Source of the DNA: Chloroflexota bacterium
Lineage (GTDB): Bacteria; Chloroflexota; UBA6077; FW602-bin22
NCBI GenBank assembly: GCA_016875715.1
Contig: VGOZ01000002.1
Span: 1-64,000, forward strand
Direction of reading: 5' to 3'
DNA length: 64,000 nt
This document shows, piece after piece, positions 1 to 64,000 of this stretch. The position numbers were made by a program, and so were the translations under genes. Within the stretch, counting starts at the first letter, position 1. Each line of letters begins with the position of its first letter. A model generated the notes under the pieces. The model saw nothing but the letters and a program-made list of their open reading frames with translations, was not told where the DNA came from and searched no databases.

Positions 1-163
1 CCGGCACGCCCAGGGAGCTCGAGTTCCCAGCCTAGGTGGCACCGCGTGCGAACGCGCGACTGCCAGTTCGCCCGAACCTGCGCTGTCCGGCCGGAGCGAC
101 CGTCCATCCCCTGCACCGGCGCGCATCGGACACCCGCGGACGCCCCGATATACTGCCGCCGCG

Positions 164-1186
164 ATGCGCGGCCGACGCCTGATCTCCTTCGCGCCGATGA
201 CGATGGAACTCCAGGAGTTCGACCTGCCGGACGCGCCCGGCGCGGGGCAGATCCTCGTCGAGGCGCGTACGACCGCCATCTCTGCCGGAACGGAGATCGC
301 CAACTACCGGGGGATCACCACGCAGCGGCAGGCGGTGCGGGACTGGCGCGCCGAACCGTACCTGCCCGGGTACTCCCTGGCCGGTGTCGTCCGCGCGGTC
401 GGGCCGGGGGTCGGCCGGTTCGCGATTGGCGACCGCGTGTGCGGGTGGGGTCCGCACGCCTCGGTCGCGATCGTTGACGCCGAGCGCTTCGAGCGGATTC
501 CGGACGATGTCTCCTTCGACGATGGCGCGATGACCAGTCTCTGCATCATCGCGCTGAACGGTGTGCGCCTGGCACGTATCGCTCTGGGTGAGCGCGTCGC
601 GATCGTTGGCGGCGGTCTGATCGGGCAACTCGCCGCCCAGTTCGCGCGTCTCTCCGGAGGTCGGCCGGTGGCGCTACTCGATCCGATCGAAGTGCGGCGC
701 GAACTCGCTCTCGCCTGTGGCGCCGATCTCGCGATCGATCCCGACGGGGCCGACGTCGCGGAGAGGATCGCCGCCGCGACCGAGAGCCGGGGGTTCCGAG
801 TCGTCTTTGAGGCGACCGGGAGCCCGCACGCCTTCACCCCGGCGCTGAAGCTTGTCGAGCGCCAGGGGCGGATCGTCGCGCTCGGATCGACCCGGGGGAT
901 CGTCGAGCAGTTCGACCTGTACGGCGATCTCCACTTGCGCGGCGTCACCCTCATCGGCGCGCACATGTCCACCGCGCCCGTCCACGAGACCCCGTACAAC
1001 CCCTGGACGCCCGGGAACAACCGCGTGCTGGCGCTGCGGCTCATCGCCGACGAGGAATTGCGCCTGCAACGGCTCGTCTCGCACCGCGCAACGGCGGCGG
1101 AGGGCCCGGCCATGTTCCACCGCCTGGCCACCACGCGGGAGGCGTACTACGGCGTGCTCCTGCGGTGGGAGGCGGAGGCCGGCTGA
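164..1186 (+). CDS. MDR-superfamily dehydrogenase lacking zinc ligands
   Basis: A 340-residue medium-chain dehydrogenase/reductase. The N-terminal GroES-like half carries AGTEIANYRG (about residues 41-50) where zinc alcohol dehydrogenases have a catalytic Cys in CGTD, and the structural four-Cys lobe is missing, so it is probably not zinc dependent. The nucleotide-binding half starts near residue 145 with the glycine-rich VGGGLIGQ motif, followed by a typical GADLAIDP stretch. The family includes BchC-like and other NAD(P)-linked oxidoreductases; the substrate cannot be told. It starts at ATG and appears monocistronic, convergent with the nitroreductase downstream. Confidence 0.8.
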   Translation: MRGRRLISFAPMTMELQEFDLPDAPGAGQILVEARTTAISAGTEIANYRGITTQRQAVRDWRAEPYLPGYSLAGVVRAVGPGVGRFAIGDRVCGWGPHASVAIVDAERFERIPDDVSFDDGAMTSLCIIALNGVRLARIALGERVAIVGGGLIGQLAAQFARLSGGRPVALLDPIEVRRELALACGADLAIDPDGADVAERIAAATESRGFRVVFEATGSPHAFTPALKLVERQGRIVALGSTRGIVEQFDLYGDLHLRGVTLIGAHMSTAPVHETPYNPWTPGNNRVLALRLIADEELRLQRLVSHRATAAEGPAMFHRLATTREAYYGVLLRWEAEAG

Positions 1187-1393
1187 GCGGGCTGGCGGTC
1201 CTCGGGATCGCCAGCATCCGCATCCTCGCTCTCCTCGATGAGGGAGACGGAGCCTCAGCGGTTCGCGACGGATCTCGTCGGTACAGGGATGGTCGCGAGC
1301 GTCGGTGCCGAGAGCAAGGTCCGCACCTACGCTCTTCCCATCCCTGGCGAGCGTGTCTCGTCCGTGAACGTCGCGGCGACGGATGTCAGGCAA

Positions 1394-1414
1394 CCCTCAC
1401 CCGCGGGGAGAGGG
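1394..1414. repeat. Dispersed intergenic repeat copy (short)
   Basis: The stretch CCCTCACCCGCGGGGAGAGG is a short copy of an intergenic sequence family (CCCTCACCC next to GGGAGAGGG) also seen near 5.9, 7.0, 29.2 and 35.5 kb. Here it overlaps the frameshifted 3' end of the nitroreductase gene, which suggests the insertion or rearrangement disturbed that end. Confidence 0.45.
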
Positions 1415-2038
1415 GACATGATGTCGGCCGCCGATCTCCGTGCGCAGAAGCAGCGGCGGTGGTCTGCACATCCGGATCCGCGTCGCGCTCACCAGCGCTC
1501 GCGGTGAAGGACCTCGTCGAGCCGGCGCCGGTTGACCGAGGAGGACGACGCCGACCGGGTGCACGCCCGCCGGGATTCCCAGCGCGGCGGCGAGGTCGGC
1601 TGGTTCCCGTACGCCGACGAACGACGCGGCGAGCCCCTCCTCCACCGCGGCGAAAAGCAGGAGCACGAGCGCCCCCCCGGCGTCCACGAACCACCACGGC
1701 GCGGAAAACGCGCGCTCGGCCTCTCTGGCTTTCCGCTTGTCCGCTTCGCGGTACCGCGCGCGATAGGTTGCCTCCTCCGCGCACAGCACGACCTGAACGG
1801 GTGCACCGGAGAGGAATGGCGGATGACCCTTCGCCGTATACCACGCTTCCCCGGCGATCCGCGCCACCGCCTGCCGCGTGGCGGAATCCGTGACCACAAC
1901 GAACGAGATCCCCTGGGCGTTCCCGGCCGTCGGCGCGCGGCGGGCCAGATCGATGAGGCGATCGACGGTCGCCGCGGGGACGGGATCGGCCGAGAAGGCG
2001 CGGACCATCCGGCGGCGCCGGACGAGATTTCTCAGCAT
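1397..2038 (-). CDS. Nitroreductase-family flavoprotein with frameshifted C-terminus
   Basis: An FMN-dependent nitroreductase fold: RRRMVRAFSADPVP and a RRAPTAGNAQG FMN-binding segment at the N-terminus, then GVREPADLAAALGIP and HPVGVVLLGQPAP near residue 170. After this point the open frame becomes arginine-rich and unlike the family. The adjacent frame, ending at position 1489, reads RRRLDEVLHRERW followed by a stop, which is the usual family ending. A frameshift or short deletion near 1530 therefore separates body from tail. Family members act on nitro compounds or other small electrophiles; the substrate is unknown. The flavin-binding core is intact, so activity may survive. Confidence 0.7.
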   Translation of the reverse strand: MLRNLVRRRRMVRAFSADPVPAATVDRLIDLARRAPTAGNAQGISFVVVTDSATRQAVARIAGEAWYTAKGHPPFLSGAPVQVVLCAEEATYRARYREADKRKAREAERAFSAPWWFVDAGGALVLLLFAAVEEGLAASFVGVREPADLAAALGIPAGVHPVGVVLLGQPAPARRGPSPRALVSATRIRMCRPPPLLLRTEIGGRHHVPSPRG

Positions 2039-2316
2039 GGCCGCGACGCGGAGAGGGGTCCTCGGCGCGCGGTGATTCCCGCATCCATCCAGAGCGGTGG
2101 CGGCGCGTCACTCCGCCGCCCGGTCACCGCGGGCCGATCCAGAGCCATCCACATTCGACGGTGCCGCCTGCCCATGTCGCCTCGCTCCGCGCGATCGCGC
2201 CGTCCGGTGCCGTGTCTCCCGTCCGTTCGCTGGGACAGTGTGCTGCGCTACCGACCATTCCGCGCCGGTAAGCCTATGCTTAGCCGAATGCAGAGAGAGG
2301 CCGAGGGCGCGGCGTC

Positions 2317-3102
2317 GTGAACCTCGAGGTGGGCTTCGACCCGAACTTTGTCGCGCTGGGACCGCTGGTGCTCGGGTGGCACGGCCTGTTCACGGCGCTG
2401 GCGGTCGCGCTGGCGGTGTGGCTGGCGCTCCGCCGAGCCGCGGCGTACGGATTACCGACCGACAAGGTCGGCGATCTCGCGGTCTGGAGCGTTCTGGGGG
2501 GTATGGTCGGCGCGCGGATCTTCCACGTGCTCGATCACTGGGATCAGTACGCGGCGCGGCCCCTGGAGATCTTCGCGGTCTGGCAGGGGGGCATCGCCGT
2601 CTACGGCGCGTTCATCGGCGGCGTCGTCACCGGACTCTTCCTCTGCCAGCGGATGGGTCTGCCGAAATGGACGATGCTCGATGTCGCCGCCCCAGCGATG
2701 CTCGTCGGCCAGGCGATCGGTCGACTCGGTTGCCTGAGCAATGGCGATGCGTGGGGCGGGCCGTGCGATGGCGCGGGGGTGCTCTGCCTCATCTACTCCC
2801 ACCCGAACGCGCTCCTGCCGAACGATCTGCGCGGCGTTCCCACCCACCCGTATCCGCTCTACGAGATGATCGCGGTGGGGTTCACGCTGGCGGTCATCTG
2901 GTTCGCGCGGCGTCGACTCACCGCGCCGGGGCTGATCTTCGTCGTCGCCGGACTTGGCTACGCGATCACCCGGTTCACGCTCACCGTGTACCGGCAGGAG
3001 GCGCAAATGGCGTTCGGCCTCCAGGAAGCACAACTCATTGCGATCGCCACCGCGCTGCTCATCCTCGGCGGGCGCTTCCTGCTGTTCCGCCCCCGGGCCT
3101 GA
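2317..3102 (+). CDS. lgt: Prolipoprotein diacylglyceryl transferase
   Basis: Transfers diacylglycerol from phosphatidylglycerol to the lipobox Cys of prolipoproteins, the first step of lipoprotein maturation, in the cytoplasmic membrane. At 261 residues with about seven membrane segments it has the normal family length. It contains VWQGGIAVYGAFIGG, the signature region GQAIGRLGCLSNGDAWG with the catalytic Arg, and HPYPLYE. The GTG start is the only good start before the conserved N-terminus. Several lipoprotein substrates lie nearby (multicopper oxidase, solute-binding protein, VanW protein, the nirK-linked lipoprotein). A weak TATGCT -10-like element sits at 2275-2280. Confidence 0.95.
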   Translation: MNLEVGFDPNFVALGPLVLGWHGLFTALAVALAVWLALRRAAAYGLPTDKVGDLAVWSVLGGMVGARIFHVLDHWDQYAARPLEIFAVWQGGIAVYGAFIGGVVTGLFLCQRMGLPKWTMLDVAAPAMLVGQAIGRLGCLSNGDAWGGPCDGAGVLCLIYSHPNALLPNDLRGVPTHPYPLYEMIAVGFTLAVIWFARRRLTAPGLIFVVAGLGYAITRFTLTVYRQEAQMAFGLQEAQLIAIATALLILGGRFLLFRPRA

Positions 3103-3232
3103 TCGGGCCCCGCCGATGCTCGGCCCGCACGACGGCCGGTCCGAAGCCGCTGTCGAGGTTGCCCGATCCCCGTGAGAACGCGCCGCCGGACCTGATTCAG
3201 CGCGCGAATCCCGTGCATGCTCGTGTGCGCGC

Positions 3233-3487
3233 GTGCGGCGCACGACGATCACCCTCCCTGAAACCCTGGTGGAGCGTTTCCAGCGCGAGGCCGATCGGCG
3301 CAGGACGTCGCTCTTGCACGCTGTTCGCGAGACGCTGGAGTCGCGTTTCGGGGGACCGACGCCTCCATCGTCACCCGCGCCCAGCGTCCTGAACACACGG
3401 ACGATCGCGACGCTCGACCATCGTCACGTCTCGGTGGTGCGGCCTCTGCAAGGCGATCGTTTCATTCTCCTGCCTGAGCCGCCCTGA
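3233..3487 (+). CDS. VapB-VapC deletion chimera (RHH antitoxin head, PIN toxin tail)
   Basis: The 84-residue product starts with a ribbon-helix-helix motif (TTITLPETLVERFQREA, then SLLHAVRETLESRF), as in CopG/VapB antitoxins. It ends with IATLDHRHVSVVRP and FILLPE, which is the ending of PIN-domain VapC toxins. The roughly 100 residues holding the PIN acidic site are missing. The simplest reading is an internal in-frame deletion that removed the antitoxin end and most of the toxin and joined the two genes. The product could still bind DNA through its head but cannot be an active nuclease. The GTG start is chosen because the RHH begins at once after it. Confidence 0.65.
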   Translation: MRRTTITLPETLVERFQREADRRRTSLLHAVRETLESRFGGPTPPSSPAPSVLNTRTIATLDHRHVSVVRPLQGDRFILLPEPP

Positions 3488-3539
3488 CTTCGCTCCCGCC
3501 AGGGCGCCAAAGGCGGTACGATGCAGCCAGGAGGGAACG

Positions 3540-4187
3540 ATGCCAGGGACCCGCGTGCTGTTCGAGAACGATCGGATCAAGGTGTGGGACATGATCGTGC
3601 CGCCCGATGAGGCGATGCCGGCGCACACCCACACCTTGCCCTACTTCTACACCGTCGTCGAACCGGGGGCGATGCGCTTCGGTGAGAGTTCCTGGCGCCC
3701 GCGCGATGGCGAGACTGCCTTCTATGCCATCGAGGCCGGTCAGCCGAAGCACGATCCGCGAATGGTGAACGAAGGGGCCACCCGCCACCGCGAGATCGTC
3801 GTCGAACTGAAGCTACGCCCGGTCAACGGGTACGACCACTCCAACGTCCACACGGGCGCCCGCCGCGACGGCACGACACCGCCCTCTGACGCTGTGGGAA
3901 CCCATCGCCTGTTCGAGAACGACCGCGTGCGGGTGTGGGACCTGCGCCTGAAGCCGGGGGACCGCCTCGGCCGCCACCTCCACAAGGTCGACAACTTCTT
4001 CGTCATGCTCTCGGGCGGCCTCATCCGGTTCGAGAACCCGGACGACTCCACCGACTTCAAGGACGTGCAGTTCGTCGACGACCGGGTGACCTTCGTCAAC
4101 GTGCCGCCGGAGGGGAAGATCGACAACCGGCTCGAGAACATCGGAACGAAGGCGCACCGAAACCTGCTCATCGAACTCCTGGCCTGA
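3540..4187 (+). CDS. Tandem-duplicated cupin (bicupin)
   Basis: Two cupin repeats of about 100 residues. The first begins RVLFENDRIKVWDM and the second HRLFENDRVRVWDL, so the gene arose by internal duplication. The first repeat carries PAHTHTLPYFYTV and the second GRHLHKVDNFFVM, each a cupin motif 1 with possible metal-binding His residues. Many such proteins bind small ligands or act as dioxygenase-like or sensor proteins; no specific function can be assigned. A Shine-Dalgarno AGGAGG lies just before the ATG. Appears to stand alone. Confidence 0.7.
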   Translation: MPGTRVLFENDRIKVWDMIVPPDEAMPAHTHTLPYFYTVVEPGAMRFGESSWRPRDGETAFYAIEAGQPKHDPRMVNEGATRHREIVVELKLRPVNGYDHSNVHTGARRDGTTPPSDAVGTHRLFENDRVRVWDLRLKPGDRLGRHLHKVDNFFVMLSGGLIRFENPDDSTDFKDVQFVDDRVTFVNVPPEGKIDNRLENIGTKAHRNLLIELLA

Positions 4188-4271
4188 TCCGCTCCGCCGG
4201 AGCGGCCTTGCGCGAGGGGTCCAGCCTGTCTCTTGATTGCCCCAGGTGGCGCGACAGCGAACAATAGGTGC

Positions 4272-4478
4272 GTGCAACACGGATGGTGGCGCGATCCGCT
4301 CATCACCGAAACGGTGACCGCGACCCTTCTGGCGCTCGGTCTCTCCGCCGTGATCGGCGCGATCTACTACCTCACGACCGGGCATTCGCCCTGGCCGCAC
4401 GTGTTCATCGGCTCGATGGCCGGGCTCGGCTTCGGCATCGCCGCGCTGGCACTGACCTCCCCGCGCCGTCAGAGGTAG
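4272..4478 (+). CDS. Small membrane protein, two predicted TM segments
   Basis: A 68-residue protein beginning at GTG with VQHGWWRDPLITET, then two hydrophobic stretches (TLLALGLSAVIGAIYYL and HVFIGSMAGLGFGIAALAL) and a basic tail PRRQR. An alternative TTG start at 4233 would add 13 residues with no clear signal. Not recognised as a known family. It is convergent with the multicopper oxidase gene. Confidence 0.5.
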   Translation: MQHGWWRDPLITETVTATLLALGLSAVIGAIYYLTTGHSPWPHVFIGSMAGLGFGIAALALTSPRRQR

Positions 4479-4530
4479 ATCGGTACGCGGGTGCGACCGG
4501 CGCCCCTCACGAAGGAGCGCCCACCTACGG

Positions 4531-4653
4531 CTACTTCTCGACGATGAGCACCGTCACCATGCCGAACATCCCGGTGGGTGTCTCGGCGTGGGAGAGGATG
4601 TGGCAGTGGAATGCCCAGATGCCCGTTTCATCCGGTTCGACGATCGCGTTTCA
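4531..4653 (-). pseudogene. Orphaned 3' end of the multicopper oxidase with its type 1 copper site
   Basis: In the same frame as the oxidase at 4651-5676, beyond its TGA at 4651-4653, 39 codons continue to a TAG at 4531. They encode NAIVEPDETGIWAFHCHILS, then HAETPTGMFGMVTVLIVEK. HCHxxxH and the following Met are the conserved type 1 and trinuclear copper ligands that end this family. Relatives have Trp (or Tyr) where the TGA stands (GERW), so a TGG to TGA change is the likely event. TGA is a normal stop elsewhere in the window (lgt ends with it). Confidence 0.75.
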
Positions 4654-5676
4654 TCGCTCGCCGGGGGCGATATTCAGCGTGTCGCACAGCCATGGCGGCT
4701 GCGGATAGCCGTCCTTGGCGATGACCTGCTGCGGGAACCCGTGCAGGTGCATCGGATGAATCATCGACCCCTCGTTCATGTACCGGATCAGGATCTTCTC
4801 GCCGACCTTCGCGACCAGCGGCTGGGTCGCCGGGAAACTCTTGCCATTCAGGGTGAAGCCGTGGGGCCCGTCGTTGAGGATCATCAGGTGCTCGCGATCG
4901 ACCTTCGGCATCAGGGCGGGATCCTTCGGCAGCACGATGAACGCGCCGAGGAGGCCGCTCGGGACCTGGACCGAGGAGTTGTGGTGCGAGTGGTACATGT
5001 GGCTGCCGAAGAGCCTTGCGACGAACTCGTAGGTGAAGGTGTCACCCGGCTTGATCGGCGGCTGGGTGATGAAGGGAACCCCGTCCATCTTGTTCGGCGT
5101 TCGCTGGCCGTGGAAGTGGATCGCGGTCGACTCGTCCAGCTCGTTCTTGATGATGACGCGGACGAGGTCGCCCTCGGTGACGCGGATCTCCGGACCAGGG
5201 ACGGTGCCGTTGTAGGCCATGGCGTCGACGCTCTTGCCCGCCTCGATCTCCCACTTCACCTTCTTCGCGGTGATCTCGAAGACCTTGGCGTTGCCGTCCA
5301 TCCGGAAGGGGGGTCGCCCGTTCCCCTGCGCGGCGGTCTTCTGGGGGAACTTCTTGATGCCATCTTCGTGGTGCTTGTCCATCTCGTTCGCTTTGGTGAG
5401 CGCCGAGATCGCCGCGCCTCCGGCGGTGGGGGTATGGGCGGTCGCGGCGTGGGTCGGTGCCAGTGCGGCGGCCGGCTTCGCGGCCGCTGGCGCGGGGGCG
5501 ATGGCTGGTGCGATGGGAGCGGCCGGCGGACCCACGTCCTGCACCGCCGGCAGGCGCGAGCCCCTCCGAGTTCTGGCCGGCCCGGTGACGCAGCCAGACG
5601 CGACCGCGCCGGTGGTCAGTCCCAGGAGCGACACGAGCGCACGGCGCGAGACAAGATGGCGAAGACCCATGACCAT
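4651..5676 (-). CDS. Multicopper oxidase lipoprotein truncated by in-frame TGA
   Basis: The 341-residue open frame has a twin-Arg-like signal (SRRALVSLLG) with a lipobox ending at Cys29 (ASGC), then an Ala/Pro-rich linker to about residue 95. A first cupredoxin domain carries HFH (187-189) and HxHH (229-232), and a second carries HPMHLHG (307-313). It stops after APGER, just before the HCHxxxH type 1 copper segment that remains in frame downstream. As read it lacks type 1 copper and should be inactive. Intact relatives oxidise Cu(I) or organic substrates outside the cytoplasm. A GGAGGAGG ribosome site touches the first ATG; a second ATG at 5670 is also possible. An upstream element is shared with nirK. 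Confidence 0.8.
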   Translation of the reverse strand: MVMGLRHLVSRRALVSLLGLTTGAVASGCVTGPARTRRGSRLPAVQDVGPPAAPIAPAIAPAPAAAKPAAALAPTHAATAHTPTAGGAAISALTKANEMDKHHEDGIKKFPQKTAAQGNGRPPFRMDGNAKVFEITAKKVKWEIEAGKSVDAMAYNGTVPGPEIRVTEGDLVRVIIKNELDESTAIHFHGQRTPNKMDGVPFITQPPIKPGDTFTYEFVARLFGSHMYHSHHNSSVQVPSGLLGAFIVLPKDPALMPKVDREHLMILNDGPHGFTLNGKSFPATQPLVAKVGEKILIRYMNEGSMIHPMHLHGFPQQVIAKDGYPQPPWLCDTLNIAPGER

Positions 5677-5725
5677 CCCTCCTCCGGGTCGGCTTGCCCC
5701 GAAACGTAGGGCGCGCCGGCCGGGG

Positions 5726-5749
5726 TGCCATCAGGAAAAAACCCTCAGT
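5726..5749 (-). promoter_or_regulatory. Upstream element shared with nirK
   Basis: Read toward the multicopper oxidase, this reads CTGAGGGTTTTTTCCTGATG then GCAC. The nirK upstream region (35526-35549) contains GGGTTTTCCCCTGATGGCGC in the same orientation. The core GGGTTTTNNCCTGATGGCNC agrees at 17 of 19 positions. The element sits 50-73 nt before the oxidase start. Two copper-enzyme genes 30 kb apart sharing it suggests a common regulator or promoter class. Confidence 0.5.
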
Positions 5750-5870
5750 CGGGAGCGGCGGGCGAGGTCTGCGCCCGCGGCGCATCGTCGGAACGGGACC
5801 CGCGGGCTTCCAGCCCACCACGCCCGGTGCGCCAACGTCGCGCTGGCGCCAGACACCGCTCACCTGCACC

Positions 5871-5990
5871 CTTCCCGCGAGGGGAGAGGGACGAGATGCT
5901 CGCCCACCGCGGCGGTCATGGTCGCGACGGGCGTCAGACGCCCCTCGCCCGCACGTGGGAGAGAGGGAGCGAAGCGGAGGGTGAGGCCCG
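5871..5990. repeat. Dispersed intergenic repeat in the gap 5677-6020
   Basis: The 344-nt gap holds the shared upstream element, then this repeat: CCCTTCCCGCGAGGGGAGAGG at one end and GGAGCGAAGCGGAGGGTGAGG (5966-5986) at the other. The latter is the exact reverse complement of 29307-29327. No coding potential is seen in the gap. Confidence 0.55.
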
Positions 5991-6020
5991 CCGGTCTTGA
6001 AGCCCTGCGGCCCCGGGTCC

Positions 6021-6851
6021 CTAGCTGAGCGCCTTATTGCCCAGCCACCCGCGCAGCATCTTCGCGCTGCGCGAGACAGCCGGCATCGGATCTTCGCTCG
6101 TCGGCTCGTGCTCGACCGAAACCGCCCCGCTGTAGCCAACGTCGACGAGTGTCTTCACCACCCCCTGGATATCGACGATCCCTTCGTCGTAGCCGCACGA
6201 GTGGAAGTTCCCGTCCGGGAACCGCTTCACCTGCTTGAGATGCATGTGGTACAGGAACGGCGCCAGTTCGCGTGTCGCCTTCACCGCCTCGTAATCGAAC
6301 ATCCCCCAGAACCCAGTGTCCTGCGCGACGCCGATCACGTCGGTGTAGCCCGAAGGCATCGACTTCAGGCGCTCGATCAACTCGTGCGGCGTCTTCTCCG
6401 GGTGGTTCTCGATCGCATACCGGATGCCGTACTCCTTGCCCAGGTCGAAGGCGAGCCTCTCATTGGAGCGGTTGAGTCCGACACCGATGACCGGCGTATT
6501 GATCGCCTTCGCGACCTTGTAGACGCGCTCGGCGTCGGCGCGGGTCATGTCGGGTCGTCCCAGACCGCCGGTGTAGGCGGTGGCGCGCAGGCCGCGTGCC
6601 CTCAGAATCGCGTTCGCCTCGTTCACCATCGAGTCGGTCACGTGGAGCGGATTGAGATGCGCCACCCAGATGTCGATGTTCCGGAAGCCATCGGCGGCGA
6701 TGAGGCCGCACATCTCATCGAACTTCTTGCCGAAATTCGGCCCATGGAAGGCCTCCACGGTCGCCTTGTCGGCGGTGCCCCACACAAACGGATCGAGCGC
6801 ATACCGCGACTCGCGCGCGACGTAGTTCGCGGTGATGAACGTGACGTGCAT
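6021..6851 (-). CDS. Sugar phosphate isomerase/epimerase-like TIM barrel
   Basis: A 276-residue protein of the xylose-isomerase-like (AP endonuclease 2) TIM-barrel superfamily. Supporting segments are ADGFRNIDIWVAHLNPLHV, a YGIRYAIENHPEKTP strand with the metal-binding Glu, a DTGFWGMFDYEAVKATREL helix, HMHLKQVKRFPDGNFH, and GAVSVEHEPTSEDP near the C-terminus. These positions fit the Glu/Asp/His/Glu divalent-metal site. Reactions in the family include keto-sugar epimerisation and inosose dehydration; the substrate is unknown. Single gene, starting at ATG. Confidence 0.75.
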   Translation of the reverse strand: MHVTFITANYVARESRYALDPFVWGTADKATVEAFHGPNFGKKFDEMCGLIAADGFRNIDIWVAHLNPLHVTDSMVNEANAILRARGLRATAYTGGLGRPDMTRADAERVYKVAKAINTPVIGVGLNRSNERLAFDLGKEYGIRYAIENHPEKTPHELIERLKSMPSGYTDVIGVAQDTGFWGMFDYEAVKATRELAPFLYHMHLKQVKRFPDGNFHSCGYDEGIVDIQGVVKTLVDVGYSGAVSVEHEPTSEDPMPAVSRSAKMLRGWLGNKALS

Positions 6852-6957
6852 GCTTTGTCCTCGCTTCTTCGGGAACCCCGGCGCACAGTGTAGTCATCCA
6901 TCGGCCGCGCTCCGACACGTTGCGAGGGCACGGGGAACCCGCGCGCGGCGGCGGACG

Positions 6958-7000
6958 CCCTCTCCTGAGAGAGAAGGACGGAGGCAGCCGAGGGTGAGGG
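6958..7000. repeat. Dispersed intergenic repeat copy
   Basis: CCCTCTCCTGAGAGAGAAGG followed by GGAGGCAGCCGAGGGTGAGGG is another member of the CCCTCTCCC / GAGGGTGAGGG family, lying between two divergently transcribed genes. Confidence 0.45.
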
Positions 7001-7089
7001 CCGTGGGTGAGACGACGTGGCGCGGTCGCTGCACCCTGGCTCCCGCGACGATCCCGAGCCCGCGATAATTGCCTCGTGTGAAGGTGCGG

Positions 7090-8502
7090 ATGGATCGCGC
7101 GCGTTCCGGTGATCGCCCCCGCCGACTGAATCGCCGCACTCTCCTCGCGGCATTCGCGTCGTCCCCCATCCTCGCCGCCTGCGACACGATCGAGACACTC
7201 GCCCGGGCTGCCCAATTCACCCCGGCCGTGACACCGGTGCCGCCCACGCCGGTTGTCCGCATCGGCTATCCCCGGATCGACTACTACTATTCGTTCAAGA
7301 CCCGTCTGCAGACTGCGGCGCGCGACATGCCGGCCGACCGCCGGTTTGCGCCGGACATCCAGGGCATCAGCCTGGCCATTTCGACCGGCGACAACGACTC
7401 GCTCGACATCCCGCCGCCGATGAAGGATGTGCCCCGGGTCTACGCCCAGCGTGCGAAGACGAGCGCGTTCCCGGCCGACCTCTTGATGGCCGATCCGACG
7501 ACGATCGGTGCGCTGGCGAGCAACGGCGTGCTCCAGGACCTGGGACCACTTCTCGCGCGCGAGGGCTGGTTCCAGACCTCCGACTTCACCGGGGATGTCC
7601 TGCGTGCGTCGACGCACAGCGGCAAGCTCGTTGCCCTGCCACTCGAAATCTCGGTCGAAATGATGTGGCGGAACCGTCCATCGTGGGAGATGCTGGGCCG
7701 CAAGGTGCCGCTCAGCGGCCTGGGATGGGAGCAGTACCTCGAGATCGCGAGGCGGCTGACGCTCGGCGTCGGCCAGCGCCCGGCCTGGGGAGCCTCGATC
7801 ACGGCCACCACACCGAGCCTCTGGTCGCTCGCCTGGCAGCAGGGCGCGGAGATCGTCAGCGCCGATGGTACCCGGGTCAGTCTGACTGAGGGGGCCACGC
7901 AGCGGGTCGCGACCTTCCTCGGCGACCTGATCAACCGGTACCGGATCGCGCCGCCGATCGATGGCGTCCTGCCGTCGGAGGAGGCGCACCTGCTCGCCCG
8001 CGCCTACGGCCTCGGTCAGGGCGGCCCCGGCTTCGCGCGGAGTTTCCCGGCCAATGCCGCGAGCGCCGGAGCCTTCGTGGGCGGCACGACGTGGGGCCGC
8101 CCGATGGATGCTCAACTCGCCGCGCTGCCGACCGAGGGGAGGGGCGGCTCGCTCGGGGTCGCGCCGCTGATGCTTGGCATCCCCCGCACCGCACCCGATG
8201 TGCGCCTCTCGCTGAACGCGCTGCGCTCCTACCTCGATGCCGGCGGCACGACGATGCTGACGCCGACGAAGAAGGCGCTCTCGAACCTGCGGACCGACGC
8301 GATGAACCTCAACGAGGAGGAGGCCGCCGCCCTCCGCACCGCGGTGGAGACGGCGCGGTTCCTCCCCGGCCAGCTACCGCTCTCCGTGCTGCCGATCGTC
8401 CAGCGGGAGTTTGTCGTTCCGGTGCTGCGCAACGAACGCACGCCGGATGTAGCAGCGCGTCTGGCCCGGCCCGCGCTGGAGGAGATCCTGCTGCGGGTGT
8501 AA
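7090..8502 (+). CDS. Solute-binding lipoprotein of an ABC-type importer (family 1)
   Basis: A twin-Arg-like signal (NRRTLLAAFASSP) ends in the lipobox ILAAC, so the mature protein is lipid anchored outside the membrane. The rest resembles family 1 extracellular solute-binding proteins: a segment around DLLMADPTTIGALASNGVLQ, LPLEISVEMMWRNRP and SLWSLAWQQGAEIVS. No permease or ATPase genes are adjacent, so its transporter lies elsewhere or it has another role. The ATG at 7090 is preferred because GAAGG lies five bases before it; TTG at 7069 and GTG at 7078 are alternatives. A GATAAT -10-like hexamer lies at 7064-7069. Confidence 0.7.
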   Translation: MDRARSGDRPRRLNRRTLLAAFASSPILAACDTIETLARAAQFTPAVTPVPPTPVVRIGYPRIDYYYSFKTRLQTAARDMPADRRFAPDIQGISLAISTGDNDSLDIPPPMKDVPRVYAQRAKTSAFPADLLMADPTTIGALASNGVLQDLGPLLAREGWFQTSDFTGDVLRASTHSGKLVALPLEISVEMMWRNRPSWEMLGRKVPLSGLGWEQYLEIARRLTLGVGQRPAWGASITATTPSLWSLAWQQGAEIVSADGTRVSLTEGATQRVATFLGDLINRYRIAPPIDGVLPSEEAHLLARAYGLGQGGPGFARSFPANAASAGAFVGGTTWGRPMDAQLAALPTEGRGGSLGVAPLMLGIPRTAPDVRLSLNALRSYLDAGGTTMLTPTKKALSNLRTDAMNLNEEEAAALRTAVETARFLPGQLPLSVLPIVQREFVVPVLRNERTPDVAARLARPALEEILLRV

Positions 8503-8656
8503 TGCCCGGGATCGCGGGCTTCGGTCCAGCCCTCACCGCCCAGACCGGCATGCGCCGATGCGCCGTGGCTGCGGTGCGGGAGCTGTGCACGCCACGGACT
8601 TCGATGTGGCACTGCCTTCCGCTGCCGAGGGCACGCGATGTTTGCCCGCCGCCCGG

Positions 8657-9880
8657 TCAGGCCCGGGTGTTGGAACCACGACCACGCCGCAGTCCCCGCA
8701 GCGCCACAATGCCGAACGCGTATACCGGCGCGGTGAAGACGAACAGCGCCGGAACCCCGGCCAGCGCCGCGACGACGCCCCCGGCCACCGGTCCGGCGCC
8801 GTTGCCGAGCGCGCTCGCGGTTGCCTGCCAGCCGAAGATGACGCCCCGCCGGCTCTCCGGTGTCAGGTCGGTCAGCACCGCCTGCGCCGCGGGCATGAGG
8901 CCGCCGAGGGCGAGGCCGAGGATGAAGCGGAGCGCGCCGAGCGCGAGCACGCCCGGCGCGATCGCCTGGAACGGCGTCACGATGGCGGCGACCAGGAGCG
9001 CGCCGAAGAGCGTTGCGGTGCGGCCCAGTCGGGCCATAAGCGGGCCAATCGCCAGCGCGCTGAGGATCGAGGCGACGCCGGTCGCGGCGAGGATCGCGCC
9101 GGTGATCGTCGCCACCGGCGCACCGGGCGGGACCATCGCCTCGATGTAGAGCGGCAGCACCGGCGCGGGCGCCATGCTCGCCAGCCGGGTAATCCCGGCC
9201 AGACTCACCAGCCCCACGATCGTCCCACGGCTCACCGCGACCCTCTCGCCGGCCTCGGACGCCGCGCCGCGCGTCGGGACCTCTGCCCGCGGCGGCTCGG
9301 GGACGAAGAACAGGACGAGCAGACCCGCGACAAGGAACAGTCCGCCGGTGGCGGCGAATGCCAGTCGGTAGCCGAGGGCGTCGGCGAACGCGCCGCCGAC
9401 CAGCGGCCCGAGCGAACTGCCGGCGAACATCGCCGCGTGCATGAAGCCGAGCGTGGTGGCCAGGTAGGCGCGCGGCACGGTGAGCGAGACGACCACGCTC
9501 GCCGCGGCCACCACGCCCGTCACCGTTCCCTGGAGAACGCGCAGGACGAGCAACTGCTCCACGTTCGCGACCAGACCCATCGCGCCGATGACGACGCAGG
9601 CGCCGAACAGCGCGCGCAGGATCATCAGCCGCCGCCCGAAGCGATCCGCCACCGCACCCCAGATCGGCGCCATCGCGGCCTGGACGAACGCGAACGCCCC
9701 GGCCATCGCCCCGGCCCAGAGCCCCACCGCGACCGGGTCGGTCACGCCGAGATCGCTCAAGTACAGCGGGATAAACGGCAGCGCGAAGGAGAACGCCAGT
9801 TCGGAGACGACCTGGGCGACCCACAGGATCGCGACGATTCGGAACCACGGCTGGCGGATGAGGGCGAAGGCCGCCCGCAT
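8657..9880 (-). CDS. MFS transporter
   Basis: A 407-residue major facilitator with about twelve hydrophobic segments. The signature loop WGAVADRFGRRLMIL lies between TM2 and TM3, and a related loop IGPLMARLGRTATLF lies in the second half. The central loop (about residues 195-220) is polar. It resembles drug:proton antiporters, but the substrate is unknown. It begins 29 nt after the stop of the upstream TPP enzyme on the same strand, so the two are probably cotranscribed and the transporter may move that enzyme's substrate or product. Confidence 0.8.
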   Translation of the reverse strand: MRAAFALIRQPWFRIVAILWVAQVVSELAFSFALPFIPLYLSDLGVTDPVAVGLWAGAMAGAFAFVQAAMAPIWGAVADRFGRRLMILRALFGACVVIGAMGLVANVEQLLVLRVLQGTVTGVVAAASVVVSLTVPRAYLATTLGFMHAAMFAGSSLGPLVGGAFADALGYRLAFAATGGLFLVAGLLVLFFVPEPPRAEVPTRGAASEAGERVAVSRGTIVGLVSLAGITRLASMAPAPVLPLYIEAMVPPGAPVATITGAILAATGVASILSALAIGPLMARLGRTATLFGALLVAAIVTPFQAIAPGVLALGALRFILGLALGGLMPAAQAVLTDLTPESRRGVIFGWQATASALGNGAGPVAGGVVAALAGVPALFVFTAPVYAFGIVALRGLRRGRGSNTRA

Positions 9881-9909
9881 CCGCCCCGGCCGGGGGGAGT
9901 CGATTGCGC

Positions 9910-11574
9910 TCAGTACGCCGCCGCGGTCGCCTTGAGGAGATCGGCCGATCGCGGGTAGACCGGATCCTCGGCGGTGATGACCTCAAGGAGGGCCACCCGC
10001 CCCTGCCGCGTCTGCTCGATCGCGCGCCGCAGCGCGGGGACGACATCCCCGGGCTTCTCGACCCGCTGCGCCCAGGCACCAAGCCCTTCGGCGACGCGGG
10101 TGTAGTTCCCCGAAAGCATGTTTGACTGATATCGCTCGCTCGCCCGCGGCATGTGGTGGCCGTAGCCGCCCATACGCGAGTTATTAAGGATGACGGTCAG
10201 CGTCGGGATCCGCTCGCGAACGGCGGTCTCGATCTCCATTCCCGCGGTGCCGAAGGCGAGGTCGCCCATGATGTTGATGCACAGTTTCTCGGGGAAGGCG
10301 AGCTTCGCGCCCATCACCAGCCCCAGGCCGGTGCCCAACTGCGTTGATTTGCCCCAGCCGAGGTAGCCGCGCGGCGTCACCGCTTCATAGAACGTGAGCG
10401 TCTGGTCGCGCGGGTTGCCCGAGTCGTGGGTGATCACCGTCGTGGCGCGATCGACCGTGCGGTTGATGTCCCAGACCACCCGGTAGGGGTTGATCGGCGT
10501 GTCCTCGGAGGTGAGCCGGGGTATCCACTCCTTCAGGTACTCCTCGTGTGCCTCACGCAGGCCGGCCGCGACCTCTGGCTTCGCGGCGCCGCGCGCGCCG
10601 CCCCGCCGCAACTCGTCGATCAACTGGCGCGCGACGAGCTTGACGTCGCCGAGGATCGCCGCGTCCACGGCGTACCCCTTGCCGATGTCCCGTTCGTTGT
10701 TGGTGATCTGCACGATTGCGCGGCCGGGTGGAATGGGCGTGACGAAGCCGCTCTTCGAGAGGCCGGTGCCCAGCGCGATGACGAGATCGGTGCGGAGGAG
10801 GCTGTGCGCCGCCCCGCCGGCAAGGGTCAGACCGCCGGTGCCGGCGGAGAGAGGGTGGTTCTCCGGGAAGACGCTCTTGGCGGCCATCGTCGTCATGACG
10901 GGCGCCTGGAGCAGTTCGGCGAGTTCGCGGAGTTCGTCCCACGCCTGCGCCCACAGGACGCCGTGTCCGGCGAGGATCATCGGCCGGGCGGCGGCGAGCG
11001 CTCGCGCGGCCACGTCGGCCACGTCGCTCGGATCGCCGGCGGAGCGAAGGCTCTTCACCGGGGAGTAGGCTAGGTCCTTCTCGTCGATCTCCGCTCCGGC
11101 GACGTCGCGTGGGAGCTCCAGGAGCACCGGTCCCGGCGGGCCGGCGCGCAGATGGGTGAACGCGCGGCGGAGCATCTCGGTGACGCGGCCGGGTGTGCTG
11201 ATCCGCGCCGACCATTTCGTGATGTGCTGGAAGGGTGGGATCGGGTCGAAATTCGTCGGGGAGAAGTGGCGGGCCGGCTCGGGGCCGCCGGGGATGATGA
11301 GGACGGGGATGGAGTCGGCAAACGCCTGCGCCATTCCGCCGAAGGCGTTCTCGATGCCCGGGCCCTCCTGAACGCAGAGGACGGTCGGTTTCGTCCCGTT
11401 CGTCGCCCGGCAGTAGCCGTCGGCGATGTTGATGAGTGTCTTCTCCCCGCGGGCGATGATGGGGCGAATGCCGAGCGCGGCGGCTGAGTCGATGAGCGAG
11501 TTGTTCGGATAGGCGAAGAGGTACTCGACCCCCTCCTGCTTCAGGATCTTCGCGACCGCGTCAACACCTTTCAC
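9910..11574 (-). CDS. Thiamine pyrophosphate-dependent enzyme, acetolactate synthase-like
   Basis: About 554 residues with the three-domain layout of the large-subunit acetolactate synthase/benzoylformate decarboxylase family. The N-terminal PYR domain has RGEKTLINIADGY with the cofactor-activating Glu, the middle domain PMILAGHGVLWAQ, and the C-terminal PP domain GDLAFGTAGMEIE ending in LNNSRMGG (the GD..NN magnesium/TPP motif). The substrate cannot be fixed: no regulatory subunit or branched-chain genes are nearby. The GTG at 11574 is chosen because AGGAGG precedes it at good spacing. Probably in an operon with the downstream MFS gene. Confidence 0.8.
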   Translation of the reverse strand: MKGVDAVAKILKQEGVEYLFAYPNNSLIDSAAALGIRPIIARGEKTLINIADGYCRATNGTKPTVLCVQEGPGIENAFGGMAQAFADSIPVLIIPGGPEPARHFSPTNFDPIPPFQHITKWSARISTPGRVTEMLRRAFTHLRAGPPGPVLLELPRDVAGAEIDEKDLAYSPVKSLRSAGDPSDVADVAARALAAARPMILAGHGVLWAQAWDELRELAELLQAPVMTTMAAKSVFPENHPLSAGTGGLTLAGGAAHSLLRTDLVIALGTGLSKSGFVTPIPPGRAIVQITNNERDIGKGYAVDAAILGDVKLVARQLIDELRRGGARGAAKPEVAAGLREAHEEYLKEWIPRLTSEDTPINPYRVVWDINRTVDRATTVITHDSGNPRDQTLTFYEAVTPRGYLGWGKSTQLGTGLGLVMGAKLAFPEKLCINIMGDLAFGTAGMEIETAVRERIPTLTVILNNSRMGGYGHHMPRASERYQSNMLSGNYTRVAEGLGAWAQRVEKPGDVVPALRRAIEQTRQGRVALLEVITAEDPVYPRSADLLKATAAAY

Positions 11575-11664
11575 CGTTGGTCCTCCTGAACGTGCGCCGT
11601 GGCGCATTATGAACGGTCTGGAGGTGGTCCCGCGCCGGGGTAGGAGGGGATGCCGGGAGCTGGC

Positions 11665-11919
11665 TTAACGACGGCCGACGAGCAGGGTCACCACAACCTC
11701 AACACCCACCTCGTGGCGGCGTGCGACCTCCGACAGAAGCGCCGCCTACGGACTGACTCTCAACGAGTCGTGGTTCGGCACTGTGATGCGGTGCCCGCCC
11801 CGCCAATCGTTCTTCAGCCGCAGGTGACTGCCTTCCTGACGCTGCCGCGTGACGGGCATACCCGAGAGCCCGTACCCGCGTTCGAGTTCGGTTCCCGAGA
11901 CGTCCCGTGGAAGCCTCAC
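11665..11919 (-). pseudogene. hicA: HicA-like mRNA interferase toxin interrupted by an amber codon
   Basis: From GTG at 11919 the frame reads RLPRDVSGTELERGYGLSGM, then VTRQRQEGSHLRLKND and HRITVPNHDSLRV. This matches HicA/YcfA toxins, with the catalytic His in GSH. A TAG follows at 11746-11748, where relatives read GTLAAIL. The same frame then continues AALLSEVARRHEVGVEVVVT to a TAA at 11665. The dsRBD-like core is mostly complete, but the last helix is cut off. No HicB antitoxin gene is recognisable on either side, so this looks like a decayed toxin without its partner. Confidence 0.65.
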
Positions 11920-11998
11920 TGCCTCGCGGACAACCCGCATTCGGGAGTCCACCGATACGCCAGGAACCACACCAATCCGGAAAGCCTCGCGCACCCTC

Positions 11999-13027
11999 TC
12001 AGGCCCGGATCGCCCGCTCCAGCCGCGGCAGCGACACGTCGTACCGGTACGGCACGTTGATGTGCCCATCGGGGAACAGTTCGAAGTCGTGGGCGATGCC
12101 GTGGCCGCGCAGTTTCTTCGAGAGCAGGCGATGGCCGATCGCGAAGTTCAGTTCGTCCCACAGGCCGCAATCTAGGTAGACGTACCGGTAGGAGCGAAGG
12201 GCCTCGGAGTAGCGCGGCTCGTCGACCATGCGCACGGGGTCCCACGCCAGCCAGCGCGCCCAGACATCCTCCCGCAGGGTGCCGATCTCCATGTCGATGG
12301 GCATATCGAAGCCGCGCGGCGCGTCCGGGTTGGGCGCGAACGCCGCGCCGTAGCAGAGCATCCCCATCACCGCCCAGAACGGCGTGTGCGATTTCGGCTT
12401 GATCGTCGCGATCTGAGCGATTAACCCCTCCAGCCCGCCGTGGCGCAGCAGGTCCTGGTGGAGCCGGGCCATGTCCGGCAGGTAACCGAACTCGAAGTAC
12501 ATGTCGCCGCTGTGGACCGCCACCGCGCTGAACAGCTCGGGATGGCGCATCGCCTGGACGATGGCGCCGTAGCCGCCGCTGCTCTTGCCGGCGATCGCGC
12601 GATGGCGTCGATCCGGCAGCGTCCGGTAGCGGGCATCGACGAAGGGCAGCACCTCCTGGACCAGGTACTCCTCGTAGGGGCCCAGCGCCGAGGAGTTCAG
12701 GTACTGCGCGCCGCCGAAGATCGTGAAGCAGTCCGGCAGCACGGCGATCACCGGCCCCATATTCCCGTCGCCGATGAGTCGGTCGATCCGCTCCGGGAAC
12801 GACTCGGTCCAGGCGTCGACGTTGGAGAGGAGAAGCGGCCCGCTCCCGCCGTGCCCGGCGAGGATGACCACCACCGGATACCGCCGGGACGGGTCGTCGT
12901 CGTCGTAGCCGGGCGGGAGGTACACGGGGATCATCCGCTCGTGCGGATCGCCGGGCAAGTTCCCCTTCAGCAGCGCGCTCTCGTGCCAGGGCGTCTCGAC
13001 CCGGCCGAGCAGCCGTCGCGGGGGCAT
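11999..13027 (-). CDS. Alpha/beta-hydrolase esterase, esterase-D-like
   Basis: A 342-residue putative esterase. Early features are PVYLPPGYDDDDPSRRYPVV and VVILAGHGG with an oxyanion-hole-type sequence. The nucleophile elbow is GKSSGGYGA (about residue 148), an acidic residue sits in DCGLWDELNF, and the catalytic His is in FPDGHINVPY near the end. The closest families are the esterase D / antigen 85-like group acting on acyl esters. No secretion signal is visible. It ends beside the HicA remnant and starts 26 nt after the downstream end of the NIPSNAP gene on the same strand. Confidence 0.75.
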   Translation of the reverse strand: MPPRRLLGRVETPWHESALLKGNLPGDPHERMIPVYLPPGYDDDDPSRRYPVVVILAGHGGSGPLLLSNVDAWTESFPERIDRLIGDGNMGPVIAVLPDCFTIFGGAQYLNSSALGPYEEYLVQEVLPFVDARYRTLPDRRHRAIAGKSSGGYGAIVQAMRHPELFSAVAVHSGDMYFEFGYLPDMARLHQDLLRHGGLEGLIAQIATIKPKSHTPFWAVMGMLCYGAAFAPNPDAPRGFDMPIDMEIGTLREDVWARWLAWDPVRMVDEPRYSEALRSYRYVYLDCGLWDELNFAIGHRLLSKKLRGHGIAHDFELFPDGHINVPYRYDVSLPRLERAIRA

Positions 13028-13052
13028 GCCGCCGTCCTACCCGACGCCGTCG

Positions 13053-13379
13053 CTACTGGACGACCGAACGCGGCGTCGACGTGAGTCGGGTCACCTTGAT
13101 CTGGTTCACGTCGATCATCGTGCGTACGCGCGGCCCGAGATCGTTCACCCACGTCGGGTGCTCGTAGACCGCCTTGTAGAGCCGCTCGCGCTCCGCCTCG
13201 CTCTCGAACCGCCGGAGCCAGTAGTAATCCTCCGGGTCGGTCTCGTTGAGCCAGCTGCCGATGATGACCATCCCTTTCGACGACTGGAACGGGATCATCT
13301 CATCCTCGGTGAACTTGACCCACTCGGCTGACTTGCCGGGCATCAGCCGATACTGACGGAACTCGAAGAACACGGGCAT
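13053..13379 (-). CDS. NIPSNAP-family small protein
   Basis: A 108-residue ferredoxin-like-fold (dimeric alpha/beta-barrel) protein. FFEFRQYRLMPGK at the start and WLRRFESEAERERLYKAVYE are typical NIPSNAP features. The ATG is preceded by GGAGG. The molecular role is unknown; many bacterial members sit beside catabolic genes, as here with the divergent MR/MLE enzyme 130 nt away. The esterase follows on the same strand. Confidence 0.75.
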   Translation of the reverse strand: MPVFFEFRQYRLMPGKSAEWVKFTEDEMIPFQSSKGMVIIGSWLNETDPEDYYWLRRFESEAERERLYKAVYEHPTWVNDLGPRVRTMIDVNQIKVTRLTSTPRSVVQ

Positions 13380-13509
13380 CCCTCCTTCGCCAGGTGGCAG
13401 CATACCGGACCGACACCGATCGCGGCGCTGCTCTGGTGGTGCATCGGCCCGGGTCGCGCGCGGATACACTCGCCGCCCGATCTCTCCACGTACGAAAGGA
13501 CACCACCCG

Positions 13510-14739
13510 ATGGCGAAGATCACCCGCGTCCGTACCATCCGGACGCGCCGGAACGGCGGCTGGCTCATTGTCAAGGTCGAGACGGATCAGCCGGGCCTCT
13601 ACGGCATCGGTTCGGCGAGCGACTGGTACCACAACGATGCCGTCAACGCCGCGATCGAGCAGGGGCTCGGCCCCCGCCTGGTCGGCCGCGAGGTGGGCCG
13701 CATCGAGGATCACTGGCAGTCGGGCAACACCAGCGGCTACTGGCGCAACGGCGCGGTCATGAACACCGCGCTGGGCGGCATCGACATGGCGCTCTGGGAC
13801 ATCAAGGGGAAGGAGGCCGGCAAACCGGTCTACGAACTGCTCGGCGGAGCGAGCCGTGCCGCGGTGCCCTGTTACGCCCACGCCAGCGGGAACACGCTGG
13901 AGGAACTCGTCGAGGACATCCGCCGCTACGTTGCCGAGGGGTACCCGGTGACACGCTGTCAGCTTGGGCCCTACGGCGGCGGCGGCTTCCTTACCCCGGC
14001 CGAGGCCGGGCGGCCCCGCGGCGCAGACACGTTCGCCTCGACGAGTCAGGGCGTCTTCGACGATGAGGCGTACCTCGAGAACGTGCCGAAGATGTTCGAC
14101 TACCTTCGCGCGCAGCTGGGGATGGGCGTCAAGCTCACCCACGACGTCCACGAACACCTGCGACCGCACAACGCGGTCACGCTGGCCAAGCTGCTCGAAC
14201 CGCACCGGCTCTTCTTCCTTGAGGACAACCTCTCGCCGGAGCAGGTCACCTACTACCGGCTCATCCGACAGCAGTGCACCACGCCGCAGGCGATGGGTGA
14301 ACTGTTCGTCAGCCCCCACGAATGGCTGCCGCTCATCCAGGAACGGCTCATCGACTACGTGCGCTGCCGCGTCTCGAAGATCGGCGGTATCTCCGCGGCG
14401 ATGAAGGTCGCCCACCTCTGTGAGGCATACGGCGTCCAGACCGCCTGGCAGGAGGGCGGCGACAACGACCCGGTCAACCAGGCCGCGGCGATGCACGTGG
14501 ATATGACGATCTGGAACTTCGGCATCCAGGAGGAGAACCACTTCCGCCCCGAGGAACTGGAGATCTTCCCGGGCCACGCCCGCCTGGAGGGCGGCCACCT
14601 CTACCCGAACGAGCGCCCGGGCCTGGGGATCGAGATCGACGAGGCGAAAGCGGCCCGCCTGCTCGACGCGGACCTCAACCGCGTGCCGCGGCACATGGCC
14701 GAGGATCGCCGCGCGGACGGGACGGTGGTGCGGCCGTAG
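13510..14739 (+). CDS. Enolase-superfamily sugar acid dehydratase, RspA/mannonate dehydratase-like
   Basis: A 409-residue mandelate racemase/muconate lactonising enzyme homologue. Metal ligands are visible as Asp212 in THDVHEHL, Glu238 in FFLEDN and Glu264 in MGELF, with the paired His214 of the DVHE motif typical of the ManD/RspA subgroup. An N-terminal capping domain spans about residues 5-115. ManD members dehydrate D-mannonate or D-gluconate, many with low activity, so the exact sugar acid is open. It starts at ATG and is divergent from the NIPSNAP gene. Confidence 0.8.
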   Translation: MAKITRVRTIRTRRNGGWLIVKVETDQPGLYGIGSASDWYHNDAVNAAIEQGLGPRLVGREVGRIEDHWQSGNTSGYWRNGAVMNTALGGIDMALWDIKGKEAGKPVYELLGGASRAAVPCYAHASGNTLEELVEDIRRYVAEGYPVTRCQLGPYGGGGFLTPAEAGRPRGADTFASTSQGVFDDEAYLENVPKMFDYLRAQLGMGVKLTHDVHEHLRPHNAVTLAKLLEPHRLFFLEDNLSPEQVTYYRLIRQQCTTPQAMGELFVSPHEWLPLIQERLIDYVRCRVSKIGGISAAMKVAHLCEAYGVQTAWQEGGDNDPVNQAAAMHVDMTIWNFGIQEENHFRPEELEIFPGHARLEGGHLYPNERPGLGIEIDEAKAARLLDADLNRVPRHMAEDRRADGTVVRP

Positions 14740-15086
14740 GCTCCTGCCGCCCGCGACGGCTCAGGCTTCCATCCGCGCGAGGAGCGCCTCGCCCCTCCCC
14801 AGGTGTTCGTCGGCCCGCGCCTCGACTTACCGCGGGACGGGTGCGGCCCAGAGCCAACAGTTGTTGCGGAGTTGAACTCAGCACGTCGAACGCCGGACCG
14901 TAACTGCGCCTGAGCGGAGACGGCACGGCGAGCGATCGAGCGCGACCGGCCGCACAAGTGCCTGTCCACCGACAGCGCCCGCTTGATGAGCTCCCGGGGT
15001 CCCCCGGCGATCTCGATGCGGTTCCCGCGCAGAGTCCCGAAGGGCAGGGGGATTCTGGGGTGGAATGAGAATCCACACTCCGTCGC
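14740..15086. other. 347-nt gap without a recognised gene
   Basis: No convincing gene, RNA or repeat is seen. On the minus strand short open stretches resemble decayed coding sequence (for example LRGNRIEIAGGPRELIKRAL), but no family is recognised and the frame is not conserved. The region sits just downstream of the truncated AHSA1 gene and may be part of the same eroded patch. Confidence 0.4.
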
Positions 15087-15371
15087 TCAGGCCATAGCCA
15101 CCAGGACGCCATCCAGCGCGTCGTAGGCCGCGTTCATCCCCATCTCCATGCCGGACTGGAGCATGCCATCGCGTTCCCCGGTGGTGTGGAACAGCGAGAC
15201 GTTGACGAGACGGGTGCGGCCGTCGCCGAGATCCTCGAGCGTCAGCGTCTCGACGATGACGTGGCCGGGCATGCCGTCCCACTCGAAGGTCTGCACGATC
15301 CGCTCGGTGTAAATCTCCCGTTCGTGCGGGGTGGTGACGATCGCGCGGTACTGCGTGGGATGGGGCGTCAT
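15087..15371 (-). CDS. AHSA1/SRPBCC-domain protein lacking its N-terminal third
   Basis: The 94-residue product matches the C-terminal two thirds of an AHSA1-type START-like domain: RIVQTFEWDGMPGHVIVETL, then LTLEDLGDGRTRLVN, HTTGERDGMLQSGMEMGM and DALDGVL. Normal members are about 140-160 residues, and the first strands and helices are absent. Its ATG overlaps the stop of the ArsR remnant (ATGA), the normal ArsR-AHSA1 operon arrangement. Because ligand pockets need the missing part, it is probably nonfunctional. Confidence 0.6.
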   Translation of the reverse strand: MTPHPTQYRAIVTTPHEREIYTERIVQTFEWDGMPGHVIVETLTLEDLGDGRTRLVNVSLFHTTGERDGMLQSGMEMGMNAAYDALDGVLVAMA

Positions 15372-15580
15372 GTCTCTTCTCCTTGCGTGCGATCCAGGAG
15401 TGCGCCAAGCCGATCGAGCCGCGCGTTCAGCATCGCCTGGTAGCGAGCGATCCAGGTCATCTCGTCGTCGAGGCGGCGCAGACCCAGGCGCGCCGTCCGC
15501 ACGCGCCCGGCCTTCTCCGTCGCGACGAGTCCGGCATCCTCCAGGATCTGGACGTGCCTCTTGACGCCCGTCAGCGTCGT
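15368..15580 (-). pseudogene. ArsR-family regulator remnant, N-terminal half missing
   Basis: The conserved part begins abruptly with TLTGVKRHVQILEDAGLV, the recognition helix and wing of an ArsR winged-helix regulator. It continues EKAGRVRTARLGLRRL and a tail RLGALLDRTQGEE that is typical of ArsR proteins paired with AHSA1 genes. The preceding residues are unrelated and overlap the promoter and start of the divergent oxidoreductase. The first half of the DNA-binding domain and the promoter have been lost. Confidence 0.6.
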
Positions 15581-15639
15581 GGCGCAGCGCGACGTGGCAC
15601 TAACGCCCGTGGTGCAGCGAGCGCTGTACCATCGACCCG

Positions 15640-16872
15640 ATGCGGGTCGCGGTGATCGGGGCCGGTGTGGTCGGCGCGTCGATCGCGTACCGACTCCAGG
15701 CCGGCGGCGCACAGGTGACGCTCATCGATGCCGCCGGGCCGGCGGAGGAGACCACCGCGCGCAGTTCGGCGTGGCTCAACGGCAACGACAAACCACCGCT
15801 GCACTACCAGCAATTGAACGCCGACGGGATCGAGGCGCACCGGCGGCTGGGGCGGGATCTCGGCACGGCACAGTGGCTCCACGAGAGCGGGTGCGTGATG
15901 TTCGAGGCGGAGCAAGCAATGCCCGTTCACGGCGTGGGGCCCGATCGTCTCGCCGATCGGGTCGCGCGCCTCGCCGCTTCCGGGTACCACGCCGAACTGA
16001 TCGATCGCGCGCAGGCCCGAGAACTGGAGCCGACAGTCGACTTCTCCCGCGCCGCCACGCTGGCGTGGTTCGCACGCGAGTGCTGGGCGGATGGTCCCCT
16101 CCTCGTGCGGACGCTGGTCGAGGCCGGTGAGGCGCGCGGCATGGTGACGCGGTTCCACACGGTCGTCTACTCCCTGCAGTCCGAAACCTCGGGTGCCACG
16201 ATGATCCTCCTGCCGGTCGAGCCATCCCGCGGCGCGTGGCCGCGCGCACGGGCGGGCGAGAGCGCCGTGGACGCGATGGGAGATGAGCGCTTCCATGGCG
16301 AGGGCGAACTCTGGGCGTTCGACCGCGTCGTCGTCGCGGCGGGCCGGTTCACCGATCGGGTCGCGGCGCGCGCCGGAGTGCGGGTTCCGCTCGCGCCGAC
16401 GTATGGCCTGCTCGCCGCCACCACCCCGTTCGCCGATCGACCTCGCCGCGTCGTGTACTGCCCGAACGTTCACTTCCGGCCCGAGCCCGGGGGTGGCCTC
16501 CTGCTCCAGGATGACTCGCTGGACCTGACCGTCGGCGCCGCGACACCCGAGTCGCCCCCGCCGCCGGGGTGCGAAGAACTGCTGGCGCGGGCGCGCGCGT
16601 ACGTTCCCGCACTGGCGGACGCAAGCATCGCCTCTGCCCACATCGGTACGCGGCCGATGCCGGCCGACGGGTACCCGATCGTGGGCAACGCGGGATGTCC
16701 CAAATGGCTGACCATCGCGGTAACGCATAGCGGCATGACGCTCGGCCCGCTCCTCGGCGAACTGGTCAGCCGCGAGGTCCTCAGCGGTGCGCCCGAGGAA
16801 CGGCTCGCGCCGTACCGGCTGACGCGCTTCGCGGCCGCGGGCGTGGGTCGGGGATCGCAACGTGATGGGTGA
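15640..16872 (+). CDS. FAD-dependent oxidoreductase, D-amino-acid oxidase (DAO) family
   Basis: A 410-residue flavoprotein. Its Rossmann motif VAVIGAGVVGASIAYRL opens the protein and is followed by the acidic strand end TLIDA. A second FAD contact is RVVVAAGRFTDRVA (about residue 228), and a C-terminal GTRPMPADGYPIVGNAGC segment is typical of glycine oxidase and D-amino-acid dehydrogenase relatives. It oxidises a small amine or amino acid, identity unknown. It overlaps the ArsR remnant region on the other strand. The membrane protein gene follows 27 nt downstream. Confidence 0.75.
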   Translation: MRVAVIGAGVVGASIAYRLQAGGAQVTLIDAAGPAEETTARSSAWLNGNDKPPLHYQQLNADGIEAHRRLGRDLGTAQWLHESGCVMFEAEQAMPVHGVGPDRLADRVARLAASGYHAELIDRAQARELEPTVDFSRAATLAWFARECWADGPLLVRTLVEAGEARGMVTRFHTVVYSLQSETSGATMILLPVEPSRGAWPRARAGESAVDAMGDERFHGEGELWAFDRVVVAAGRFTDRVAARAGVRVPLAPTYGLLAATTPFADRPRRVVYCPNVHFRPEPGGGLLLQDDSLDLTVGAATPESPPPPGCEELLARARAYVPALADASIASAHIGTRPMPADGYPIVGNAGCPKWLTIAVTHSGMTLGPLLGELVSREVLSGAPEERLAPYRLTRFAAAGVGRGSQRDG

Positions 16873-16899
16873 GTCGTCTCGAACCGAATCAGCCCCGCG

Positions 16900-17955
16900 A
16901 TGAGTGCCGTTCTCGCGCTGGTCCTCCCCGGAGCTGCAGCGTTCGTCTGCCTGCTGTTCGCCGCGCTGGTGTTCGAGCAGTTCCGCCTGCGCCGCCGAGC
17001 GTTCCAGGTACTCTGGGCGCTCGGCCTGCTCTGGTACGGAATCGGCGCGGGGACAGAGTTCGTCGGCGCGGCGTTCGGGTGGTCCGAGCCGATCTACCGG
17101 CTCTGGTATCTGTTCGGCGCGATCCTCACCGCGGCGTACCTCGGCGCGGGGACGGTCACGCTCCTCGCGCGCACCGGGTTCGGCTACATCGCCGCGCTCG
17201 GCCTGATCGTGGGCGGCCTGTTCGCGCTGCTCAGTCAACAGCGTCTGGTACGCGAGGGCACGCCGGCCGATTCCGCAGCCGTGTACGGGACGCTCATGCT
17301 CGCGGTCGCCGCCGGCGAGGTCCTCATCTATGTCACGCTGCGGCACCGTCACCTCGTTGGCCACGTCACGATCGGCATCCTTGCCGCGGCCACTTTCGTC
17401 GCGGCGTGGATGGCGCTCACGGCGCCGGTCGCCCCGCCCGGCTACGCACTCGATCCCTACCACGTCCCGGTCGGGTCGGCCTTCGACCCGAATGTGCGGG
17501 TACTGACCGGGCCGTTCAACATCGCTGGGGCGCTCTGCCTCGTCGGCGGCGCGATCTACTCGGCGTACGTCTACATGCCGAAGCGGAAGATCCTGCGCGC
17601 GCGCCGACTCCCGCCAATCGCGGCGCAGGTGTACGGGTTCGCGACCGTGCTCGTGAACCTCGTCGCGTCCATCCCGTCCGCATGGGGGGCGGCACGCGCG
17701 GGCGCGGTGCATTCGCGGGTGCCCGCGACGCTCCTCATCGCCGTCGGCGGCTTCATTCCCAGTATCACCAGCGGCCTGAACCGGTTCGGCCTCACCTGGG
17801 GCTTCTTCCTCGGCGAACTGCTCGGCGTGCTCTTCATCTTCGCGGGATTCCTCGTCAGCGAGGAGGTATTCCGCGACCGGCGCGTCTCTCTGGGCTCGCT
17901 GGTCCTCTGGCGCGGGTCGGGGTCCCTCGGCGCGCCGTCCGCGCCGCGCCACTGA
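16900..17955 (+). CDS. Polytopic membrane protein of unknown function
   Basis: A 351-residue protein with about eight or nine hydrophobic helices spread over the whole length. It starts MSAVLALVLPGAAAFVCLLF, has short basic loops such as QFRLRRRAFQ and MPKRKILRARRL, and ends in a polar tail. No catalytic or transport motif is recognised. It lies 27 nt after the DAO-type oxidoreductase on the same strand, so the two may share a transcript. It is convergent with the NYN gene at a 6-nt gap. Confidence 0.6.
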   Translation: MSAVLALVLPGAAAFVCLLFAALVFEQFRLRRRAFQVLWALGLLWYGIGAGTEFVGAAFGWSEPIYRLWYLFGAILTAAYLGAGTVTLLARTGFGYIAALGLIVGGLFALLSQQRLVREGTPADSAAVYGTLMLAVAAGEVLIYVTLRHRHLVGHVTIGILAAATFVAAWMALTAPVAPPGYALDPYHVPVGSAFDPNVRVLTGPFNIAGALCLVGGAIYSAYVYMPKRKILRARRLPPIAAQVYGFATVLVNLVASIPSAWGAARAGAVHSRVPATLLIAVGGFIPSITSGLNRFGLTWGFFLGELLGVLFIFAGFLVSEEVFRDRRVSLGSLVLWRGSGSLGAPSAPRH

Positions 17956-17961
17956 GGAGGC

Positions 17962-18600
17962 TCAGTTCGCGAGCGTGTCCGCGACCTCGACACTGGCGCT
18001 GCGTCGGACGTTCCGCACCTCGTTCCGCATGTCGTCGATCCAGTAGATCCGGTCGGCGCGCGACTGCAGTTCGGTCGAGACCCCGACGCGAAAGACGACC
18101 AGTTCGAACTGCTTGCCCCGCTCGCAGAGGTGCTCGATCGCATCGAGGAGATCGGCGTCGCCCGAGGAGAGGATCAGCGTGTCGTACTCGTCCACGAGCG
18201 CGAGCGCAAGCGTGGCGATGCCCACGTCGACCCCCTTCTGTTCCTGGCGGGAGAGGCGGTGGTCGGGCGCGCCGCGCCCGTGGGGACATTCCAGACTGAC
18301 GTTCTCACCGCACGCCTCGCAGCGCGCCCGGTGGGCGGCGACGTTGCGCAGCGGGTAGAGCTTGGTGATGATTTTCGGCCCGAACGGTGGTGCGCTGCGG
18401 AGCCAGTTGTGAAACGCGGCCTGCTGGTCCGAGACCGGCATGGGTACCGAGTTGAGGAAGTACGCCCGCCAGATCGGGCCATCGTTCTCCACGTGCGCGC
18501 GCAGTTTTCGGTAGTCGAACTGATATCCCGGTTCGACCGACGTCTGTGACGACCAGAGATAGCCGCCGTCGATGAGCCACAGCCCGCGTCTCCGCTCCAC
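17962..18600 (-). CDS. NYN-domain ribonuclease-like protein with internal zinc knuckle
   Basis: A 212-residue NYN (LabA/DUF88, PIN-like) protein. Acidic residues of the expected active site are Asp11 (LIDGGYL), Asp125 (EQKGVDVGIA) and Asp148/Asp150 (SSGDADL). Between strands 2 and 3 lies an insertion with C94, C97, C105 and H107 (CEACG ... ECPH), a likely zinc knuckle. LabA-type proteins are thought to cleave RNA, but few are characterised. It starts at GTG and stands alone between two other units. Confidence 0.75.
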   Translation of the reverse strand: MERRRGLWLIDGGYLWSSQTSVEPGYQFDYRKLRAHVENDGPIWRAYFLNSVPMPVSDQQAAFHNWLRSAPPFGPKIITKLYPLRNVAAHRARCEACGENVSLECPHGRGAPDHRLSRQEQKGVDVGIATLALALVDEYDTLILSSGDADLLDAIEHLCERGKQFELVVFRVGVSTELQSRADRIYWIDDMRNEVRNVRRSASVEVADTLAN

Positions 18601-18675
18601 ATACGCTCCCGGGCCGGCCGCTGCCGGCGGGGTGATCGTAGGGGAGGCGGGCGCCGATCGTGGGCGCCCCGACGT

Positions 18676-19656
18676 TCAGGCGGTCGCGGTGCGTTTCAGT
18701 TCCGGCATCACCTCGCGCGCGAACAGGTCGAAGGTCTCCTCCGACCAGAGGGACGAGGGGTGTGGCCCGTGGGAGATGATGAAATGGTTGATGCCCCAGC
18801 GCACCTGCGTCTGGAGGCCGCGCAGTACCTCATCCGGTGTCCCGATCACGTATCGTCGACGCGCTTCCGACTCGTCGATGCCGCCGTTGATCTCGCGGAG
18901 CATCTCGACCACAGCCGCCACGTCGCTCGTCCGGCGGGACACGATCACGTTGGTGAATGAGGAGATCTCGATCTCGGCGAAGTCGCGCCCGGCTGCCTGG
19001 CACGCGGCGCGGAGGTCGACCAGTTTCGCAGCCAGCGGTTCGCCATCCGGAAAGTTCGCCGCGCCGCCATTCCATCCCGCGGCGTAGCGCGCGGTGAGGC
19101 GCATCATCCGTTCGCCGGTCGCGGCGATCCAGATGGGCACCGGCGGGCTGGGCATCAGCAGGCTGGCGTCGGTGAGGTGATAGTGCTTGCCAGCGAGCGT
19201 GACCCGCTCCCCGGCGAGCAGCCCGGTGAGGATGCGGAGGTATTCGTCGAGGCGGCCGACCCGTGCGTCGAAACCGAGGCCGAACGCGGCGTGCTCGATC
19301 GGCTGGTTTCCCGCGCCGATACCAAGAATGAGGCGCCCCTCGGCCAGTTCCTGGAGTGCTCCGGCCATCTTGGCGAGCATGGCCGGATGGCGGAATCCCG
19401 CGGCCAGGACCATGCTGCCCACCCGCGCCCGCCTGGTTGCCATCACCAATGCGGTCATCGTCGTCCACGCCTCGGGATAGGGGTTCAGGACCCCTTTTGG
19501 CCGCTCGATGAAGAAGTGATCGGGCACCCAGAGCGAGTCGAACCCGAGCTCGTCGGCGCGCTGCCCGTAGCGCACGATCTGGCGGTGGTTCGGCGGCCCG
19601 TATGTCCGCGGGTCGCCCAACCCTCGCGGGATGAACATTCCTACTCTGACCGGCAC
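18676..19656 (-). CDS. LLM-class oxidoreductase, probably F420-dependent
   Basis: A 326-residue luciferase-like monooxygenase-fold enzyme. Visible features are ADELGFDSLWVPDHFF near the start, the LILGIGAGNQPIEHAAFGL motif, PVPIWIAATGERMMRLTARY, and VIGTPDEVLRGLQTQV near the C-terminus. Members with this pattern use F420H2 or FMN; F420 is favoured by analogy with Chloroflexota and Actinobacteria. The GTG start is preceded by GGGAGGG. No operon partners. Confidence 0.8.
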   Translation of the reverse strand: MPVRVGMFIPRGLGDPRTYGPPNHRQIVRYGQRADELGFDSLWVPDHFFIERPKGVLNPYPEAWTTMTALVMATRRARVGSMVLAAGFRHPAMLAKMAGALQELAEGRLILGIGAGNQPIEHAAFGLGFDARVGRLDEYLRILTGLLAGERVTLAGKHYHLTDASLLMPSPPVPIWIAATGERMMRLTARYAAGWNGGAANFPDGEPLAAKLVDLRAACQAAGRDFAEIEISSFTNVIVSRRTSDVAAVVEMLREINGGIDESEARRRYVIGTPDEVLRGLQTQVRWGINHFIISHGPHPSSLWSEETFDLFAREVMPELKRTATA

Positions 19657-19880
19657 GTGGTTCCCTCCCGGCGCTAGCCTATCAGCGATGTGCGGTCGCC
19701 ATGGCGGCGCGTCGAGGCAGAGGGGGCGGCGATGGCCCGAGCGCCATCGTCCTGACGCGCACCACTCGGGCGTCAGTCCCGCTCAGTGGGTCCGTGAGAA
19801 GCAGATCAGGCCGATGAGAGGGGGTTAGATTCCACGGCAGCGCCGCGGAAACCAGATGTCCTGAGGAGGTGCCGGATCAT

Positions 19881-20057
19881 ATGGCTGAGCACATATCGGG
19901 AGGCACAGCTCACGAAATACCGCACGACCTGGAACATGCTCTTATCTCCGATGCAGATGCACTGGATCGATGGGAGAACCTCACGCCTCTAGCACGTAAT
20001 GAGTGGATTTGCTGGACGATCTCGGTTCGACGGTCGGCCTATTTCCCTGCACCGTGA
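19881..20057 (+). pseudogene. Truncated YdeI/OmdA-like protein (N-terminal fragment)
   Basis: Fifty-eight residues from ATG at 19881, with a Shine-Dalgarno GAGGAGG upstream. They include HEIPHDLEHALISDADALDR and LTPLARNEWICWTIS, which match the YdeI/OmpD-associated family. Family members continue with VKKPETRxxRIERL and a Cys-rich CCWPGC ending. Here the frame instead ends after unrelated SAYFPAP. The C-terminal half is not visible downstream. Regarded as a fragment; the call rests on one motif. Confidence 0.45.
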
Positions 20058-20159
20058 AGTCGTGCGACATACCCGCCCTCTCGCCGCTGGGTCATCCGGG
20101 GCGGATAACAGTGGTGGCGCAGCGACTCTTCTCGACCGTCGTCGCCCGGCGGGGTTGAC

Positions 20160-20171
20160 GTGGGTACCCAC
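20160..20171. promoter_or_regulatory. Perfect 12-bp palindrome upstream of a zinc alcohol dehydrogenase
   Basis: GTGGGTACCCAC is a perfect palindrome 39 nt before the dehydrogenase ATG. It directly follows TTGACG (20155-20160), a good -35 hexamer, and a TACCCT -10-like element lies at 20181-20186, though the 20-nt spacing is long. The position suits an operator. Confidence 0.4.
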
Positions 20172-20210
20172 CTCGGGCGCTACCCTATGCGCTCCGGAGG
20201 TAACCCCCAG

Positions 20211-21236
20211 ATGCGCGCGCTACGAATCGTCGCCGAGAAGCAGGTCATCGTGCGGGATCGGCCGCGGCCGGTGCCCGGCGAGGGCGAGGTGCTCATCAAG
20301 GTGCGCGCCTCCGGCATCTGCGGCAGCGATTTGCACCCGTACCGGCACCCCACGCCCGGTCACCTGACCCAGGACTTCATCCCCGGTCACGAGCCGGCCG
20401 GCGACATTGTCGAGGTCGGCCCCGGAGTGGCCGGGTGGTCGGTGGGCGATCGAGTCGTCGTGTACTTCCGTCGGACCTGCGGCGAGTGCATCAACTGCCG
20501 TACCGGGCGTTCCGAGATCTGTTTCCATCGGATGGGCTCCTACGGGCATCTCAACGGCTACGACGGCTCCGATGCCGAGTTCATGGCCGTGCACACGCGC
20601 TGCCTCCTGCAGCTTCCCGAGTACCTGAGCTACGTCGAGGGCGCGATCATCGCCTGTCAGGCGGGCACCGCCTACTGGCCGCTGAAACGGCTCGGAGTCA
20701 GCGGACGCGACACTCTCGTGGTCTCCGGTCTCGGCCCGGTCGGCCTGCTCGCGATCCTGTTCGCGAAGCCAATGGGCGCGCACATCGTCGGCGTCGATCC
20801 CTCCGCCGGGCGACGCGAGATCGCCGCATCCCTGGGTGCCGACCACACGATCGACCCAACTGCCGGACCGGTCGGCGAGCAGATCCAGGCGATTGTGCCC
20901 GAGCGCGGTACATGCCTGATCGAAACCTCGGGATCGAGCGCCGCCCACGCGGTCATTGGCGAGCTCGTGCGCGCCGGCGGGACGGCCGCGATCGTGGGCC
21001 TCGGCAATCCCGAGTTCAAAATGCCGATGATGATGCTCGCCCACCGCGAATTGACCGTTTTCGGCAGCAGCATCTATCCGGATACGATGTTTGCGGAGAT
21101 CTGCACCTTCATCCGCGATCGCGGCGTCAAACTTGAGAGGGTCGTCAGTCACTACATGCCCCTGGAGAAGGGGCCGGAGGCTTTCCAGATCGCGGAGCAG
21201 GCCACGTCGGGGAAGGTCTGCTTCACCTTCGACTGA
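20211..21236 (+). CDS. Zinc-dependent alcohol/threonine dehydrogenase-like MDR enzyme
   Basis: A 341-residue zinc MDR dehydrogenase. The catalytic zinc site is GICGSD, GHEPAG and a later acidic residue. The structural zinc lobe is CGECINCRTGRSEIC. The Rossmann motif is VVSGLGPVGLLAILFA with GVDPS after it. The substrate is likely a polyol, a secondary alcohol or threonine-like. The ATG at 20211 is preferred over an upstream start because GGAGGT precedes it. The DUF3052-like gene follows after 11 nt and may be cotranscribed. Confidence 0.85.
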   Translation: MRALRIVAEKQVIVRDRPRPVPGEGEVLIKVRASGICGSDLHPYRHPTPGHLTQDFIPGHEPAGDIVEVGPGVAGWSVGDRVVVYFRRTCGECINCRTGRSEICFHRMGSYGHLNGYDGSDAEFMAVHTRCLLQLPEYLSYVEGAIIACQAGTAYWPLKRLGVSGRDTLVVSGLGPVGLLAILFAKPMGAHIVGVDPSAGRREIAASLGADHTIDPTAGPVGEQIQAIVPERGTCLIETSGSSAAHAVIGELVRAGGTAAIVGLGNPEFKMPMMMLAHRELTVFGSSIYPDTMFAEICTFIRDRGVKLERVVSHYMPLEKGPEAFQIAEQATSGKVCFTFD

Positions 21237-21247
21237 GCGTCCGGGCG

Positions 21248-21889
21248 ATGGGTCTTGAGGCGCGCGCAGCCCTGCTGGTGGACGGCGGCGAGATTGCCAC
21301 CGGTCGGGCACTTCTGGAGACCGACGAGCTGTTCTTTCGCCCTACCGGAGCGCGTCTGCGCATCCCGCTCGCGACGATCCGCGGCGCTTCGGCCGAGGGC
21401 GCGCGACTCAGGATCCAGCGGGACGAAGGCGCGCTCGTGCTCGATCTCGAAGGACCAGCCCAGCGCTGGGTCGATCGTATCTTGCGGCCGCGGTCGCTTC
21501 TCGACCGCATGGGGCTACGCGCCGGGCAGCGCGTCCGCATCGCAGGAGTCACCGATGAGCCCTTCCTGCGCGATGCGCGCCAGGCTCTCGCCGTCGTCGA
21601 CGACGCGGTCGCGCCGATCGATGTACTGATCCTCCAGATCGAGGATCCAGGCGGACTCGCCGGCATGGGCGCCGCGATCGGACCCGTCCCGCCGGCGGCC
21701 ACCTGGCTGATCACACCGCGTGGACGGGCGGGTTTGGGCGACACGGCGGTGCTCGGGGCCGGCCGAGCGCACGGACTCGTCGATACTCGGGTGGCGCGCT
21801 TCTCAGCGACCCACACCGCGACCCGGTTCAGTCGCCCGCACGTGGGACGGGCCGCCTCCGCACCAGACTTGGCCTCGCCCTCCGCCTGA
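21248..21889 (+). CDS. Hypothetical protein with DUF3052-like C-terminal domain
   Basis: A 213-residue protein. The N-terminal half (LVDGGEIATGRALLETDELF, then RIPLATIRGA) looks like a small beta-rich, PH-like domain. The C-terminal part (about residues 85-200) has LGLRAGQRVRIAGV-type sequence, IDVLILQI, ATWLITPRGRAGLGDT and HGLVDTRVARFSATHTATRF, as in the DUF3052 family. Function unknown. It follows the alcohol dehydrogenase by 11 nt. Confidence 0.6.
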   Translation: MGLEARAALLVDGGEIATGRALLETDELFFRPTGARLRIPLATIRGASAEGARLRIQRDEGALVLDLEGPAQRWVDRILRPRSLLDRMGLRAGQRVRIAGVTDEPFLRDARQALAVVDDAVAPIDVLILQIEDPGGLAGMGAAIGPVPPAATWLITPRGRAGLGDTAVLGAGRAHGLVDTRVARFSATHTATRFSRPHVGRAASAPDLASPSA

Positions 21890-21942
21890 GGCGCGATCGG
21901 GCGCTCCAGCCGTCGGCGCCCGGTCATGGCGCTGCCCCCTTT

Positions 21943-22140
21943 CTCCAGCATCTCCAGGTGCTCGAGAGGAGCGGCGTCGTCCGAGTATCCCGGAGCGGCA
22001 GAGCGGGCGCGCACTACCGGGCGGTCGCGCTGCACCCGAACGCCGACAGTCGCGGCCGACACGAGGCGAGGGGTTTCCACGATGGGTGGGGCCAGGCCTT
22101 TGCCCAGATGGTGGAACTGCGGTGCCCCGGACTCGACTGA
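21943..22140 (+). pseudogene. Collapsed ArsR-AHSA1 gene pair (deletion chimera)
   Basis: In one frame, LQHLQVLERSGVVRVSRSGR (the ArsR recognition helix and wing) is followed after a few residues by ADSRGRHEARGFHDGWGQAF and AQMVEL, which matches the end of an AHSA1/SRPBCC domain. The first half of ArsR and nearly all of AHSA1 are missing. This is the second ArsR/AHSA1 remnant in the window. The rest of the gap 21890-22262 holds no recognised gene. Confidence 0.4.
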
Positions 22141-22262
22141 GGCACCGCGAGCGGGACCGGCGGCTTCCCGCCCGCCCCGCCTGGCTCCGCACCGACCGGT
22201 TCTGACGCACGTCGAGGCCGGCCGTGGGCCGGAAGTCCGCGACTCCCTTCGCGGTACGCCCT

Positions 22263-22664
22263 CTAGCCCATCGTGTTCGCCGCCTCCGGCTTCACCCGGT
22301 AGATGACACGCTGCTCGCCCTCACGGCGGGGGTAGTTGCGGTCGCCCCAGTACTTCTCGCGCAACGAGCAGATGTTGTCAAAGGCGCCTTCCTCGGTCTC
22401 ATCGACCACCTGGCCCCGGATCTGGATGTAGCGGTACGGGTTCTTCGGATCCTGAACCGAAAGCGCGACCTTCGGGTGGCGATGGAGGATGCGGTCCTTC
22501 ACCCGCCGCCGCGCCGTGTTGAAGATGATGTGCTCGCCGTCATAGTCGAACCACATCGGCGTCACGTGGGGCGTGCCGTCCTTCGTCACCAGCGCGAGCG
22601 AGGCGAAAGCCTTCGCCTCGCGCCCGAGGATATCGAGAAACCGCTCTGGAATCGCGTTTGCCAT
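22263..22664 (-). CDS. PPOX-class F420/FMN-dependent oxidoreductase
   Basis: A 133-residue split-beta-barrel flavoprotein of the pyridoxamine-5'-phosphate-oxidase-like group. Typical segments are LALVTKDGTPHVTPMWFDYDG, NTARRRVKDRILHRHPKVAL, and RYIQIRGQVVDE. Rv1155-like members bind F420 and reduce or oxidise small substrates. The ATG is preceded by AAGGAG. A small ORF lies upstream on the same strand. Confidence 0.85.
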   Translation of the reverse strand: MANAIPERFLDILGREAKAFASLALVTKDGTPHVTPMWFDYDGEHIIFNTARRRVKDRILHRHPKVALSVQDPKNPYRYIQIRGQVVDETEEGAFDNICSLREKYWGDRNYPRREGEQRVIYRVKPEAANTMG

Positions 22665-22731
22665 GTGATGTCTCCTTCCGCCTGGTAGAGAGGATGAGGA
22701 TAGACACGCGTTTCGCCACGCGCCGCCACGG

Positions 22732-22872
22732 CTATCCCGGCCGGAGGCGGAACTCGTCAAAGCAGGGCCAGCGGGACGCATCCTCACCGGACATCTCGGC
22801 GGCGAACCCGGCGCGGACGGCGTCGGGCGGACGTTCGATCGGGACGCTAACGTGCTTGATCCGGTACGGCAT
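22732..22872 (-). CDS. Short open frame, possible SRPBCC N-terminal fragment
   Basis: Forty-six residues from ATG to TAG. It starts MPYRIKHVSVPIERPPDAVR, a pattern resembling the first strand and helix of SRPBCC proteins (I..xVxIxRPPxxV), then diverges and ends. It lies 68 nt upstream of the PPOX gene on the same strand. Either a small real gene or another fragment; weakly supported. Confidence 0.3.
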   Translation of the reverse strand: MPYRIKHVSVPIERPPDAVRAGFAAEMSGEDASRWPCFDEFRLRPG

Positions 22873-23226
22873 GAGGCCATCCTAGCCGACGGCCTGCGCC
22901 GGCCGTCTTGAACGAATCGGACACCCGGGCGGCTGCACGCCGCCGCCGTTTTCCGACTTTCTGTTGGAGTCATAGGAACGGGTGTTCTGCTCTGTAAGGT
23001 AGCTAGCGCCAGGGTAGTCGGCTGTGTCGGGAACGCCCCCACGACTAGATTGGCCTTCTCGCAGCGCCCCCAGCGGGAGAAGGAGCACCGACGTCGCCAG
23101 GGCGCGCGCCGCGCACCCGGACGCCGTATCCTGCGCGCGGGCCATCAGTGACCCCGCAACGAGGAGGTTCGGACTTGCTGCGGTCGCTCCACTGGCGGAC
23201 GTGCGCTGCTCGCCGACGACGCGCCC
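22873..23226. other. 354-nt gap without a recognised gene
   Basis: The gap has lower GC in its middle (around 22955-23015) than its surroundings. No family, RNA or strong repeat is recognised. The stretch immediately before 23227 has coding-like sequence in another frame (GFAEAELARM) that may belong to the N-terminus of the GIY-YIG gene. Confidence 0.4.
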
Positions 23227-24015
23227 GTGCAGCTGGACGAGGTGCGCCGCCGGACGAGCCGGCCAGCGAGCCGCTGCACGACGGGTTCGCCGAGGCCGAG
23301 CTGGCTAGGATGCTACGTCTACGCGCTGCGCGATCCGCGCACCGAGGTCATCTTCTACGTCGGGAAGGGCAAGGGCGACCGCGTCTACCAGCACGCGCGG
23401 CACGCCAAGCGGGTCGACGCGGCAGAAACGCCAGAACAGCTCAAGCTCAGCCGTATCCGCGAGATACTCGCCGGGGGCCACGAGGTCGGCGTCGAGATCA
23501 TTCGCCACGGTATGGACGAGGCGGTCGCCTACGAAGTCGAAGGCGCGGTGATCGACGCCCGCGCTGTGGCCGGCGTCGGTCTCACCAACGCCGTTTCCGG
23601 GCATGGGCTCGCGCGGGGTTGGCGCCCGCTCGACGACATCGTCGCGAGGTACGCGGCAAGACCTGCCGAGATCGCACCCCAGCACCGCGTGATCCTCATC
23701 CGGATCAGGCGGCAGTACAAGGCCGGCATGCCGGCGGACGCGCTCTACGAGGCGACGCGGAAGTGGTGGGCGGCCGCGCCGGCGCGGCGCCGGCCCGAGT
23801 GGGCGTTCGCCGTCCACGACGGGATCGTGCGGGCCGTGTACACGATCGAAGGGTGGGAGCGGCCGCAGGAGCACGAGCGCGTCGGACGACTCAAGAACCG
23901 GTGGGCGTTCTTCGGCCGACGCGACGAACCCATGGAGGATGTGTACCTCTGGACGGACGTATCGCGGTACCTGCCGCGGGGCGCCCAGAACCCCACCCGG
24001 TACGTCCATTGCTGA
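23227..24015 (+). CDS. LEM-3-like GIY-YIG domain protein with unknown C-terminal domain
   Basis: A 262-residue protein. The GIY-YIG nuclease motif is CYVYALRDP with FYVGKGKGDRVYQHA (about residues 29-57), in the LEM-3-like subtype. A C-terminal domain (about residues 175-262) carries WAFAVHDGIVRAVYTIEGW and RWAFFGRRDEPMEDVYLWTD. Such fusions occur sporadically in bacteria with unknown role, possibly DNA repair or mobile-element defence. The N-terminal 27 residues look frameshifted: the +1 frame reads LHDGFAEAELAR just before the domain. The start is uncertain. Confidence 0.65.
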   Translation: MQLDEVRRRTSRPASRCTTGSPRPSWLGCYVYALRDPRTEVIFYVGKGKGDRVYQHARHAKRVDAAETPEQLKLSRIREILAGGHEVGVEIIRHGMDEAVAYEVEGAVIDARAVAGVGLTNAVSGHGLARGWRPLDDIVARYAARPAEIAPQHRVILIRIRRQYKAGMPADALYEATRKWWAAAPARRRPEWAFAVHDGIVRAVYTIEGWERPQEHERVGRLKNRWAFFGRRDEPMEDVYLWTDVSRYLPRGAQNPTRYVHC

Positions 24016-24046
24016 GCTCGTACGTGGCCGCAGGCGGTTGGCAACG

Positions 24047-25150
24047 TTGAGCGCTCCCGTCGAGCAGCGTCCGGTCGTGCGACCGGAGCACCACCGCGCG
24101 GTGGACTACATGGAATCGGAGGGGTTCCGCGCGGTGATGGCGGTCTTCGACGCGCACCGCGCCGAGACGGGCGGGGTCTATTACCGGCCTGTCGCCGGCG
24201 GGATCTGCGTCATCGACCTGTCGCCGGCCTCGCGAAAGACTCGCATCGGCGTGGGGCGGGCGCCCGTGCGGCCGGGAACAACGGCGGACGAGGTCGCGCG
24301 CGGCATGCCGGCGCGCCTCGCGTACCTGCGTCAGGCGCGCGACCGGCAGGCGCGGGACTCGAAGGAGGTGCAGATCGAGGCCGCCCTCATCGGTCACGCC
24401 CTCGGGGCCGGCTTGCGGTTGCCGGCGCCGTTGGACCCGAGCCTGCGCTTCGTGCACAGCCAATGGCGCATCGAGCCGGCGGCGGGGAAGGGGGCACGTT
24501 TCACCGACCTCATCGCGGTGGACACCGCGACGGCGGCGCTCGCGATTATCGAGCTGAAGAAGCGGCCCGACCCGCGCGCGCTGGAGCAGGCGAGCGGGAC
24601 GCTCGAGCGGAACCTGCTCGCACCGGCGCCGCGCCTGCTGATCGTTCTCGGCGTGGGCGTCTATTACACCGGGTTGTTCCTGTTCCACGTCGCCTCGCTT
24701 CTGACGCTCGCCTTCCTCTTCCTGCACATCAACGTTCGGTGGACGCCGTCCGCTCTGGCGACCACCGGACTCGTTATCGTGCTGGTCGTGCTGTTGAGCG
24801 TCGGATTCGGGATCCTCTCCGCCGCCGTGATGCTGGCGTGGCGCGATGGCTCCCTGGTGATGATCGCGATCAATCGTCCGATGCTGCTGGTGAGCGGCGC
24901 CTACCTCCTGTTACCGACTATTCCCGAGCCCGTTCCGCACGCTCGCCTGGTTCAACCCCCTGGCGTAGGCGGTAGACGCGTTTCGAGGCAGCCTGACCGG
25001 GGTCACCGTCCTTCTGCCGCTAGAGCAGGCGATCGTCGTCCTTACCGTGGCGACGGTTGTGCTGATCGGCGCGGGTATCGCGTTGTTCGAGCACCTCATG
25101 GGCATCTGGTTGCGCACGGGGTCGCTCGACGCCCACTGACCGGCGACTGA
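24047..25150 (+). CDS. Chimera: PD-(D/E)XK nuclease-like protein fused to the tail of an ABC-2 permease
   Basis: The first about 180 residues resemble a PD-(D/E)XK nuclease. FTDLIAVDTATAALAIIELK contains the D...ExK active-site pattern, preceded by a helical region with KEVQIEAALIGHAL. At about 24590-24600 the sequence switches abruptly to GTLERNLLAPAPRLLIVLGV and four or five membrane segments, which is the C-terminal half of an ABC-2 exporter permease. It then runs out of frame after PTIPEP. A deletion is the likely cause. TTG at 24047 is a possible start; an ATG at 24110 is another. Confidence 0.6.
   Translation: MSAPVEQRPVVRPEHHRAVDYMESEGFRAVMAVFDAHRAETGGVYYRPVAGGICVIDLSPASRKTRIGVGRAPVRPGTTADEVARGMPARLAYLRQARDRQARDSKEVQIEAALIGHALGAGLRLPAPLDPSLRFVHSQWRIEPAAGKGARFTDLIAVDTATAALAIIELKKRPDPRALEQASGTLERNLLAPAPRLLIVLGVGVYYTGLFLFHVASLLTLAFLFLHINVRWTPSALATTGLVIVLVVLLSVGFGILSAAVMLAWRDGSLVMIAINRPMLLVSGAYLLLPTIPEPVPHARLVQPPGVGGRRVSRQPDRGHRPSAARAGDRRPYRGDGCADRRGYRVVRAPHGHLVAHGVARRPLTGD
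24595..25139 (+). pseudogene. ABC-2 permease C-terminal remnant with a frameshift and amber stop
   Basis: After a 1-nt shift near 24931, the proper frame reads FRTLAWFNPLA, then TAG at 24967-24969 where relatives have Tyr (NPLAYAVDAFRG), then AVDAFRGSLTGVTVLLPLEQ, and onward to GIWLRTGSLDAH and a TGA at 25139. This is the normal end of an ABC-2 transporter permease. Two separate lesions, plus the loss of the first half and of any ATPase gene, mark it as dead. Confidence 0.65.
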
Positions 25151-25151
25151 A

Positions 25152-25592
25152 TCAGACCGCGACATCCTCAAGGTGCTGCACGCAACTGAACGACGGCGCG
25201 AGGAGGCGGAACATCCGCTCGTCGGCGGTGACGTAGATGGCGCCATCGCGGATCGCCAGCGCGAGGTGGAGCGCCTCCGCGAACGGCCGATCGTGGCGGC
25301 TCGCCAGGAGCAGCGCCTCATCGGCCAGATCCTCGGAAGGCACGAGCGGGGGCAGGATCGCGTGGAGCACCTGGTGAACCTGCTGCGCGTGGTCGGCCGT
25401 CACCTCACCGGCGCGGACCTTGCGGCGGCAGATGCTCCCCAGTTCGGCGACGAGCACGTCCGGTGCACGGAGGGAGAGCGTCTGCGCTGCCCAGGCGTCG
25501 AAGAGGCGCAGCGCCGTCGCGGAGTCGGTCTCGTTGAAACCCCACTTGGCGACGGTCGCCGCGTCGACGACAACCGGGCTATCGGCCGCCAC
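25152..25592 (-). CDS. vapC: VapC-like PIN-domain toxin
   Basis: A 146-residue PIN domain ribonuclease. Acidic residues of the expected active site occur in VVVDAATVAKWGFNE, in LVAELGSICRRKV, and in YVTADERMF near the end. The GTG start at 25592 lies inside the end of the antitoxin gene (14-nt overlap), a normal VapBC layout. VapC enzymes cleave tRNA or rRNA when freed from VapB. Length and motifs are complete, so this pair is probably functional, unlike the chimera at 3.2 kb. Confidence 0.75.
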   Translation of the reverse strand: MAADSPVVVDAATVAKWGFNETDSATALRLFDAWAAQTLSLRAPDVLVAELGSICRRKVRAGEVTADHAQQVHQVLHAILPPLVPSEDLADEALLLASRHDRPFAEALHLALAIRDGAIYVTADERMFRLLAPSFSCVQHLEDVAV

Positions 25593-25830
25593 GCTCGGAC
25601 CAGAGGAGCGACGCGCTATCGGTCGTCGCCTGGCCGGGCGCGACGCGCATGCGCAGCGCATCGAGCCGCCTCCGCTGTCGGCCGAGTTGCGCCGCACGCC
25701 GGGTCACCGCGGCGTGCTCGTCCAGTACGCTCACCAGATGCCGGTTGACGCTCCTCCCCTGGTGGTCGGCCTCGCCCCGCAGCGCGTCCAGCGTCGTTTC
25801 CGACAGACCCCGAATCGTCAGTACCGCCAT
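25579..25830 (-). CDS. vapB: VapB/FitA-like ribbon-helix-helix antitoxin
   Basis: An 83-residue protein starting MAVLTIRGLSETTLDALRGE, then NRHLVSVLDEHA, the ribbon-helix-helix of FitA-type antitoxins. The basic C-terminal part (AAQLGRQRRRLDALRMRV) is suited to block the toxin. It overlaps the downstream toxin gene. A promoter-like pair lies upstream at 25858-25887, with a short palindrome between the hexamers that suits autoregulation. Confidence 0.75.
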   Translation of the reverse strand: MAVLTIRGLSETTLDALRGEADHQGRSVNRHLVSVLDEHAAVTRRAAQLGRQRRRLDALRMRVAPGQATTDSASLLWSERGGR

Positions 25831-25857
25831 GCCCGCACTCCTGATCGCGATGGCCCC

Positions 25858-25887
25858 AGAATAGAACAGATGATCTACTTAGTGCAA
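25858..25887 (-). promoter_or_regulatory. Candidate promoter and operator of the VapBC pair
   Basis: On the minus strand, TTGCAC (25887-25882) is followed after 18 nt by TATTCT (25863-25858), about 28 nt before the antitoxin ATG. The spacer contains AGATCATCT, an odd-length palindrome. The segment is AT-richer than its neighbours. Confidence 0.4.
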
Positions 25888-26180
25888 GCCCCTCTTTCGA
25901 GAGTCGCGGGAGTCCCGCTCGCCTCACCCCGCTGCCCGCGCGCCTCGAGGGCTGAAGACCGTGTCGCGGACTTCTCCCGCAGGCAGAGTCGAAGGGCGAG
26001 GTTGCTCTGCGGGCAGGCCCCCATCCCGGCATTGTCGCGCCGTCCATGCCACGTCCGATGCCGGCACCGGGCGCCCGATGCCCTCACCTCGCGACACGTG
26101 GGCGTCCTCGCGGTGGGAGTGAAACTTCAGCGCACCTGGCAGGGAGTGACGGTCTGCGGGCCGGCTGTTTGCCCCGGTCG
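25888..26180. other. Gap upstream of VapBC with no recognised gene
   Basis: Together with 25831-25887 this makes a 350-nt gap between the antitoxin and the 3' end of the VanW gene. Beyond the promoter nothing coding or repeated is recognised. Confidence 0.4.
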
Positions 26181-28142
26181 CTAACCGCGCGGCCTGGGTG
26201 TCCCCGTAGCGGGCGCGACCGTCGGCGTACCGGGGCCGGGAGTGACGGTCGGCGTGCCGGGGCCAGGCGTGGGGGTTGCGGTGCCGGTGAGAGCGATCGC
26301 CGTCGCGGTAGCCGGGTTCGGCGTGCGGGTCGGGAACGGCGTGCGCTGATCGTCTGGCGCCATCCGCACCGGAGGGATCGGCGTGGGCGTCCCCTTCGGG
26401 AAGGCCGCTTCGATGGGCAGCTCCGGCGGTTTGTTCATCGTGCCCACCAGCGTGACGGAGCGTGACGGCAGGTAGTTGCTCTTCATCTTGAGGATCCGCT
26501 TCTCCGGGCCATCTCCGGTCACGGTGCGGCTCAGTTCGACAAAAAATCCATCGCGCGGCGCCTCGATGACGAGCGTGCGTCCCCAGGGCAGCGCCGGATC
26601 CGGCTGTAATACCGGCTCGGGGTCGGGCGCATTCGCGTTGGTGATAATCGGTTTGGCGACCTCGATCTGCCAGCCGGGCTTCCGCCCGTGCAACTCGAAG
26701 ATGATGTTGTCACCCTCCACGCGCGCCTGGATCACGATCGGCGTCTTCGAACTATTGATCCACTTGAAGTCGACGTTGAACTCCTCGTCCACCGTCACAT
26801 CCAGGCCGACGATCCCGCGGGACGCGTAGGAGGGGATCCAGTAGAGGTGCCAGTACCGCTCCTCGAGCGGGTAGCCGGCCCAGAACACCGCCTGAAAGAG
26901 CGTCGTGGAGACCTGGCAGATCCCGCCGGCGATCGAGGGAACGGTGCGGATACCCTCCTCGGAGTTCGTGATGCCGTAGCCCCATTTGAACCCCGCGTCC
27001 AGGGTTGTCGGCCCGACCGCGCGGTTGAACGAGAACACATCTCCGGGCGCGACAACGTAGCCGTTGAGACGGCTCGCCGCCAGGGTCACGTTATGGCGCT
27101 TCTCGGGGATCGCCCCGCCGAGCGGCGTGGAGCCTTTCTCGATCAATTCCGAGACCTCGAGCGATGGCGCGCTGTCCGGGCCGTACCTGGGTGGTATCGC
27201 CCGCACGGGCAGGATGACCAGACGTGACTCCTCGTCGAGCGCCCTCTGGAAGGCCGCCAGCGCGCCATTGTGGTCGAGTTGTTGTCCGGGTTTGCCCGGA
27301 TCGATGACCTTCGCGCGTCCGGCCTCGATGCTGAAGCGCGCGTTGACCGGCTCCGTCTCAATGACCGGCGCGAACTTCTTCAGAAAGGCTTCGAGCACCA
27401 TCTCGTCGGGGACGAGCCGGGCGGGAACGCCGGGTCTCGCGGGCGCGATAGCGAGAACGGAGGCGAAGTCCTTTCGATTGAACGTCCAGAAGCGGTCGTC
27501 TCGCCGCGCGGTGAGGTACGGCGGCGCGCCGTCCAGCAGGCGATTGGCCCGCGCGAATGCCACGGAGGTCAGGTCGTCGGCCACCCGGATCGGCACCGGC
27601 GTCATCGGCAGGTCGGCTCGCGGTTCGGCTCGATCGATCGCTGCCAGGATCCGTTCCCGCGCGAGCGGGCGATCGACATCCTCGCCAGGACGTGCCGGCA
27701 CGCGGGTGACGCGGCCGTCGGCGCTGATGCGCAGGTCCGCGTCGATCGGCTCGCGTCGGCTCGCGCGCGATGCGAGGTCGATCAGTCGGTCCATCGCCGC
27801 GTCGTCGCGCGGGCGGTGGAGGCGCGGCCGGCCCTCCTCATACGCGACGGTGAAGCCGAGTTCCCGCGGGCTAGTACGTAGCTGCACGAGCCCTAGGCCG
27901 ACGGCGAGCGGCCGATCCAGCATCGCGTTCGCGGCGGCGACATCCGGCGTGGGCGTGGCGGGAACAGGAGTAGGCACGAGGGGCTTCGACGCCGAGGACG
28001 ATGCGGCCGCCGTCGCGGTGGCGGCCGCGCCGGGTGGCACGTCGCCTCCCGGCAAGCGGAAGCCTGGCGCACAGGCGAGCGCGCCGGTGATGCCGAGCGC
28101 GGCGATCATCCGCCGCCGTGAGATCGCGTGCCGTCGTCCCAT
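26181..28142 (-). CDS. VanW-domain lipoprotein with Pro/Thr-rich tail
   Basis: A 653-residue exported protein. A twin-Arg-like start (SRRRMIAALGITG) ends in the lipobox GALAC. A Ser/Ala/Pro linker is followed by two regions resembling peptidoglycan-binding-4 repeats (about residues 150-310). The VanW domain (about 350-500) includes RLNGYVVAPGDVFSFN, GGICQVSTTLFQAVFWAG and a YASRGIVGLDVTVDEEF strand. The tail after residue 580 repeats GPGTPTV and is probably a cell-wall spacer. VanW function is unknown. Its ATG overlaps the TGA of the upstream dehydrogenase (TGATG). Confidence 0.85.
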   Translation of the reverse strand: MGRRHAISRRRMIAALGITGALACAPGFRLPGGDVPPGAAATATAAASSSASKPLVPTPVPATPTPDVAAANAMLDRPLAVGLGLVQLRTSPRELGFTVAYEEGRPRLHRPRDDAAMDRLIDLASRASRREPIDADLRISADGRVTRVPARPGEDVDRPLARERILAAIDRAEPRADLPMTPVPIRVADDLTSVAFARANRLLDGAPPYLTARRDDRFWTFNRKDFASVLAIAPARPGVPARLVPDEMVLEAFLKKFAPVIETEPVNARFSIEAGRAKVIDPGKPGQQLDHNGALAAFQRALDEESRLVILPVRAIPPRYGPDSAPSLEVSELIEKGSTPLGGAIPEKRHNVTLAASRLNGYVVAPGDVFSFNRAVGPTTLDAGFKWGYGITNSEEGIRTVPSIAGGICQVSTTLFQAVFWAGYPLEERYWHLYWIPSYASRGIVGLDVTVDEEFNVDFKWINSSKTPIVIQARVEGDNIIFELHGRKPGWQIEVAKPIITNANAPDPEPVLQPDPALPWGRTLVIEAPRDGFFVELSRTVTGDGPEKRILKMKSNYLPSRSVTLVGTMNKPPELPIEAAFPKGTPTPIPPVRMAPDDQRTPFPTRTPNPATATAIALTGTATPTPGPGTPTVTPGPGTPTVAPATGTPRPRG

Positions 28143-29119
28143 CAGTAGCCGCGCCCTTTGTCGACCACGTTATGGTAAACACCGCCTTCCACAAGCGCCC
28201 GCAGGTTCGCGATCGCGATGTCGACGCCGCGCTGTCGCGTGCCCGGCGTGCTGGCGCCGTTATGCGGCGTCACGATTGCGTTCGGCAAGTCCCAGAACGG
28301 GCTGTCGGCCGGGAGCGGTTCGGTTGTGTGGGCGTCGAGGCCGCCGCCGGCGATCCATCCCTCGCGGAGCGCGCGCAGAAGCGCCGCCTCGTCGGCGATT
28401 CCCCCGCGCGAAAAGCAGATGTAGAAGGCCGAGCGCTTCATCGCCCGGAACTCCGCCTCGCCGAGCATGCCGCGCGTCTCCGGCGTGAGCGGCGCGGTGA
28501 CGACGACGAAGTCGGAGCGGCCGAGGAACTCGTGGAGCCGCTCCCGGAATCGCGGCGCGCCGGGTCCCGGATACTGCTCGTCGACGTTCGGCGTCGCCGT
28601 ATCGCTTTGCCGCATCCCCAGGACCCGCATGTGGAACGCCTGGCACTTCAGGGCGAGATCCTGGCCCGAATGACCCAGACCGATGATGCCGCACGTGAGG
28701 CCGTTCAATTCGGGGTGGTTCCAGTGGTCCCATCGATGCGCGGCCTGAGCGCGGGCCCATCGCCGCGCATCGCGGTTGAGCATCAGCATCAGCATCATCG
28801 CGTGCTCGGCCAGGGGGATCGCGCCGTTACCTTTGCACGAGGTGACGACGATGGGGCTCGCCACGATCTCCGGGATCATCAATCGGTCCGGTCCGGCCGC
28901 CCAGCTCTGGATGAGCTTCAGCCGTCGCGCGCGGCGGAACGCCTCCGGGCTCAGTTCGGAGCAGACGATCGCGTCGGCCTCCTCGATCGCGGCCTCGAAC
29001 GCATTCTGCTGGGCGAAACGGCGCAGATCGTGATCTGGCAGCGCGGCGACAATCTGGTCCCACTGCGGCTCGGTGAGCGTCCCGGTGATGAGGATCGTCG
29101 CGCGCTGAGCGCCGGCCAC
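28142..29119 (-). CDS. D-2-hydroxyacid dehydrogenase, NAD-binding
   Basis: About 325 residues. The NAD-binding motif is GIIGLGHSGQDLA. The catalytic Arg is in CFSRGG, the Glu in DAHTTEPLP and the His in TPHNGAS, so all key residues of the D-isomer-specific 2-hydroxyacid dehydrogenase family are present. It oxidises or reduces an unknown 2-hydroxy acid such as glyoxylate or phosphoglycerate. The GTG start at 29119 is chosen because the flavodoxin-like first strand begins at once after it. It overlaps the downstream VanW gene by one base, so the two are coupled. Confidence 0.8.
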   Translation of the reverse strand: MAGAQRATILITGTLTEPQWDQIVAALPDHDLRRFAQQNAFEAAIEEADAIVCSELSPEAFRRARRLKLIQSWAAGPDRLMIPEIVASPIVVTSCKGNGAIPLAEHAMMLMLMLNRDARRWARAQAAHRWDHWNHPELNGLTCGIIGLGHSGQDLALKCQAFHMRVLGMRQSDTATPNVDEQYPGPGAPRFRERLHEFLGRSDFVVVTAPLTPETRGMLGEAEFRAMKRSAFYICFSRGGIADEAALLRALREGWIAGGGLDAHTTEPLPADSPFWDLPNAIVTPHNGASTPGTRQRGVDIAIANLRALVEGGVYHNVVDKGRGY

Positions 29120-29200
29120 CGTGGTCGGTTCCCTCGTTATGGTGCAACGGAGTGTAGGGCGCGCGGCGTGAGGGTGTCGCGAAACGCAGCGTCCAGCCCG

Positions 29201-29340
29201 CCTTTCTCCCTCTCCCGTCGCGGCGGGAGAGGGGCTGGGGTGAGGGTGCCTCCGCCAGCGGCGCGACGCAGGCGGTCCACAGCGCACCCGGACGGAGGAT
29301 CGCCGCCCTCACCCTCCGCTTCGCTCCACCCTCTCGGCGG
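29201..29340. repeat. Dispersed intergenic repeat with hairpin in the gap 29120-29593
   Basis: CCCTCTCCCG TCGCGG CGGGAGAGGG at 29208-29233 is a perfect 10-bp stem with a 6-nt loop. CCTCACCCTCCGCTTCGCTCC (29307-29327) is the exact reverse complement of 5966-5986. The two ends mirror the copy near 5.9 kb in inverted order. The rest of the 474-nt gap shows no gene. Confidence 0.6.
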
Positions 29341-29593
29341 ACGCGGGCGACGGCTGTCTGACGCTGTTGGGATGGGCGCCTGTACGGTCCCGTCGTGTCG
29401 TCGGTGACCGAGCGGCTCGCATTCGCGGTTTCCGCCCCACCCGTGGGGGCGACCAGATTCACATGGAGCGCCCCGGTGGCCGCGGCGTCCGTCGCCCGCT
29501 GCACCGGCGCTGTCCGACCCGGTGCCGTGGCCTGGGCCGCTACCCGCCATCGACGACGCACTCGGGTACACTGCGCGCCGCCTGGAGGAATAG

Positions 29594-30595
29594 ATGCAGT
29601 ACCGTGCGCTCGGTGACACTGGCCTGACCGTCTCCGCGATCGGGTTCGGTTGCTGGGAGATGGGTGGAGATCACTATGGCGGCACCGACGACTCCGAGGT
29701 GACGCGCGCAATCCACCGCGCGATCGACCTGGGCGTCACGCTCTACGACACGGCCCCGAACTACGGCTTTGGCGGCTCCGAGATCGTGCTCGGCAAGGCG
29801 CTGGGCGCGAAGCGGAAGGACATCCTCCTCGTCTCCAAAACCTGTATCTCGTGGGACCCTGTCACCTTCACCTCGAAGTTCGACGGGCGCTATTCCACGG
29901 TCAAGCGGCTTAACGAGGAGAGCCTCAAGCGTCTGGGCACCGATTATCTCGACCTGCTGCTCATCCACTGGCCGGATCCGGAGACGCCGGTTGAGGAGAC
30001 GATGAAGGCGCTCGACGAGATCCGCCGTGAGGGGAAGGCCCGCCACATCGGCGTTTCCAATTACTCGCCGTACGAGTTGCGGCGGGGGCGCGCCGCAGCG
30101 CCGATCTGCGCCAATCAGGTCGGCTTCAACATGTTCGACCGGCGGTGGCAGAAAGCGATGTTCCCCACCGCGCGCGAACTGGGCATCGGGATCATGGCGT
30201 ACGGACCCATGGCGCACGGTCTGCTCACCGGCACGATGCGAAAGGGGCACGTCTTCGGCGAGCACGACTGGCGGCGCCACGGCATGCTATTCGGACAGCG
30301 TCTGTTCGGGCCGAACCTCGATCAGAACCTCGACGTCGTCGAGCGGCTCAAGGGAGTGGCCGCTCGGGCGGCGACGACCCTGCCGCGCCTGGCGCTCGCC
30401 TGGGTGCTCCACGATCCGACCGTTTCGGTGGCACTCAGTGGCTGCCGCAACGTGGCCGAGATCGAGGAGAACGTCGAGGCCCTGGCCGTCGCCCTCTCGC
30501 CCGCCGTGCTGGCCGAAATCGACGAGATCCTCAAAGGCGCGGCGGGCCAGGTGGAGGAGATCCCGGGACGACACCACCAGCTGCCAGCGGCCTGA
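29594..30595 (+). CDS. Aldo/keto reductase
   Basis: A 333-residue TIM-barrel NADP-dependent oxidoreductase. The catalytic tetrad is visible as Asp and Tyr in LYDTAPNYGFG, Lys in LVSKTCIS and His in LLIHWPDPE. Later segments are VSNYSPYEL and RLALAWVLHDPTVSVAL. It reduces an aldehyde or ketone, identity unknown. The ATG follows GGAGGAA. It is convergent with the alcohol dehydrogenase, with a strong hairpin between them. Confidence 0.85.
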   Translation: MQYRALGDTGLTVSAIGFGCWEMGGDHYGGTDDSEVTRAIHRAIDLGVTLYDTAPNYGFGGSEIVLGKALGAKRKDILLVSKTCISWDPVTFTSKFDGRYSTVKRLNEESLKRLGTDYLDLLLIHWPDPETPVEETMKALDEIRREGKARHIGVSNYSPYELRRGRAAAPICANQVGFNMFDRRWQKAMFPTARELGIGIMAYGPMAHGLLTGTMRKGHVFGEHDWRRHGMLFGQRLFGPNLDQNLDVVERLKGVAARAATTLPRLALAWVLHDPTVSVALSGCRNVAEIEENVEALAVALSPAVLAEIDEILKGAAGQVEEIPGRHHQLPAA

Positions 30596-30602
30596 GCCGG
30601 GC

Positions 30603-30638
30603 GGGGACGGATCGCGCCGCCTGGCGCGAACCGTCCCC
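30603..30638. terminator. Bidirectional terminator hairpin between convergent genes
   Basis: GGGGACGGATCGCGCC, loop GCCT, GGCGCGAACCGTCCCC: a 16-bp stem with one mismatch, lying 8 nt after the aldo/keto reductase stop and 18 nt from the dehydrogenase stop. There is no long T-run, but the position between convergent genes supports a terminator role. Confidence 0.6.
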
Positions 30639-30655
30639 CGGGCCGTCGTGGGTGA

Positions 30656-31771
30656 CTACGAGTAGACGAGGACCGATCGGGCGACCTCGCCGCGATCGAG
30701 CAGGTCGAACGCATGGTTGATGTCGTCGAGGCCGAGCCGGCGCGAGACCAGCTCGCGCAGCTTCACCTTCCCGCCCATGAACAGGTCGACGATCATTGGC
30801 AGGTCGACTCGCTGGCGTGAGCCGCCGAACGAGCTGCCGGAGAGCACTCGCTCCTGGACGAGCAGCGAGGGGTCGATCGTGATCTTCGAACCGTGGGGTG
30901 ACACGCCGATGACGTACGCCTCGCCGCCGCGGTGGAGACAATCGAGCATGGTCTCGATGACGCGCGGCGCGCCGATTGCCTCGAAGGCGTAGTCGGCGCC
31001 GAAACCGCCGGTAATCTCGCTCACCCGGCGCACCGGGTCCTCGGTGGACGCATTCACCTGATGGGTTGCCCCGAACTCCTCGGCCAGCCCCAGCTTGTAC
31101 GGCAGGCGATCGACAGCGATGATCCGTCCTGCTCCGGCGAGTTCGGCGGCCTGGATAACATTGAGGCCGACGCCGCCGCAGCCGAAGACGACCACCGTCG
31201 ATCCCGGTTTCACCTTCGCGCGGTTGAGGACAGCGCCCATTCCTGCCGTAACGCCGCAACTCACCAGGCAGATCACGTCCAGCGGCGCGTCCTTGCGGAT
31301 GGGGATGACACCTTCCTGCAGGAGTACCGCACGGGTGGAGAAGGAGGAGACCTGGAGGAAGTGGTTCACCGCCGAGCCGTCGCGACGGCGGATGCGACTT
31401 GTCCCGTCGAGCATCAGATGGCGCGGCCGATCGCGCAGCGCGCACAGGTTCGGCCGCCCGATCGAGCAGTAGTGGCAGGTCCCGCAACTGGGGATATAGC
31501 TCGTCAGCACATGGTCGCCGACGGCACAGGTCGTCACCCCGGGCCCGACCGCCTCGACGACGCCCGCGCCTTCGTGCCCGAGAACGACGGGCAAATCGTG
31601 CCGCATGTCGCCGGTGATCACGTGCAGGTCGCTGTGGCACACCCCGCTGGCGACATAGCGGACCTGCACCTCGCCCGGGCCGGGCGGTAGCACGGCGATC
31701 TCCTCGATGGACAGGGGCGCCTTGACCCGATCGAGAATCGCCGCCCGTCCGGAATACTCTGGCACGGTCAT
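30656..31771 (-). CDS. Zinc-dependent alcohol dehydrogenase, class III-like MDR
   Basis: A 371-residue zinc alcohol dehydrogenase. The catalytic zinc residues are GVCHSD, LGHEGAG and the Cys in LVSCGVTAG. The structural zinc lobe is CGTCHYCSIGRPNLC. The NAD motif is VVVFGCGGVGLNVIQ, followed by AVDRLPYK. The long chain and the CGV motif resemble formaldehyde/mycothiol-type class III or aryl-alcohol dehydrogenases. The ATG follows AGGAGA. Divergent from the hybrid kinase. Confidence 0.85.
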   Translation of the reverse strand: MTVPEYSGRAAILDRVKAPLSIEEIAVLPPGPGEVQVRYVASGVCHSDLHVITGDMRHDLPVVLGHEGAGVVEAVGPGVTTCAVGDHVLTSYIPSCGTCHYCSIGRPNLCALRDRPRHLMLDGTSRIRRRDGSAVNHFLQVSSFSTRAVLLQEGVIPIRKDAPLDVICLVSCGVTAGMGAVLNRAKVKPGSTVVVFGCGGVGLNVIQAAELAGAGRIIAVDRLPYKLGLAEEFGATHQVNASTEDPVRRVSEITGGFGADYAFEAIGAPRVIETMLDCLHRGGEAYVIGVSPHGSKITIDPSLLVQERVLSGSSFGGSRQRVDLPMIVDLFMGGKVKLRELVSRRLGLDDINHAFDLLDRGEVARSVLVYS

Positions 31772-31875
31772 CTCTCCTGACGCGGATGTGGCCGCAGAAT
31801 AGACGAGCCAGGGGTGCGGCGGGGCCGGACGACAACGCCGTAGGGGCGCTGCGTGCGCGCGACTACCATGCTCCC

Positions 31876-34239
31876 ATGTCCGGGCCCGATGCGCTCGCCC
31901 GCCTCTACGCCGCAACCGCCTCGCTGGCGAGAGGTAGCACCGACGAGCGGGAGGTGCTCGGACAGATCGCCCGCTCGGCGGCGGAACTGCTGCGCGCGCC
32001 CTACGCAGCGGTCGGGATCGTCGACGATCACGGTGACCTGCGCGAGTTCGTCGTCCACGGCCTGACCGACGATGAGTACGCGCGCCTCAAGGATCACCCA
32101 CCGATCGGGCGCGGCATCCTCGGCGCGCTTCTCCGCGAGGGTAGACCCCTCCGCCTCGACGATCTGACCCGCGATCCTCTCGCGGCCGGCTTCCCGATCC
32201 ATCACCCGCCGATGCGCGCGTTCCTCGGCCTGCCCCTCCATCTCGACGGCCGGGTCATCGGCCGCCTCTATGCGACGCATGCGCGTGCGGGTGTCTTCGA
32301 CGAGGACGACGAACGCCTGGCGATGGGCTTCGCCGCCGCAGCCAGCGTCGCGATCGGCAACGCACGGCTCGCCACCTCGCTCCGCGCCCAGACCGACGCC
32401 GCGGTGCTGGCCTCCAGCCAGTTGTGGGCCGTGCTCGATGCCCTCGAACAGGGCGTCATCGTCACCGATCCCGCGGGCACGATCGTCGTCGTCGGCGACC
32501 GCATCGCCGGACTCGTCGGGGCCTCCTCCCCGCTCGCTGGCCAGAACGAGGAGGTGCTCGCGACGCTTCTCGCCGCGCCAGATGTCCTGCTCTCGGCGAT
32601 CGCGCTCGAGCGCGCTCAGCCCCGCATCACCGATTCGGACGAACTCACTCTCCAGGCGTTTGACCGCACGCTGCGCCGCTACAGCGCGCCGGTGCTCGCG
32701 GTGGACGACACCCTCCTCGGCCGCGTTTCGGTGTATGCCGACGTGTCGCGCGAGAGGATCATCCAGGAGCAGATTGTCTCGGTGGAACGGCTGCGCGCGA
32801 CCGGCGAGATGGCCTCTGGTCTGGCCCACGATTTCAACAACGTCCTGGCGACGATCCTCGGCCGAGTCGAGCTCCTCCTCGGCCAGGTCACCGACGCCAC
32901 GCTCATCGAGAACCTCGCCGCCGTCCAACGCGCGGCGCGCGACGGCGCGGCGACGGTCGCGCGGATGAGGGAGTACGGCCGCCCGCTCGATCAGGCGACA
33001 TTCCAGCCGTTCGCCCTGGCCACAGTCATCGCCGAGGCGATCGAGTTCACGCGGCCGCGCTGGCGCGAGCAGGCGGTGCGCGAGGGCCGGACGATCGAAA
33101 TCGAGACCCATCTGACGCCCACGCGCCCGGCGCTGGGCGAGGCGCCCGCGTTTCGCGATGTGCTCGTCAACCTGATCTTCAACGCGGTGGATGCGATGCC
33201 CCACGGCGGCACCATCGCGATCGGCCTGGCGCCAGCCGGCGGCGGCGCGGAACTGACCATCCGCGATACGGGCATGGGGATGACGCCGGCGCTGCAGCGG
33301 CGGATCTTCGAACCGTTCTTCACCACGAAGGGGGAGCGCGGCTCGGGCCTCGGACTGGCGATGGTGCGCAAGGTGATCGCCTCGCTCGGCGGCCACATCG
33401 ACGTCACCAGCGCCCCGGGCGATGGCACGACCTTCACCATCTGGCTGCCGGCGACGGATCGTCCCGCCCCGACGACGGCGGCCCAGAGCACCGCCGATCA
33501 GCGACCCCGCCGACTCGGGCGTATCGTCCTGATCGATGATCAGACGGACGTGCGGGACACCGAGGCGATGCTCCTGCGCGCCGAAGGACACGACCTGCGC
33601 GCGTTCAGCGATCCTGCCGTAGCGCTCGGCGCGATCGATGAGGACCCGCCCGACCTCGTTATCACGGACCTGGGAATGCCTGGTTTGACGGGGTGGGACG
33701 TGGCGCGGGCGCTCCAGGCGCGCCATCCTGCCCTGCCGGTTATCTTCCTCACGGGATGGGGACGCGAGTTGACGGCGGCGCAATTGCGCGAGGGCGGGGT
33801 GAGCGGCGTCATCCCCAAGCCAATGGATCTCTCCGAGGCGCGAAGGGCGATCGACGCGGCGTTGCCGCACGGCGATCAACCGCTCCGGGTCCTCATCGCG
33901 GACGATTCGGCGGCGTTCGCTGCGGTCCTCGCCCTGCTCTTCCGCCAGGCCGGGCACCACGCTCGGACAGCCGCGACCGCGGACGCGGCGCTCGGGATTC
34001 TCGCCACCGACCGCCACGACCTGATCGTGCTGGATGCCAATCTCCCCGCAGCGCTCGATCTCGCGCGCAAGCCGCACGCCGGCGCGCCTCTCCTCTGCGT
34101 AGCAAGCGGGAGCCCCGAGGGAGAGATGACCGATCTTGTGCCCGGAGCGGCCCTCTACGTCGAGAAAGTGCGCGTCCCGGAGCGTCTGGACGAGATCGTG
34201 CGACGGACCCGTGAGCGCGAGGTGGCGGCACATGTCTGA
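31876..34239 (+). CDS. Hybrid histidine kinase: GAF, PAS-like, HisKA, ATPase and two receiver domains
   Basis: About 787 residues. GAF domain 20-165, PAS-like region 185-290, then HisKA with His318 in SGLAHDFNN. The ATPase has the N-box NLIFNAVDA (Asn436), DTGMGM and GSGLGLAMV. Receiver 1 has phosphoacceptor Asp598 (VITDLGMP) and Lys648. Receiver 2 has Asp720 (IVLDANLP) and Lys764, but a shortened loop. The protein is cytoplasmic and without membrane segments, so it senses a soluble or redox cue. It overlaps the next gene by 8 nt. The ATG at 31876 is chosen because the GAF domain follows it. Confidence 0.85.
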   Translation: MSGPDALARLYAATASLARGSTDEREVLGQIARSAAELLRAPYAAVGIVDDHGDLREFVVHGLTDDEYARLKDHPPIGRGILGALLREGRPLRLDDLTRDPLAAGFPIHHPPMRAFLGLPLHLDGRVIGRLYATHARAGVFDEDDERLAMGFAAAASVAIGNARLATSLRAQTDAAVLASSQLWAVLDALEQGVIVTDPAGTIVVVGDRIAGLVGASSPLAGQNEEVLATLLAAPDVLLSAIALERAQPRITDSDELTLQAFDRTLRRYSAPVLAVDDTLLGRVSVYADVSRERIIQEQIVSVERLRATGEMASGLAHDFNNVLATILGRVELLLGQVTDATLIENLAAVQRAARDGAATVARMREYGRPLDQATFQPFALATVIAEAIEFTRPRWREQAVREGRTIEIETHLTPTRPALGEAPAFRDVLVNLIFNAVDAMPHGGTIAIGLAPAGGGAELTIRDTGMGMTPALQRRIFEPFFTTKGERGSGLGLAMVRKVIASLGGHIDVTSAPGDGTTFTIWLPATDRPAPTTAAQSTADQRPRRLGRIVLIDDQTDVRDTEAMLLRAEGHDLRAFSDPAVALGAIDEDPPDLVITDLGMPGLTGWDVARALQARHPALPVIFLTGWGRELTAAQLREGGVSGVIPKPMDLSEARRAIDAALPHGDQPLRVLIADDSAAFAAVLALLFRQAGHHARTAATADAALGILATDRHDLIVLDANLPAALDLARKPHAGAPLLCVASGSPEGEMTDLVPGAALYVEKVRVPERLDEIVRRTREREVAAHV

Positions 34240-34471
34240 GATCCCTGCCGCCGACCTGCGCGCACTCCTGCACGACCTGCACAGTACTGCGGCGCAGGAC
34301 GCCGCGACCGCGCGGATCGCCCTCACGATCTGGCGCCAGGCGCGCGACCGGGGCAATGACGCGCTGGCGAAGACCGCGGCTGCGGATATCGAAGCCGCGC
34401 TCGAGAGCTTGTTCATTGCGCTGGCGCGAATCGAGGCGCGCGGCAAGGAGATCCTTCGTGACCGAGCCTGA
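34232..34471 (+). CDS. Small helical partner of the hybrid kinase
   Basis: A 79-residue, mostly helical protein (MSEIPAADLRALLHDLHSTA, then IALARIEARGKEIL). Its ATG lies inside the end of the kinase gene (overlap ATGTCTGA), implying translational coupling. It is too short and lacks the His of an HPt domain (HxxKG), so a phosphotransfer role is not supported. It may bind or inhibit the kinase. Not recognised otherwise. Confidence 0.5.
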   Translation: MSEIPAADLRALLHDLHSTAAQDAATARIALTIWRQARDRGNDALAKTAAADIEAALESLFIALARIEARGKEILRDRA

Positions 34472-34540
34472 AGCGGCTTCGTCGGCCGCGCGTCTCGGAG
34501 CCTGAAGACGAGGCGTACAGGGTACTCCGATCGTTTTAGG

Positions 34541-34550
34541 GGGTATACCC
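34541..34550. promoter_or_regulatory. GGGTATACCC palindrome upstream of the DoxX gene
   Basis: A perfect 10-bp palindrome inside TTTTAGGGGGTATACCCTGA, 79 nt before the DoxX ATG. It resembles CsoR/CstR-family operators, which also contain GGGTAT/ATACCC arms, but the spacing differs from the well-known copper sites. The surrounding 157-nt gap (34472-34628) probably holds the promoter. Confidence 0.35.
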
Positions 34551-34628
34551 TGAGGAAGAGTGGTCGGTCGATGAGGATCATCAGGGCATCGGTCGAGGCG
34601 AGATCTCTCAGGAGGAGGCAATACTCAG

Positions 34629-35228
34629 ATGGCACAGTTCTCGTCGCTTCTTCGCGGTGGCGTCCACGTCGAGGATCCGCCGATCGCGAAGTTCCTGTTC
34701 AACAGTTCGGTCGCGGCCTGGCTCTGGCTGGTGGTGCGCGTGTACTTGGGCTACCAATGGCTCGACGCAGGGCTCCACAAGGTCGGCGAGCCGGCCTGGG
34801 CGTTCGGCGGCGGTTCGGCGATCCTCGGCTACTGGCAGCGCGCGGTGGCGATCCCCGCGCCGCCGGCACGGCCGCTGATCACCTACGACTGGTTCCGCGC
34901 GTTCCTGCAGTGGCTCATCGATATCCAGGCACAGACCTGGTTCGGCGGCCTGATCGCATGGGGTGAGGTGCTCGTCGGCGTGGGCCTCATCGTGGGTGCG
35001 CTGGTCGGCATCGCGGCATTCTTTGGCGCGCTTATGAACATGAACTTCATGCTCGCCGGCACCACGAGCAGCAACCCGGTTCTGTTCCTCCTCGCGGTCG
35101 GCCTGATGCTTGCCTGGAAGAACGCGGGTCTCATCGGCCTGGACCGGCTCCTGCTCCCGATGCTGGGCACGCCGTGGCCTTCCCAGGAGCAGGCCGCCGC
35201 GCTGAGGTCGGCGACCATCCACGCCTAA
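34629..35228 (+). CDS. DoxX-family membrane protein
   Basis: A 199-residue protein with about four membrane segments, including WLWLVVRVYLGYQWL near residue 32, FGGLIAWGEVLVGVGLIVGA and PVLFLLAVGLMLAWKNAGL. DoxX/DoxD proteins include subunits of thiosulfate:quinone oxidoreductase and redox-linked membrane proteins. Here it lies just upstream of nirK, so a role in electron flow or in copper or thiol handling is an inference. AGGAGG precedes the ATG. A strong hairpin follows it. Confidence 0.8.
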   Translation: MAQFSSLLRGGVHVEDPPIAKFLFNSSVAAWLWLVVRVYLGYQWLDAGLHKVGEPAWAFGGGSAILGYWQRAVAIPAPPARPLITYDWFRAFLQWLIDIQAQTWFGGLIAWGEVLVGVGLIVGALVGIAAFFGALMNMNFMLAGTTSSNPVLFLLAVGLMLAWKNAGLIGLDRLLLPMLGTPWPSQEQAAALRSATIHA

Positions 35229-35250
35229 CCGTTCCGCGCTCGCCTCGAAT

Positions 35251-35279
35251 GGCCGGGGTCCCCATCGGGGACCCCGGCC
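35251..35279 (+). terminator. Strong terminator hairpin after the DoxX gene
   Basis: GGCCGGGGTCCCC, loop ATC, GGGGACCCCGGCC: a perfect 13-bp stem, 22 nt after the DoxX stop, followed by TCTTGCTC. The T-run is weak, but stem strength and position fit a terminator separating DoxX from nirK. The gap 35229-35645 also holds a repeat copy and the shared upstream element. Confidence 0.7.
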
Positions 35280-35475
35280 TCTTGCTCTGGAATCGGCAGC
35301 TCTCGGTCTCCGGCTGGAGTCACCGAACGCGAACGCGATAGCCAGTCCGCCCAACCGCCCGGAGCGGGCGCCAGGATCGGACGCACGGCGAGGGACCCAC
35401 CCGGCGCCGTTCGGGGACCCCGCTGGCCGACGCACCGCTCGTGGTGCCGAAGTGTCGACCTTCGCCCGCCGCAGT

Positions 35476-35505
35476 GGGAGGGATGGAGCGACGCGGAGGT
35501 GAGGG
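35476..35505. repeat. Dispersed intergenic repeat copy (short)
   Basis: GGGAGGGATGGAGCGACGCG followed by GAGGTGAGGG resembles the GGAGCGAAGCGGAGGGTGAGG end of the family seen at 5.9 and 29.3 kb, with a few differences. Confidence 0.4.
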
Positions 35506-35525
35506 CCGCCCTCAGCCGCCGGCGG

Positions 35526-35549
35526 ACTCGGGTTTTCCCCTGATGGCGC
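35526..35549 (+). promoter_or_regulatory. nirK upstream element shared with the multicopper oxidase
   Basis: GGGTTTTCCCCTGATGGCGC lies 97-116 nt before the nirK ATG. Its core matches the element before the multicopper oxidase (5726-5749) at 17 of 19 positions in the same orientation relative to the gene. A second CCCCTGAAT follows 4 nt later. Confidence 0.5.
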
Positions 35550-35645
35550 GTCCCCTGAATTCCCGTACCGTCCTCGACACGATCCACAGACAGATGTGAG
35601 GTCGCAGGCGTCCCAGGACGCACACGAGGAGGTGGAGTTCTCACA

Positions 35646-37142
35646 ATGGCAACGATCACCCGTCCCCCGGTCGAGCCCGGCGCGCCCTCCGGTGGACCCG
35701 GTAAGCGAGGCGGCATCTCCGTCGGTCCGCTGCTCGCATTTGTCGGTGTCATCGCGATCCTGCTCATGGCCGCGATGGTGGCGATGAACTACATGCTCCT
35801 CAGCGGCCGGGGCGCAGCCGGGCAGGTCGCCGTGGCCGCGCCGACCACGAAGGTGGGTCCGTCGGCCATCTCAGTCGTTGCTACTGAGTTCAAGTTCACG
35901 CCTGCTGAAGTGACGATCCCCGGGCCGGGCGATCTGACGGCCACGATCGACAACAAGGGTCTCATCGAGCACGACCTGGTGATCGAGGGGATCGATGGGC
36001 GCGTGCTCGCGGCCGGTGGCGCGAAAGCCAGTGGAGTCTTCAAGCTCGCGAAGAACGGCGTCTACAACTTCATCTGCACGATCCCTGGCCACAAGGAGGC
36101 CGGTATGGTGGGTCGGCTGGTTGTGGGCACGCCGGAGCAGACCGCCGCCAAGCCAGATCAGATCGCCTATGGCCCTGGACCGGCCGCAGTGGTCCAGCCC
36201 CCCGTGAGCCTGAAGCCCGCGGACGCCGCCGCGAAGCCGCTGCCGCTCCCTCAGGTCGCAGCGCCAGTCAACCGCACCGCTCCTGCGAACGTGAACGTCA
36301 CAATCGAGACGCAGGAGATCACCGCGAAACTGGCCGATGGCGTCACCTACACGCTCTGGACCTTCGGGGGCACGGTGCCGGGTCCGATGGTCCGCGTGCG
36401 CCAGGGCGATACCGTCACCATGACCCTGAAGAACAACGCCTCCAGCAAGGTGACCCACTCGATCGACTTCCACTCGGCGACCGGTCCCGGTGGCGGGGCA
36501 AAGGTGACCCAGGTGCCGCCGGGTCAGGAGGCAACGTTCTCGTTCAAGGCTCTCAACCCCGGCGTCTACGTCTACCACTGTGCCACGCCGATGGTCGCGC
36601 ATCACATCGCGAATGGGATGTACGGCCTGATGATCGTCGAGCCGCCCGGCGGCTATCCAAAGGTCGATCGCGAGTTCTACGTGATGCAGGGTGAGTTCTA
36701 CCTCGCCGGAAAGCGGGGCCAGGAGGGGCACCACGAGTTCTCGATGGAGAAGATGCTCAATGAGGAGCCGGACTACGCGCTGTTCAACGGCAGCGTCGGT
36801 GCGTTGACCAACGGTGCGATGAAGGCGCGCGTCGGCGAGACCGTGCGTATCTTCTTCGGCGTCGGCGGGCCGAACCTCACGTCCAGTTTTCACGTCATCG
36901 GCGAGATCTTCGATCGGGTCTATCCCGAGGGTGCGAGCGAGTTCATGACCAACGTACAGACGACGCTCGTGCCGACCGGAGGCAGCGCGGTCGTCGATTT
37001 CAAACTGGAGGTGCCCGGCAACTACGTGCTCGTCGACCACAGTCTTGGCCGCCTGGAAAAGGGTCTGGCCGGCATCCTGGAGGTCGAGGGGCCGGCGAAT
37101 CCGGAGGTCTTCAACCCGATCAACCCCTTGCCGAAGCCCTGA
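35646..37142 (+). CDS. nirK: Copper nitrite reductase with N-terminal membrane anchor and extra cupredoxin domain
   Basis: Reduces nitrite to nitric oxide outside the membrane. The chain has 498 residues: a TM anchor at about 27-50, a first cupredoxin (74-160) with type 1 ligands His109, Cys144, His149 and Met154, a linker, then NirK. In NirK, type 1 ligands are His271, Cys312, His320 and Met325. Type 2 ligands are His276, His311 and His465, and the catalytic pair is Asp274 and His416. The [10 protein letters not shown] loop places it with the variant NirK group. The fused cupredoxin probably delivers electrons to NirK. AGGAGG lies a little far upstream. Copper chaperones follow. Confidence 0.92.
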
Positions 37143-37259
37143 GCCGATAAGGGCGACGACAGGGAGGTCCGTCCGGGCCTCGCGCCTATCCGGGCAAAAC
37201 CCGGATGCCTGGTGGGCCCCAGCATCGTGCAATCCCGTGGAGAGGGGGGCTTGTCGCAA

Positions 37260-37634
37260 ATGATGCGCCTTGCGGCGATGGTCGTACTCGTCGCACTGCT
37301 CGCGGCCTGCGCTTCGGCGATGCCGCCATCGGCTGCCACGGCGATCCCCGACCTGACGATCACGATCCCGCCCGGCGCGGCGCTCGCCGAGATGTCCGGC
37401 GCGGTCAGCGTCGCCATGCCTTCCACGCTCCGCGTCGTCGTCGGCCAGCGCATCCTGGTGCGGAACGACGACCAGGCGATGCACTATTTCCTGGAGCGGC
37501 CGATCGCACCCGGCGATACGCTCGTCCAGACGTTCGCCAGCGCGGGCACGTTTCGCTTCGCCGGAATGCGCAGTTGCTCCGTAGGGCAGATCTCAAGCCT
37601 GACCGTCGAGGTCCTTCCCGGAGGTGTCGCGTGA
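37260..37634 (+). CDS. Cupredoxin-like lipoprotein of the nirK cluster
   Basis: About 124 residues. The signal MMRLAAMVVLVALLAACAS ends in the lipobox LAAC. The mature part has DLTITIPPGAAL, RVVVGQRILVRNDDQAMHYF, and TFRFAGMRSCSVG. It looks like a small beta-sandwich whose His, Met and Cys could bind copper, but the ligand set is not a standard cupredoxin one. It starts 117 nt after nirK and overlaps the next gene by four bases (GTGA). Its role is probably copper or electron handling for NirK. Confidence 0.6.
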   Translation: MMRLAAMVVLVALLAACASAMPPSAATAIPDLTITIPPGAALAEMSGAVSVAMPSTLRVVVGQRILVRNDDQAMHYFLERPIAPGDTLVQTFASAGTFRFAGMRSCSVGQISSLTVEVLPGGVA

Positions 37635-38707
37635 GGACGCCGACCCTGCGCGTGCCCGACACAGCTTTCGAGTCCGACAGTCGTGCCCCGGGCCGCGCCA
37701 CGAGGGTGGGGCGATGGATCGTTGCCGCCCTCGCCGCTCTGGCCGGAGCGGCGGCATTGGGCGGGCTGGCCGTCTTGCTCCAATGGGGGCCGTTCGCGCC
37801 GCCCGCGCCGTGGAATGGGGGTGCGATCGACCCGGCCCACGATGTAGGCGCTCTGACTCTCCTGCGCGCCGATGGCGTTCCTTTTCGGGAGACCGACCTG
37901 ATCGGCCGGACGACGCTGTTCTTCTTCGGCTACACCCGCTGCCCGGATGTCTGTCCGCTGGCACTGGCGCACGCCGCGCAGGTGGTGCGCGCGATGGGCG
38001 CGGATGGTGTGGGGCTGGACGTGTACTTTGTGACCGTCGATCCGGAGCGCGATACACCAGACCACCTGCGTGCCTATACCGCCAACTTCGGGCCTCGGGT
38101 CGTCGGACTCACGGGCACTGCCAGCCAGTTGGCCGCGGCCTACCGCGCCTTCGGCGTCGTGTCGGCAAGACGCCCGATCGAAGGACGTGCGGATGACTAC
38201 TCGGTGGATCACAGCACGTACGTCTACCTTCTCGATGCGACGGCGCGCGTTCGCCTGATCTACGGATTCGATCAGAATCCCGCCGGATTGGCGGAGGACG
38301 CGCGCCGGCTGATGCGCGAGCAGGTCGTCCGCGTGACGGGTGGGTGGACGCGAGCGGTCGCCCCGGGGATGACCGCCGGTGGCTTTCTCTTGATAGAAAA
38401 CCGCGGCGCGGCCGATCGCCTCATCGGAGCGCGTTCCGACGTCGCGGACCGGGTGGAGATTCACCGTACGACGATCGAGAACGGGATGGCGCGGATGGAA
38501 AAGGTGTCCGTACTGCCATTGCCGTTCGGTTCCACCCGCCTCGAGCCGGGCGGCCTGCACCTGATGCTCGTGGATGTGCGCCGTGCGCTGGCCGCCGACG
38601 AACGGATCGCGGTGACGCTCACTTTCGAGAACGCGGGAGAACTGCCGGCGGTGCTCGTCGTGCTGCCAGCGGGCGCCGCGATGCCGCCGGCGGGGACGGG
38701 GCGATGA
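37631..38707 (+). CDS. SCO1/SenC-PCuAC fusion copper chaperone
   Basis: A 358-residue protein. TM anchor at about 29-50. The SCO domain (70-225) has the copper motif CPDVC (Cys104, Cys108) and His194, with the thioredoxin-like FFFGYTR strand. The PCuAC domain (240-350) has His278, Met289, His310 and Met312 in HRTTIENGMARME and GGLHLM. SCO and PCuAC normally act as separate partners in copper delivery; here they are joined. The likely target is NirK. GTG start chosen from the GTGA overlap with the preceding lipoprotein gene. Confidence 0.85.
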   Translation: MRTPTLRVPDTAFESDSRAPGRATRVGRWIVAALAALAGAAALGGLAVLLQWGPFAPPAPWNGGAIDPAHDVGALTLLRADGVPFRETDLIGRTTLFFFGYTRCPDVCPLALAHAAQVVRAMGADGVGLDVYFVTVDPERDTPDHLRAYTANFGPRVVGLTGTASQLAAAYRAFGVVSARRPIEGRADDYSVDHSTYVYLLDATARVRLIYGFDQNPAGLAEDARRLMREQVVRVTGGWTRAVAPGMTAGGFLLIENRGAADRLIGARSDVADRVEIHRTTIENGMARMEKVSVLPLPFGSTRLEPGGLHLMLVDVRRALAADERIAVTLTFENAGELPAVLVVLPAGAAMPPAGTGR

Positions 38708-38852
38708 GGGTTCCCACACTCCTCCGGGCGCCGGTGTCCCCCGAGCGCCGCCATCCGGGTAAAGCCCCGACGCCGCGCGCCAGGTGCCTCGCGATGATGC
38801 GACCGACAGGAGTTGCGCGCCGCGAGCGCTCGATCCCAACGGAGGTGCGAAG

Positions 38853-39773
38853 GTGATCCAGGATAGCCGGCACACCATCATCGTCCCGCTCGACGGATCA
38901 GACCTGGCTGAGCACGCATTGGGCGCAGCGCTGCGTCTGGCCCCTCCCATGCGTGCGGCGCTGCTACTGCTCCGCGTCGTGCCCGAGTTTCCGCCCGACG
39001 AGCGCGTGCGTCAGGCAGCATCGGTCGAGGCCGGCGACGCCTACCTCGCGCCGCTCGCTGAGCGGGTCCACGAGTTAGGGCTGCCCGTGCAGATCGTCAC
39101 CTGCGCGGGAAACGCGTGGGAGAAGATCGTCGAGAACGCGATCGCCTGGCACGCCTCCCTCATCGTGATGGGAACGCACGGTCGGGGCGCGGTCGACCGC
39201 CTGCTCCACGGTTCGGTCGCTGATGCGGTCGTGCGTCACTCCGCGATCCCCGTGCTGCTGGTGCCGGCGCGCGCGGAGCATCACGCCACACTGGACGGCG
39301 ATTGCGTGCTCGTGACCGTGGATGGGTCGGCATTCGCCGAACGCGCCCTGAGCGTTGGGGCTGAGATCGCGCGGGAACTGACCGCGCCGCTCTTCATCCT
39401 GCGGGCGTCGTTCTGGGATCCAACGCCGACCAACGGCCTGGCTCCCTCGATGAGCGCGATCGATCTGATGGAGCAGGAATCGAAAGAGTACGTCGAACGG
39501 CTCGTCGACGAAGTGCGCCGCGCGGGTATCGATGCCCGCGGCCGCTCGATCTTCTCACCGGCGGCCCGCGCGATCGTCGAGATGGCCGAGGAAGCAAACG
39601 CGGCGCTCATCGTGATGGCGACGCACGGCCGCAGTGGTCTCAGTCGCCTGACGATGGGCTCGATCGCCACCGAGGTCGTCACCCACGCGCGCCGCCCGGT
39701 ACTGCTCGTGCGGGCGCAGGCCGCCGTCAACCCGATGCCCATCGTCGCCGGTCCCGCCGTGTCAATTCGGTAG
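38853..39773 (+). CDS. Tandem universal stress protein
   Basis: A 306-residue protein made of two USP domains. Each has the ATP-binding pattern: VPLDGSDLAEHAL with VMGTHGRGAVDRLLHGS in the first, and VTVDGSAFAERAL with VMATHGRSGLSRLTMGS in the second. UspA-type proteins bind ATP and protect cells under stress or signal low energy. The GTG start is preceded by GGAGG. It is followed at 6 nt by the response regulator, so it is probably cotranscribed with the two-component genes. Confidence 0.85.
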   Translation: MIQDSRHTIIVPLDGSDLAEHALGAALRLAPPMRAALLLLRVVPEFPPDERVRQAASVEAGDAYLAPLAERVHELGLPVQIVTCAGNAWEKIVENAIAWHASLIVMGTHGRGAVDRLLHGSVADAVVRHSAIPVLLVPARAEHHATLDGDCVLVTVDGSAFAERALSVGAEIARELTAPLFILRASFWDPTPTNGLAPSMSAIDLMEQESKEYVERLVDEVRRAGIDARGRSIFSPAARAIVEMAEEANAALIVMATHGRSGLSRLTMGSIATEVVTHARRPVLLVRAQAAVNPMPIVAGPAVSIR

Positions 39774-39779
39774 TCGGGG

Positions 39780-40424
39780 ATGACACGCGTCTTCCTCTGT
39801 GACGACCACGTTCTTCTGCGTGCCGGGCTCCGGGCGCTGCTCGCATCGGAGCCCGGCCTGGAGATCGTGGGCGAGGCCGGCGATGGTGAATCGGCGCTCG
39901 AACAGATCGCTGTCCTGCGGCCGGATGTGGCACTGATCGACATCACCATGCCGGGCATCGATGGGCTCGAGACCACGAGGAGGCTCTCGGCCCGGGCGCC
40001 GGATGTCCGCACGCTCATCCTCACCATGCACGATGACCCGGAGTATCTGTACCAGGCACTCGACGCCGGTGCAGCCGGTTACGTGATGAAGAAGGCCGCC
40101 GAGCGCGACCTCATTGAGGCGATCCATAGAGTGCAGACCGACGGCACATTCCTCGCTCCGGCCGTGCATAGAAAGCTCGCCGCCGACTACATCGCGCGGC
40201 GCGACCGAGGCGAACTGGTTGGCCCGGTCGAGCACTTGACCCCGCGGGAGGAGGAGGTCCTTCGTCTCCTCGCCCAGGGGTACACAAACATGGAGATCGG
40301 CGAGACCCTTGTGATCAGCGTCAAGACCGTGGAGACGCACCGAGCCCATATCCTGGACAAGCTTGGCCTGCGAAAGCGGGCGGAGCTTGTGCGCTACGCC
40401 AGGACGCACGGCCTGCTTGCCTGA
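39780..40424 (+). CDS. NarL/LuxR-type response regulator
   Basis: A 214-residue protein. The receiver has FLCDDHVLLRAG acidic residues, phosphoacceptor Asp in ALIDITMPGID and Lys in YVMKKAAE. The LuxR helix-turn-helix is LTPREEEVLRLLAQGYTNME with VISVKTVETHRAHIL. NarL-type regulators control respiration and nitrogen oxide genes, which fits its place in the nirK cluster. It overlaps the following kinase gene (TGATG). Confidence 0.9.
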   Translation: MTRVFLCDDHVLLRAGLRALLASEPGLEIVGEAGDGESALEQIAVLRPDVALIDITMPGIDGLETTRRLSARAPDVRTLILTMHDDPEYLYQALDAGAAGYVMKKAAERDLIEAIHRVQTDGTFLAPAVHRKLAADYIARRDRGELVGPVEHLTPREEEVLRLLAQGYTNMEIGETLVISVKTVETHRAHILDKLGLRKRAELVRYARTHGLLA

Positions 40425-41602
40425 TGAAGGCTCGGCTCACCGCCACCCGCGACCTGTCCTCAGCGGCGCCGGTGACAGCAATGTCCTGGGCCGACCGCGC
40501 CGCCGCGCTCCTTCGCGTGCCGCTGGCGCTGAAGCTGATTGTTGCCAACGGCGCGCTCTTGCTCACCGTCGCCGGCACCGTCGCCTACGTCGATCGGATG
40601 GCTTTCGGCGCCGCGGTATCCGTGACCGCGGTTCCCGGCATCGCGGTGGTCGCCCTCTTCGGCATGATCGCGGCCACAGGCGTGAACGCGCTGCTCGTGC
40701 GCTGGGCGCTTGCTCCCCTTCGCGAACTGGAGCGTGTGGCCACTGCGGTCGAAAACGGCGACCTGCTTGTGCGCGCCCGGCTCGGTCCGATTCGCGATCG
40801 GCAGACAGAGCGCATCGGGGCGCTGGCAAACCGAATCCTCGATGCCCACGATCAGCACCGCCACCAGATAGAAGCCGCCGCCGCCCAACTCTCCCGGCTG
40901 AGCGCCCGGGAGATGGAAACTCGAGAGGTCGAGCGCGGCGAAGTGGCTATCGAACTGCGTGAGGAGATCGGGCAGGTTCTCACCGCCATCACTGTCGCGT
41001 TGCAGGCGCTCGTCAACGAGATCGACGCCGGCGGCCCGCTCGAATCTGCCCAGATTCGCGATCGGGTCGCCGAACTCATCGTCCTGGCCCGTGATTCGCA
41101 CGAGAGGTGCCTGCGGCGCGCTCAGGGGCTCCGCCCGAGTGTGCTGGATGACCTGGGTCTCGTGCCGGCGCTCCGTTCCGCCATCGCACGCTTCGGTGCG
41201 ACGCACGGCCTGGACATCGTCTTCACCGTGAGCGATCCACCGCCTCGCCCGCCACGTCACGTGGGCACCGCCCTCTATCGTGTTGTGGAGGAGGCAATCG
41301 CCAACACGGTGCGCCACGCCGGCGCGACACACATCGACGTGGACCTCGTCGTCGATGACGGCGCTCTCCGCGTCGCGATCGTCGACGATGGGCAGGGGTT
41401 CGATGCAACGCGATCCCTCGACCCGCGGATGCTGGGAATCGCCGCGATGCGTCAGCGGGTTAAGGCGCTGGGTGGGGAACTCGCTCTCTGGAGCGAGGTG
41501 GGCGAGGGGACCCGCGTTGAGGCAAGCGTACCCGAGGGCGCCTGGATGGGCGACGCTCCCACGCCGCATCACATTTCAGGTGATTCCCCGATCCGTGGGT
41601 AG
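40424..41602 (+). CDS. NarL-pair membrane histidine kinase lacking the phosphoacceptor His
   Basis: A 392-residue HisKA_3-type kinase. Two membrane segments (about 36-57 and 68-92) lead into a HAMP-like linker. The dimerisation helix reads GEVAIELREEIGQVLTAI. Arg179 stands where the family has the phosphoacceptor His (ELHDEIGQ), a change one transition away (CAT to CGT). The ATPase domain keeps EEAIANTVRHAGA, DDGQGFD and GIAAMRQRV. It may act as a phosphatase, a partner in a heterodimer, or a decoy. Its ATG overlaps the regulator stop. Confidence 0.85.
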   Translation: MKARLTATRDLSSAAPVTAMSWADRAAALLRVPLALKLIVANGALLLTVAGTVAYVDRMAFGAAVSVTAVPGIAVVALFGMIAATGVNALLVRWALAPLRELERVATAVENGDLLVRARLGPIRDRQTERIGALANRILDAHDQHRHQIEAAAAQLSRLSAREMETREVERGEVAIELREEIGQVLTAITVALQALVNEIDAGGPLESAQIRDRVAELIVLARDSHERCLRRAQGLRPSVLDDLGLVPALRSAIARFGATHGLDIVFTVSDPPPRPPRHVGTALYRVVEEAIANTVRHAGATHIDVDLVVDDGALRVAIVDDGQGFDATRSLDPRMLGIAAMRQRVKALGGELALWSEVGEGTRVEASVPEGAWMGDAPTPHHISGDSPIRG

Positions 41603-41618
41603 GACTTCTTTCCTACCC
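41597..41618. terminator. Hairpin over the kinase stop codon
   Basis: GGGTAGGA, loop CTTCTT, TCCTACCC: a perfect 8-bp stem that covers the kinase stop codon (TAG 41600-41602) and ends 7 nt before the next gene. Could be a terminator or an attenuator; no T-run. Confidence 0.4.
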
Positions 41619-41625
41619 TCGTGGC

Positions 41626-41871
41626 GTGGACTTCTGGGATGAGGACCTGATGCTTCGTGCCGGACAGCGCGTTCCGCCGGGGCGCTACATGCGCGTCGAC
41701 GTGCCCACCGCGCGCACGCTGATCCTGGAGGTGGAGGACTTCCTCCCGGCCTCGTGCGACGGACACATCGCCCTCTATCAGCCGGCCGCGTTCTGCATGC
41801 CGGCATCGCGGACGATCGACGTCTATGCGTTCGAGGTGTTCGTCGGCGCGGCGAACCTGGCGGCCGCCTGA
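41626..41871 (+). CDS. Small protein of unknown function after the kinase
   Basis: An 81-residue acidic protein from GTG, MDFWDEDLMLRAGQRVPPGR, then DVPTARTLILEVEDFLPA. No family, signal or membrane segment is recognised. It lies 24 nt after the kinase, separated by a hairpin, and may be the last gene of the nirK-linked unit. Convergent with korB. Confidence 0.45.
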   Translation: MDFWDEDLMLRAGQRVPPGRYMRVDVPTARTLILEVEDFLPASCDGHIALYQPAAFCMPASRTIDVYAFEVFVGAANLAAA

Positions 41872-41899
41872 GGGTCGCCCTTGCCGGCGCGCCCCGCGA

Positions 41900-42832
41900 T
41901 CACATCAGTTCGCGGACGAGTCCCTGCGCGAGTTCGGGTGAGATGCCCAGGGAGCGTCGGGCGAGTGCGCCACCCGAAGCCAGGACCGGCTCGAGCTGAT
42001 CCAGACTGGGCAAATCATCGCGCTTCCAGAACAGGCCGATAGGGATCTCATCGCCCCAGATGTACGCCTGTTCCATCGCGGCCTGGAAATCCGACGGATC
42101 GTGGCCGCGATCCTCCAGCTTGTAGGTGCGCTGCTTGAAGAAGTCGTGGGTGTTGTCTCGGTTGAATGTGACGCACGGACTGAAACAGTCGATGAGGGCG
42201 AACCCCTTGTGGGTGATTCCGCCCTTGATGAGCTCGACCAGGTGGCGGATCTGACCCGTATAGCCGCGGGCAACGTAGGTCGCTCCGGCGGCAATCGCGA
42301 CCGGGATCGGGTTGATCGGGTTCTCGACGCTCCCCTGCGGCGTGCTCTTGGTCTTCATACCCTTGATGCTGGTGGGGGAGACCTGCCCCGTCGTGAGGCC
42401 GTAGATCTGGTTATCCATCACGATGTAGGTGAGGTCGACATTACGGCGGATCGAGTGCATGAAGTGGTTGCCACCAATGCCGTAGCCGTCACCGTCGCCG
42501 CCGGTCGCGATCACCTTCAGTTCGTGATTCGCTAGGGCGACCCCGCTCGCCACAGCAAGCGCGCGGCCGTGCAGCGTATGCATACCGTAGGTATTGATAT
42601 AGCCCGGGAGGTTCGAGGAGCAGCCGATGCCGCTGACCGTGACCACCTCGTGCGGATAGAGCTCCAGCTCCACGATCGCCTGCTTCAGCGCGTTGAGGAC
42701 GCCGAAATCCCCACATCCCGGGCACCAATCGGGCTCGGCCTTCCCCTTCAGATCACGCACGGTGAGATGGGGTCGGGCCGAACGCTCCTGCGGCGAGTCC
42801 GCCGGATGGGCGCTGGGTACGACGACACTCAT
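41900..42832 (-). CDS. korB: 2-oxoacid:ferredoxin oxidoreductase beta subunit
   Basis: A 310-residue TPP-binding subunit of the two-subunit (Kor-type) family. WCPGCGDFGVL gives two iron-sulfur Cys; others are in GIGCSSN and SPCVTFN. The TPP/magnesium motif is GGDGDGYGIGGNH with DNQIYGLTTGQ. With KorA it converts a 2-oxoacid (2-oxoglutarate or related) and CoA to acyl-CoA, CO2 and reduced ferredoxin. It begins 11 nt after the korA stop on the same strand. Confidence 0.88.
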   Translation of the reverse strand: MSVVVPSAHPADSPQERSARPHLTVRDLKGKAEPDWCPGCGDFGVLNALKQAIVELELYPHEVVTVSGIGCSSNLPGYINTYGMHTLHGRALAVASGVALANHELKVIATGGDGDGYGIGGNHFMHSIRRNVDLTYIVMDNQIYGLTTGQVSPTSIKGMKTKSTPQGSVENPINPIPVAIAAGATYVARGYTGQIRHLVELIKGGITHKGFALIDCFSPCVTFNRDNTHDFFKQRTYKLEDRGHDPSDFQAAMEQAYIWGDEIPIGLFWKRDDLPSLDQLEPVLASGGALARRSLGISPELAQGLVRELM

Positions 42833-42843
42833 GGACTCTTCCT

Positions 42844-44637
42844 CTAGACTAGGATCTCGTGGGTCGGGACGTAGCGCAGCGTCCCCACCAGGACCTTCTT
42901 CACGCCCTCCACGATGTGGTGGGGCATGAAGGGCTCGCCATCGTATTTGCGGATGTGGCCGTCGGCGACGAGGCCCGTCTCCGAACGCAGGTAGCGCGCG
43001 AACTGGCCGCTGTAGTTGTTCTCGACCATGATCGTGCGCCGGGCCCGACCGAAGATGGCCGCGATCGCGTCGCCGTGGAGCGGCACGATCCACTGCACCT
43101 GAAGGTTGTTCGCCGTGATCCCCTCGGCGGCAAGGTGCTCGATCGCCTCCCGAATCACGCCGCGAGTGGAACCCCACCCGACGAGCGTAACCTGGGCATC
43201 CGCAGGCCCGAATAGTTCGGGCGGGTCGAGGCGCGCGAGCACGCCGTCCATCTTCCGCATCCGCTTCTCGTGCATTGCCTGCCGCTTGAGCGGGTTCGTG
43301 AACTCGTCGGAGATGAGCACGCCATCCTCGTCGTGCTCGTCGGTCGCGACCACGTGGACGTATCCCTCGGTACCCGGGAAGGCTCGAGGGGAGATGCCGC
43401 TCGGGGTGATCTCGTAACGGTTGTAATGGCCGTTGTGCTGATCCGCGGCCGCGCCGTTCGAACTGATCACCTCGCCGCGATCGATCGCGACGTTGAAATC
43501 GAGCGCAGCCGGGTCGATCGAGAAGCGCCCCTCGGAAAGGAGCAGATCGGAGAGGATGATGCCGGGGCACTGGAACCGATCGACAAGATTGAACAGCTTG
43601 GGCACGACCGAGAAGCATTCCTCGATCGAGGTCGGCGCGACGATGATGCGTGGGTAGTCGCCCTGCCCGGCGCCGAGCGCTTGCCACAGGTCGCCCTGCT
43701 CGGTCTTGGTGGGAACGCCTGTCGCCGGACCGGCGCGCTGAACGTCGATACAGACGACCGGAATCTCCATCATCGCCGCCGCGCCGAGAGCCTCGGTCAT
43801 CAACGCGAAGCCACCGCCGGATGTAGCGCACATCGCGCGCACGCCTGTATGCGCCGCGCCGATCGCCATGTTGATGACGCCCAGTTCGTCCTCGACCTGG
43901 CGAACCATGATCCCCAACTGGCGGCCATGCGACGCCATCCAGTGAAGGACGCCGGTGGATGGGCTCATCGGGTAGGCGCAGTAGAACCGCACCCCCGCGG
44001 CCGCACCGCCCATTGCCAGCGCGGTGTTGCCATCAATGAACGCGAGCGGCTTGCCCGTGTCTGGCAGGGGGAAAGGGAACGGCGTGTAATGCGCCGCCGC
44101 ATGGGAGTACCCAGCCCACGCCACGCCCACGTTCTCCTTCACTACGGCCTCGCCCTTGGACCGGAACTGGCGCGTGAGGATTTCTTCGAGGATCGAGAAC
44201 TCCACGCCCATCAGCTGCAGACCCGCGGCCAGCGCGATCGTGTTCTGCACCAGATCGCCCTTCACGTTCGGGGCGAGCCCCTTGACCGAGAAGGGGCATA
44301 ACTGCGCCCCAGGACTCGCCGTGCCCGGCTTGATTCGATCGCCGTTGAACAGGATGGCCGACCCGGCGCCCATCAGCTTCAGGTGCCGATCCATCGTGTC
44401 CTGGTTCAGGCAGATCAGCAGGTCGAGCCGATCGCCGTGGCTGAGGACCGGCGCATCACTCGTCCTGAGCGTGAGGAAGATGTGCCCGCCGCGAATGATC
44501 GATTGGTAGGCGTCGTATACGTTGACGTGCAACCCACGACGCACAAGGATGCGTGCGAGGATATTGCCCGGAGTGGCGATTCCCTGGCCCGCGGCACCAC
44601 CAATCGCGATTGCGAGATCGACCTTACCCACCGACAC
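42844..44637 (-). CDS. korA: 2-oxoacid:ferredoxin oxidoreductase fused gamma-alpha subunit
   Basis: A 597-residue protein. The gamma domain comes first (about 1-185: GGAAGQGIATPGNILA and SIIRGGHIFLTLR). The alpha domain follows (about 190-597) with CAYPMSPSTGVLHWMA, GARAMCATSGGGFAL-like sequence and a C-terminal half with VGWGSTRGVIREAIEHL. This gamma-alpha fusion is usual in the two-subunit group. It begins with GTG and leads the operon with korB. Confidence 0.88.
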   Translation of the reverse strand: MSVGKVDLAIAIGGAAGQGIATPGNILARILVRRGLHVNVYDAYQSIIRGGHIFLTLRTSDAPVLSHGDRLDLLICLNQDTMDRHLKLMGAGSAILFNGDRIKPGTASPGAQLCPFSVKGLAPNVKGDLVQNTIALAAGLQLMGVEFSILEEILTRQFRSKGEAVVKENVGVAWAGYSHAAAHYTPFPFPLPDTGKPLAFIDGNTALAMGGAAAGVRFYCAYPMSPSTGVLHWMASHGRQLGIMVRQVEDELGVINMAIGAAHTGVRAMCATSGGGFALMTEALGAAAMMEIPVVCIDVQRAGPATGVPTKTEQGDLWQALGAGQGDYPRIIVAPTSIEECFSVVPKLFNLVDRFQCPGIILSDLLLSEGRFSIDPAALDFNVAIDRGEVISSNGAAADQHNGHYNRYEITPSGISPRAFPGTEGYVHVVATDEHDEDGVLISDEFTNPLKRQAMHEKRMRKMDGVLARLDPPELFGPADAQVTLVGWGSTRGVIREAIEHLAAEGITANNLQVQWIVPLHGDAIAAIFGRARRTIMVENNYSGQFARYLRSETGLVADGHIRKYDGEPFMPHHIVEGVKKVLVGTLRYVPTHEILV

Positions 44638-44755
44638 AGTCTCCGAGACGTCGTCTAGCGGTCGAGCCGCGGCGGGTCGTGATCCCAGTCGCGTCTATGG
44701 CCCGCTCCAGTTCTGTATGTGACACCGTAGCACAGGGGCCCTTCCCGGGGTGCGT

Positions 44756-45352
44756 TCATCCTGGCGCCGCCGGGTATCCAGCGGCTTCCGCTTCCGCCAC
44801 CGAGGCGTAGCAGCGGGTCGGACGTGCCGCACGGTAGGCGATGTGCAGCGGCGCGTAGTGACGCCGGTCCGTCGCCGAGATGACTGCCTTGACAGGAAAG
44901 GTGCTCGGGCACGTGTCAATCGCGACTGGCGGCATGCCTGCTTCGGATTGACTGTTCCCCATTCGGGGTACCGCCGTCGCACCGCCGAGCGGCGCTAGAG
45001 TGCGGACCGCGGGTAGGGTGGGCAGGCCGGGGCGAGGTACCACGGGCCCTGAGCCCGTCGCGGTGACCCGCCCGGCGAACGCGGGCGTGGCGGTTGACAG
45101 TCGACGTGCGACCGTGACCGTGGGCCGGGGCGTCGCCGCCGGTGGGCCCGTGGCGGCGGTGTCGGGAACTCCGCGCACGAGCGAGACGGTGGTCCGCTGG
45201 GCGGCTGGACGTTCCGGTGTTGTGGGGCGCTCCGGTGTCGGTGACCCGGGTCCGCCTGCGACGAGAACGCCGCGCGTCGACGACCCCGGGGTGATCGGCT
45301 GCGGTTCCGGGGTGCCACACCCGCTCGCGCCCCAGACGAGCGCCACCGTCAC
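44756..45352 (-). CDS. Lipoprotein with Thr/Pro-rich linker and sunset-like C-terminal domain
   Basis: A roughly 198-residue product. A short hydrophobic stretch (LVTVALVWGASGC) ends in a lipobox, then a long Thr/Pro/Arg linker follows. The last about 50 residues read CPSTFPVKAVISATDRRHYA, then ARPTRCYASVAEAEAAGYPA, like the small two-Cys sunset or excalibur-type domains of exported proteins. The start is uncertain: GTG at 45352 gives a very short signal, and the hydrophobic part may begin a few codons earlier inside the upstream gene. Follows the amidohydrolase by 5 nt. Confidence 0.55.
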   Translation of the reverse strand: MTVALVWGASGCGTPEPQPITPGSSTRGVLVAGGPGSPTPERPTTPERPAAQRTTVSLVRGVPDTAATGPPAATPRPTVTVARRLSTATPAFAGRVTATGSGPVVPRPGLPTLPAVRTLAPLGGATAVPRMGNSQSEAGMPPVAIDTCPSTFPVKAVISATDRRHYAPLHIAYRAARPTRCYASVAEAEAAGYPAAPG

Positions 45353-45357
45353 AAGCG

Positions 45358-46194
45358 TCAGCCAGAACGCGCGAGAAGTCCGGCCAGCGTTCCGCCGAGG
45401 ATCTTCGATCGGTCTTCCTCCGACAGGTGACGCGCCCCCTCGCGGAACGCCTCCAGGCTCTGACGATAGGTCATCGACCGGCGGACGACCGGATAGTCGG
45501 ATCCCCAGCAGAGCCGGTCCGGCCCGTACGCGTCGACGATCGAGCGGAGGAGCGCGAGACAATCCGGATAGGGGAAGCCCCACGCCCGCTCGGAGGCGTA
45601 GTGGAAGCCGGAGATCTTCAGCCAGATGTTGGGGATCGCGGCCGAGCCCAGCACCGCCGCGATGGTGTCGGGTTGCCCGACCCTCGCCGAGCCCATGTGG
45701 TGGCAAAGGAAGGTGAGTTCCGGGAAGTCGCTCGCCAGCCGTCGGAGCATCGGTTGGAGGTGAGCGGGCAGCGCCAGGCTGACGATCTGGCGGTGCGCCC
45801 TAGCGACCGAGAAGAAGGATCGCGCTTCCGGTCCGAGATACCAGGCACCATCGTCCTCGGCTCGTATGTAGTGGGTGAATCCCTTCAGGCTGTAGCGCGC
45901 GATCGCCGACTCCAGGCGGTGTGCGGCGCCGGGTGCCTGGTAGGTCGGCCACCAGAAGCAATCGACATCGGCGAACTGGTCCAGGCGTGCGCCGTGAACG
46001 CGCACGCATGCGTGGCCGTAGTCGTTGTTCTCCGGGTTGTGATCGATGCGCGCGCACACGAGTACCGCGCGGTCGACGCCGCATCGATCCATCTCCCACA
46101 GGAGTTGCTCGACACGACCGCGACTCTCCGGATCGGGGACGGGCGGCTCGTAGGGCCAGCGCCGCCAGGCGTGGCAGTGAGAGTCGACGATCAC
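45358..46194 (-). CDS. Amidohydrolase 2-family TIM-barrel metal hydrolase
   Basis: A 278-residue protein. The metal-binding HxH is VDSHCHAWR at the start. Further conserved parts are FLCHHMGSARVG, WLKISGFHYASE and CWGSDYPVVRRS with the catalytic Asp. Relatives include ACMSD-like decarboxylases and lactonases; the reaction is unknown. Its GTG start overlaps the stop of the DUF2277 gene by four bases (GTGA), and the lipoprotein gene follows. Confidence 0.8.
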   Translation of the reverse strand: MIVDSHCHAWRRWPYEPPVPDPESRGRVEQLLWEMDRCGVDRAVLVCARIDHNPENNDYGHACVRVHGARLDQFADVDCFWWPTYQAPGAAHRLESAIARYSLKGFTHYIRAEDDGAWYLGPEARSFFSVARAHRQIVSLALPAHLQPMLRRLASDFPELTFLCHHMGSARVGQPDTIAAVLGSAAIPNIWLKISGFHYASERAWGFPYPDCLALLRSIVDAYGPDRLCWGSDYPVVRRSMTYRQSLEAFREGARHLSEEDRSKILGGTLAGLLARSG

Positions 46195-46463
46195 GCGGCG
46201 GGTCCCGGCGCCACGCGGCGGGAGCGCCGGGGCGTCCAGGCCTGATCCGGCGCCGGCGGTGGGAGATTCTTCGCGACTTCGTCGAGGAGGCGTCGCGTCG
46301 TCGTCACGATCTCCTGGACCGCCGATTCGAAGACCGCCTCGTGGCGGGCGGTCGGCCGCGAGAAGCCGCTCACCTTGCGCACGAACTGCCGCGCGGCGGC
46401 GGCGATGGCGGCGTCATCGCCGATCGCGCCGCCGTTCCGCAGGATCTGAATGCTCCGACACAC
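46191..46463 (-). CDS. DUF2277 family protein
   Basis: A 90-residue protein. The start is GTG at 46463 because VCRSIQILRN matches the family start MCRSIKTL. AAARQFVRKVSGFSRPTARH and FESAVQEIVTTTRRLLDEVA follow, as in DUF2277. Function unknown. The stop overlaps the amidohydrolase start, so the two are coupled. Confidence 0.85.
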   Translation of the reverse strand: MCRSIQILRNGGAIGDDAAIAAAARQFVRKVSGFSRPTARHEAVFESAVQEIVTTTRRLLDEVAKNLPPPAPDQAWTPRRSRRVAPGPAA

Positions 46464-46572
46464 GAGCACATCCCTCCCTCGGTGGTGCATCGTCGCAGGC
46501 AGCCCGCGGCGCGGGCAAGGACCAGGGTCCGCATCCGTGCGCCCCGCCGCGCCGCATCACCCCGCGACCGCG

Positions 46573-47199
46573 CTACCAACCGCGGGCGATCCACTCCGCG
46601 AGGTGAGGGCGCTCGGCGCCGATCGTTGTTTCCCTGCCATGGCCCGGGTACACCCGCGTCTCGTCCGGAAGCACGAACAGGTGTGTCTTGATCTTCTCGA
46701 TGAGGAGAGGGAAGTCACTGCCGGCGCGTCGCGTGTTGCCGGGACCGCCCGGGAAGAGCGTGTCGCCGGCGATCAGGTGGCCCGGGTAGGAGAAGCAAAC
46801 GCCGCCGGCGGTGTGGCCCGGTGTATGGAGCACCAGAAACGAAAGTGACCCGACGGTGAGGAGGTCGCCGTGCTCCAGGTAACGGTCGGGACCGCTGCTG
46901 AGCGCCGCCGCGTCCGCGCGGTGGATCGCCACCGGGACGTCCAGCGCCGATCGGACTGCGTCCAGCGCGCGGATGTGATCGCCATCGCCGTGTGTTTCCC
47001 AGATCGCCTGGACCTTCGTATCGTGGCACGCAGCGAGGATGCGCTCCGCCTCGTCAGCGCAATCGACGATCACACTCTCCCGCGTCGCCGCGTCGATGAG
47101 GATGTAGACGTTGTTGTCCAAACCGCCGACCGAGAGTTTCCGGATGTGCAACCGATCGTCGGCGAATTGCGGATCCGCGTAGCGCGTCGCCACTGGCAC
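46573..47199 (-). CDS. Metallo-beta-lactamase-fold hydrolase with variant metal motif
   Basis: About 208 residues, glyoxalase-II-like. GGLDNNVYILID and VIVDCADEAERIL lead into ETHGDGDHIRAL, where the usual THxHxDH has Asp for the second His. Later residues are LHTPGHTAGGVCF, LIAGDTLFPGG and YPGHGRETT. The substrate may be a thioester or persulfide. The altered ligand may change the metal used. GTG at 47199 or 47193 starts it; the frame upstream is not conserved. Confidence 0.8.
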   Translation of the reverse strand: MPVATRYADPQFADDRLHIRKLSVGGLDNNVYILIDAATRESVIVDCADEAERILAACHDTKVQAIWETHGDGDHIRALDAVRSALDVPVAIHRADAAALSSGPDRYLEHGDLLTVGSLSFLVLHTPGHTAGGVCFSYPGHLIAGDTLFPGGPGNTRRAGSDFPLLIEKIKTHLFVLPDETRVYPGHGRETTIGAERPHLAEWIARGW

Positions 47200-47672
47200 A
47201 GCATACGGCCTCGAGGGTGGGGCCGGCGCGGTCAGCACGCAGGACGTCCCCGCCAGGTCGGGGGATTCCCCGACGCATCGCCAGAAAGGAACCGAGAGAC
47301 TGTGAACGCGACGCACAAAGCGGGAGGAGCAAAAGGGGCGGCGCCAGGAAGCCGAAACGCGCGTCGGGGCGCGCGGATGATGGCGAAGCCAGCGGGTCGC
47401 TCGATGGAAGATCGAGCGCGTACCTTCCCTCCCGCGGGAGGATCGGGGCGGCGAGGCTCTCGGTTCTCCCGTCGCGTTTCCCGGTATAACCGGGGGCCCA
47501 GCCCATCCGAGTGGCTTACGCGCCGCGCTGCGGATGCTTGCCCGCGGGGACGCTCGATGCAATATCGCCGGGCGACCGGTGGAGCCGTGTGCAAACCGTG
47601 CTCCCACACGACTCCTGACGCGTGCCAGAACAGTCCCCCAGTCCACTATCCATATGATAGTATCCGTCTCCT
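47200..47672. other. 473-nt gap with a possible promoter for the LLM gene
   Basis: No gene is recognised. Close to its end, CCATATGATAGT contains TATGAT (47653-47658), a good -10 hexamer 14 nt before the ATG at 47673. No -35 or Shine-Dalgarno is clear, so the LLM mRNA may have a very short leader or be leaderless. Confidence 0.4.
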
Positions 47673-48746
47673 ATGGAACTGGGCGTCTACTCCTTCGGCG
47701 AGATCCCCCTGGGAACGGCGACACGACCCGCCGAGGGCCCGGGGAAGCGACTCCGTGACCTGATTGAGGAGATCGTCCTCGCCGATCAAGTCGGACTGGA
47801 TGTCTTCGGCGTCGGCGAACATCATCGGCCCGATTTCGCCGTCTCCGCTCCGGCGGTGGTCCTTGCGGCCGCGGCCGAGCGAACGTCGCGCATCCGGCTG
47901 GGCAGCGCGGTCTCGGTGCTCAGTTCGGACGACCCCGTGCGCGTGTTCCAGCAGTTCGCGACTCTCGATTTGCTCTCAGGGGGTCGAGCCGAGATGATGG
48001 CCGGCCGCGGATCTTTCGTCGAGTCGTTCCCTCTCTTCGGCTACGACCTCAAGGATTACGACGAACTCTTTGCCGAGAAACTTGAACTGCTCCTCCGCAT
48101 CCGCGCATCGGAGCACGTGATCTGGGAAGGCGGCCATCGTCCGCCCATCGCGAACCGCGGTGTCTATCCGCGACCGATCCAGGATCCGCTTCCGCTGTGG
48201 ATCGCGGTTGGCGGCTCACCCAATTCGGCCTTCCGGGCCGGAGCGCTGGGACTGCCTATGGCGCTCGCGATCATCGGCGGGGAGCCTGCCCGATTCGCAC
48301 CGTTCGCGGAAATCCATCGGCGCGGCGCCCGTCAGGCCGGGATGGCGGTCCCGGCGCTGAGCATCAACTCCCACGGCTACATTGCTGAGTCCTCGCAGGA
48401 GGCCGCCGACGAGTACTTCCCTCCCTTCCTTGAACTGATGTCGCGGATCGGGCGCGAACGGGGATGGGCGCCGATGACTCGCGAGGACTTCGAGACATCG
48501 CGGACGCTGCGCGGCGCGAACTTCGTGGGGAGCCCGGCGCAGGTCGTCGAGAAGATCCTCTTCCAGCACGAGATCTTCCATCACCAGCGGTTCACGCTGA
48601 TGTTCAGCGCCGGATCGATGCCCCACGCCGGGGTGATGCGTTCCATCGAACTGTTCGGCACCCGAGTGGTGCCTGAGGTCCGCCGAGCCCTCGCGACGAA
48701 GGCCGATCGGCCTGCCATTCCGCTCGTCGCGCCCGCGGCGAACTGA
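47673..48746 (+). CDS. LLM-class flavin oxidoreductase
   Basis: A 357-residue luciferase-like enzyme. Features are [20 protein letters not shown] at about 30-50, [40 protein letters not shown], and [20 protein letters not shown]. The [14 protein letters not shown] loop is typical of FMN-dependent members. It starts at ATG with no Shine-Dalgarno; a TATGAT hexamer lies 14 nt upstream. Confidence 0.85.
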
Positions 48747-48758
48747 CAGGTGTTCGCC

Positions 48759-49298
48759 CTAGACAGGGCGAAGCGGCGCGGCGACCGTCGGGCGTTCGAC
48801 CGCGATCGGATCGCCGCGGTGGACGACACCTCCCCGAAGAACGATCGCCATCACGCCAGCCTTGCGGATGATCTCTCCGCCGGCGTCGCGATCGAGAGTC
48901 GCCGCCATGAGTCCGGTCTGAAGGCCATCGAGCTGCGCGCATGGGTTGCGCAGGCCGGTCAGTTCGATCTCGGCGTCCGCGCCTAGGCGCAGCCGCGTAC
49001 CGGTCGGCAAGCTCAGCAGATCGAGGCCGCGAGTCGTTACGTTCTCCCCCATCACACCAGGTGGGATAGCGAATCCCGCCAGCGCGAGTTCGTCGTGCAG
49101 TTCCCCGTGGATGAGGTGCACCTGGCGGAGGTTCGGCTGGCTTGGGTCGCGCGCCACGCGAGAACGATGCTTCACCGTCGCCCCGCAGTGGGCATCTCCT
49201 TCCAAGCCGAGACCGGCGATCAGGGTGATGGACGCGACGTTCGGCTTCATCATCGTATGGCCCGGTGACAGACTGACTGCCTCGACCACCGCTGCCAT
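48759..49298 (-). CDS. MOSC-domain protein
   Basis: About 179 residues. MOSC features are GLGLEGDAHCGATVKHRSR, GVMGENVTTRGLDLLSLP and TGLRNPCAQLDGL with the conserved Cys that may bind a molybdenum or sulfur ligand. MOSC proteins take part in molybdenum cofactor sulfuration or N-hydroxy reduction. ATG at 49298 is likely; a GTG lies nine bases upstream. Convergent with the LLM gene. Confidence 0.85.
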   Translation of the reverse strand: MAAVVEAVSLSPGHTMMKPNVASITLIAGLGLEGDAHCGATVKHRSRVARDPSQPNLRQVHLIHGELHDELALAGFAIPPGVMGENVTTRGLDLLSLPTGTRLRLGADAEIELTGLRNPCAQLDGLQTGLMAATLDRDAGGEIIRKAGVMAIVLRGGVVHRGDPIAVERPTVAAPLRPV

Positions 49299-49370
49299 CT
49301 CTCTCACCCCATACGCGTCGCCGTTCGCGGAATCGTAAACCGCTCCGACCCTGCGGGGGAGCGTGTCGCG

Positions 49371-49703
49371 TCAGTCGAGGTAGCGTCGCTCGGACGGCCA
49401 CCACCGGCCGTATCGGGCGATCTGCTGGCGCACGATGATGCGTCGTGCGGCGCGCAGCTCCTCCTCGAGGCGCTCGCGCCAGCCATCACCGGGCGCGCCA
49501 TCCCGATCGATCCTCGCCCGGGCTTCCGCCACGGTGTCCCGCGCTCGGGCAAGATGGCGACGCAGATCGTGTCCAGGCGCACCGGAGGCGGCTCGGTCCC
49601 AGTCCGTTCGCACGGCCGCGATCTGCCCGGAGGCGAGGCGGAGCGCCCAGAGTTCGGGATCGAATCGCCTGAGTGTCGCGTTCGGAAAGACCACGCCGAT
49701 CAT
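49371..49703 (-). CDS. Small basic protein of unknown function
   Basis: A 110-residue protein from ATG, MIGVVFPNATLRRFDPELWA, with a helical Arg/Glu-rich middle (RRHLARARDTVAEARARIDR) and an end RQQIARYGRWWPSERRYLD. No family recognised. Divergent from the DUF6941-like gene, about 95 nt apart. Confidence 0.45.
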   Translation of the reverse strand: MIGVVFPNATLRRFDPELWALRLASGQIAAVRTDWDRAASGAPGHDLRRHLARARDTVAEARARIDRDGAPGDGWRERLEEELRAARRIIVRQQIARYGRWWPSERRYLD

Positions 49704-49799
49704 CGCGCATGCCGCGCTTTGGTGGAGGCGTCCGGCGGCACTACGGCACCGCCCTGGCCCGAGGCGCGACAATAGCGCGACTGTCGCGGGGAGTCGCCG

Positions 49800-50246
49800 A
49801 TGGATCTCGAGCGGGTGGACGTGGATTTCTTGCTCATGGCCGATCGCGCCGAGGCGATCAACGGCAAGCTGTACATGCTGGGCGGCGCCTGGGACCGAAT
49901 CGGTGTGGCCGACTTCCAGAAGCCCATCCTCTTCTCGGTCGCTATCGGCATGCTCGTTCCCTGGAATGCGACGAACATGAGCCACACCGTCCTGTTGACG
50001 ATCCGCGACGCCGACGCGCATCCAGTCAATTTTCGAATCGAAGCGAGTTTCGTGACGGGGCGCCCGCCGCAGCTCAACGGCGAGACCCAGCGCGTTCTCC
50101 TCGCTGTGCCCAACGCTACCGCGTTATTGCGCGGTCCTGGCCAGTACCTGCTGAGCGCGGCGATCAACGGCCGGGAGAGCAAGGTCGTGCGGTTCATCGC
50201 CCACCCCGTCGCGCCCGACGTCCCAGCCCCACCATCGCCGGGCTGA
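49800..50246 (+). CDS. DUF6941-like beta-sandwich protein
   Basis: A 148-residue protein: DFLLMADRAEAINGKLYMLG, GGAWDRIGV, LLTIRDADAHPV and GPGQYLLSAAINGRESKVVR. These fit the DUF6941 family, which is predicted to be all-beta. Function unknown. Convergent with the small membrane protein. Confidence 0.6.
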   Translation: MDLERVDVDFLLMADRAEAINGKLYMLGGAWDRIGVADFQKPILFSVAIGMLVPWNATNMSHTVLLTIRDADAHPVNFRIEASFVTGRPPQLNGETQRVLLAVPNATALLRGPGQYLLSAAINGRESKVVRFIAHPVAPDVPAPPSPG

Positions 50247-50253
50247 ACTCGCC

Positions 50254-50478
50254 TCAGACCGGGCGCATCAGGACGAAAACGACGAACGCAAGCGCGAGCA
50301 CGGCGAACACGGCGACGAACCCTCCGGCCAGGCGCACGACGAGGATGTCCCACGCCCGCCGCCTCGGTTCGCGTCGGCCCGGGCCGCCGTGAATGAAGTC
50401 GACGAAGCGCGGCGCGAGCACCAGTTGGGCCACGCTCAGCGCTAGGAATACGCACAGTGTGGCGAGGAGGATTTCCAT
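50254..50478 (-). CDS. Small two-TM membrane protein downstream of ggt
   Basis: A 74-residue protein with two hydrophobic stretches (LLATLCVFLALSVAQLVLA and VVRLAGGFVAVFAVLALAFV) joined by a basic loop (GGPGRREPRRRAW). Family not recognised. It begins 20 nt after the ggt stop on the same strand. Confidence 0.55.
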   Translation of the reverse strand: MEILLATLCVFLALSVAQLVLAPRFVDFIHGGPGRREPRRRAWDILVVRLAGGFVAVFAVLALAFVVFVLMRPV

Positions 50479-50498
50479 CGGCCGCGGGCGCGCGATCC

Positions 50499-52124
50499 TC
50501 AGAAGGCGACCGCCGCGCCGTCCTTGCGCGGCTCGCTCGCTGCGGTGAGCACGCCCGAATCGGGGTCGATGAGGATGGCCTGACCTCCGCCAAACGCCAT
50601 TGTCAGCGCTGCCTCGGAGCGCGCATCGTGGCCGCGCGTGCGCAGGCTGTCGACCGTCGCGGTGCCGAAGGTCTCCTCGAGCGCCACGCGCACGCCGTGC
50701 ATCACTCGGAACCGGGGCGCGTCCAACGCCTCCTGCGGGTTCATCCGGAAATCGACCAGGTTGCTCAACACTTGAAGGTGACCCTGCGGCTGCATGAACC
50801 CTCCCATCACGCCGTAGCTAAGCCACGGCCTCCCCTGGCGCGTCACCATCGCCGGGATGATCGTGTGGTAGGGCCGCTTTGCCCCCTCGAGGCGATTGCG
50901 GTGGGTCGGATCGAGCGAGAAGCACCCGCCGCGATTCTGCAGACAGATTCCTGTGTCCCCAGCGGTGATACCGGATCCGAACCCGTGGTACAGGCTGTTG
51001 ATGAAGGAGCAGGCGTTGCCCCGCCCATCGACCGCCGAGAGGTACACGGTATCGCTCGCCGGTGGCATCACCCGCGGGATCGTGCGGGCGCGCGCGGGAT
51101 CGATCGAACGGTAAGCCTGACCGGCGTGCGCGGCCGAGAGGAGTTCGTCCAGGGGCAGATCGACGAAGGCCGGGTCGGCGACGTAGTCGCTCGCGACCTC
51201 GAAACCGATCTTCATCGCCTCGATCGCGAGGTGCTGATGCTCGGCAGAGCCCCAGACGCGCGTGCCCAGATCATCGCGCGCAAGGATGTTCAGAGCCACG
51301 AGCGCGGCAAGCCCCTGCCCGTTTGGCGGGCATTCGTACACATCGTAGCCCCGGTAGCTGATGTGGATCGGCGAATCCCACGTCGAACGATGGTTGGCCA
51401 GATCCTGTTTCGTGATGAGACCGCCTTCACGCTGACTGCACGCGACGATCTGTTCGGCGATCTCGCCGCGATAGAAGGCATCACGTCCGCCTGTCGCGAT
51501 CGCGCGCAGGCTCTTCGCCAGAGCCGGAAGCCGGACGATCTGCCCGGCGCGGGGTGGCTGGCCGTCGAAGAGGTAGTGGCGGGTCGAGTCGGCGTGGCGC
51601 GCCAGTTTGGCCGCCGAGGCTGCCCAGTTCCGCGCGATCAACTCCGAGACCGGATAGCCCTCCTCGGCGTACTCGATAGCCGGGGCAAGGATCTCCGCCA
51701 TTGGCTTGCTGCCAAATCGCTCGATGAGTGCGGCCCAACCATCGACCGCCCCCGGCACCGTGACCGAGTGGATGCCGACCTGGGGCATCGTGCCGAAGCG
51801 TGCGCGGTACTCCTCGACGCTGGCTGCACGCGGCGCCCGTCCGCTCGCGTTCAGGGCGTGCACGGTCGGATCGCCGGCGACGCAGCAGAGCGCGAACGCG
51901 TCTCCGCCGATGCCGGTGGACATGGGCTCGACGACGTTGAGAGCCGCGGCCGTGGCAATGGCGGCGTCGAAAGCGTTGCCGCCGGCCAGGAGGAGGCGCA
52001 AACCCGCCTGTGCCGCCAGTGGCTGACTCGTGGCGACCGCGCCACGCCGGCCGTGTACGGCGGATCGGCGGGAGGGGAACCTCTGCCCGGCGATCCGCCC
52101 GAGGCCGTCGTACGAGGCGCTCAC
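50499..52124 (-). CDS. ggt: Gamma-glutamyltransferase-family enzyme
   Basis: A 541-residue Ntn hydrolase. GGNAFDAAIATAAALNVVEP, GIGGDAFAL and a large N-terminal region precede DTVYLSAVDGRGNACSFINS, where the Thr after Asp is the expected self-cleavage nucleophile. GFGSGITAGDTGICLQNRGG and YGVMGGFMQPQGHLQVL follow. No signal peptide is visible, so it may be cytoplasmic. Members transfer or hydrolyse gamma-glutamyl groups or act on beta-lactams. GTG at 52124 is chosen from the four-base overlap with the upstream PLP enzyme. Confidence 0.88.
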   Translation of the reverse strand: MSASYDGLGRIAGQRFPSRRSAVHGRRGAVATSQPLAAQAGLRLLLAGGNAFDAAIATAAALNVVEPMSTGIGGDAFALCCVAGDPTVHALNASGRAPRAASVEEYRARFGTMPQVGIHSVTVPGAVDGWAALIERFGSKPMAEILAPAIEYAEEGYPVSELIARNWAASAAKLARHADSTRHYLFDGQPPRAGQIVRLPALAKSLRAIATGGRDAFYRGEIAEQIVACSQREGGLITKQDLANHRSTWDSPIHISYRGYDVYECPPNGQGLAALVALNILARDDLGTRVWGSAEHQHLAIEAMKIGFEVASDYVADPAFVDLPLDELLSAAHAGQAYRSIDPARARTIPRVMPPASDTVYLSAVDGRGNACSFINSLYHGFGSGITAGDTGICLQNRGGCFSLDPTHRNRLEGAKRPYHTIIPAMVTRQGRPWLSYGVMGGFMQPQGHLQVLSNLVDFRMNPQEALDAPRFRVMHGVRVALEETFGTATVDSLRTRGHDARSEAALTMAFGGGQAILIDPDSGVLTAASEPRKDGAAVAF

Positions 52125-53221
52125 CGGAGCTTGCCGCGCCCCAGCACCGGCCACACTTGTTCGACCATGCCATCACGGATCGCGTACATCTCATCGTGGA
52201 GGAAGGTGGTCGAGTCGGAATAGCCGGCGATCCATTCGACCCTATCGCCGACCCGCAGGCGATCGTTCGGCTCGGCGAGTTCGATCACGCCGTGCTCGGC
52301 GGAGAGGCTCACCTTTGCGACCGTGCCGAGATCCAGCGGGCGCGGGGTTCCCGCGCTGTTGCTCATCGTCTTCCACCCCGCGTCGGTGACGATCCGGGTG
52401 CCGTTCGGCCGGCTCGTGACGGTCGTGACGATCGTCATGGCGAAGCCGTGGTCTTTGAGCAGGTAATGCTCGGCGTAGTGGACGTCGCCGAAGATCCCGC
52501 CCCCCGCCTGGATCTCGGTGACGCCCGGGATAGTTGACGTAATCCAGTAGGTGCCCGTGCCGCCGCACGAGACGATCTCCAGCGGCAGCCCGGCCTGGCG
52601 CCCCGCTTCGGCTGTCCCGACGAGCTTCTCGCCAACCGCCTCATCGATCGCGACGCGCTTCTGATCGTCGGGCATGTGCAGCGTGTGCGCTTCCCAGGCC
52701 ATGAGGCCGCTCAGCTTGATGCCCGGCAGGTCATGGACCTTCCGGGCCAGGGCCAGCGCCGGCTCGCCGGGATCGACGCCGGCGCGGTTCAAACCCACGT
52801 TCAGCTCGAGCAGGACCCGCACCCGGGTGCCCGCACGCCGCGCCGCGGCGTCGATCTGAAGGGCGTTGTCGTACGAGTCGACCGCGACCATCACGTCGGC
52901 GTGGCGCTGCAGGTGCGCGAGCCGGCTCACCTTGTCGTGGCCGACAATCTGATTGGCGATGAGGATGTCGCGGATCCCGGCGCCGGCCATCACTTCGGCC
53001 TCACCCAGCTTCGCGCAGGTGACCCCGAACGCGCCGGCGGAGAGTTCGCGATGCGCGATCGCGGGGATCTTCTGGCCCTTGGTGTGTGGCCGCCACCCCT
53101 TGCCACCGCGGCGAATGATGGTGTCGGCCATCCGCTGGACGTTCGCCTCCATCGTCGTGAGGTCGACGCAGAGTGCGGGTGTATCCAGTTCGAACTTCGA
53201 TCGGCCAATCGGGGTACTCAT
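52121..53221 (-). CDS. D-threonine aldolase-like PLP enzyme
   Basis: A 366-residue alanine-racemase-fold protein of the DSD1/D-threonine aldolase group. The PLP Lys is in WRPHTKGQKIP, with a further PLP-binding SCGGTGTYW segment. EIQAGGGIFGDVHYAEHY and a C-terminal TFLHDEMYAI may give the metal ligands. It acts on a D-3-hydroxyamino acid. Overlaps ggt (GTGA), so the pair forms an operon handling D-amino acids or glutamyl peptides. Confidence 0.85.
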   Translation of the reverse strand: MSTPIGRSKFELDTPALCVDLTTMEANVQRMADTIIRRGGKGWRPHTKGQKIPAIAHRELSAGAFGVTCAKLGEAEVMAGAGIRDILIANQIVGHDKVSRLAHLQRHADVMVAVDSYDNALQIDAAARRAGTRVRVLLELNVGLNRAGVDPGEPALALARKVHDLPGIKLSGLMAWEAHTLHMPDDQKRVAIDEAVGEKLVGTAEAGRQAGLPLEIVSCGGTGTYWITSTIPGVTEIQAGGGIFGDVHYAEHYLLKDHGFAMTIVTTVTSRPNGTRIVTDAGWKTMSNSAGTPRPLDLGTVAKVSLSAEHGVIELAEPNDRLRVGDRVEWIAGYSDSTTFLHDEMYAIRDGMVEQVWPVLGRGKLR

Positions 53222-53293
53222 CCGGGCGCTCCTCCTCGGCTGCCCGATACTACACGACCGGTGGTGCCCCTCCGCCGAAGGGAGGGAGTCCGC

Positions 53294-54016
53294 TCAGCCG
53301 ATGACGCGCCGGCGGAGGCGATCGATCGCCGGTGCATCCAGCCCGGCCGCGCTGAGGTATCCCTCGGTTCCGCCGTATCTCTCGCGCAGGTGAGTCAGGA
53401 CGGCAGCAATGGCCGAGGCGGGTGACCCGTACCGGGCACGGTCGGCCTGCCGCTCTTCGACCATCCACTGGGTGATGAGCCGGAAGAGATTGACCTCGCT
53501 CTCGGCGTAGTCGGCCTCGACAGTCGCGCCGGGGACGGCGACGAGGTCGAGCATCATCGCCACGACGATACCGGTCCGATCCTTGCCGGCGTGGCAGTGC
53601 ACGACGACCGGCCCGATGCCCGCGTCGGCGATTGCGCTGAGGATGCGACCGACGTTGGTCGCGAAGTCGTCAACCATCCCGCGGTAGGCGACGTCGATGC
53701 CGTTCGCGGTCCGCAGGCGCTCGATCGCGGCCTCGTTGGCCGTATCGAGAAACGGGAGGTTCGCGTAGCGGGGATCGCCCGGCTGCCTCAATTCCGCAAA
53801 CGGATTCGGGTAGCGCTCCAGTTCATCGTCGTTGCGCAGATCGACGATGAGCGACACGCCCGCGTCCACGACCGCGCGCCGACCGCGCGCCGTGAGCCGA
53901 TGGAGGGAGTCCGAGCGGATGATGGCGTCCGCGCGCGTCGCCGCTCCCAGGGCGGTCACGTAGCCACCGATGTGCCGGGCGTTGTGGCAGTCTTCCCAGG
54001 CGAGGAGTCGATCCAT
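53294..54016 (-). CDS. Tyrosine-protein phosphatase, PTP3-like
   Basis: A 240-residue protein. NARHIGGYVT and RSDSLHRLTARGRRAVVDAG at the start, SLIVDLRND, and the P-loop HCHAGKDRTG with the catalytic Cys and Arg. These match the Y_phosphatase3 (LipA-like) family, which act on phosphotyrosine or phosphoinositide-type substrates. It starts at ATG. Confidence 0.85.
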   Translation of the reverse strand: MDRLLAWEDCHNARHIGGYVTALGAATRADAIIRSDSLHRLTARGRRAVVDAGVSLIVDLRNDDELERYPNPFAELRQPGDPRYANLPFLDTANEAAIERLRTANGIDVAYRGMVDDFATNVGRILSAIADAGIGPVVVHCHAGKDRTGIVVAMMLDLVAVPGATVEADYAESEVNLFRLITQWMVEERQADRARYGSPASAIAAVLTHLRERYGGTEGYLSAAGLDAPAIDRLRRRVIG

Positions 54017-54491
54017 GCGCCCGAGTATCGGCGGCGGAAGCGAATCGTGGCGAGGGCTCTTCGGCTTTGCCCGAACCGCATCTGTGCTCGATGAACGGGC
54101 CCCAGCGGCCCGAGATCATGGCCCAGTATCCTGGCTCTAGTCACGGTGTGCGTGCGCACCGACGGGCGCCGGTGACCGCGCCGAGCACGAAGGTCAGCGC
54201 GTGTGTGGACCAGAGTCGCGGCTGCGTTCGCGAGCCGCGCGGCGCCGCTGAGTGACGCTGCCTCGAACGAAAGCTGGCGTGCCGCCATGACGTCCGGACC
54301 GCATCGCGCGCACCGTGCCTCTCATCCATTGTGTGAACGGGCATCGACAATGTGCGGACGACGAAGCTGATTCCGGAAGTGTGCAAAGACGGGAGACGCG
54401 GACTCGTGAATGGAAGTCAGCGGAGCGCTGTACCGCGGATCAGGGACGGCGCTACCCTCCGAAGCCGGATGGCGGGCGTGGCGCGACGGGT
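54017..54491. other. 475-nt gap without a recognised gene
   Basis: Nothing coding, repeated or RNA-like is recognised on either strand. It separates the phosphatase gene from the broken glycosyltransferase, whose promoter may once have lain here. Confidence 0.4.
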
Positions 54492-54804
54492 GTGATCGCG
54501 CTACGTGAACGCGCCGCGGTCGTCGTGGTGCGTGCGATCGCCGCTTTCTTCCGTCTCCATCGACTCGACGAGTATCCCCCCGGGCTGTACCACGACATTG
54601 GGGTCAACGGTCTCGACGCGATCGACATCCTGCACGGAAATCCCGCGATCTTCTTCGAACGAAACCGGCCGCGAGCCTCTCTTTCTCTACTACCAGGCCG
54701 CCCTGCTCAGTTTGCTCGGCTTCCATCCGTTCGTCTTCAACCTTTCCGGCGCACTTGTGAGTCTCCTGGGCGTCGCGCTCTCATACCGCCTCTTTCGCGA
54801 CTGA
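54492..54804 (+). pseudogene. GT39-like membrane glycosyltransferase, N-terminal part, frameshifted
   Basis: From GTG at 54492, AAFFRLHRLDEYPPGLYHDI and the loop GVNGLDAIDILHGN carry the Asp-rich first loop of ArnT/PMT-type glycosyltransferases. Near 54665 an extra C shifts the frame; the next frame continues GREPLFLYYQAALLSLLGF and NLSGALVSLLGVALSYRLF. A TGA follows at 54802-54804 in RD*FGHDIALAT. The rest is at 54805-55923. Confidence 0.6.
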
Positions 54805-54882
54805 TTCGGGCACGACATCGCGCTCGCGACCACCGCGATCTACTCGCTCAGCCTGTGGCCGATCGTCGCGGGGCGTATCGGG

Positions 54883-55923
54883 TTGCGGATGACGCTGATC
54901 GCGCCGGTCACCGTCCTGGCACTGCTTCTGCCCCATCGTGCGATGGCGAACACGCACGCACGGATCCCGATGCTCGGGGGTCTGGTCGCCGCCCATTCGC
55001 TCTACGTGCACCTCGCTGGGCGCATCGTACCGGTCATCCTGGCGGCGATCGTGCTCGCGACCCATCCTCCGCGGGCGGTCTGGCCACGGCTGGCGATCGT
55101 CGGCGCGACCTTCATCACAGTCGCCCTACCGCTGGCCGCCTACTTCGCGCTGCAGCCCGATCGTTTCTTCGGCAGAGCGAGCCAGGCGGCGATCGTCGCG
55201 ACGGAATCAGGCGTGGCCGGTGCGATCAGCGCGCTGCGGGAGAGCGCCGAGGGTGTGGCGGGGATGTTCACCACCGCCGGGGACGCACAACGTCGCCACA
55301 ACATCCCCGGCCGCCCCGTTTTCGAATGGCCGCTGAACGTGCTCTTTGTGGCCTGCCTCGTCGTCGCCATCACTCGGTCGGGGAAGGACGATCGATATCG
55401 GCGCTGCCTGATCTGGTTCGCGATCGGTTTGCTGCCGTCGATGCTTGCCACGGAGAGCCCACATTTCCTGCGCGCGATCGGCATTGCGCTCGTGACCATG
55501 CTCTTTCCGGTTCTGGCCATTGATTTCACGCTCCGGGCGTTCGGCGTGACAGCGCTCCGATCCAGACTGCTGCCGGTCGCCGGCGCGCTTCTCCTCGCGC
55601 TTCTGGTTGTGCGGAGCTACTACCTGTACTTCGACGTCTGGGCTCCTCACGTCGACGCGTACGCGTCGTTCGATACCCAGTTTACGGAGATCGCCGACCT
55701 CATCGATGTCCGCGATGAGCCACCCCTTCTCTTCGCGATCGAACGGGACGCCTCTCTCAATGTCCTGTCCGAACGGTCGCGATCCGGCATCTGGCAGCCC
55801 GAATCGAGCGCGGTGGTCACGGTTCCGGCGGTATCGGGCGGACTGCTCATTGCGGCGGAGCGCGACTCCGCCCTGGCCCGCGTCGCACCCGAGACCCTTC
55901 CTGGCCTGCTGGATCTGACCTGA
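54883..55923 (+). CDS. C-terminal fragment of the broken GT39-like glycosyltransferase
   Basis: In the same frame as the preceding fragment past its TGA, FGHDIALATTAIYSLSLWPI and then an open frame of 346 residues with about eight membrane helices (ANTHARIPMLGGLVAAHSLY, HLAGRIVPVILAAIVLATH) and a beta-rich tail. It belongs to the same lipid-linked sugar transferase. A separate ATG start here would lack the catalytic first loop, so activity is unlikely. Confidence 0.6.
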   Translation: MRMTLIAPVTVLALLLPHRAMANTHARIPMLGGLVAAHSLYVHLAGRIVPVILAAIVLATHPPRAVWPRLAIVGATFITVALPLAAYFALQPDRFFGRASQAAIVATESGVAGAISALRESAEGVAGMFTTAGDAQRRHNIPGRPVFEWPLNVLFVACLVVAITRSGKDDRYRRCLIWFAIGLLPSMLATESPHFLRAIGIALVTMLFPVLAIDFTLRAFGVTALRSRLLPVAGALLLALLVVRSYYLYFDVWAPHVDAYASFDTQFTEIADLIDVRDEPPLLFAIERDASLNVLSERSRSGIWQPESSAVVTVPAVSGGLLIAAERDSALARVAPETLPGLLDLT

Positions 55924-55998
55924 TGGCGCCCCGGCCTACGGCCGCACTTTCGGGCGTTCGCCTGGTCGGACGTCGAACGCCGCGCGTTCCTCGGCCGA

Positions 55999-56358
55999 TT
56001 GCGTCCGTTCGACCCCGGCCCCCACTCCGCGGAACCGAACGGGGCGAGGGGCTTCTCGTTTGCCCGTCGGTCCGACGCGCACTTCGATCTGCACATCCTC
56101 TGGAAACTCGATCCGAGACGCCCGTGGACTGTGACCGCGGTCCTCGTACCGGCTCAGGGCCCCTTGATCAGCGTCACCGATCTCTCCGCGCCGCCGCTCA
56201 ACCGGACGGCGAAACCGATCCTGACACTGACGCACGCAGTATTTGCCGCCCCATCCGGTCTTTGCCGTCTCCGAGCGTCGGCTCGGGACGAGTCAGCCGT
56301 GACTCTCGCGTTCGGCGGGCCATTCGTCTCCGAGGCCGAAGCAGACCTTCGGGACTGA
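55999..56358 (+). CDS. Small open frame, probably the extracytoplasmic tail of the glycosyltransferase
   Basis: A 119-residue frame. It is in phase with the glycosyltransferase fragment beyond a TGA at 55921-55923. The intervening codons read WRPGLRPHFRAFAWSDVERR, so the TGA may be a Trp-type nonsense change. The sequence SFARRSDAHFDLHILWKLD and ISVTDLSAPPLNRTAKPIL looks like a beta-rich domain. It could instead be an independent gene; no family is recognised. Confidence 0.4.
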   Translation: MRPFDPGPHSAEPNGARGFSFARRSDAHFDLHILWKLDPRRPWTVTAVLVPAQGPLISVTDLSAPPLNRTAKPILTLTHAVFAAPSGLCRLRASARDESAVTLAFGGPFVSEAEADLRD

Positions 56359-56394
56359 GCGAGGGCGTTCCGCGTCTTCTGGTACGCTGCACCC

Positions 56395-57570
56395 ATGCAC
56401 GACCTGCTCGTTCGCGGCGGCCACGTCCTCGATCCCGCCTCGGGCCTCGACGCCACGGCCGATGTCGCCGTCGATGGCGACCGGATCGTCGCGATCGGAC
56501 CCGATTTGGCGGCTGGCGGCTGGCGGCAGGTAGTCGAGGCGTCTGGCTTGGTCGTTGTGCCCGGTCTGGTCGATCTGCACACCCACGTCTATTGGGGCGT
56601 GCCGCCGCTGGGGATCGAGCCCGATCCGCACTGCCTCCGTCGGGGTGTCACGACCGCGATCGACGCGGGGTCCTCCGGGTCTTCGACCTTTCCCGGTTTC
56701 CGTCGCTATGTGATCGAAGTGTCGGCGACCCGCATCCGCGCCCTCCTCCATATCGCGTCGATCGGGATGGCCCAGGACAGCGGGCCGGAGGCGGCTCCGG
56801 AACTGGAGGATCTTCGCTGGGCGAACGTCGACCGAGCGATCGAGGTGGCCCGCGCCCATGCCGATCTCATCGTTGGGATGAAGGTGCGCCTCTCCGAGGC
56901 GATGCTCGGGGACAGTGCCGAGACCTGTCGCGAGGCGCTCCGGAGAACCCGCCAGGCCGCCGATGCAATCGGCAAGCCGACGATGGTCCACGTCGGAGGT
57001 ACGGCCATCTCGCTCGCCGAGATCCTGGAGATGCTGAACACCGGCGACATCGTTACTCACTGCTTCCACGGACGCTCCGAGGGCGTCCTCGATGACTCAG
57101 GCGCGGTGCGACCTCAGGTGCGGCGGGCGATGGAGCGCGGCATCGGCTTCGATGTCGGCCACGGCGCCGGCAGTTTCAGTTTCGATGTTGCCCGCCGCGC
57201 CCTCGAGCGGGGACTGATGCCCACGACGATCTCCTCCGACGTGCACGCGTTCAGCGTTGCCGGCCCCGCATACGACCTCGTCACGACGATGACAAAGTTC
57301 CTCCACCTCGGCGTGCCCCTCGCCAAGATCCTGCCCCGCGTTACGAGTGCCCCGGCCCGCGCGGTGGGCATGGCTGGTACGGTGGGCGCGCTCCGGGTGG
57401 GTGGCGTCGCCGACATCACGCTGCTGCGCCTCGAGCGGGGCGATTTCCTGCTCCGCGATGCGCACGGCCACATCGAACGGGGAGAGCGCCGCCTTGAACC
57501 GGTACGGGTGATCCGCGGCGGGCACGTCTATGAGTGTCTTCCCCACCCGGCCCATCATCCGCAAGGCTGA
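56395..57570 (+). CDS. Amidohydrolase/deacetylase-family metallohydrolase
   Basis: A 391-residue amidohydrolase. VVVPGLVDLHTHVYWGVPP carries the HxH metal pair. The bridging Lys is in LIVGMKVRLSEAM, His are in THCFHGRS and DVGHGAGSFSF, and the Asp is in ISSDVHAFS. It resembles Atu3266-like deacetylases acting on acetylated hydroxy or amino acids. It starts at ATG. Convergent with the MlrC gene. Confidence 0.85.
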   Translation: MHDLLVRGGHVLDPASGLDATADVAVDGDRIVAIGPDLAAGGWRQVVEASGLVVVPGLVDLHTHVYWGVPPLGIEPDPHCLRRGVTTAIDAGSSGSSTFPGFRRYVIEVSATRIRALLHIASIGMAQDSGPEAAPELEDLRWANVDRAIEVARAHADLIVGMKVRLSEAMLGDSAETCREALRRTRQAADAIGKPTMVHVGGTAISLAEILEMLNTGDIVTHCFHGRSEGVLDDSGAVRPQVRRAMERGIGFDVGHGAGSFSFDVARRALERGLMPTTISSDVHAFSVAGPAYDLVTTMTKFLHLGVPLAKILPRVTSAPARAVGMAGTVGALRVGGVADITLLRLERGDFLLRDAHGHIERGERRLEPVRVIRGGHVYECLPHPAHHPQG

Positions 57571-57619
57571 CCCGGCGCCGATCACGGAACCAGCCCGCGC
57601 GCGTGCCCATCCCGCCTCG

Positions 57620-59122
57620 TCAGACGTAACGCGCCGTCTCGTCCAGTGGCCAGATCGGCCGCGGGATTCGCTGGTACGGGAACCCATCCAGACGCAAAGT
57701 CGTTGCGCCCGGTGCGTCGGCGGTCACGATCGCCGTCGCCAGAGGCGCGAATCCGGCCCGGAAATGATTGCTTGACTTCACGGCCACGACCTGCCGTTGG
57801 CGGACGTCGATGCCGTGGAGGCGGAACACCTCGTCGTCGAACACCTGCTGGCGCCGACTCGAGACCAGGATCTCGAGGCCTCCCACGACGAGACACGCCA
57901 TCGGTCCCATGTCCACCTGACCGCCGCGACCCATCGGCGTCGTCAGACGGAATCGCCCATTTGTCACCCGCGCCACGCGGGCGGTCACCGCCAGGGGCAG
58001 GCCGTGCAGCGGTTCCCGGCGACCGCCGTCGGACTTGCCCCCAAGACGGAGCGCAAGCTTGGCTCCCTCACCGGCGCGGTGGGCGGCGTCCGCACTCTCC
58101 GGATCGCAGAGGACCCCGAAAGCGGCATCTCGCAGGTTGGCCGCGAGCATTGCCGCCAGCAGATGAGTGCTATCCCCCGGTGCTCCGCCGCCCGGGTTGT
58201 CCGACGTGTCGTTGATGACGACCGGCCCCGCCGGGTGGCGCTGCGCCTCCGCGATCGCCGCGGCGGGCGTCAGGCTGCGCGGCCGAAGCTCCTCGCGCGC
58301 GTCCCACAGCGCCGCCGCCACCTCCCGCGCCGCCTCGCGGGCCGGCTCCACGCTCCCATCCCCGATCGCCACCACCGACACCGCAACCGCGGGGACATCC
58401 GTGTACGCGAAACCGTGGAAGATCGCGCACTCCAGCACGCCCGGGCGCCTCTCCATCTCCCAGCACAGCGTGTTCAAACGCCCCATCGGCTCCAGATCGG
58501 TCGAGAACGTCGGGATCATCATCGGCAGGCGTTCGACCCAGGTATGCGGGCGGATCGCGCCGCCGAACATTCGCTGGAGGAATCCCATCGCCTCGACGCC
58601 GCGCTCGTACATATCGACGTGCGGGTAGAAGTTGACGCCGAACAGACCGTCGCTGGCCTCGGCCATCGCCGCGGTGATGTTGCCGTGCAGGTCGAGCGTC
58701 ACCGCGATCGGGAGTCGTCGGCCCACTCTCGCCCGGATCGCCCGAAGGATGTCAGCCTCGATGTCATCGACCCCTTCGGCCGTCCCCGCGCCGTGCAGGC
58801 TCAGGCAGATCCCGTCCAGACCGTCCGCGGCGGCGATCCGCTCAACCAGATCGTCCCGCATCGTCCGGTACGCGGCCCGCTGGATCGTTCCCGATGGCAC
58901 GGCCGAGGTAACCAGCGTCGGTACGAGCGAGAACCCCTGGGAATCGGCACCGTCGATCATCCCCCCGATGTAGCTGCGAGTCCCCCGATGGGAACGGAGG
59001 ATCTGCGCGCCCGTATGCCAGGCGTGGTCGCGGAACGACGAGAGGGGGGTTGTCTCCGGGCAGAAAGTGTTTGTCTCGTGCGCGATCTCACCGATCGCCA
59101 CGCGATGGACTTGCCCGCTCAC
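57620..59122 (-). CDS. M81 metallopeptidase, MlrC-like
   Basis: A 500-residue protein. GEIAHETNTFCP at the start has a zinc-binding His and Glu. GICLSLHGAGTAEGVDDIEA, TLDLHGNITAAM and VVINDTSDNPGGGAPGDST are conserved signatures. MlrC degrades linearised microcystin; homologues act on other small peptides or amides. The GTG start is supported by the N-terminal motif. Confidence 0.88.
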   Translation of the reverse strand: MSGQVHRVAIGEIAHETNTFCPETTPLSSFRDHAWHTGAQILRSHRGTRSYIGGMIDGADSQGFSLVPTLVTSAVPSGTIQRAAYRTMRDDLVERIAAADGLDGICLSLHGAGTAEGVDDIEADILRAIRARVGRRLPIAVTLDLHGNITAAMAEASDGLFGVNFYPHVDMYERGVEAMGFLQRMFGGAIRPHTWVERLPMMIPTFSTDLEPMGRLNTLCWEMERRPGVLECAIFHGFAYTDVPAVAVSVVAIGDGSVEPAREAAREVAAALWDAREELRPRSLTPAAAIAEAQRHPAGPVVINDTSDNPGGGAPGDSTHLLAAMLAANLRDAAFGVLCDPESADAAHRAGEGAKLALRLGGKSDGGRREPLHGLPLAVTARVARVTNGRFRLTTPMGRGGQVDMGPMACLVVGGLEILVSSRRQQVFDDEVFRLHGIDVRQRQVVAVKSSNHFRAGFAPLATAIVTADAPGATTLRLDGFPYQRIPRPIWPLDETARYV

Positions 59123-59395
59123 CGACCCGGATTATGACCGACCGCCGCTCAGGCCGCTCGGCGGCAGCACGACCGGCGTGGAGCGCGCGGGCCCATCGTC
59201 AAACTTCTCCCGTCGAAACGGAGGCCGGGATCGAGACGGTCGGCGATCGCCCGCGCCGCCTCGGGTGCGGTCAGGTGCGCGCGGGAGACGCGCGAGGCCG
59301 CGGCGAGTACCGCCGCGACAATCCAAACGCAGCACTTCCGGCCCGACGAGAACAACCGCTCACCCGCCCTTGCGCCCGCCGCGCCTCCGGACTTC

Positions 59396-61672
59396 CTACG
59401 GGCGCAGCCCCGCGACCGCCGCGCGCGCGTCGGCCGGCCCGTTCTCCGCGAACCCCCGGATCAACGCGACCAGACGCCAGCGATCCTCCTCGGCGATCTG
59501 CTCGCGGAACGCGGGCATCGCAAAGCCGGCGATTCCTTCGGTGATCCAGCCGTACAGCTGGCGCTGCGGGTGATCCATGGCGTGCGCCGACAGGTCCGCG
59601 GGAGGCGGCTGGAGGAACCGTCCGGCCGGACCGTCGCCACGCCCGGTCAGGCCGTGGCACTGCGCGCAACTCTGTTGATACAGGATCCGCGCCCGCTCCC
59701 ATCCCGCGGCATCCATGGCGACCGGATTCTCCCCGCGTGTCGCGATGCGGATCTGCTCGCTCGCCTCGCTCGCACCCAGGTAGCCACCACCCACGATCGA
59801 GACCATGGCGATGCCCAGGACGATGGGCATCGCCCGGCGGCGTCCGCGCGCGATCCGGCCGCGGCCGGCCAGTAGCACCACGCCGAACAGCAGCAACTGC
59901 CCGGCCACGATCGCCGAAGTCGTAATGCGGGGCGCAAACGCGGTCTCGCGCGTGCGGGCGGCCAGCGCATCGAGGATCGTCACCTCGATACGAGCCCGCG
60001 CGTCCTCCATTCCTGTGCGGCGGACCAGCGGCTCGATCCTCCAACGCCCCACCGTCGCGAACTGATTCCCTTCGTGCGCGAACAGATCGGGCCCCTCGCG
60101 CTGCAGCGTGATCTCCGTCTCCCCCATGTCCCGATGATCGAGGTGCTGGATGCGGAGAACTGCCTTTTCGACACCGGTGAGATCCCCGGCGACGTGTAGG
60201 GTCGTCCGATTCCGTCCCGCCTCGCCGGGCGCGATCTCCAGTCGCATCGTCAGTCCGCCCGCCGCAACCTGCCCGGCCACCGACCGAAACGCCACCACGG
60301 CCTCGCGGGCGGGCTGCAGGCCGGTCAAGAGACCGGTCAATCCCAGCACCGCAATCGCGGCGACCAGTTCGACCGCTCCGGTCCAGCGAAAGCGCCTCTC
60401 AACTCGCCGGACGGCCGCGGCCGCGATCTGCCCGCTCAGGCGCGCCAGGCCGAGCAACCGCGGCGCAACCAGCCGCCAGTGGAGGATGCCGAAAAGCGCG
60501 ACGACTCCCGACAGGGCGAGTTTCAGGAGCAGTGCGCGGCCGTACGGGGTCCGCTCCAGCGCCTCGATCGACCCCACGGTGATGAGCGACTGGATGATGC
60601 CGGTCGCGGCGACGATGCCCACGACCCACACCATCCGCCCGAACCGGGTGACGACCCCCGCTACGATCTGCGACGCCATCACCGTGCCGGATCGCCGCAC
60701 CGCGCGCACCATCAGGAGCAGGGTTACCAGTCCGCCGAACCACGCGCCCGCTGCTGCCAGATGCAGGAGATCGAGTGCGATCCGCACGGCCGGCCACACG
60801 AGGGCCGCCGCCCCGTGCGACCCGAGCGCGATGGTGACGAGGATCGCGCCAGCCATCGCCAGCGCGATCACACGGCTGCCGCTCTCGTGGCGGCTCGTCG
60901 CCAGGATCAGCGCGATCGTCACACCCAGCGCGCTGCGGATGAGCAGCAGGTATCCGGCGCGGGTGCCCACCAGAGCCTGAGCGAGCGGATCGCCGATTGC
61001 CTGTATGGGCGTCACTTCCGCGGCGGCAGCGGCCTGCGCCAGCGCCATCGCGGTCGTGCCCCCAAGGACCAGGATCGACCCGAGCACGCCGATCCATCCC
61101 AGCGCGCTGTCCCGCGCCTCGTCGATCGCGCGATCGACCTCCGTACGGCCGCGGCCCCACCGACCGAGCACGAGCGGACCGAACAGCAGCACGCCGAACA
61201 GGCCCAGCGCACCGGCGAAGAGCGCCCCCTTCCCGGCGACGGCCAACGTCGTCGGCTCGTACGCCTGTTGCGCGCCGCGCGCGAGCAGCGCGGCCTCCGG
61301 TCCCGCCACACCCACGGAGAAAGGGATCGTCCCCCGCGTCGTGTGGCCGTCAACTGCCGAGGTGACCCGCCAGGCCAGAACGTAGGTGCCTTCCGGCACG
61401 GTCAAGCCGTCTGCGACGAGGGCGCGTGTATCCCCCGGAACGAGTCGCGGGCTCAGTCGATCGACAGTCGCTCCACGCGCGTCGAGCAGACGCAGATCGG
61501 TCAGGCGCAGTTCGACCGCCTCGGTGTACCAGAGGTAGATCCGCTCCGGCATCGCCGCGATCGTTGAGCCTGCTTCGGGTGCCGACCTTTCGAGTTCGGC
61601 GTGCGCGCGCGCGAGTGCGGGAAGAACGGCGAAGAGAACCAGCGCCGCCAGGACTGCGATCGCACGCACCAC
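59396..61672 (-). CDS. CopC-CopD-cytochrome c fusion copper protein
   Basis: A 758-residue protein. A signal peptide is followed by a CopC domain (about 24-125) with His in ARAHAELERSAP and DGHTTRG. A CopD-like membrane region (about 140-460) has about eight helices. A YtkA-like beta domain (about 480-570) follows. Two helices then lead to a cytochrome c domain (about 660-750) with CAQCH at 669-673 and AMPAF as distal Met. CopC and CopD import or bind copper; the haem domain may add electron transfer, linking copper reduction to transport. It is the third gene of a unit from 62743. Confidence 0.82.
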   Translation of the reverse strand: MVRAIAVLAALVLFAVLPALARAHAELERSAPEAGSTIAAMPERIYLWYTEAVELRLTDLRLLDARGATVDRLSPRLVPGDTRALVADGLTVPEGTYVLAWRVTSAVDGHTTRGTIPFSVGVAGPEAALLARGAQQAYEPTTLAVAGKGALFAGALGLFGVLLFGPLVLGRWGRGRTEVDRAIDEARDSALGWIGVLGSILVLGGTTAMALAQAAAAAEVTPIQAIGDPLAQALVGTRAGYLLLIRSALGVTIALILATSRHESGSRVIALAMAGAILVTIALGSHGAAALVWPAVRIALDLLHLAAAGAWFGGLVTLLLMVRAVRRSGTVMASQIVAGVVTRFGRMVWVVGIVAATGIIQSLITVGSIEALERTPYGRALLLKLALSGVVALFGILHWRLVAPRLLGLARLSGQIAAAAVRRVERRFRWTGAVELVAAIAVLGLTGLLTGLQPAREAVVAFRSVAGQVAAGGLTMRLEIAPGEAGRNRTTLHVAGDLTGVEKAVLRIQHLDHRDMGETEITLQREGPDLFAHEGNQFATVGRWRIEPLVRRTGMEDARARIEVTILDALAARTRETAFAPRITTSAIVAGQLLLFGVVLLAGRGRIARGRRRAMPIVLGIAMVSIVGGGYLGASEASEQIRIATRGENPVAMDAAGWERARILYQQSCAQCHGLTGRGDGPAGRFLQPPPADLSAHAMDHPQRQLYGWITEGIAGFAMPAFREQIAEEDRWRLVALIRGFAENGPADARAAVAGLRP

Positions 61673-61681
61673 GCTACGAAG

Positions 61682-62314
61682 TCACCCTCGGGTCGACCGA
61701 AGCGGGCCCGATCGCCACGCGAGCGCGATCGTTCCCGCAATCAAGCCGATCGCCCCCGCGATCGCGCCGCCAATTCCGAGCGATCGCGCCATCGCGATCT
61801 CGCCGCTCAGCGCGTCGATCTGACCCTTCAACTCCAGACCGGAGGGAACCTCTTGAGGGAAGTGCAAAGTCGATGCGGGGGTGATGTCGTTGAAGCGGCC
61901 CGGACCTGATTCAAACCGCTCGTTCACCGTCGTCCCGTCGATGGCGCCGACGAACTGAAATGTGTAGGAGCCCGTCTGCGTGGGAATCAGGTCGGCAGTG
62001 TACGCGCCGGGCATGCCGAACCTGGTGCGCAGCGCGTACTCCTTCGGCGCGCCGCCGCCGGCCGCGACCCGTACCCTCAGCGTATTCTGGACGCCCTCCA
62101 CCGGTGCGTTCCCATCCGTCTTCGTGACTCGGAAGTCAACGCCGTTTGGCTGGCCTTCAATCGCGGGCTCGTTAATGAATCCGACCACCACCGTGTAGGG
62201 ACCGAGCGCACGGCGCTCGTGAGCCGAGGCCAGAGCCGGGAGTAGCGCGGTGAGCGCGAGCGCGAGCAACATCCCGCGCAGGAGAATGAAGGATCGAACC
62301 ATCGCGTTGTTCAC
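61682..62314 (-). CDS. Exported beta-domain membrane protein of the copper unit
   Basis: A 210-residue protein with a signal peptide (LLALALTALLPALASAHERR). A YtkA/FixH-like beta domain (TVVVGFINEPAIEGQPNGVD, GAYTADLIPTQTGSYTFQFV) and a C-terminal membrane helix (GGAIAGAIGLIAGTIALAW) follow. The His at the mature start (AHE) suits copper binding. It lies 10 nt upstream of the CopC-CopD fusion. Function unknown, probably copper handling. Confidence 0.7.
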   Translation of the reverse strand: MNNAMVRSFILLRGMLLALALTALLPALASAHERRALGPYTVVVGFINEPAIEGQPNGVDFRVTKTDGNAPVEGVQNTLRVRVAAGGGAPKEYALRTRFGMPGAYTADLIPTQTGSYTFQFVGAIDGTTVNERFESGPGRFNDITPASTLHFPQEVPSGLELKGQIDALSGEIAMARSLGIGGAIAGAIGLIAGTIALAWRSGPLRSTRG

Positions 62315-62371
62315 AACCTCTTCTCGGAATAGTGGCGCCGCGCCGGTCGACGCGGCGTGATGGGCGAAGCC

Positions 62372-62743
62372 TCAGGCGAGGTGAGGCTCCGGTGGTGGAA
62401 GAGGCGGTGCGCGGTGGACGCCAGCGGGAGAACGGACAGCCGGGCGAGGCACGACCACGACAGTTGGGGACGGCCGTGACATCGCGATCGCCAGCAGCAG
62501 TGCGCCTACGACGAACAGTGCCCCGGTCGCGGTCAAACCGGGCAGGAGCGTCGGCGCGGACGTGCGCTCCCGCGCCGTGGCGCGTTCGTCGTGGTGGTGG
62601 AGGATCGCCTGCCGCAGGGGAAGGCTTCCCTGCGCGTCGAAGACCGACCAAGACCCGGCATGGTGGTCTGCCAGCGGCAGGATCAACGCCCCGGCGAGCA
62701 TGGCCAGGACGTACGCGCGGGTCACCAGGTTGATCGTGGGCAC
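62372..62743 (-). CDS. Small His-rich membrane protein at the head of the copper unit
   Basis: A 123-residue protein, PTINLVTRAYVLAMLAGALI first helix, then a periplasmic loop with DHHAGSWSVF and ILHHHDERA, a second helix (TGALFVVGALLLAIAMSRP) and a Pro-rich tail. The His clusters could bind copper. GTG start follows AAGGA. A TATATA stretch lies upstream at about 62757. Precedes the YtkA-like gene by 57 nt. Confidence 0.55.
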   Translation of the reverse strand: MPTINLVTRAYVLAMLAGALILPLADHHAGSWSVFDAQGSLPLRQAILHHHDERATARERTSAPTLLPGLTATGALFVVGALLLAIAMSRPSPTVVVVPRPAVRSPAGVHRAPPLPPPEPHLA

Positions 62744-62983
62744 CGGTCCTTCAGTTATATATCGACGTCCGTTTCGCCGGTTTCTCCTCACGCTCGCTTC
62801 CGCCGTTGGCGCGCGCCGGTCGGTGCACGCCGCGTACATCCCCCGGCGATCTTTCCTATCGTTCCAGCAGTGACGGCCGGACGGAGTCCCGACACGCGCG
62901 CGACGGTATGGGATCGTGAGATGGCCGCCGATGTCGATCGTACGCGGGTCGCCTCGAGCGCGACGCGGGTACACTCCCGGGCG

Positions 62984-63844
62984 ATGGACCGGAGCCACTT
63001 CATCGATACGCGCCTCGTCGGCGATGCGCGGATCACGATGATCCTCGACGGCCACGGGTACTGGGCGCCGGAGCTCCAGGTGCCCGAGGCCGAGTGGCGC
63101 GCCGCGCTGCCCCAGGCGAACGCGGCCGGCGAGGTGGGCATCGACTTCTGCGGCGCCCACATTGCCCTCGGCGACGCGTCGATCCTCATCGACCTGGGGT
63201 TCGATGACATCCCACCCGAGCGCGGCCACTGGGCGACGATGCGCCTGCGGCGCACGCCCGGTGTCGAGGCGGTGCTGGCGGCCATCGGCGTCCGCGCCGA
63301 GGAGATCACCCACGTCCTCATCACCCATGCGCACGGCGACCACATCGCCGGGGCGATCGCCGAGCGGGACGGACGGCCGGTCGCCCGCTTTCCGAACGCG
63401 CGCCACCTGATCGGTCGGGCGGACTGGGAGCGGAACCCCGAGCGGAACAGCCCCGCGTCGCTCGCCGCGATGCACCTGGGCGGTCTGCTCTCCCGCGGCC
63501 TGCTCGAACTGGTGGATGGCGTCCGTCCGGTCGCGCCGGGCGTGACGTTCCGACACGCGCCGGGCGAGTCGCCGGGTCATTCCATCGTCGAGGTCCGGTC
63601 CCGAGGTGAGACCTTCCTGCACCTGGGCGATCTGTTCCACTTCCCCTGCGAGTTCGAGCATCTGGGCTGGATTCCGCCGGGGCGCGACCAGGCGACGACC
63701 ATACTCTCCCGCCGCGACGCGCTCGAACGCGCGCGAGACGCGGGCGCCCTGCTCGCGTTCTCTCACGGGGTGTTTCCGTGCTGGGGAAGGGTTTCGCCCG
63801 AGGGCGAGCCGGCGCACTGGATGTACGAGGTCGCCACGCGCTAA
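62984..63844 (+). CDS. MBL-fold metallohydrolase, quorum-quenching lactonase-like
   Basis: A 286-residue metallo-beta-lactamase-fold protein. The metal motif THAHGDHIAG is canonical. Further features are ARHLIGRADWERNPERN, RHAPGESPGHSIVEV and THLGDLFHF-like HLGDLFHFPCEFEHLG. Relatives include N-acyl-homoserine lactonases and alkylsulfatase-like hydrolases; the substrate is unknown. The ATG is the first good start after the divergent copper unit. Confidence 0.82.
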   Translation: MDRSHFIDTRLVGDARITMILDGHGYWAPELQVPEAEWRAALPQANAAGEVGIDFCGAHIALGDASILIDLGFDDIPPERGHWATMRLRRTPGVEAVLAAIGVRAEEITHVLITHAHGDHIAGAIAERDGRPVARFPNARHLIGRADWERNPERNSPASLAAMHLGGLLSRGLLELVDGVRPVAPGVTFRHAPGESPGHSIVEVRSRGETFLHLGDLFHFPCEFEHLGWIPPGRDQATTILSRRDALERARDAGALLAFSHGVFPCWGRVSPEGEPAHWMYEVATR

Positions 63845-63921
63845 CCGACGCCGGCGCGACCGAGGGCCTCGTAGGTACTCGCGTTTCCCGCCGCGACGGA
63901 CGAGGGATGGGGGTAAGGGTC

Positions 63922-64000
63922 CTATCCCGGGAGCCGCTCCCGCGCCGGATCGGTGAGAACGTCCTCAACCACTCTGGCTATCCCGTCCGCGCAAGCGCCT
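63922..64000 (-). CDS. Partial gene at the right edge, possible group 1 glycosyltransferase end
   Basis: The minus-strand frame from the window edge reads ADGIARVVEDVLTDPARERL and PG, then TAG at 63922. This is the common C-terminal helix pattern of group 1 glycosyltransferases (lAdaIxxlLxDpxxrxxLg). Only 25 residues are visible, so the identity is tentative. Confidence 0.35.
   Translation of the reverse strand, partial: GACADGIARVVEDVLTDPARERLPG

Follow-up and report, generated by a model that had tools for sequence, protein, structure and literature searches.

A small open reading frame that is probably the remnant of a vapBC toxin-antitoxin operon in a Chloroflexota genome

The open reading frame at positions 3233–3487 (+ strand) of the window, i.e. 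of the whole 64-kb stretch of DNA analysed here, is very probably a degenerate vapBC operon, an ordinary genomic scar (we put the probability at about 0.88). The first-pass annotation had described it as a collapsed VapB-VapC operon, and this is borne out, as both ends align to intact relatives. The open reading frame exists as annotated: it starts with GTG, runs for 84 codons and ends at a TGA. From its sequence, the remnant is most likely weakly expressed or silent and without function.

Genomic setting

The open reading frame lies between lgt (2317–3102, +) and a cupin gene (3540–4187, +), both of which have intact frames. Its third-position GC is 0.75, compared with 0.87–0.89 in the neighbouring genes. 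This fits foreign or non-coding sequence, but is proof of neither. The genome has a GC content of 68%, where stop codons are rare, and an open frame of 84 codons thus needs no selection. Of arbitrary frames in the window, 83% are stop-free at 13 codons and 39% at 84 codons.

Another open reading frame nearby, a multicopper oxidase at 4651–5676 (−) that continues to about 4528, displays an in-frame TGA (...NIAPGER, stop, NAIVEPDETGIWAFHCHILSHAE...) just before the C-terminal copper-binding HCH motif, and is open afterwards. Either the gene is broken or the sequence contains an error here.

The antitoxin head

Profile models were built from 12 intact antitoxins (VapB) and 21 toxins (VapC). In a six-frame scan of the 64-kb window, the 3233–3487 open reading frame was the sole significant match of either model. 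Residues 1–46 score 49.8 bits with the VapB model (model positions 1–46 of 78); the top score of 20,000 shuffles of the head is 12.1 bits. Pfam RHH_5 (E-value = 1.7e-4) and RHH_1 (E-value = 1.1e-3) also match the head, both slightly below their curated cut-offs. The ribbon-helix-helix (RHH) head has no stop codon or visible frame disruption. From these matches and the identity to a relative VapB, the vapB remnant is placed at 3233–3355 (+), approximately residues 1–41.

The C-terminal half of VapB is the part expected to bind the toxin. This segment is gone: the model match stops at position 46 of 78, and vapC-derived DNA is present from about position 3355. Neutralisation of another VapC by the remnant is therefore unlikely, as far as can be predicted from the missing segment. 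The most to be expected of the RHH head is that, in principle, it may still be able to fold, to form dimers and to bind the degraded box upstream of it.

The toxin remnant and its lesions

The tail of the open reading frame (residues 53–82) scores 33.2 bits with the VapC model, at model positions 107–136 of 136. The best of 20,000 tail shuffles reached 7.6 bits, which rules out a chance similarity, and the PIN-like tail on which the first-pass reading depended is thus present. Pfam PIN gave no match in the open reading frame. The in-frame vapC remnant, a PIN C-terminus (TRTIATLDHRHVSVVRPLQGDRFILLPE) followed by the stop codon, is at 3389–3487 (+) and also has an alignment-profile match within its own genome (E-value = 1.4e-6).

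The toxin-derived DNA begins earlier than 3389, at about 3355; alignments with most of the close vapC 3′ ends start at about 3348–3358. Nucleotide positions 3322–3402 translated in another frame give CSRDAGVAFRGTDASIVTRAQRPEHTD, which matches VapC positions 91–108, directly before the 107–136 of the tail. This out-of-frame piece scores 6.9 bits with the VapC model. Among 20,000 shuffles of it none that started at positions 80–92 exceeded 5.1 bits, and the best score anywhere was 10.4 bits. At 3355–3393 (+) the DNA reads GTDASIVTRAQR in frame 3235 and PTPPSSPAPSVL in the frame of the open reading frame, where it had the appearance of a linker. The “linker” PTPPSSPAPSV is vapC DNA in the wrong frame (its first dozen or so codons, with the GTDASIV helix). 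The Asp of GTDAS is invariant in the alignment used (A1; D97 of its first sequence), and we take it to be a catalytic residue of the PIN active site.

The vapC DNA alignments extend toward the stop codon. Pairwise alignments to L088, L020, L084, L036, L037 and other relatives place a net one-base frame change at 3387–3402 (+), and this is the only gap with respect to L088 and L020. The frame is regained solely for the last ~30 toxin residues. The first-pass description of an RHH head joined in frame to the last strand of a PIN toxin is therefore correct for the two halves, both of which are real by their model scores, but this is not one clean fusion: the toxin DNA runs out of frame from about 3355 and then changes frame.

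A second difference is one of length. The vapB start and the Asp codon are 125 nt apart in the window, versus 520 (L005), 526 (L018) and 529 nt (L015) in intact pairs, so that ~395–404 nt are missing from the window copy. The junction, as judged from where the vapB-like DNA ends and the vapC-like DNA starts, would be in a G-rich stretch at 3346–3358 (+). Together these comparisons point to at least two lesions, the loss of ~395–404 nt and an indel. A full-length pair with a simple frame shift is ruled out by the absent nucleotides. Nor is there a separate PIN toxin gene with the conserved acidic residues, as the N-terminal Asp and the GTDAS Asp are absent or out of frame. With at most one PIN acidic residue in frame, the toxin part cannot be a nuclease.

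Intact relatives

The closest of the relatives compared (G001:C17, a genome of the same family) has an intact pair (L005/L007), with an 82-aa VapB at 45743 and VapC just 3′ of it, aligned up to 46382. This VapB matches the head of the window copy at 52% (54% identity over the head), and the end of this VapC matches the tail at 45%. Gene order, strand, the N-terminal RHH, the VapC C-terminus ATLDxRHxSVVR and a related upstream box are shared; the window copy, however, lacks the C-terminal half of VapB and the first two thirds of VapC, and has the frame change. The neighbours of the G001:C17 pair, named from their translations, are an ABC transporter on one side and a sugar-binding protein on the other; lgt is not adjacent to it. 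There are many more intact pairs in the class and the phylum.

The search for an intact pair among relatives, proposed with the first-pass annotation, was thus successful in that a pair with both ends was found, but at a different locus. The best lgt relatives have no cupin gene and no VapB or VapC within the flanks compared. As no parent was found at the same locus, we infer the parental sequence and the exact breakpoints. A search of plasmids gave no DNA match to the remnant. Nor were the head and tail found together in a second genome of the family, the order (13), the class (29), 400 genomes of the phylum or the GTDB r220 contigs; the 84-residue protein is not a conserved normal gene in these.

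The upstream box

Many intact relatives display a TATGCT-like box shortly 5′ of the start codon. In L005 it is tatgctagtatgcgcgtATG (TATGCTAGTATGCGCG just before the vapB start), and its window counterpart is catgctcgtgtgcgcgcGTG at 3216–3231 (+). The two differ at 3 of 16 positions, one of which is the first T of TATGCT. With the L005 pattern and up to 3 mismatches, 3216–3231 is the sole match in the window (0.09 expected). From the upstream regions of relatives, this sequence (CATGCTCGTGTGCGCG) is interpreted as a putative promoter/operator-like box of the ancestral vapBC operon, one that appears to have drifted. Other operators for the head were looked for in the whole genome, and no match closer than 3 mismatches was present; there were 8 three-mismatch matches for the L005 pattern versus 20 for a reversed control.

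In the intact Chloroflexota/Actinobacteria pairs L025, L030, L035, L038 and L090, a near-palindromic box, ggTATGCTnnCATAcc, ends at the vapB start codon. The −10-like TATGCT is so near the vapB start in these pairs that the mRNA may be leaderless.

The pair at 25.6 kb

A FitAB-like pair at 25152–25830 (−) resembles the ancestral form of the remnant in having an RHH antitoxin and, after it, a PIN toxin. It is apparently intact, and its toxin has the third acidic motif FAEALHLALA, not the more usual Asp form. It had been suggested that the remnant may repress this pair or compete with its antitoxin. The antitoxin of the pair is a FitA-like RHH (PF22513), unlike the RHH_1/RHH_5-like head of the remnant, and no family operator box is present upstream of it (L005 pattern, up to 3 mismatches), the only one in the window being that at 3216–3231. 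As neither the RHH family nor the operator matches, the pair is ruled out as a target, and repression of it or competition with it is unsupported.

Probable decay of the operon and alternative explanations

The proposed course of decay has two events. One is a deletion, possibly between short runs of G, of the toxin-binding half of VapB and the initial two thirds of VapC; the other is a separate indel that would have brought the toxin end into the antitoxin frame. Such G runs are plausible deletion sites because the vapB-like part ends in a G run and the vapC part starts in the G-rich LGGTDA stretch.

Besides weak matches, the VapC subfamily has four members in this genome: an intact one (C75), the window remnant, and fragments on C112 and C103. 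The first fragment (G000:C112:6897–7055, L002) is a truncated VapC, C-terminal positions 83–135. The other (G000:C103:7660–7896, L004) has positions 34–85 joined directly to 108–134 and lacks the N-terminus and positions 86–107. A VapC fragment, positions 79–135, is also found in G006:C162. Decay of loci of this subfamily is routine in the genome. In two genomes of the same order, PIN matches in two adjacent pieces (G006:C483:321–691 and G003:C275:11503–11848) are apparently frame-shifted VapC genes.

According to the authors of one study (PMC2701414), the small size of toxin-antitoxin genes makes their pseudogenes and truncated forms difficult to detect. A review treats orphan antitoxins and toxin pseudogenes, e.g. 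Caulobacter ParD with a parE pseudogene and orphan antitoxins in Klebsiella (PMC7354431). The remnant resembles these in that the DNA-binding antitoxin part is kept and the toxin broken; it differs in that its antitoxin has been cut short as well and continues into what is left of the toxin within a single frame.

The head might be a functional orphan RHH repressor that is translated, dimerises and recognises its own operator, possibly along with further ones, with the toxin tail as inert baggage. The complete RHH head (49.8 bits) and the persistence of a family operator-like box just upstream are in keeping with this, and orphan antitoxins are known, with proposed roles that include regulation of other toxin-antitoxin pairs and anti-addiction (PMC7354431). 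However, the box has changed at 3 of its 16 positions, the first T of TATGCT among them, the genome offers no better match to the motif and its eight three-mismatch matches are not above the control (20). The toxin-binding half is missing as well, and there is no conservation in the 400 phylum genomes or the GTDB r220 contigs. A functional repressor is therefore considered unlikely. Even less probable is a more specific version, in which the frame-restoring change was selected and the short, toxin-free RHH protein would still repress its own degraded box or an incoming VapBC of the same subfamily.

An artefact of assembly or sequencing, such that the living genome would lack either the deletion junction or the change of frame, is quite improbable. 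The genome, the sole one of its species compared, is a 171-contig draft (94% completeness, 5.5% contamination), and the apparent premature stop in the nearby multicopper-oxidase frame could be seen as pointing to such errors. Yet lgt and the cupin gene on either side have unbroken frames, and the frame does not change at a long homopolymer. A random misjoin would need to bring together the right two ends of a single operon, properly ordered and on the right strand. That the sequence is a dedicated antitoxin-toxin fusion gene of a new compact type is scarcely credible: the frame is open from the vapB start through the vapC stop, but the toxin sequence that makes up its middle is read in the wrong frame, the PIN catalytic core is absent and no second example is found in the order, the class, the 400 phylum genomes or the GTDB r220 contigs.

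A decayed vapBC operon is of little significance by itself. It is a well-resolved case of the death of a toxin-antitoxin operon, in which the core was deleted, the rest was frame-shifted and a small open reading frame was left. This leftover is probably meaningless, yet annotation software could label it an RHH protein. It also serves as a caution: where a genome is GC-rich, an open reading frame that fuses two gene parts in frame says little in favour of a functional fusion.
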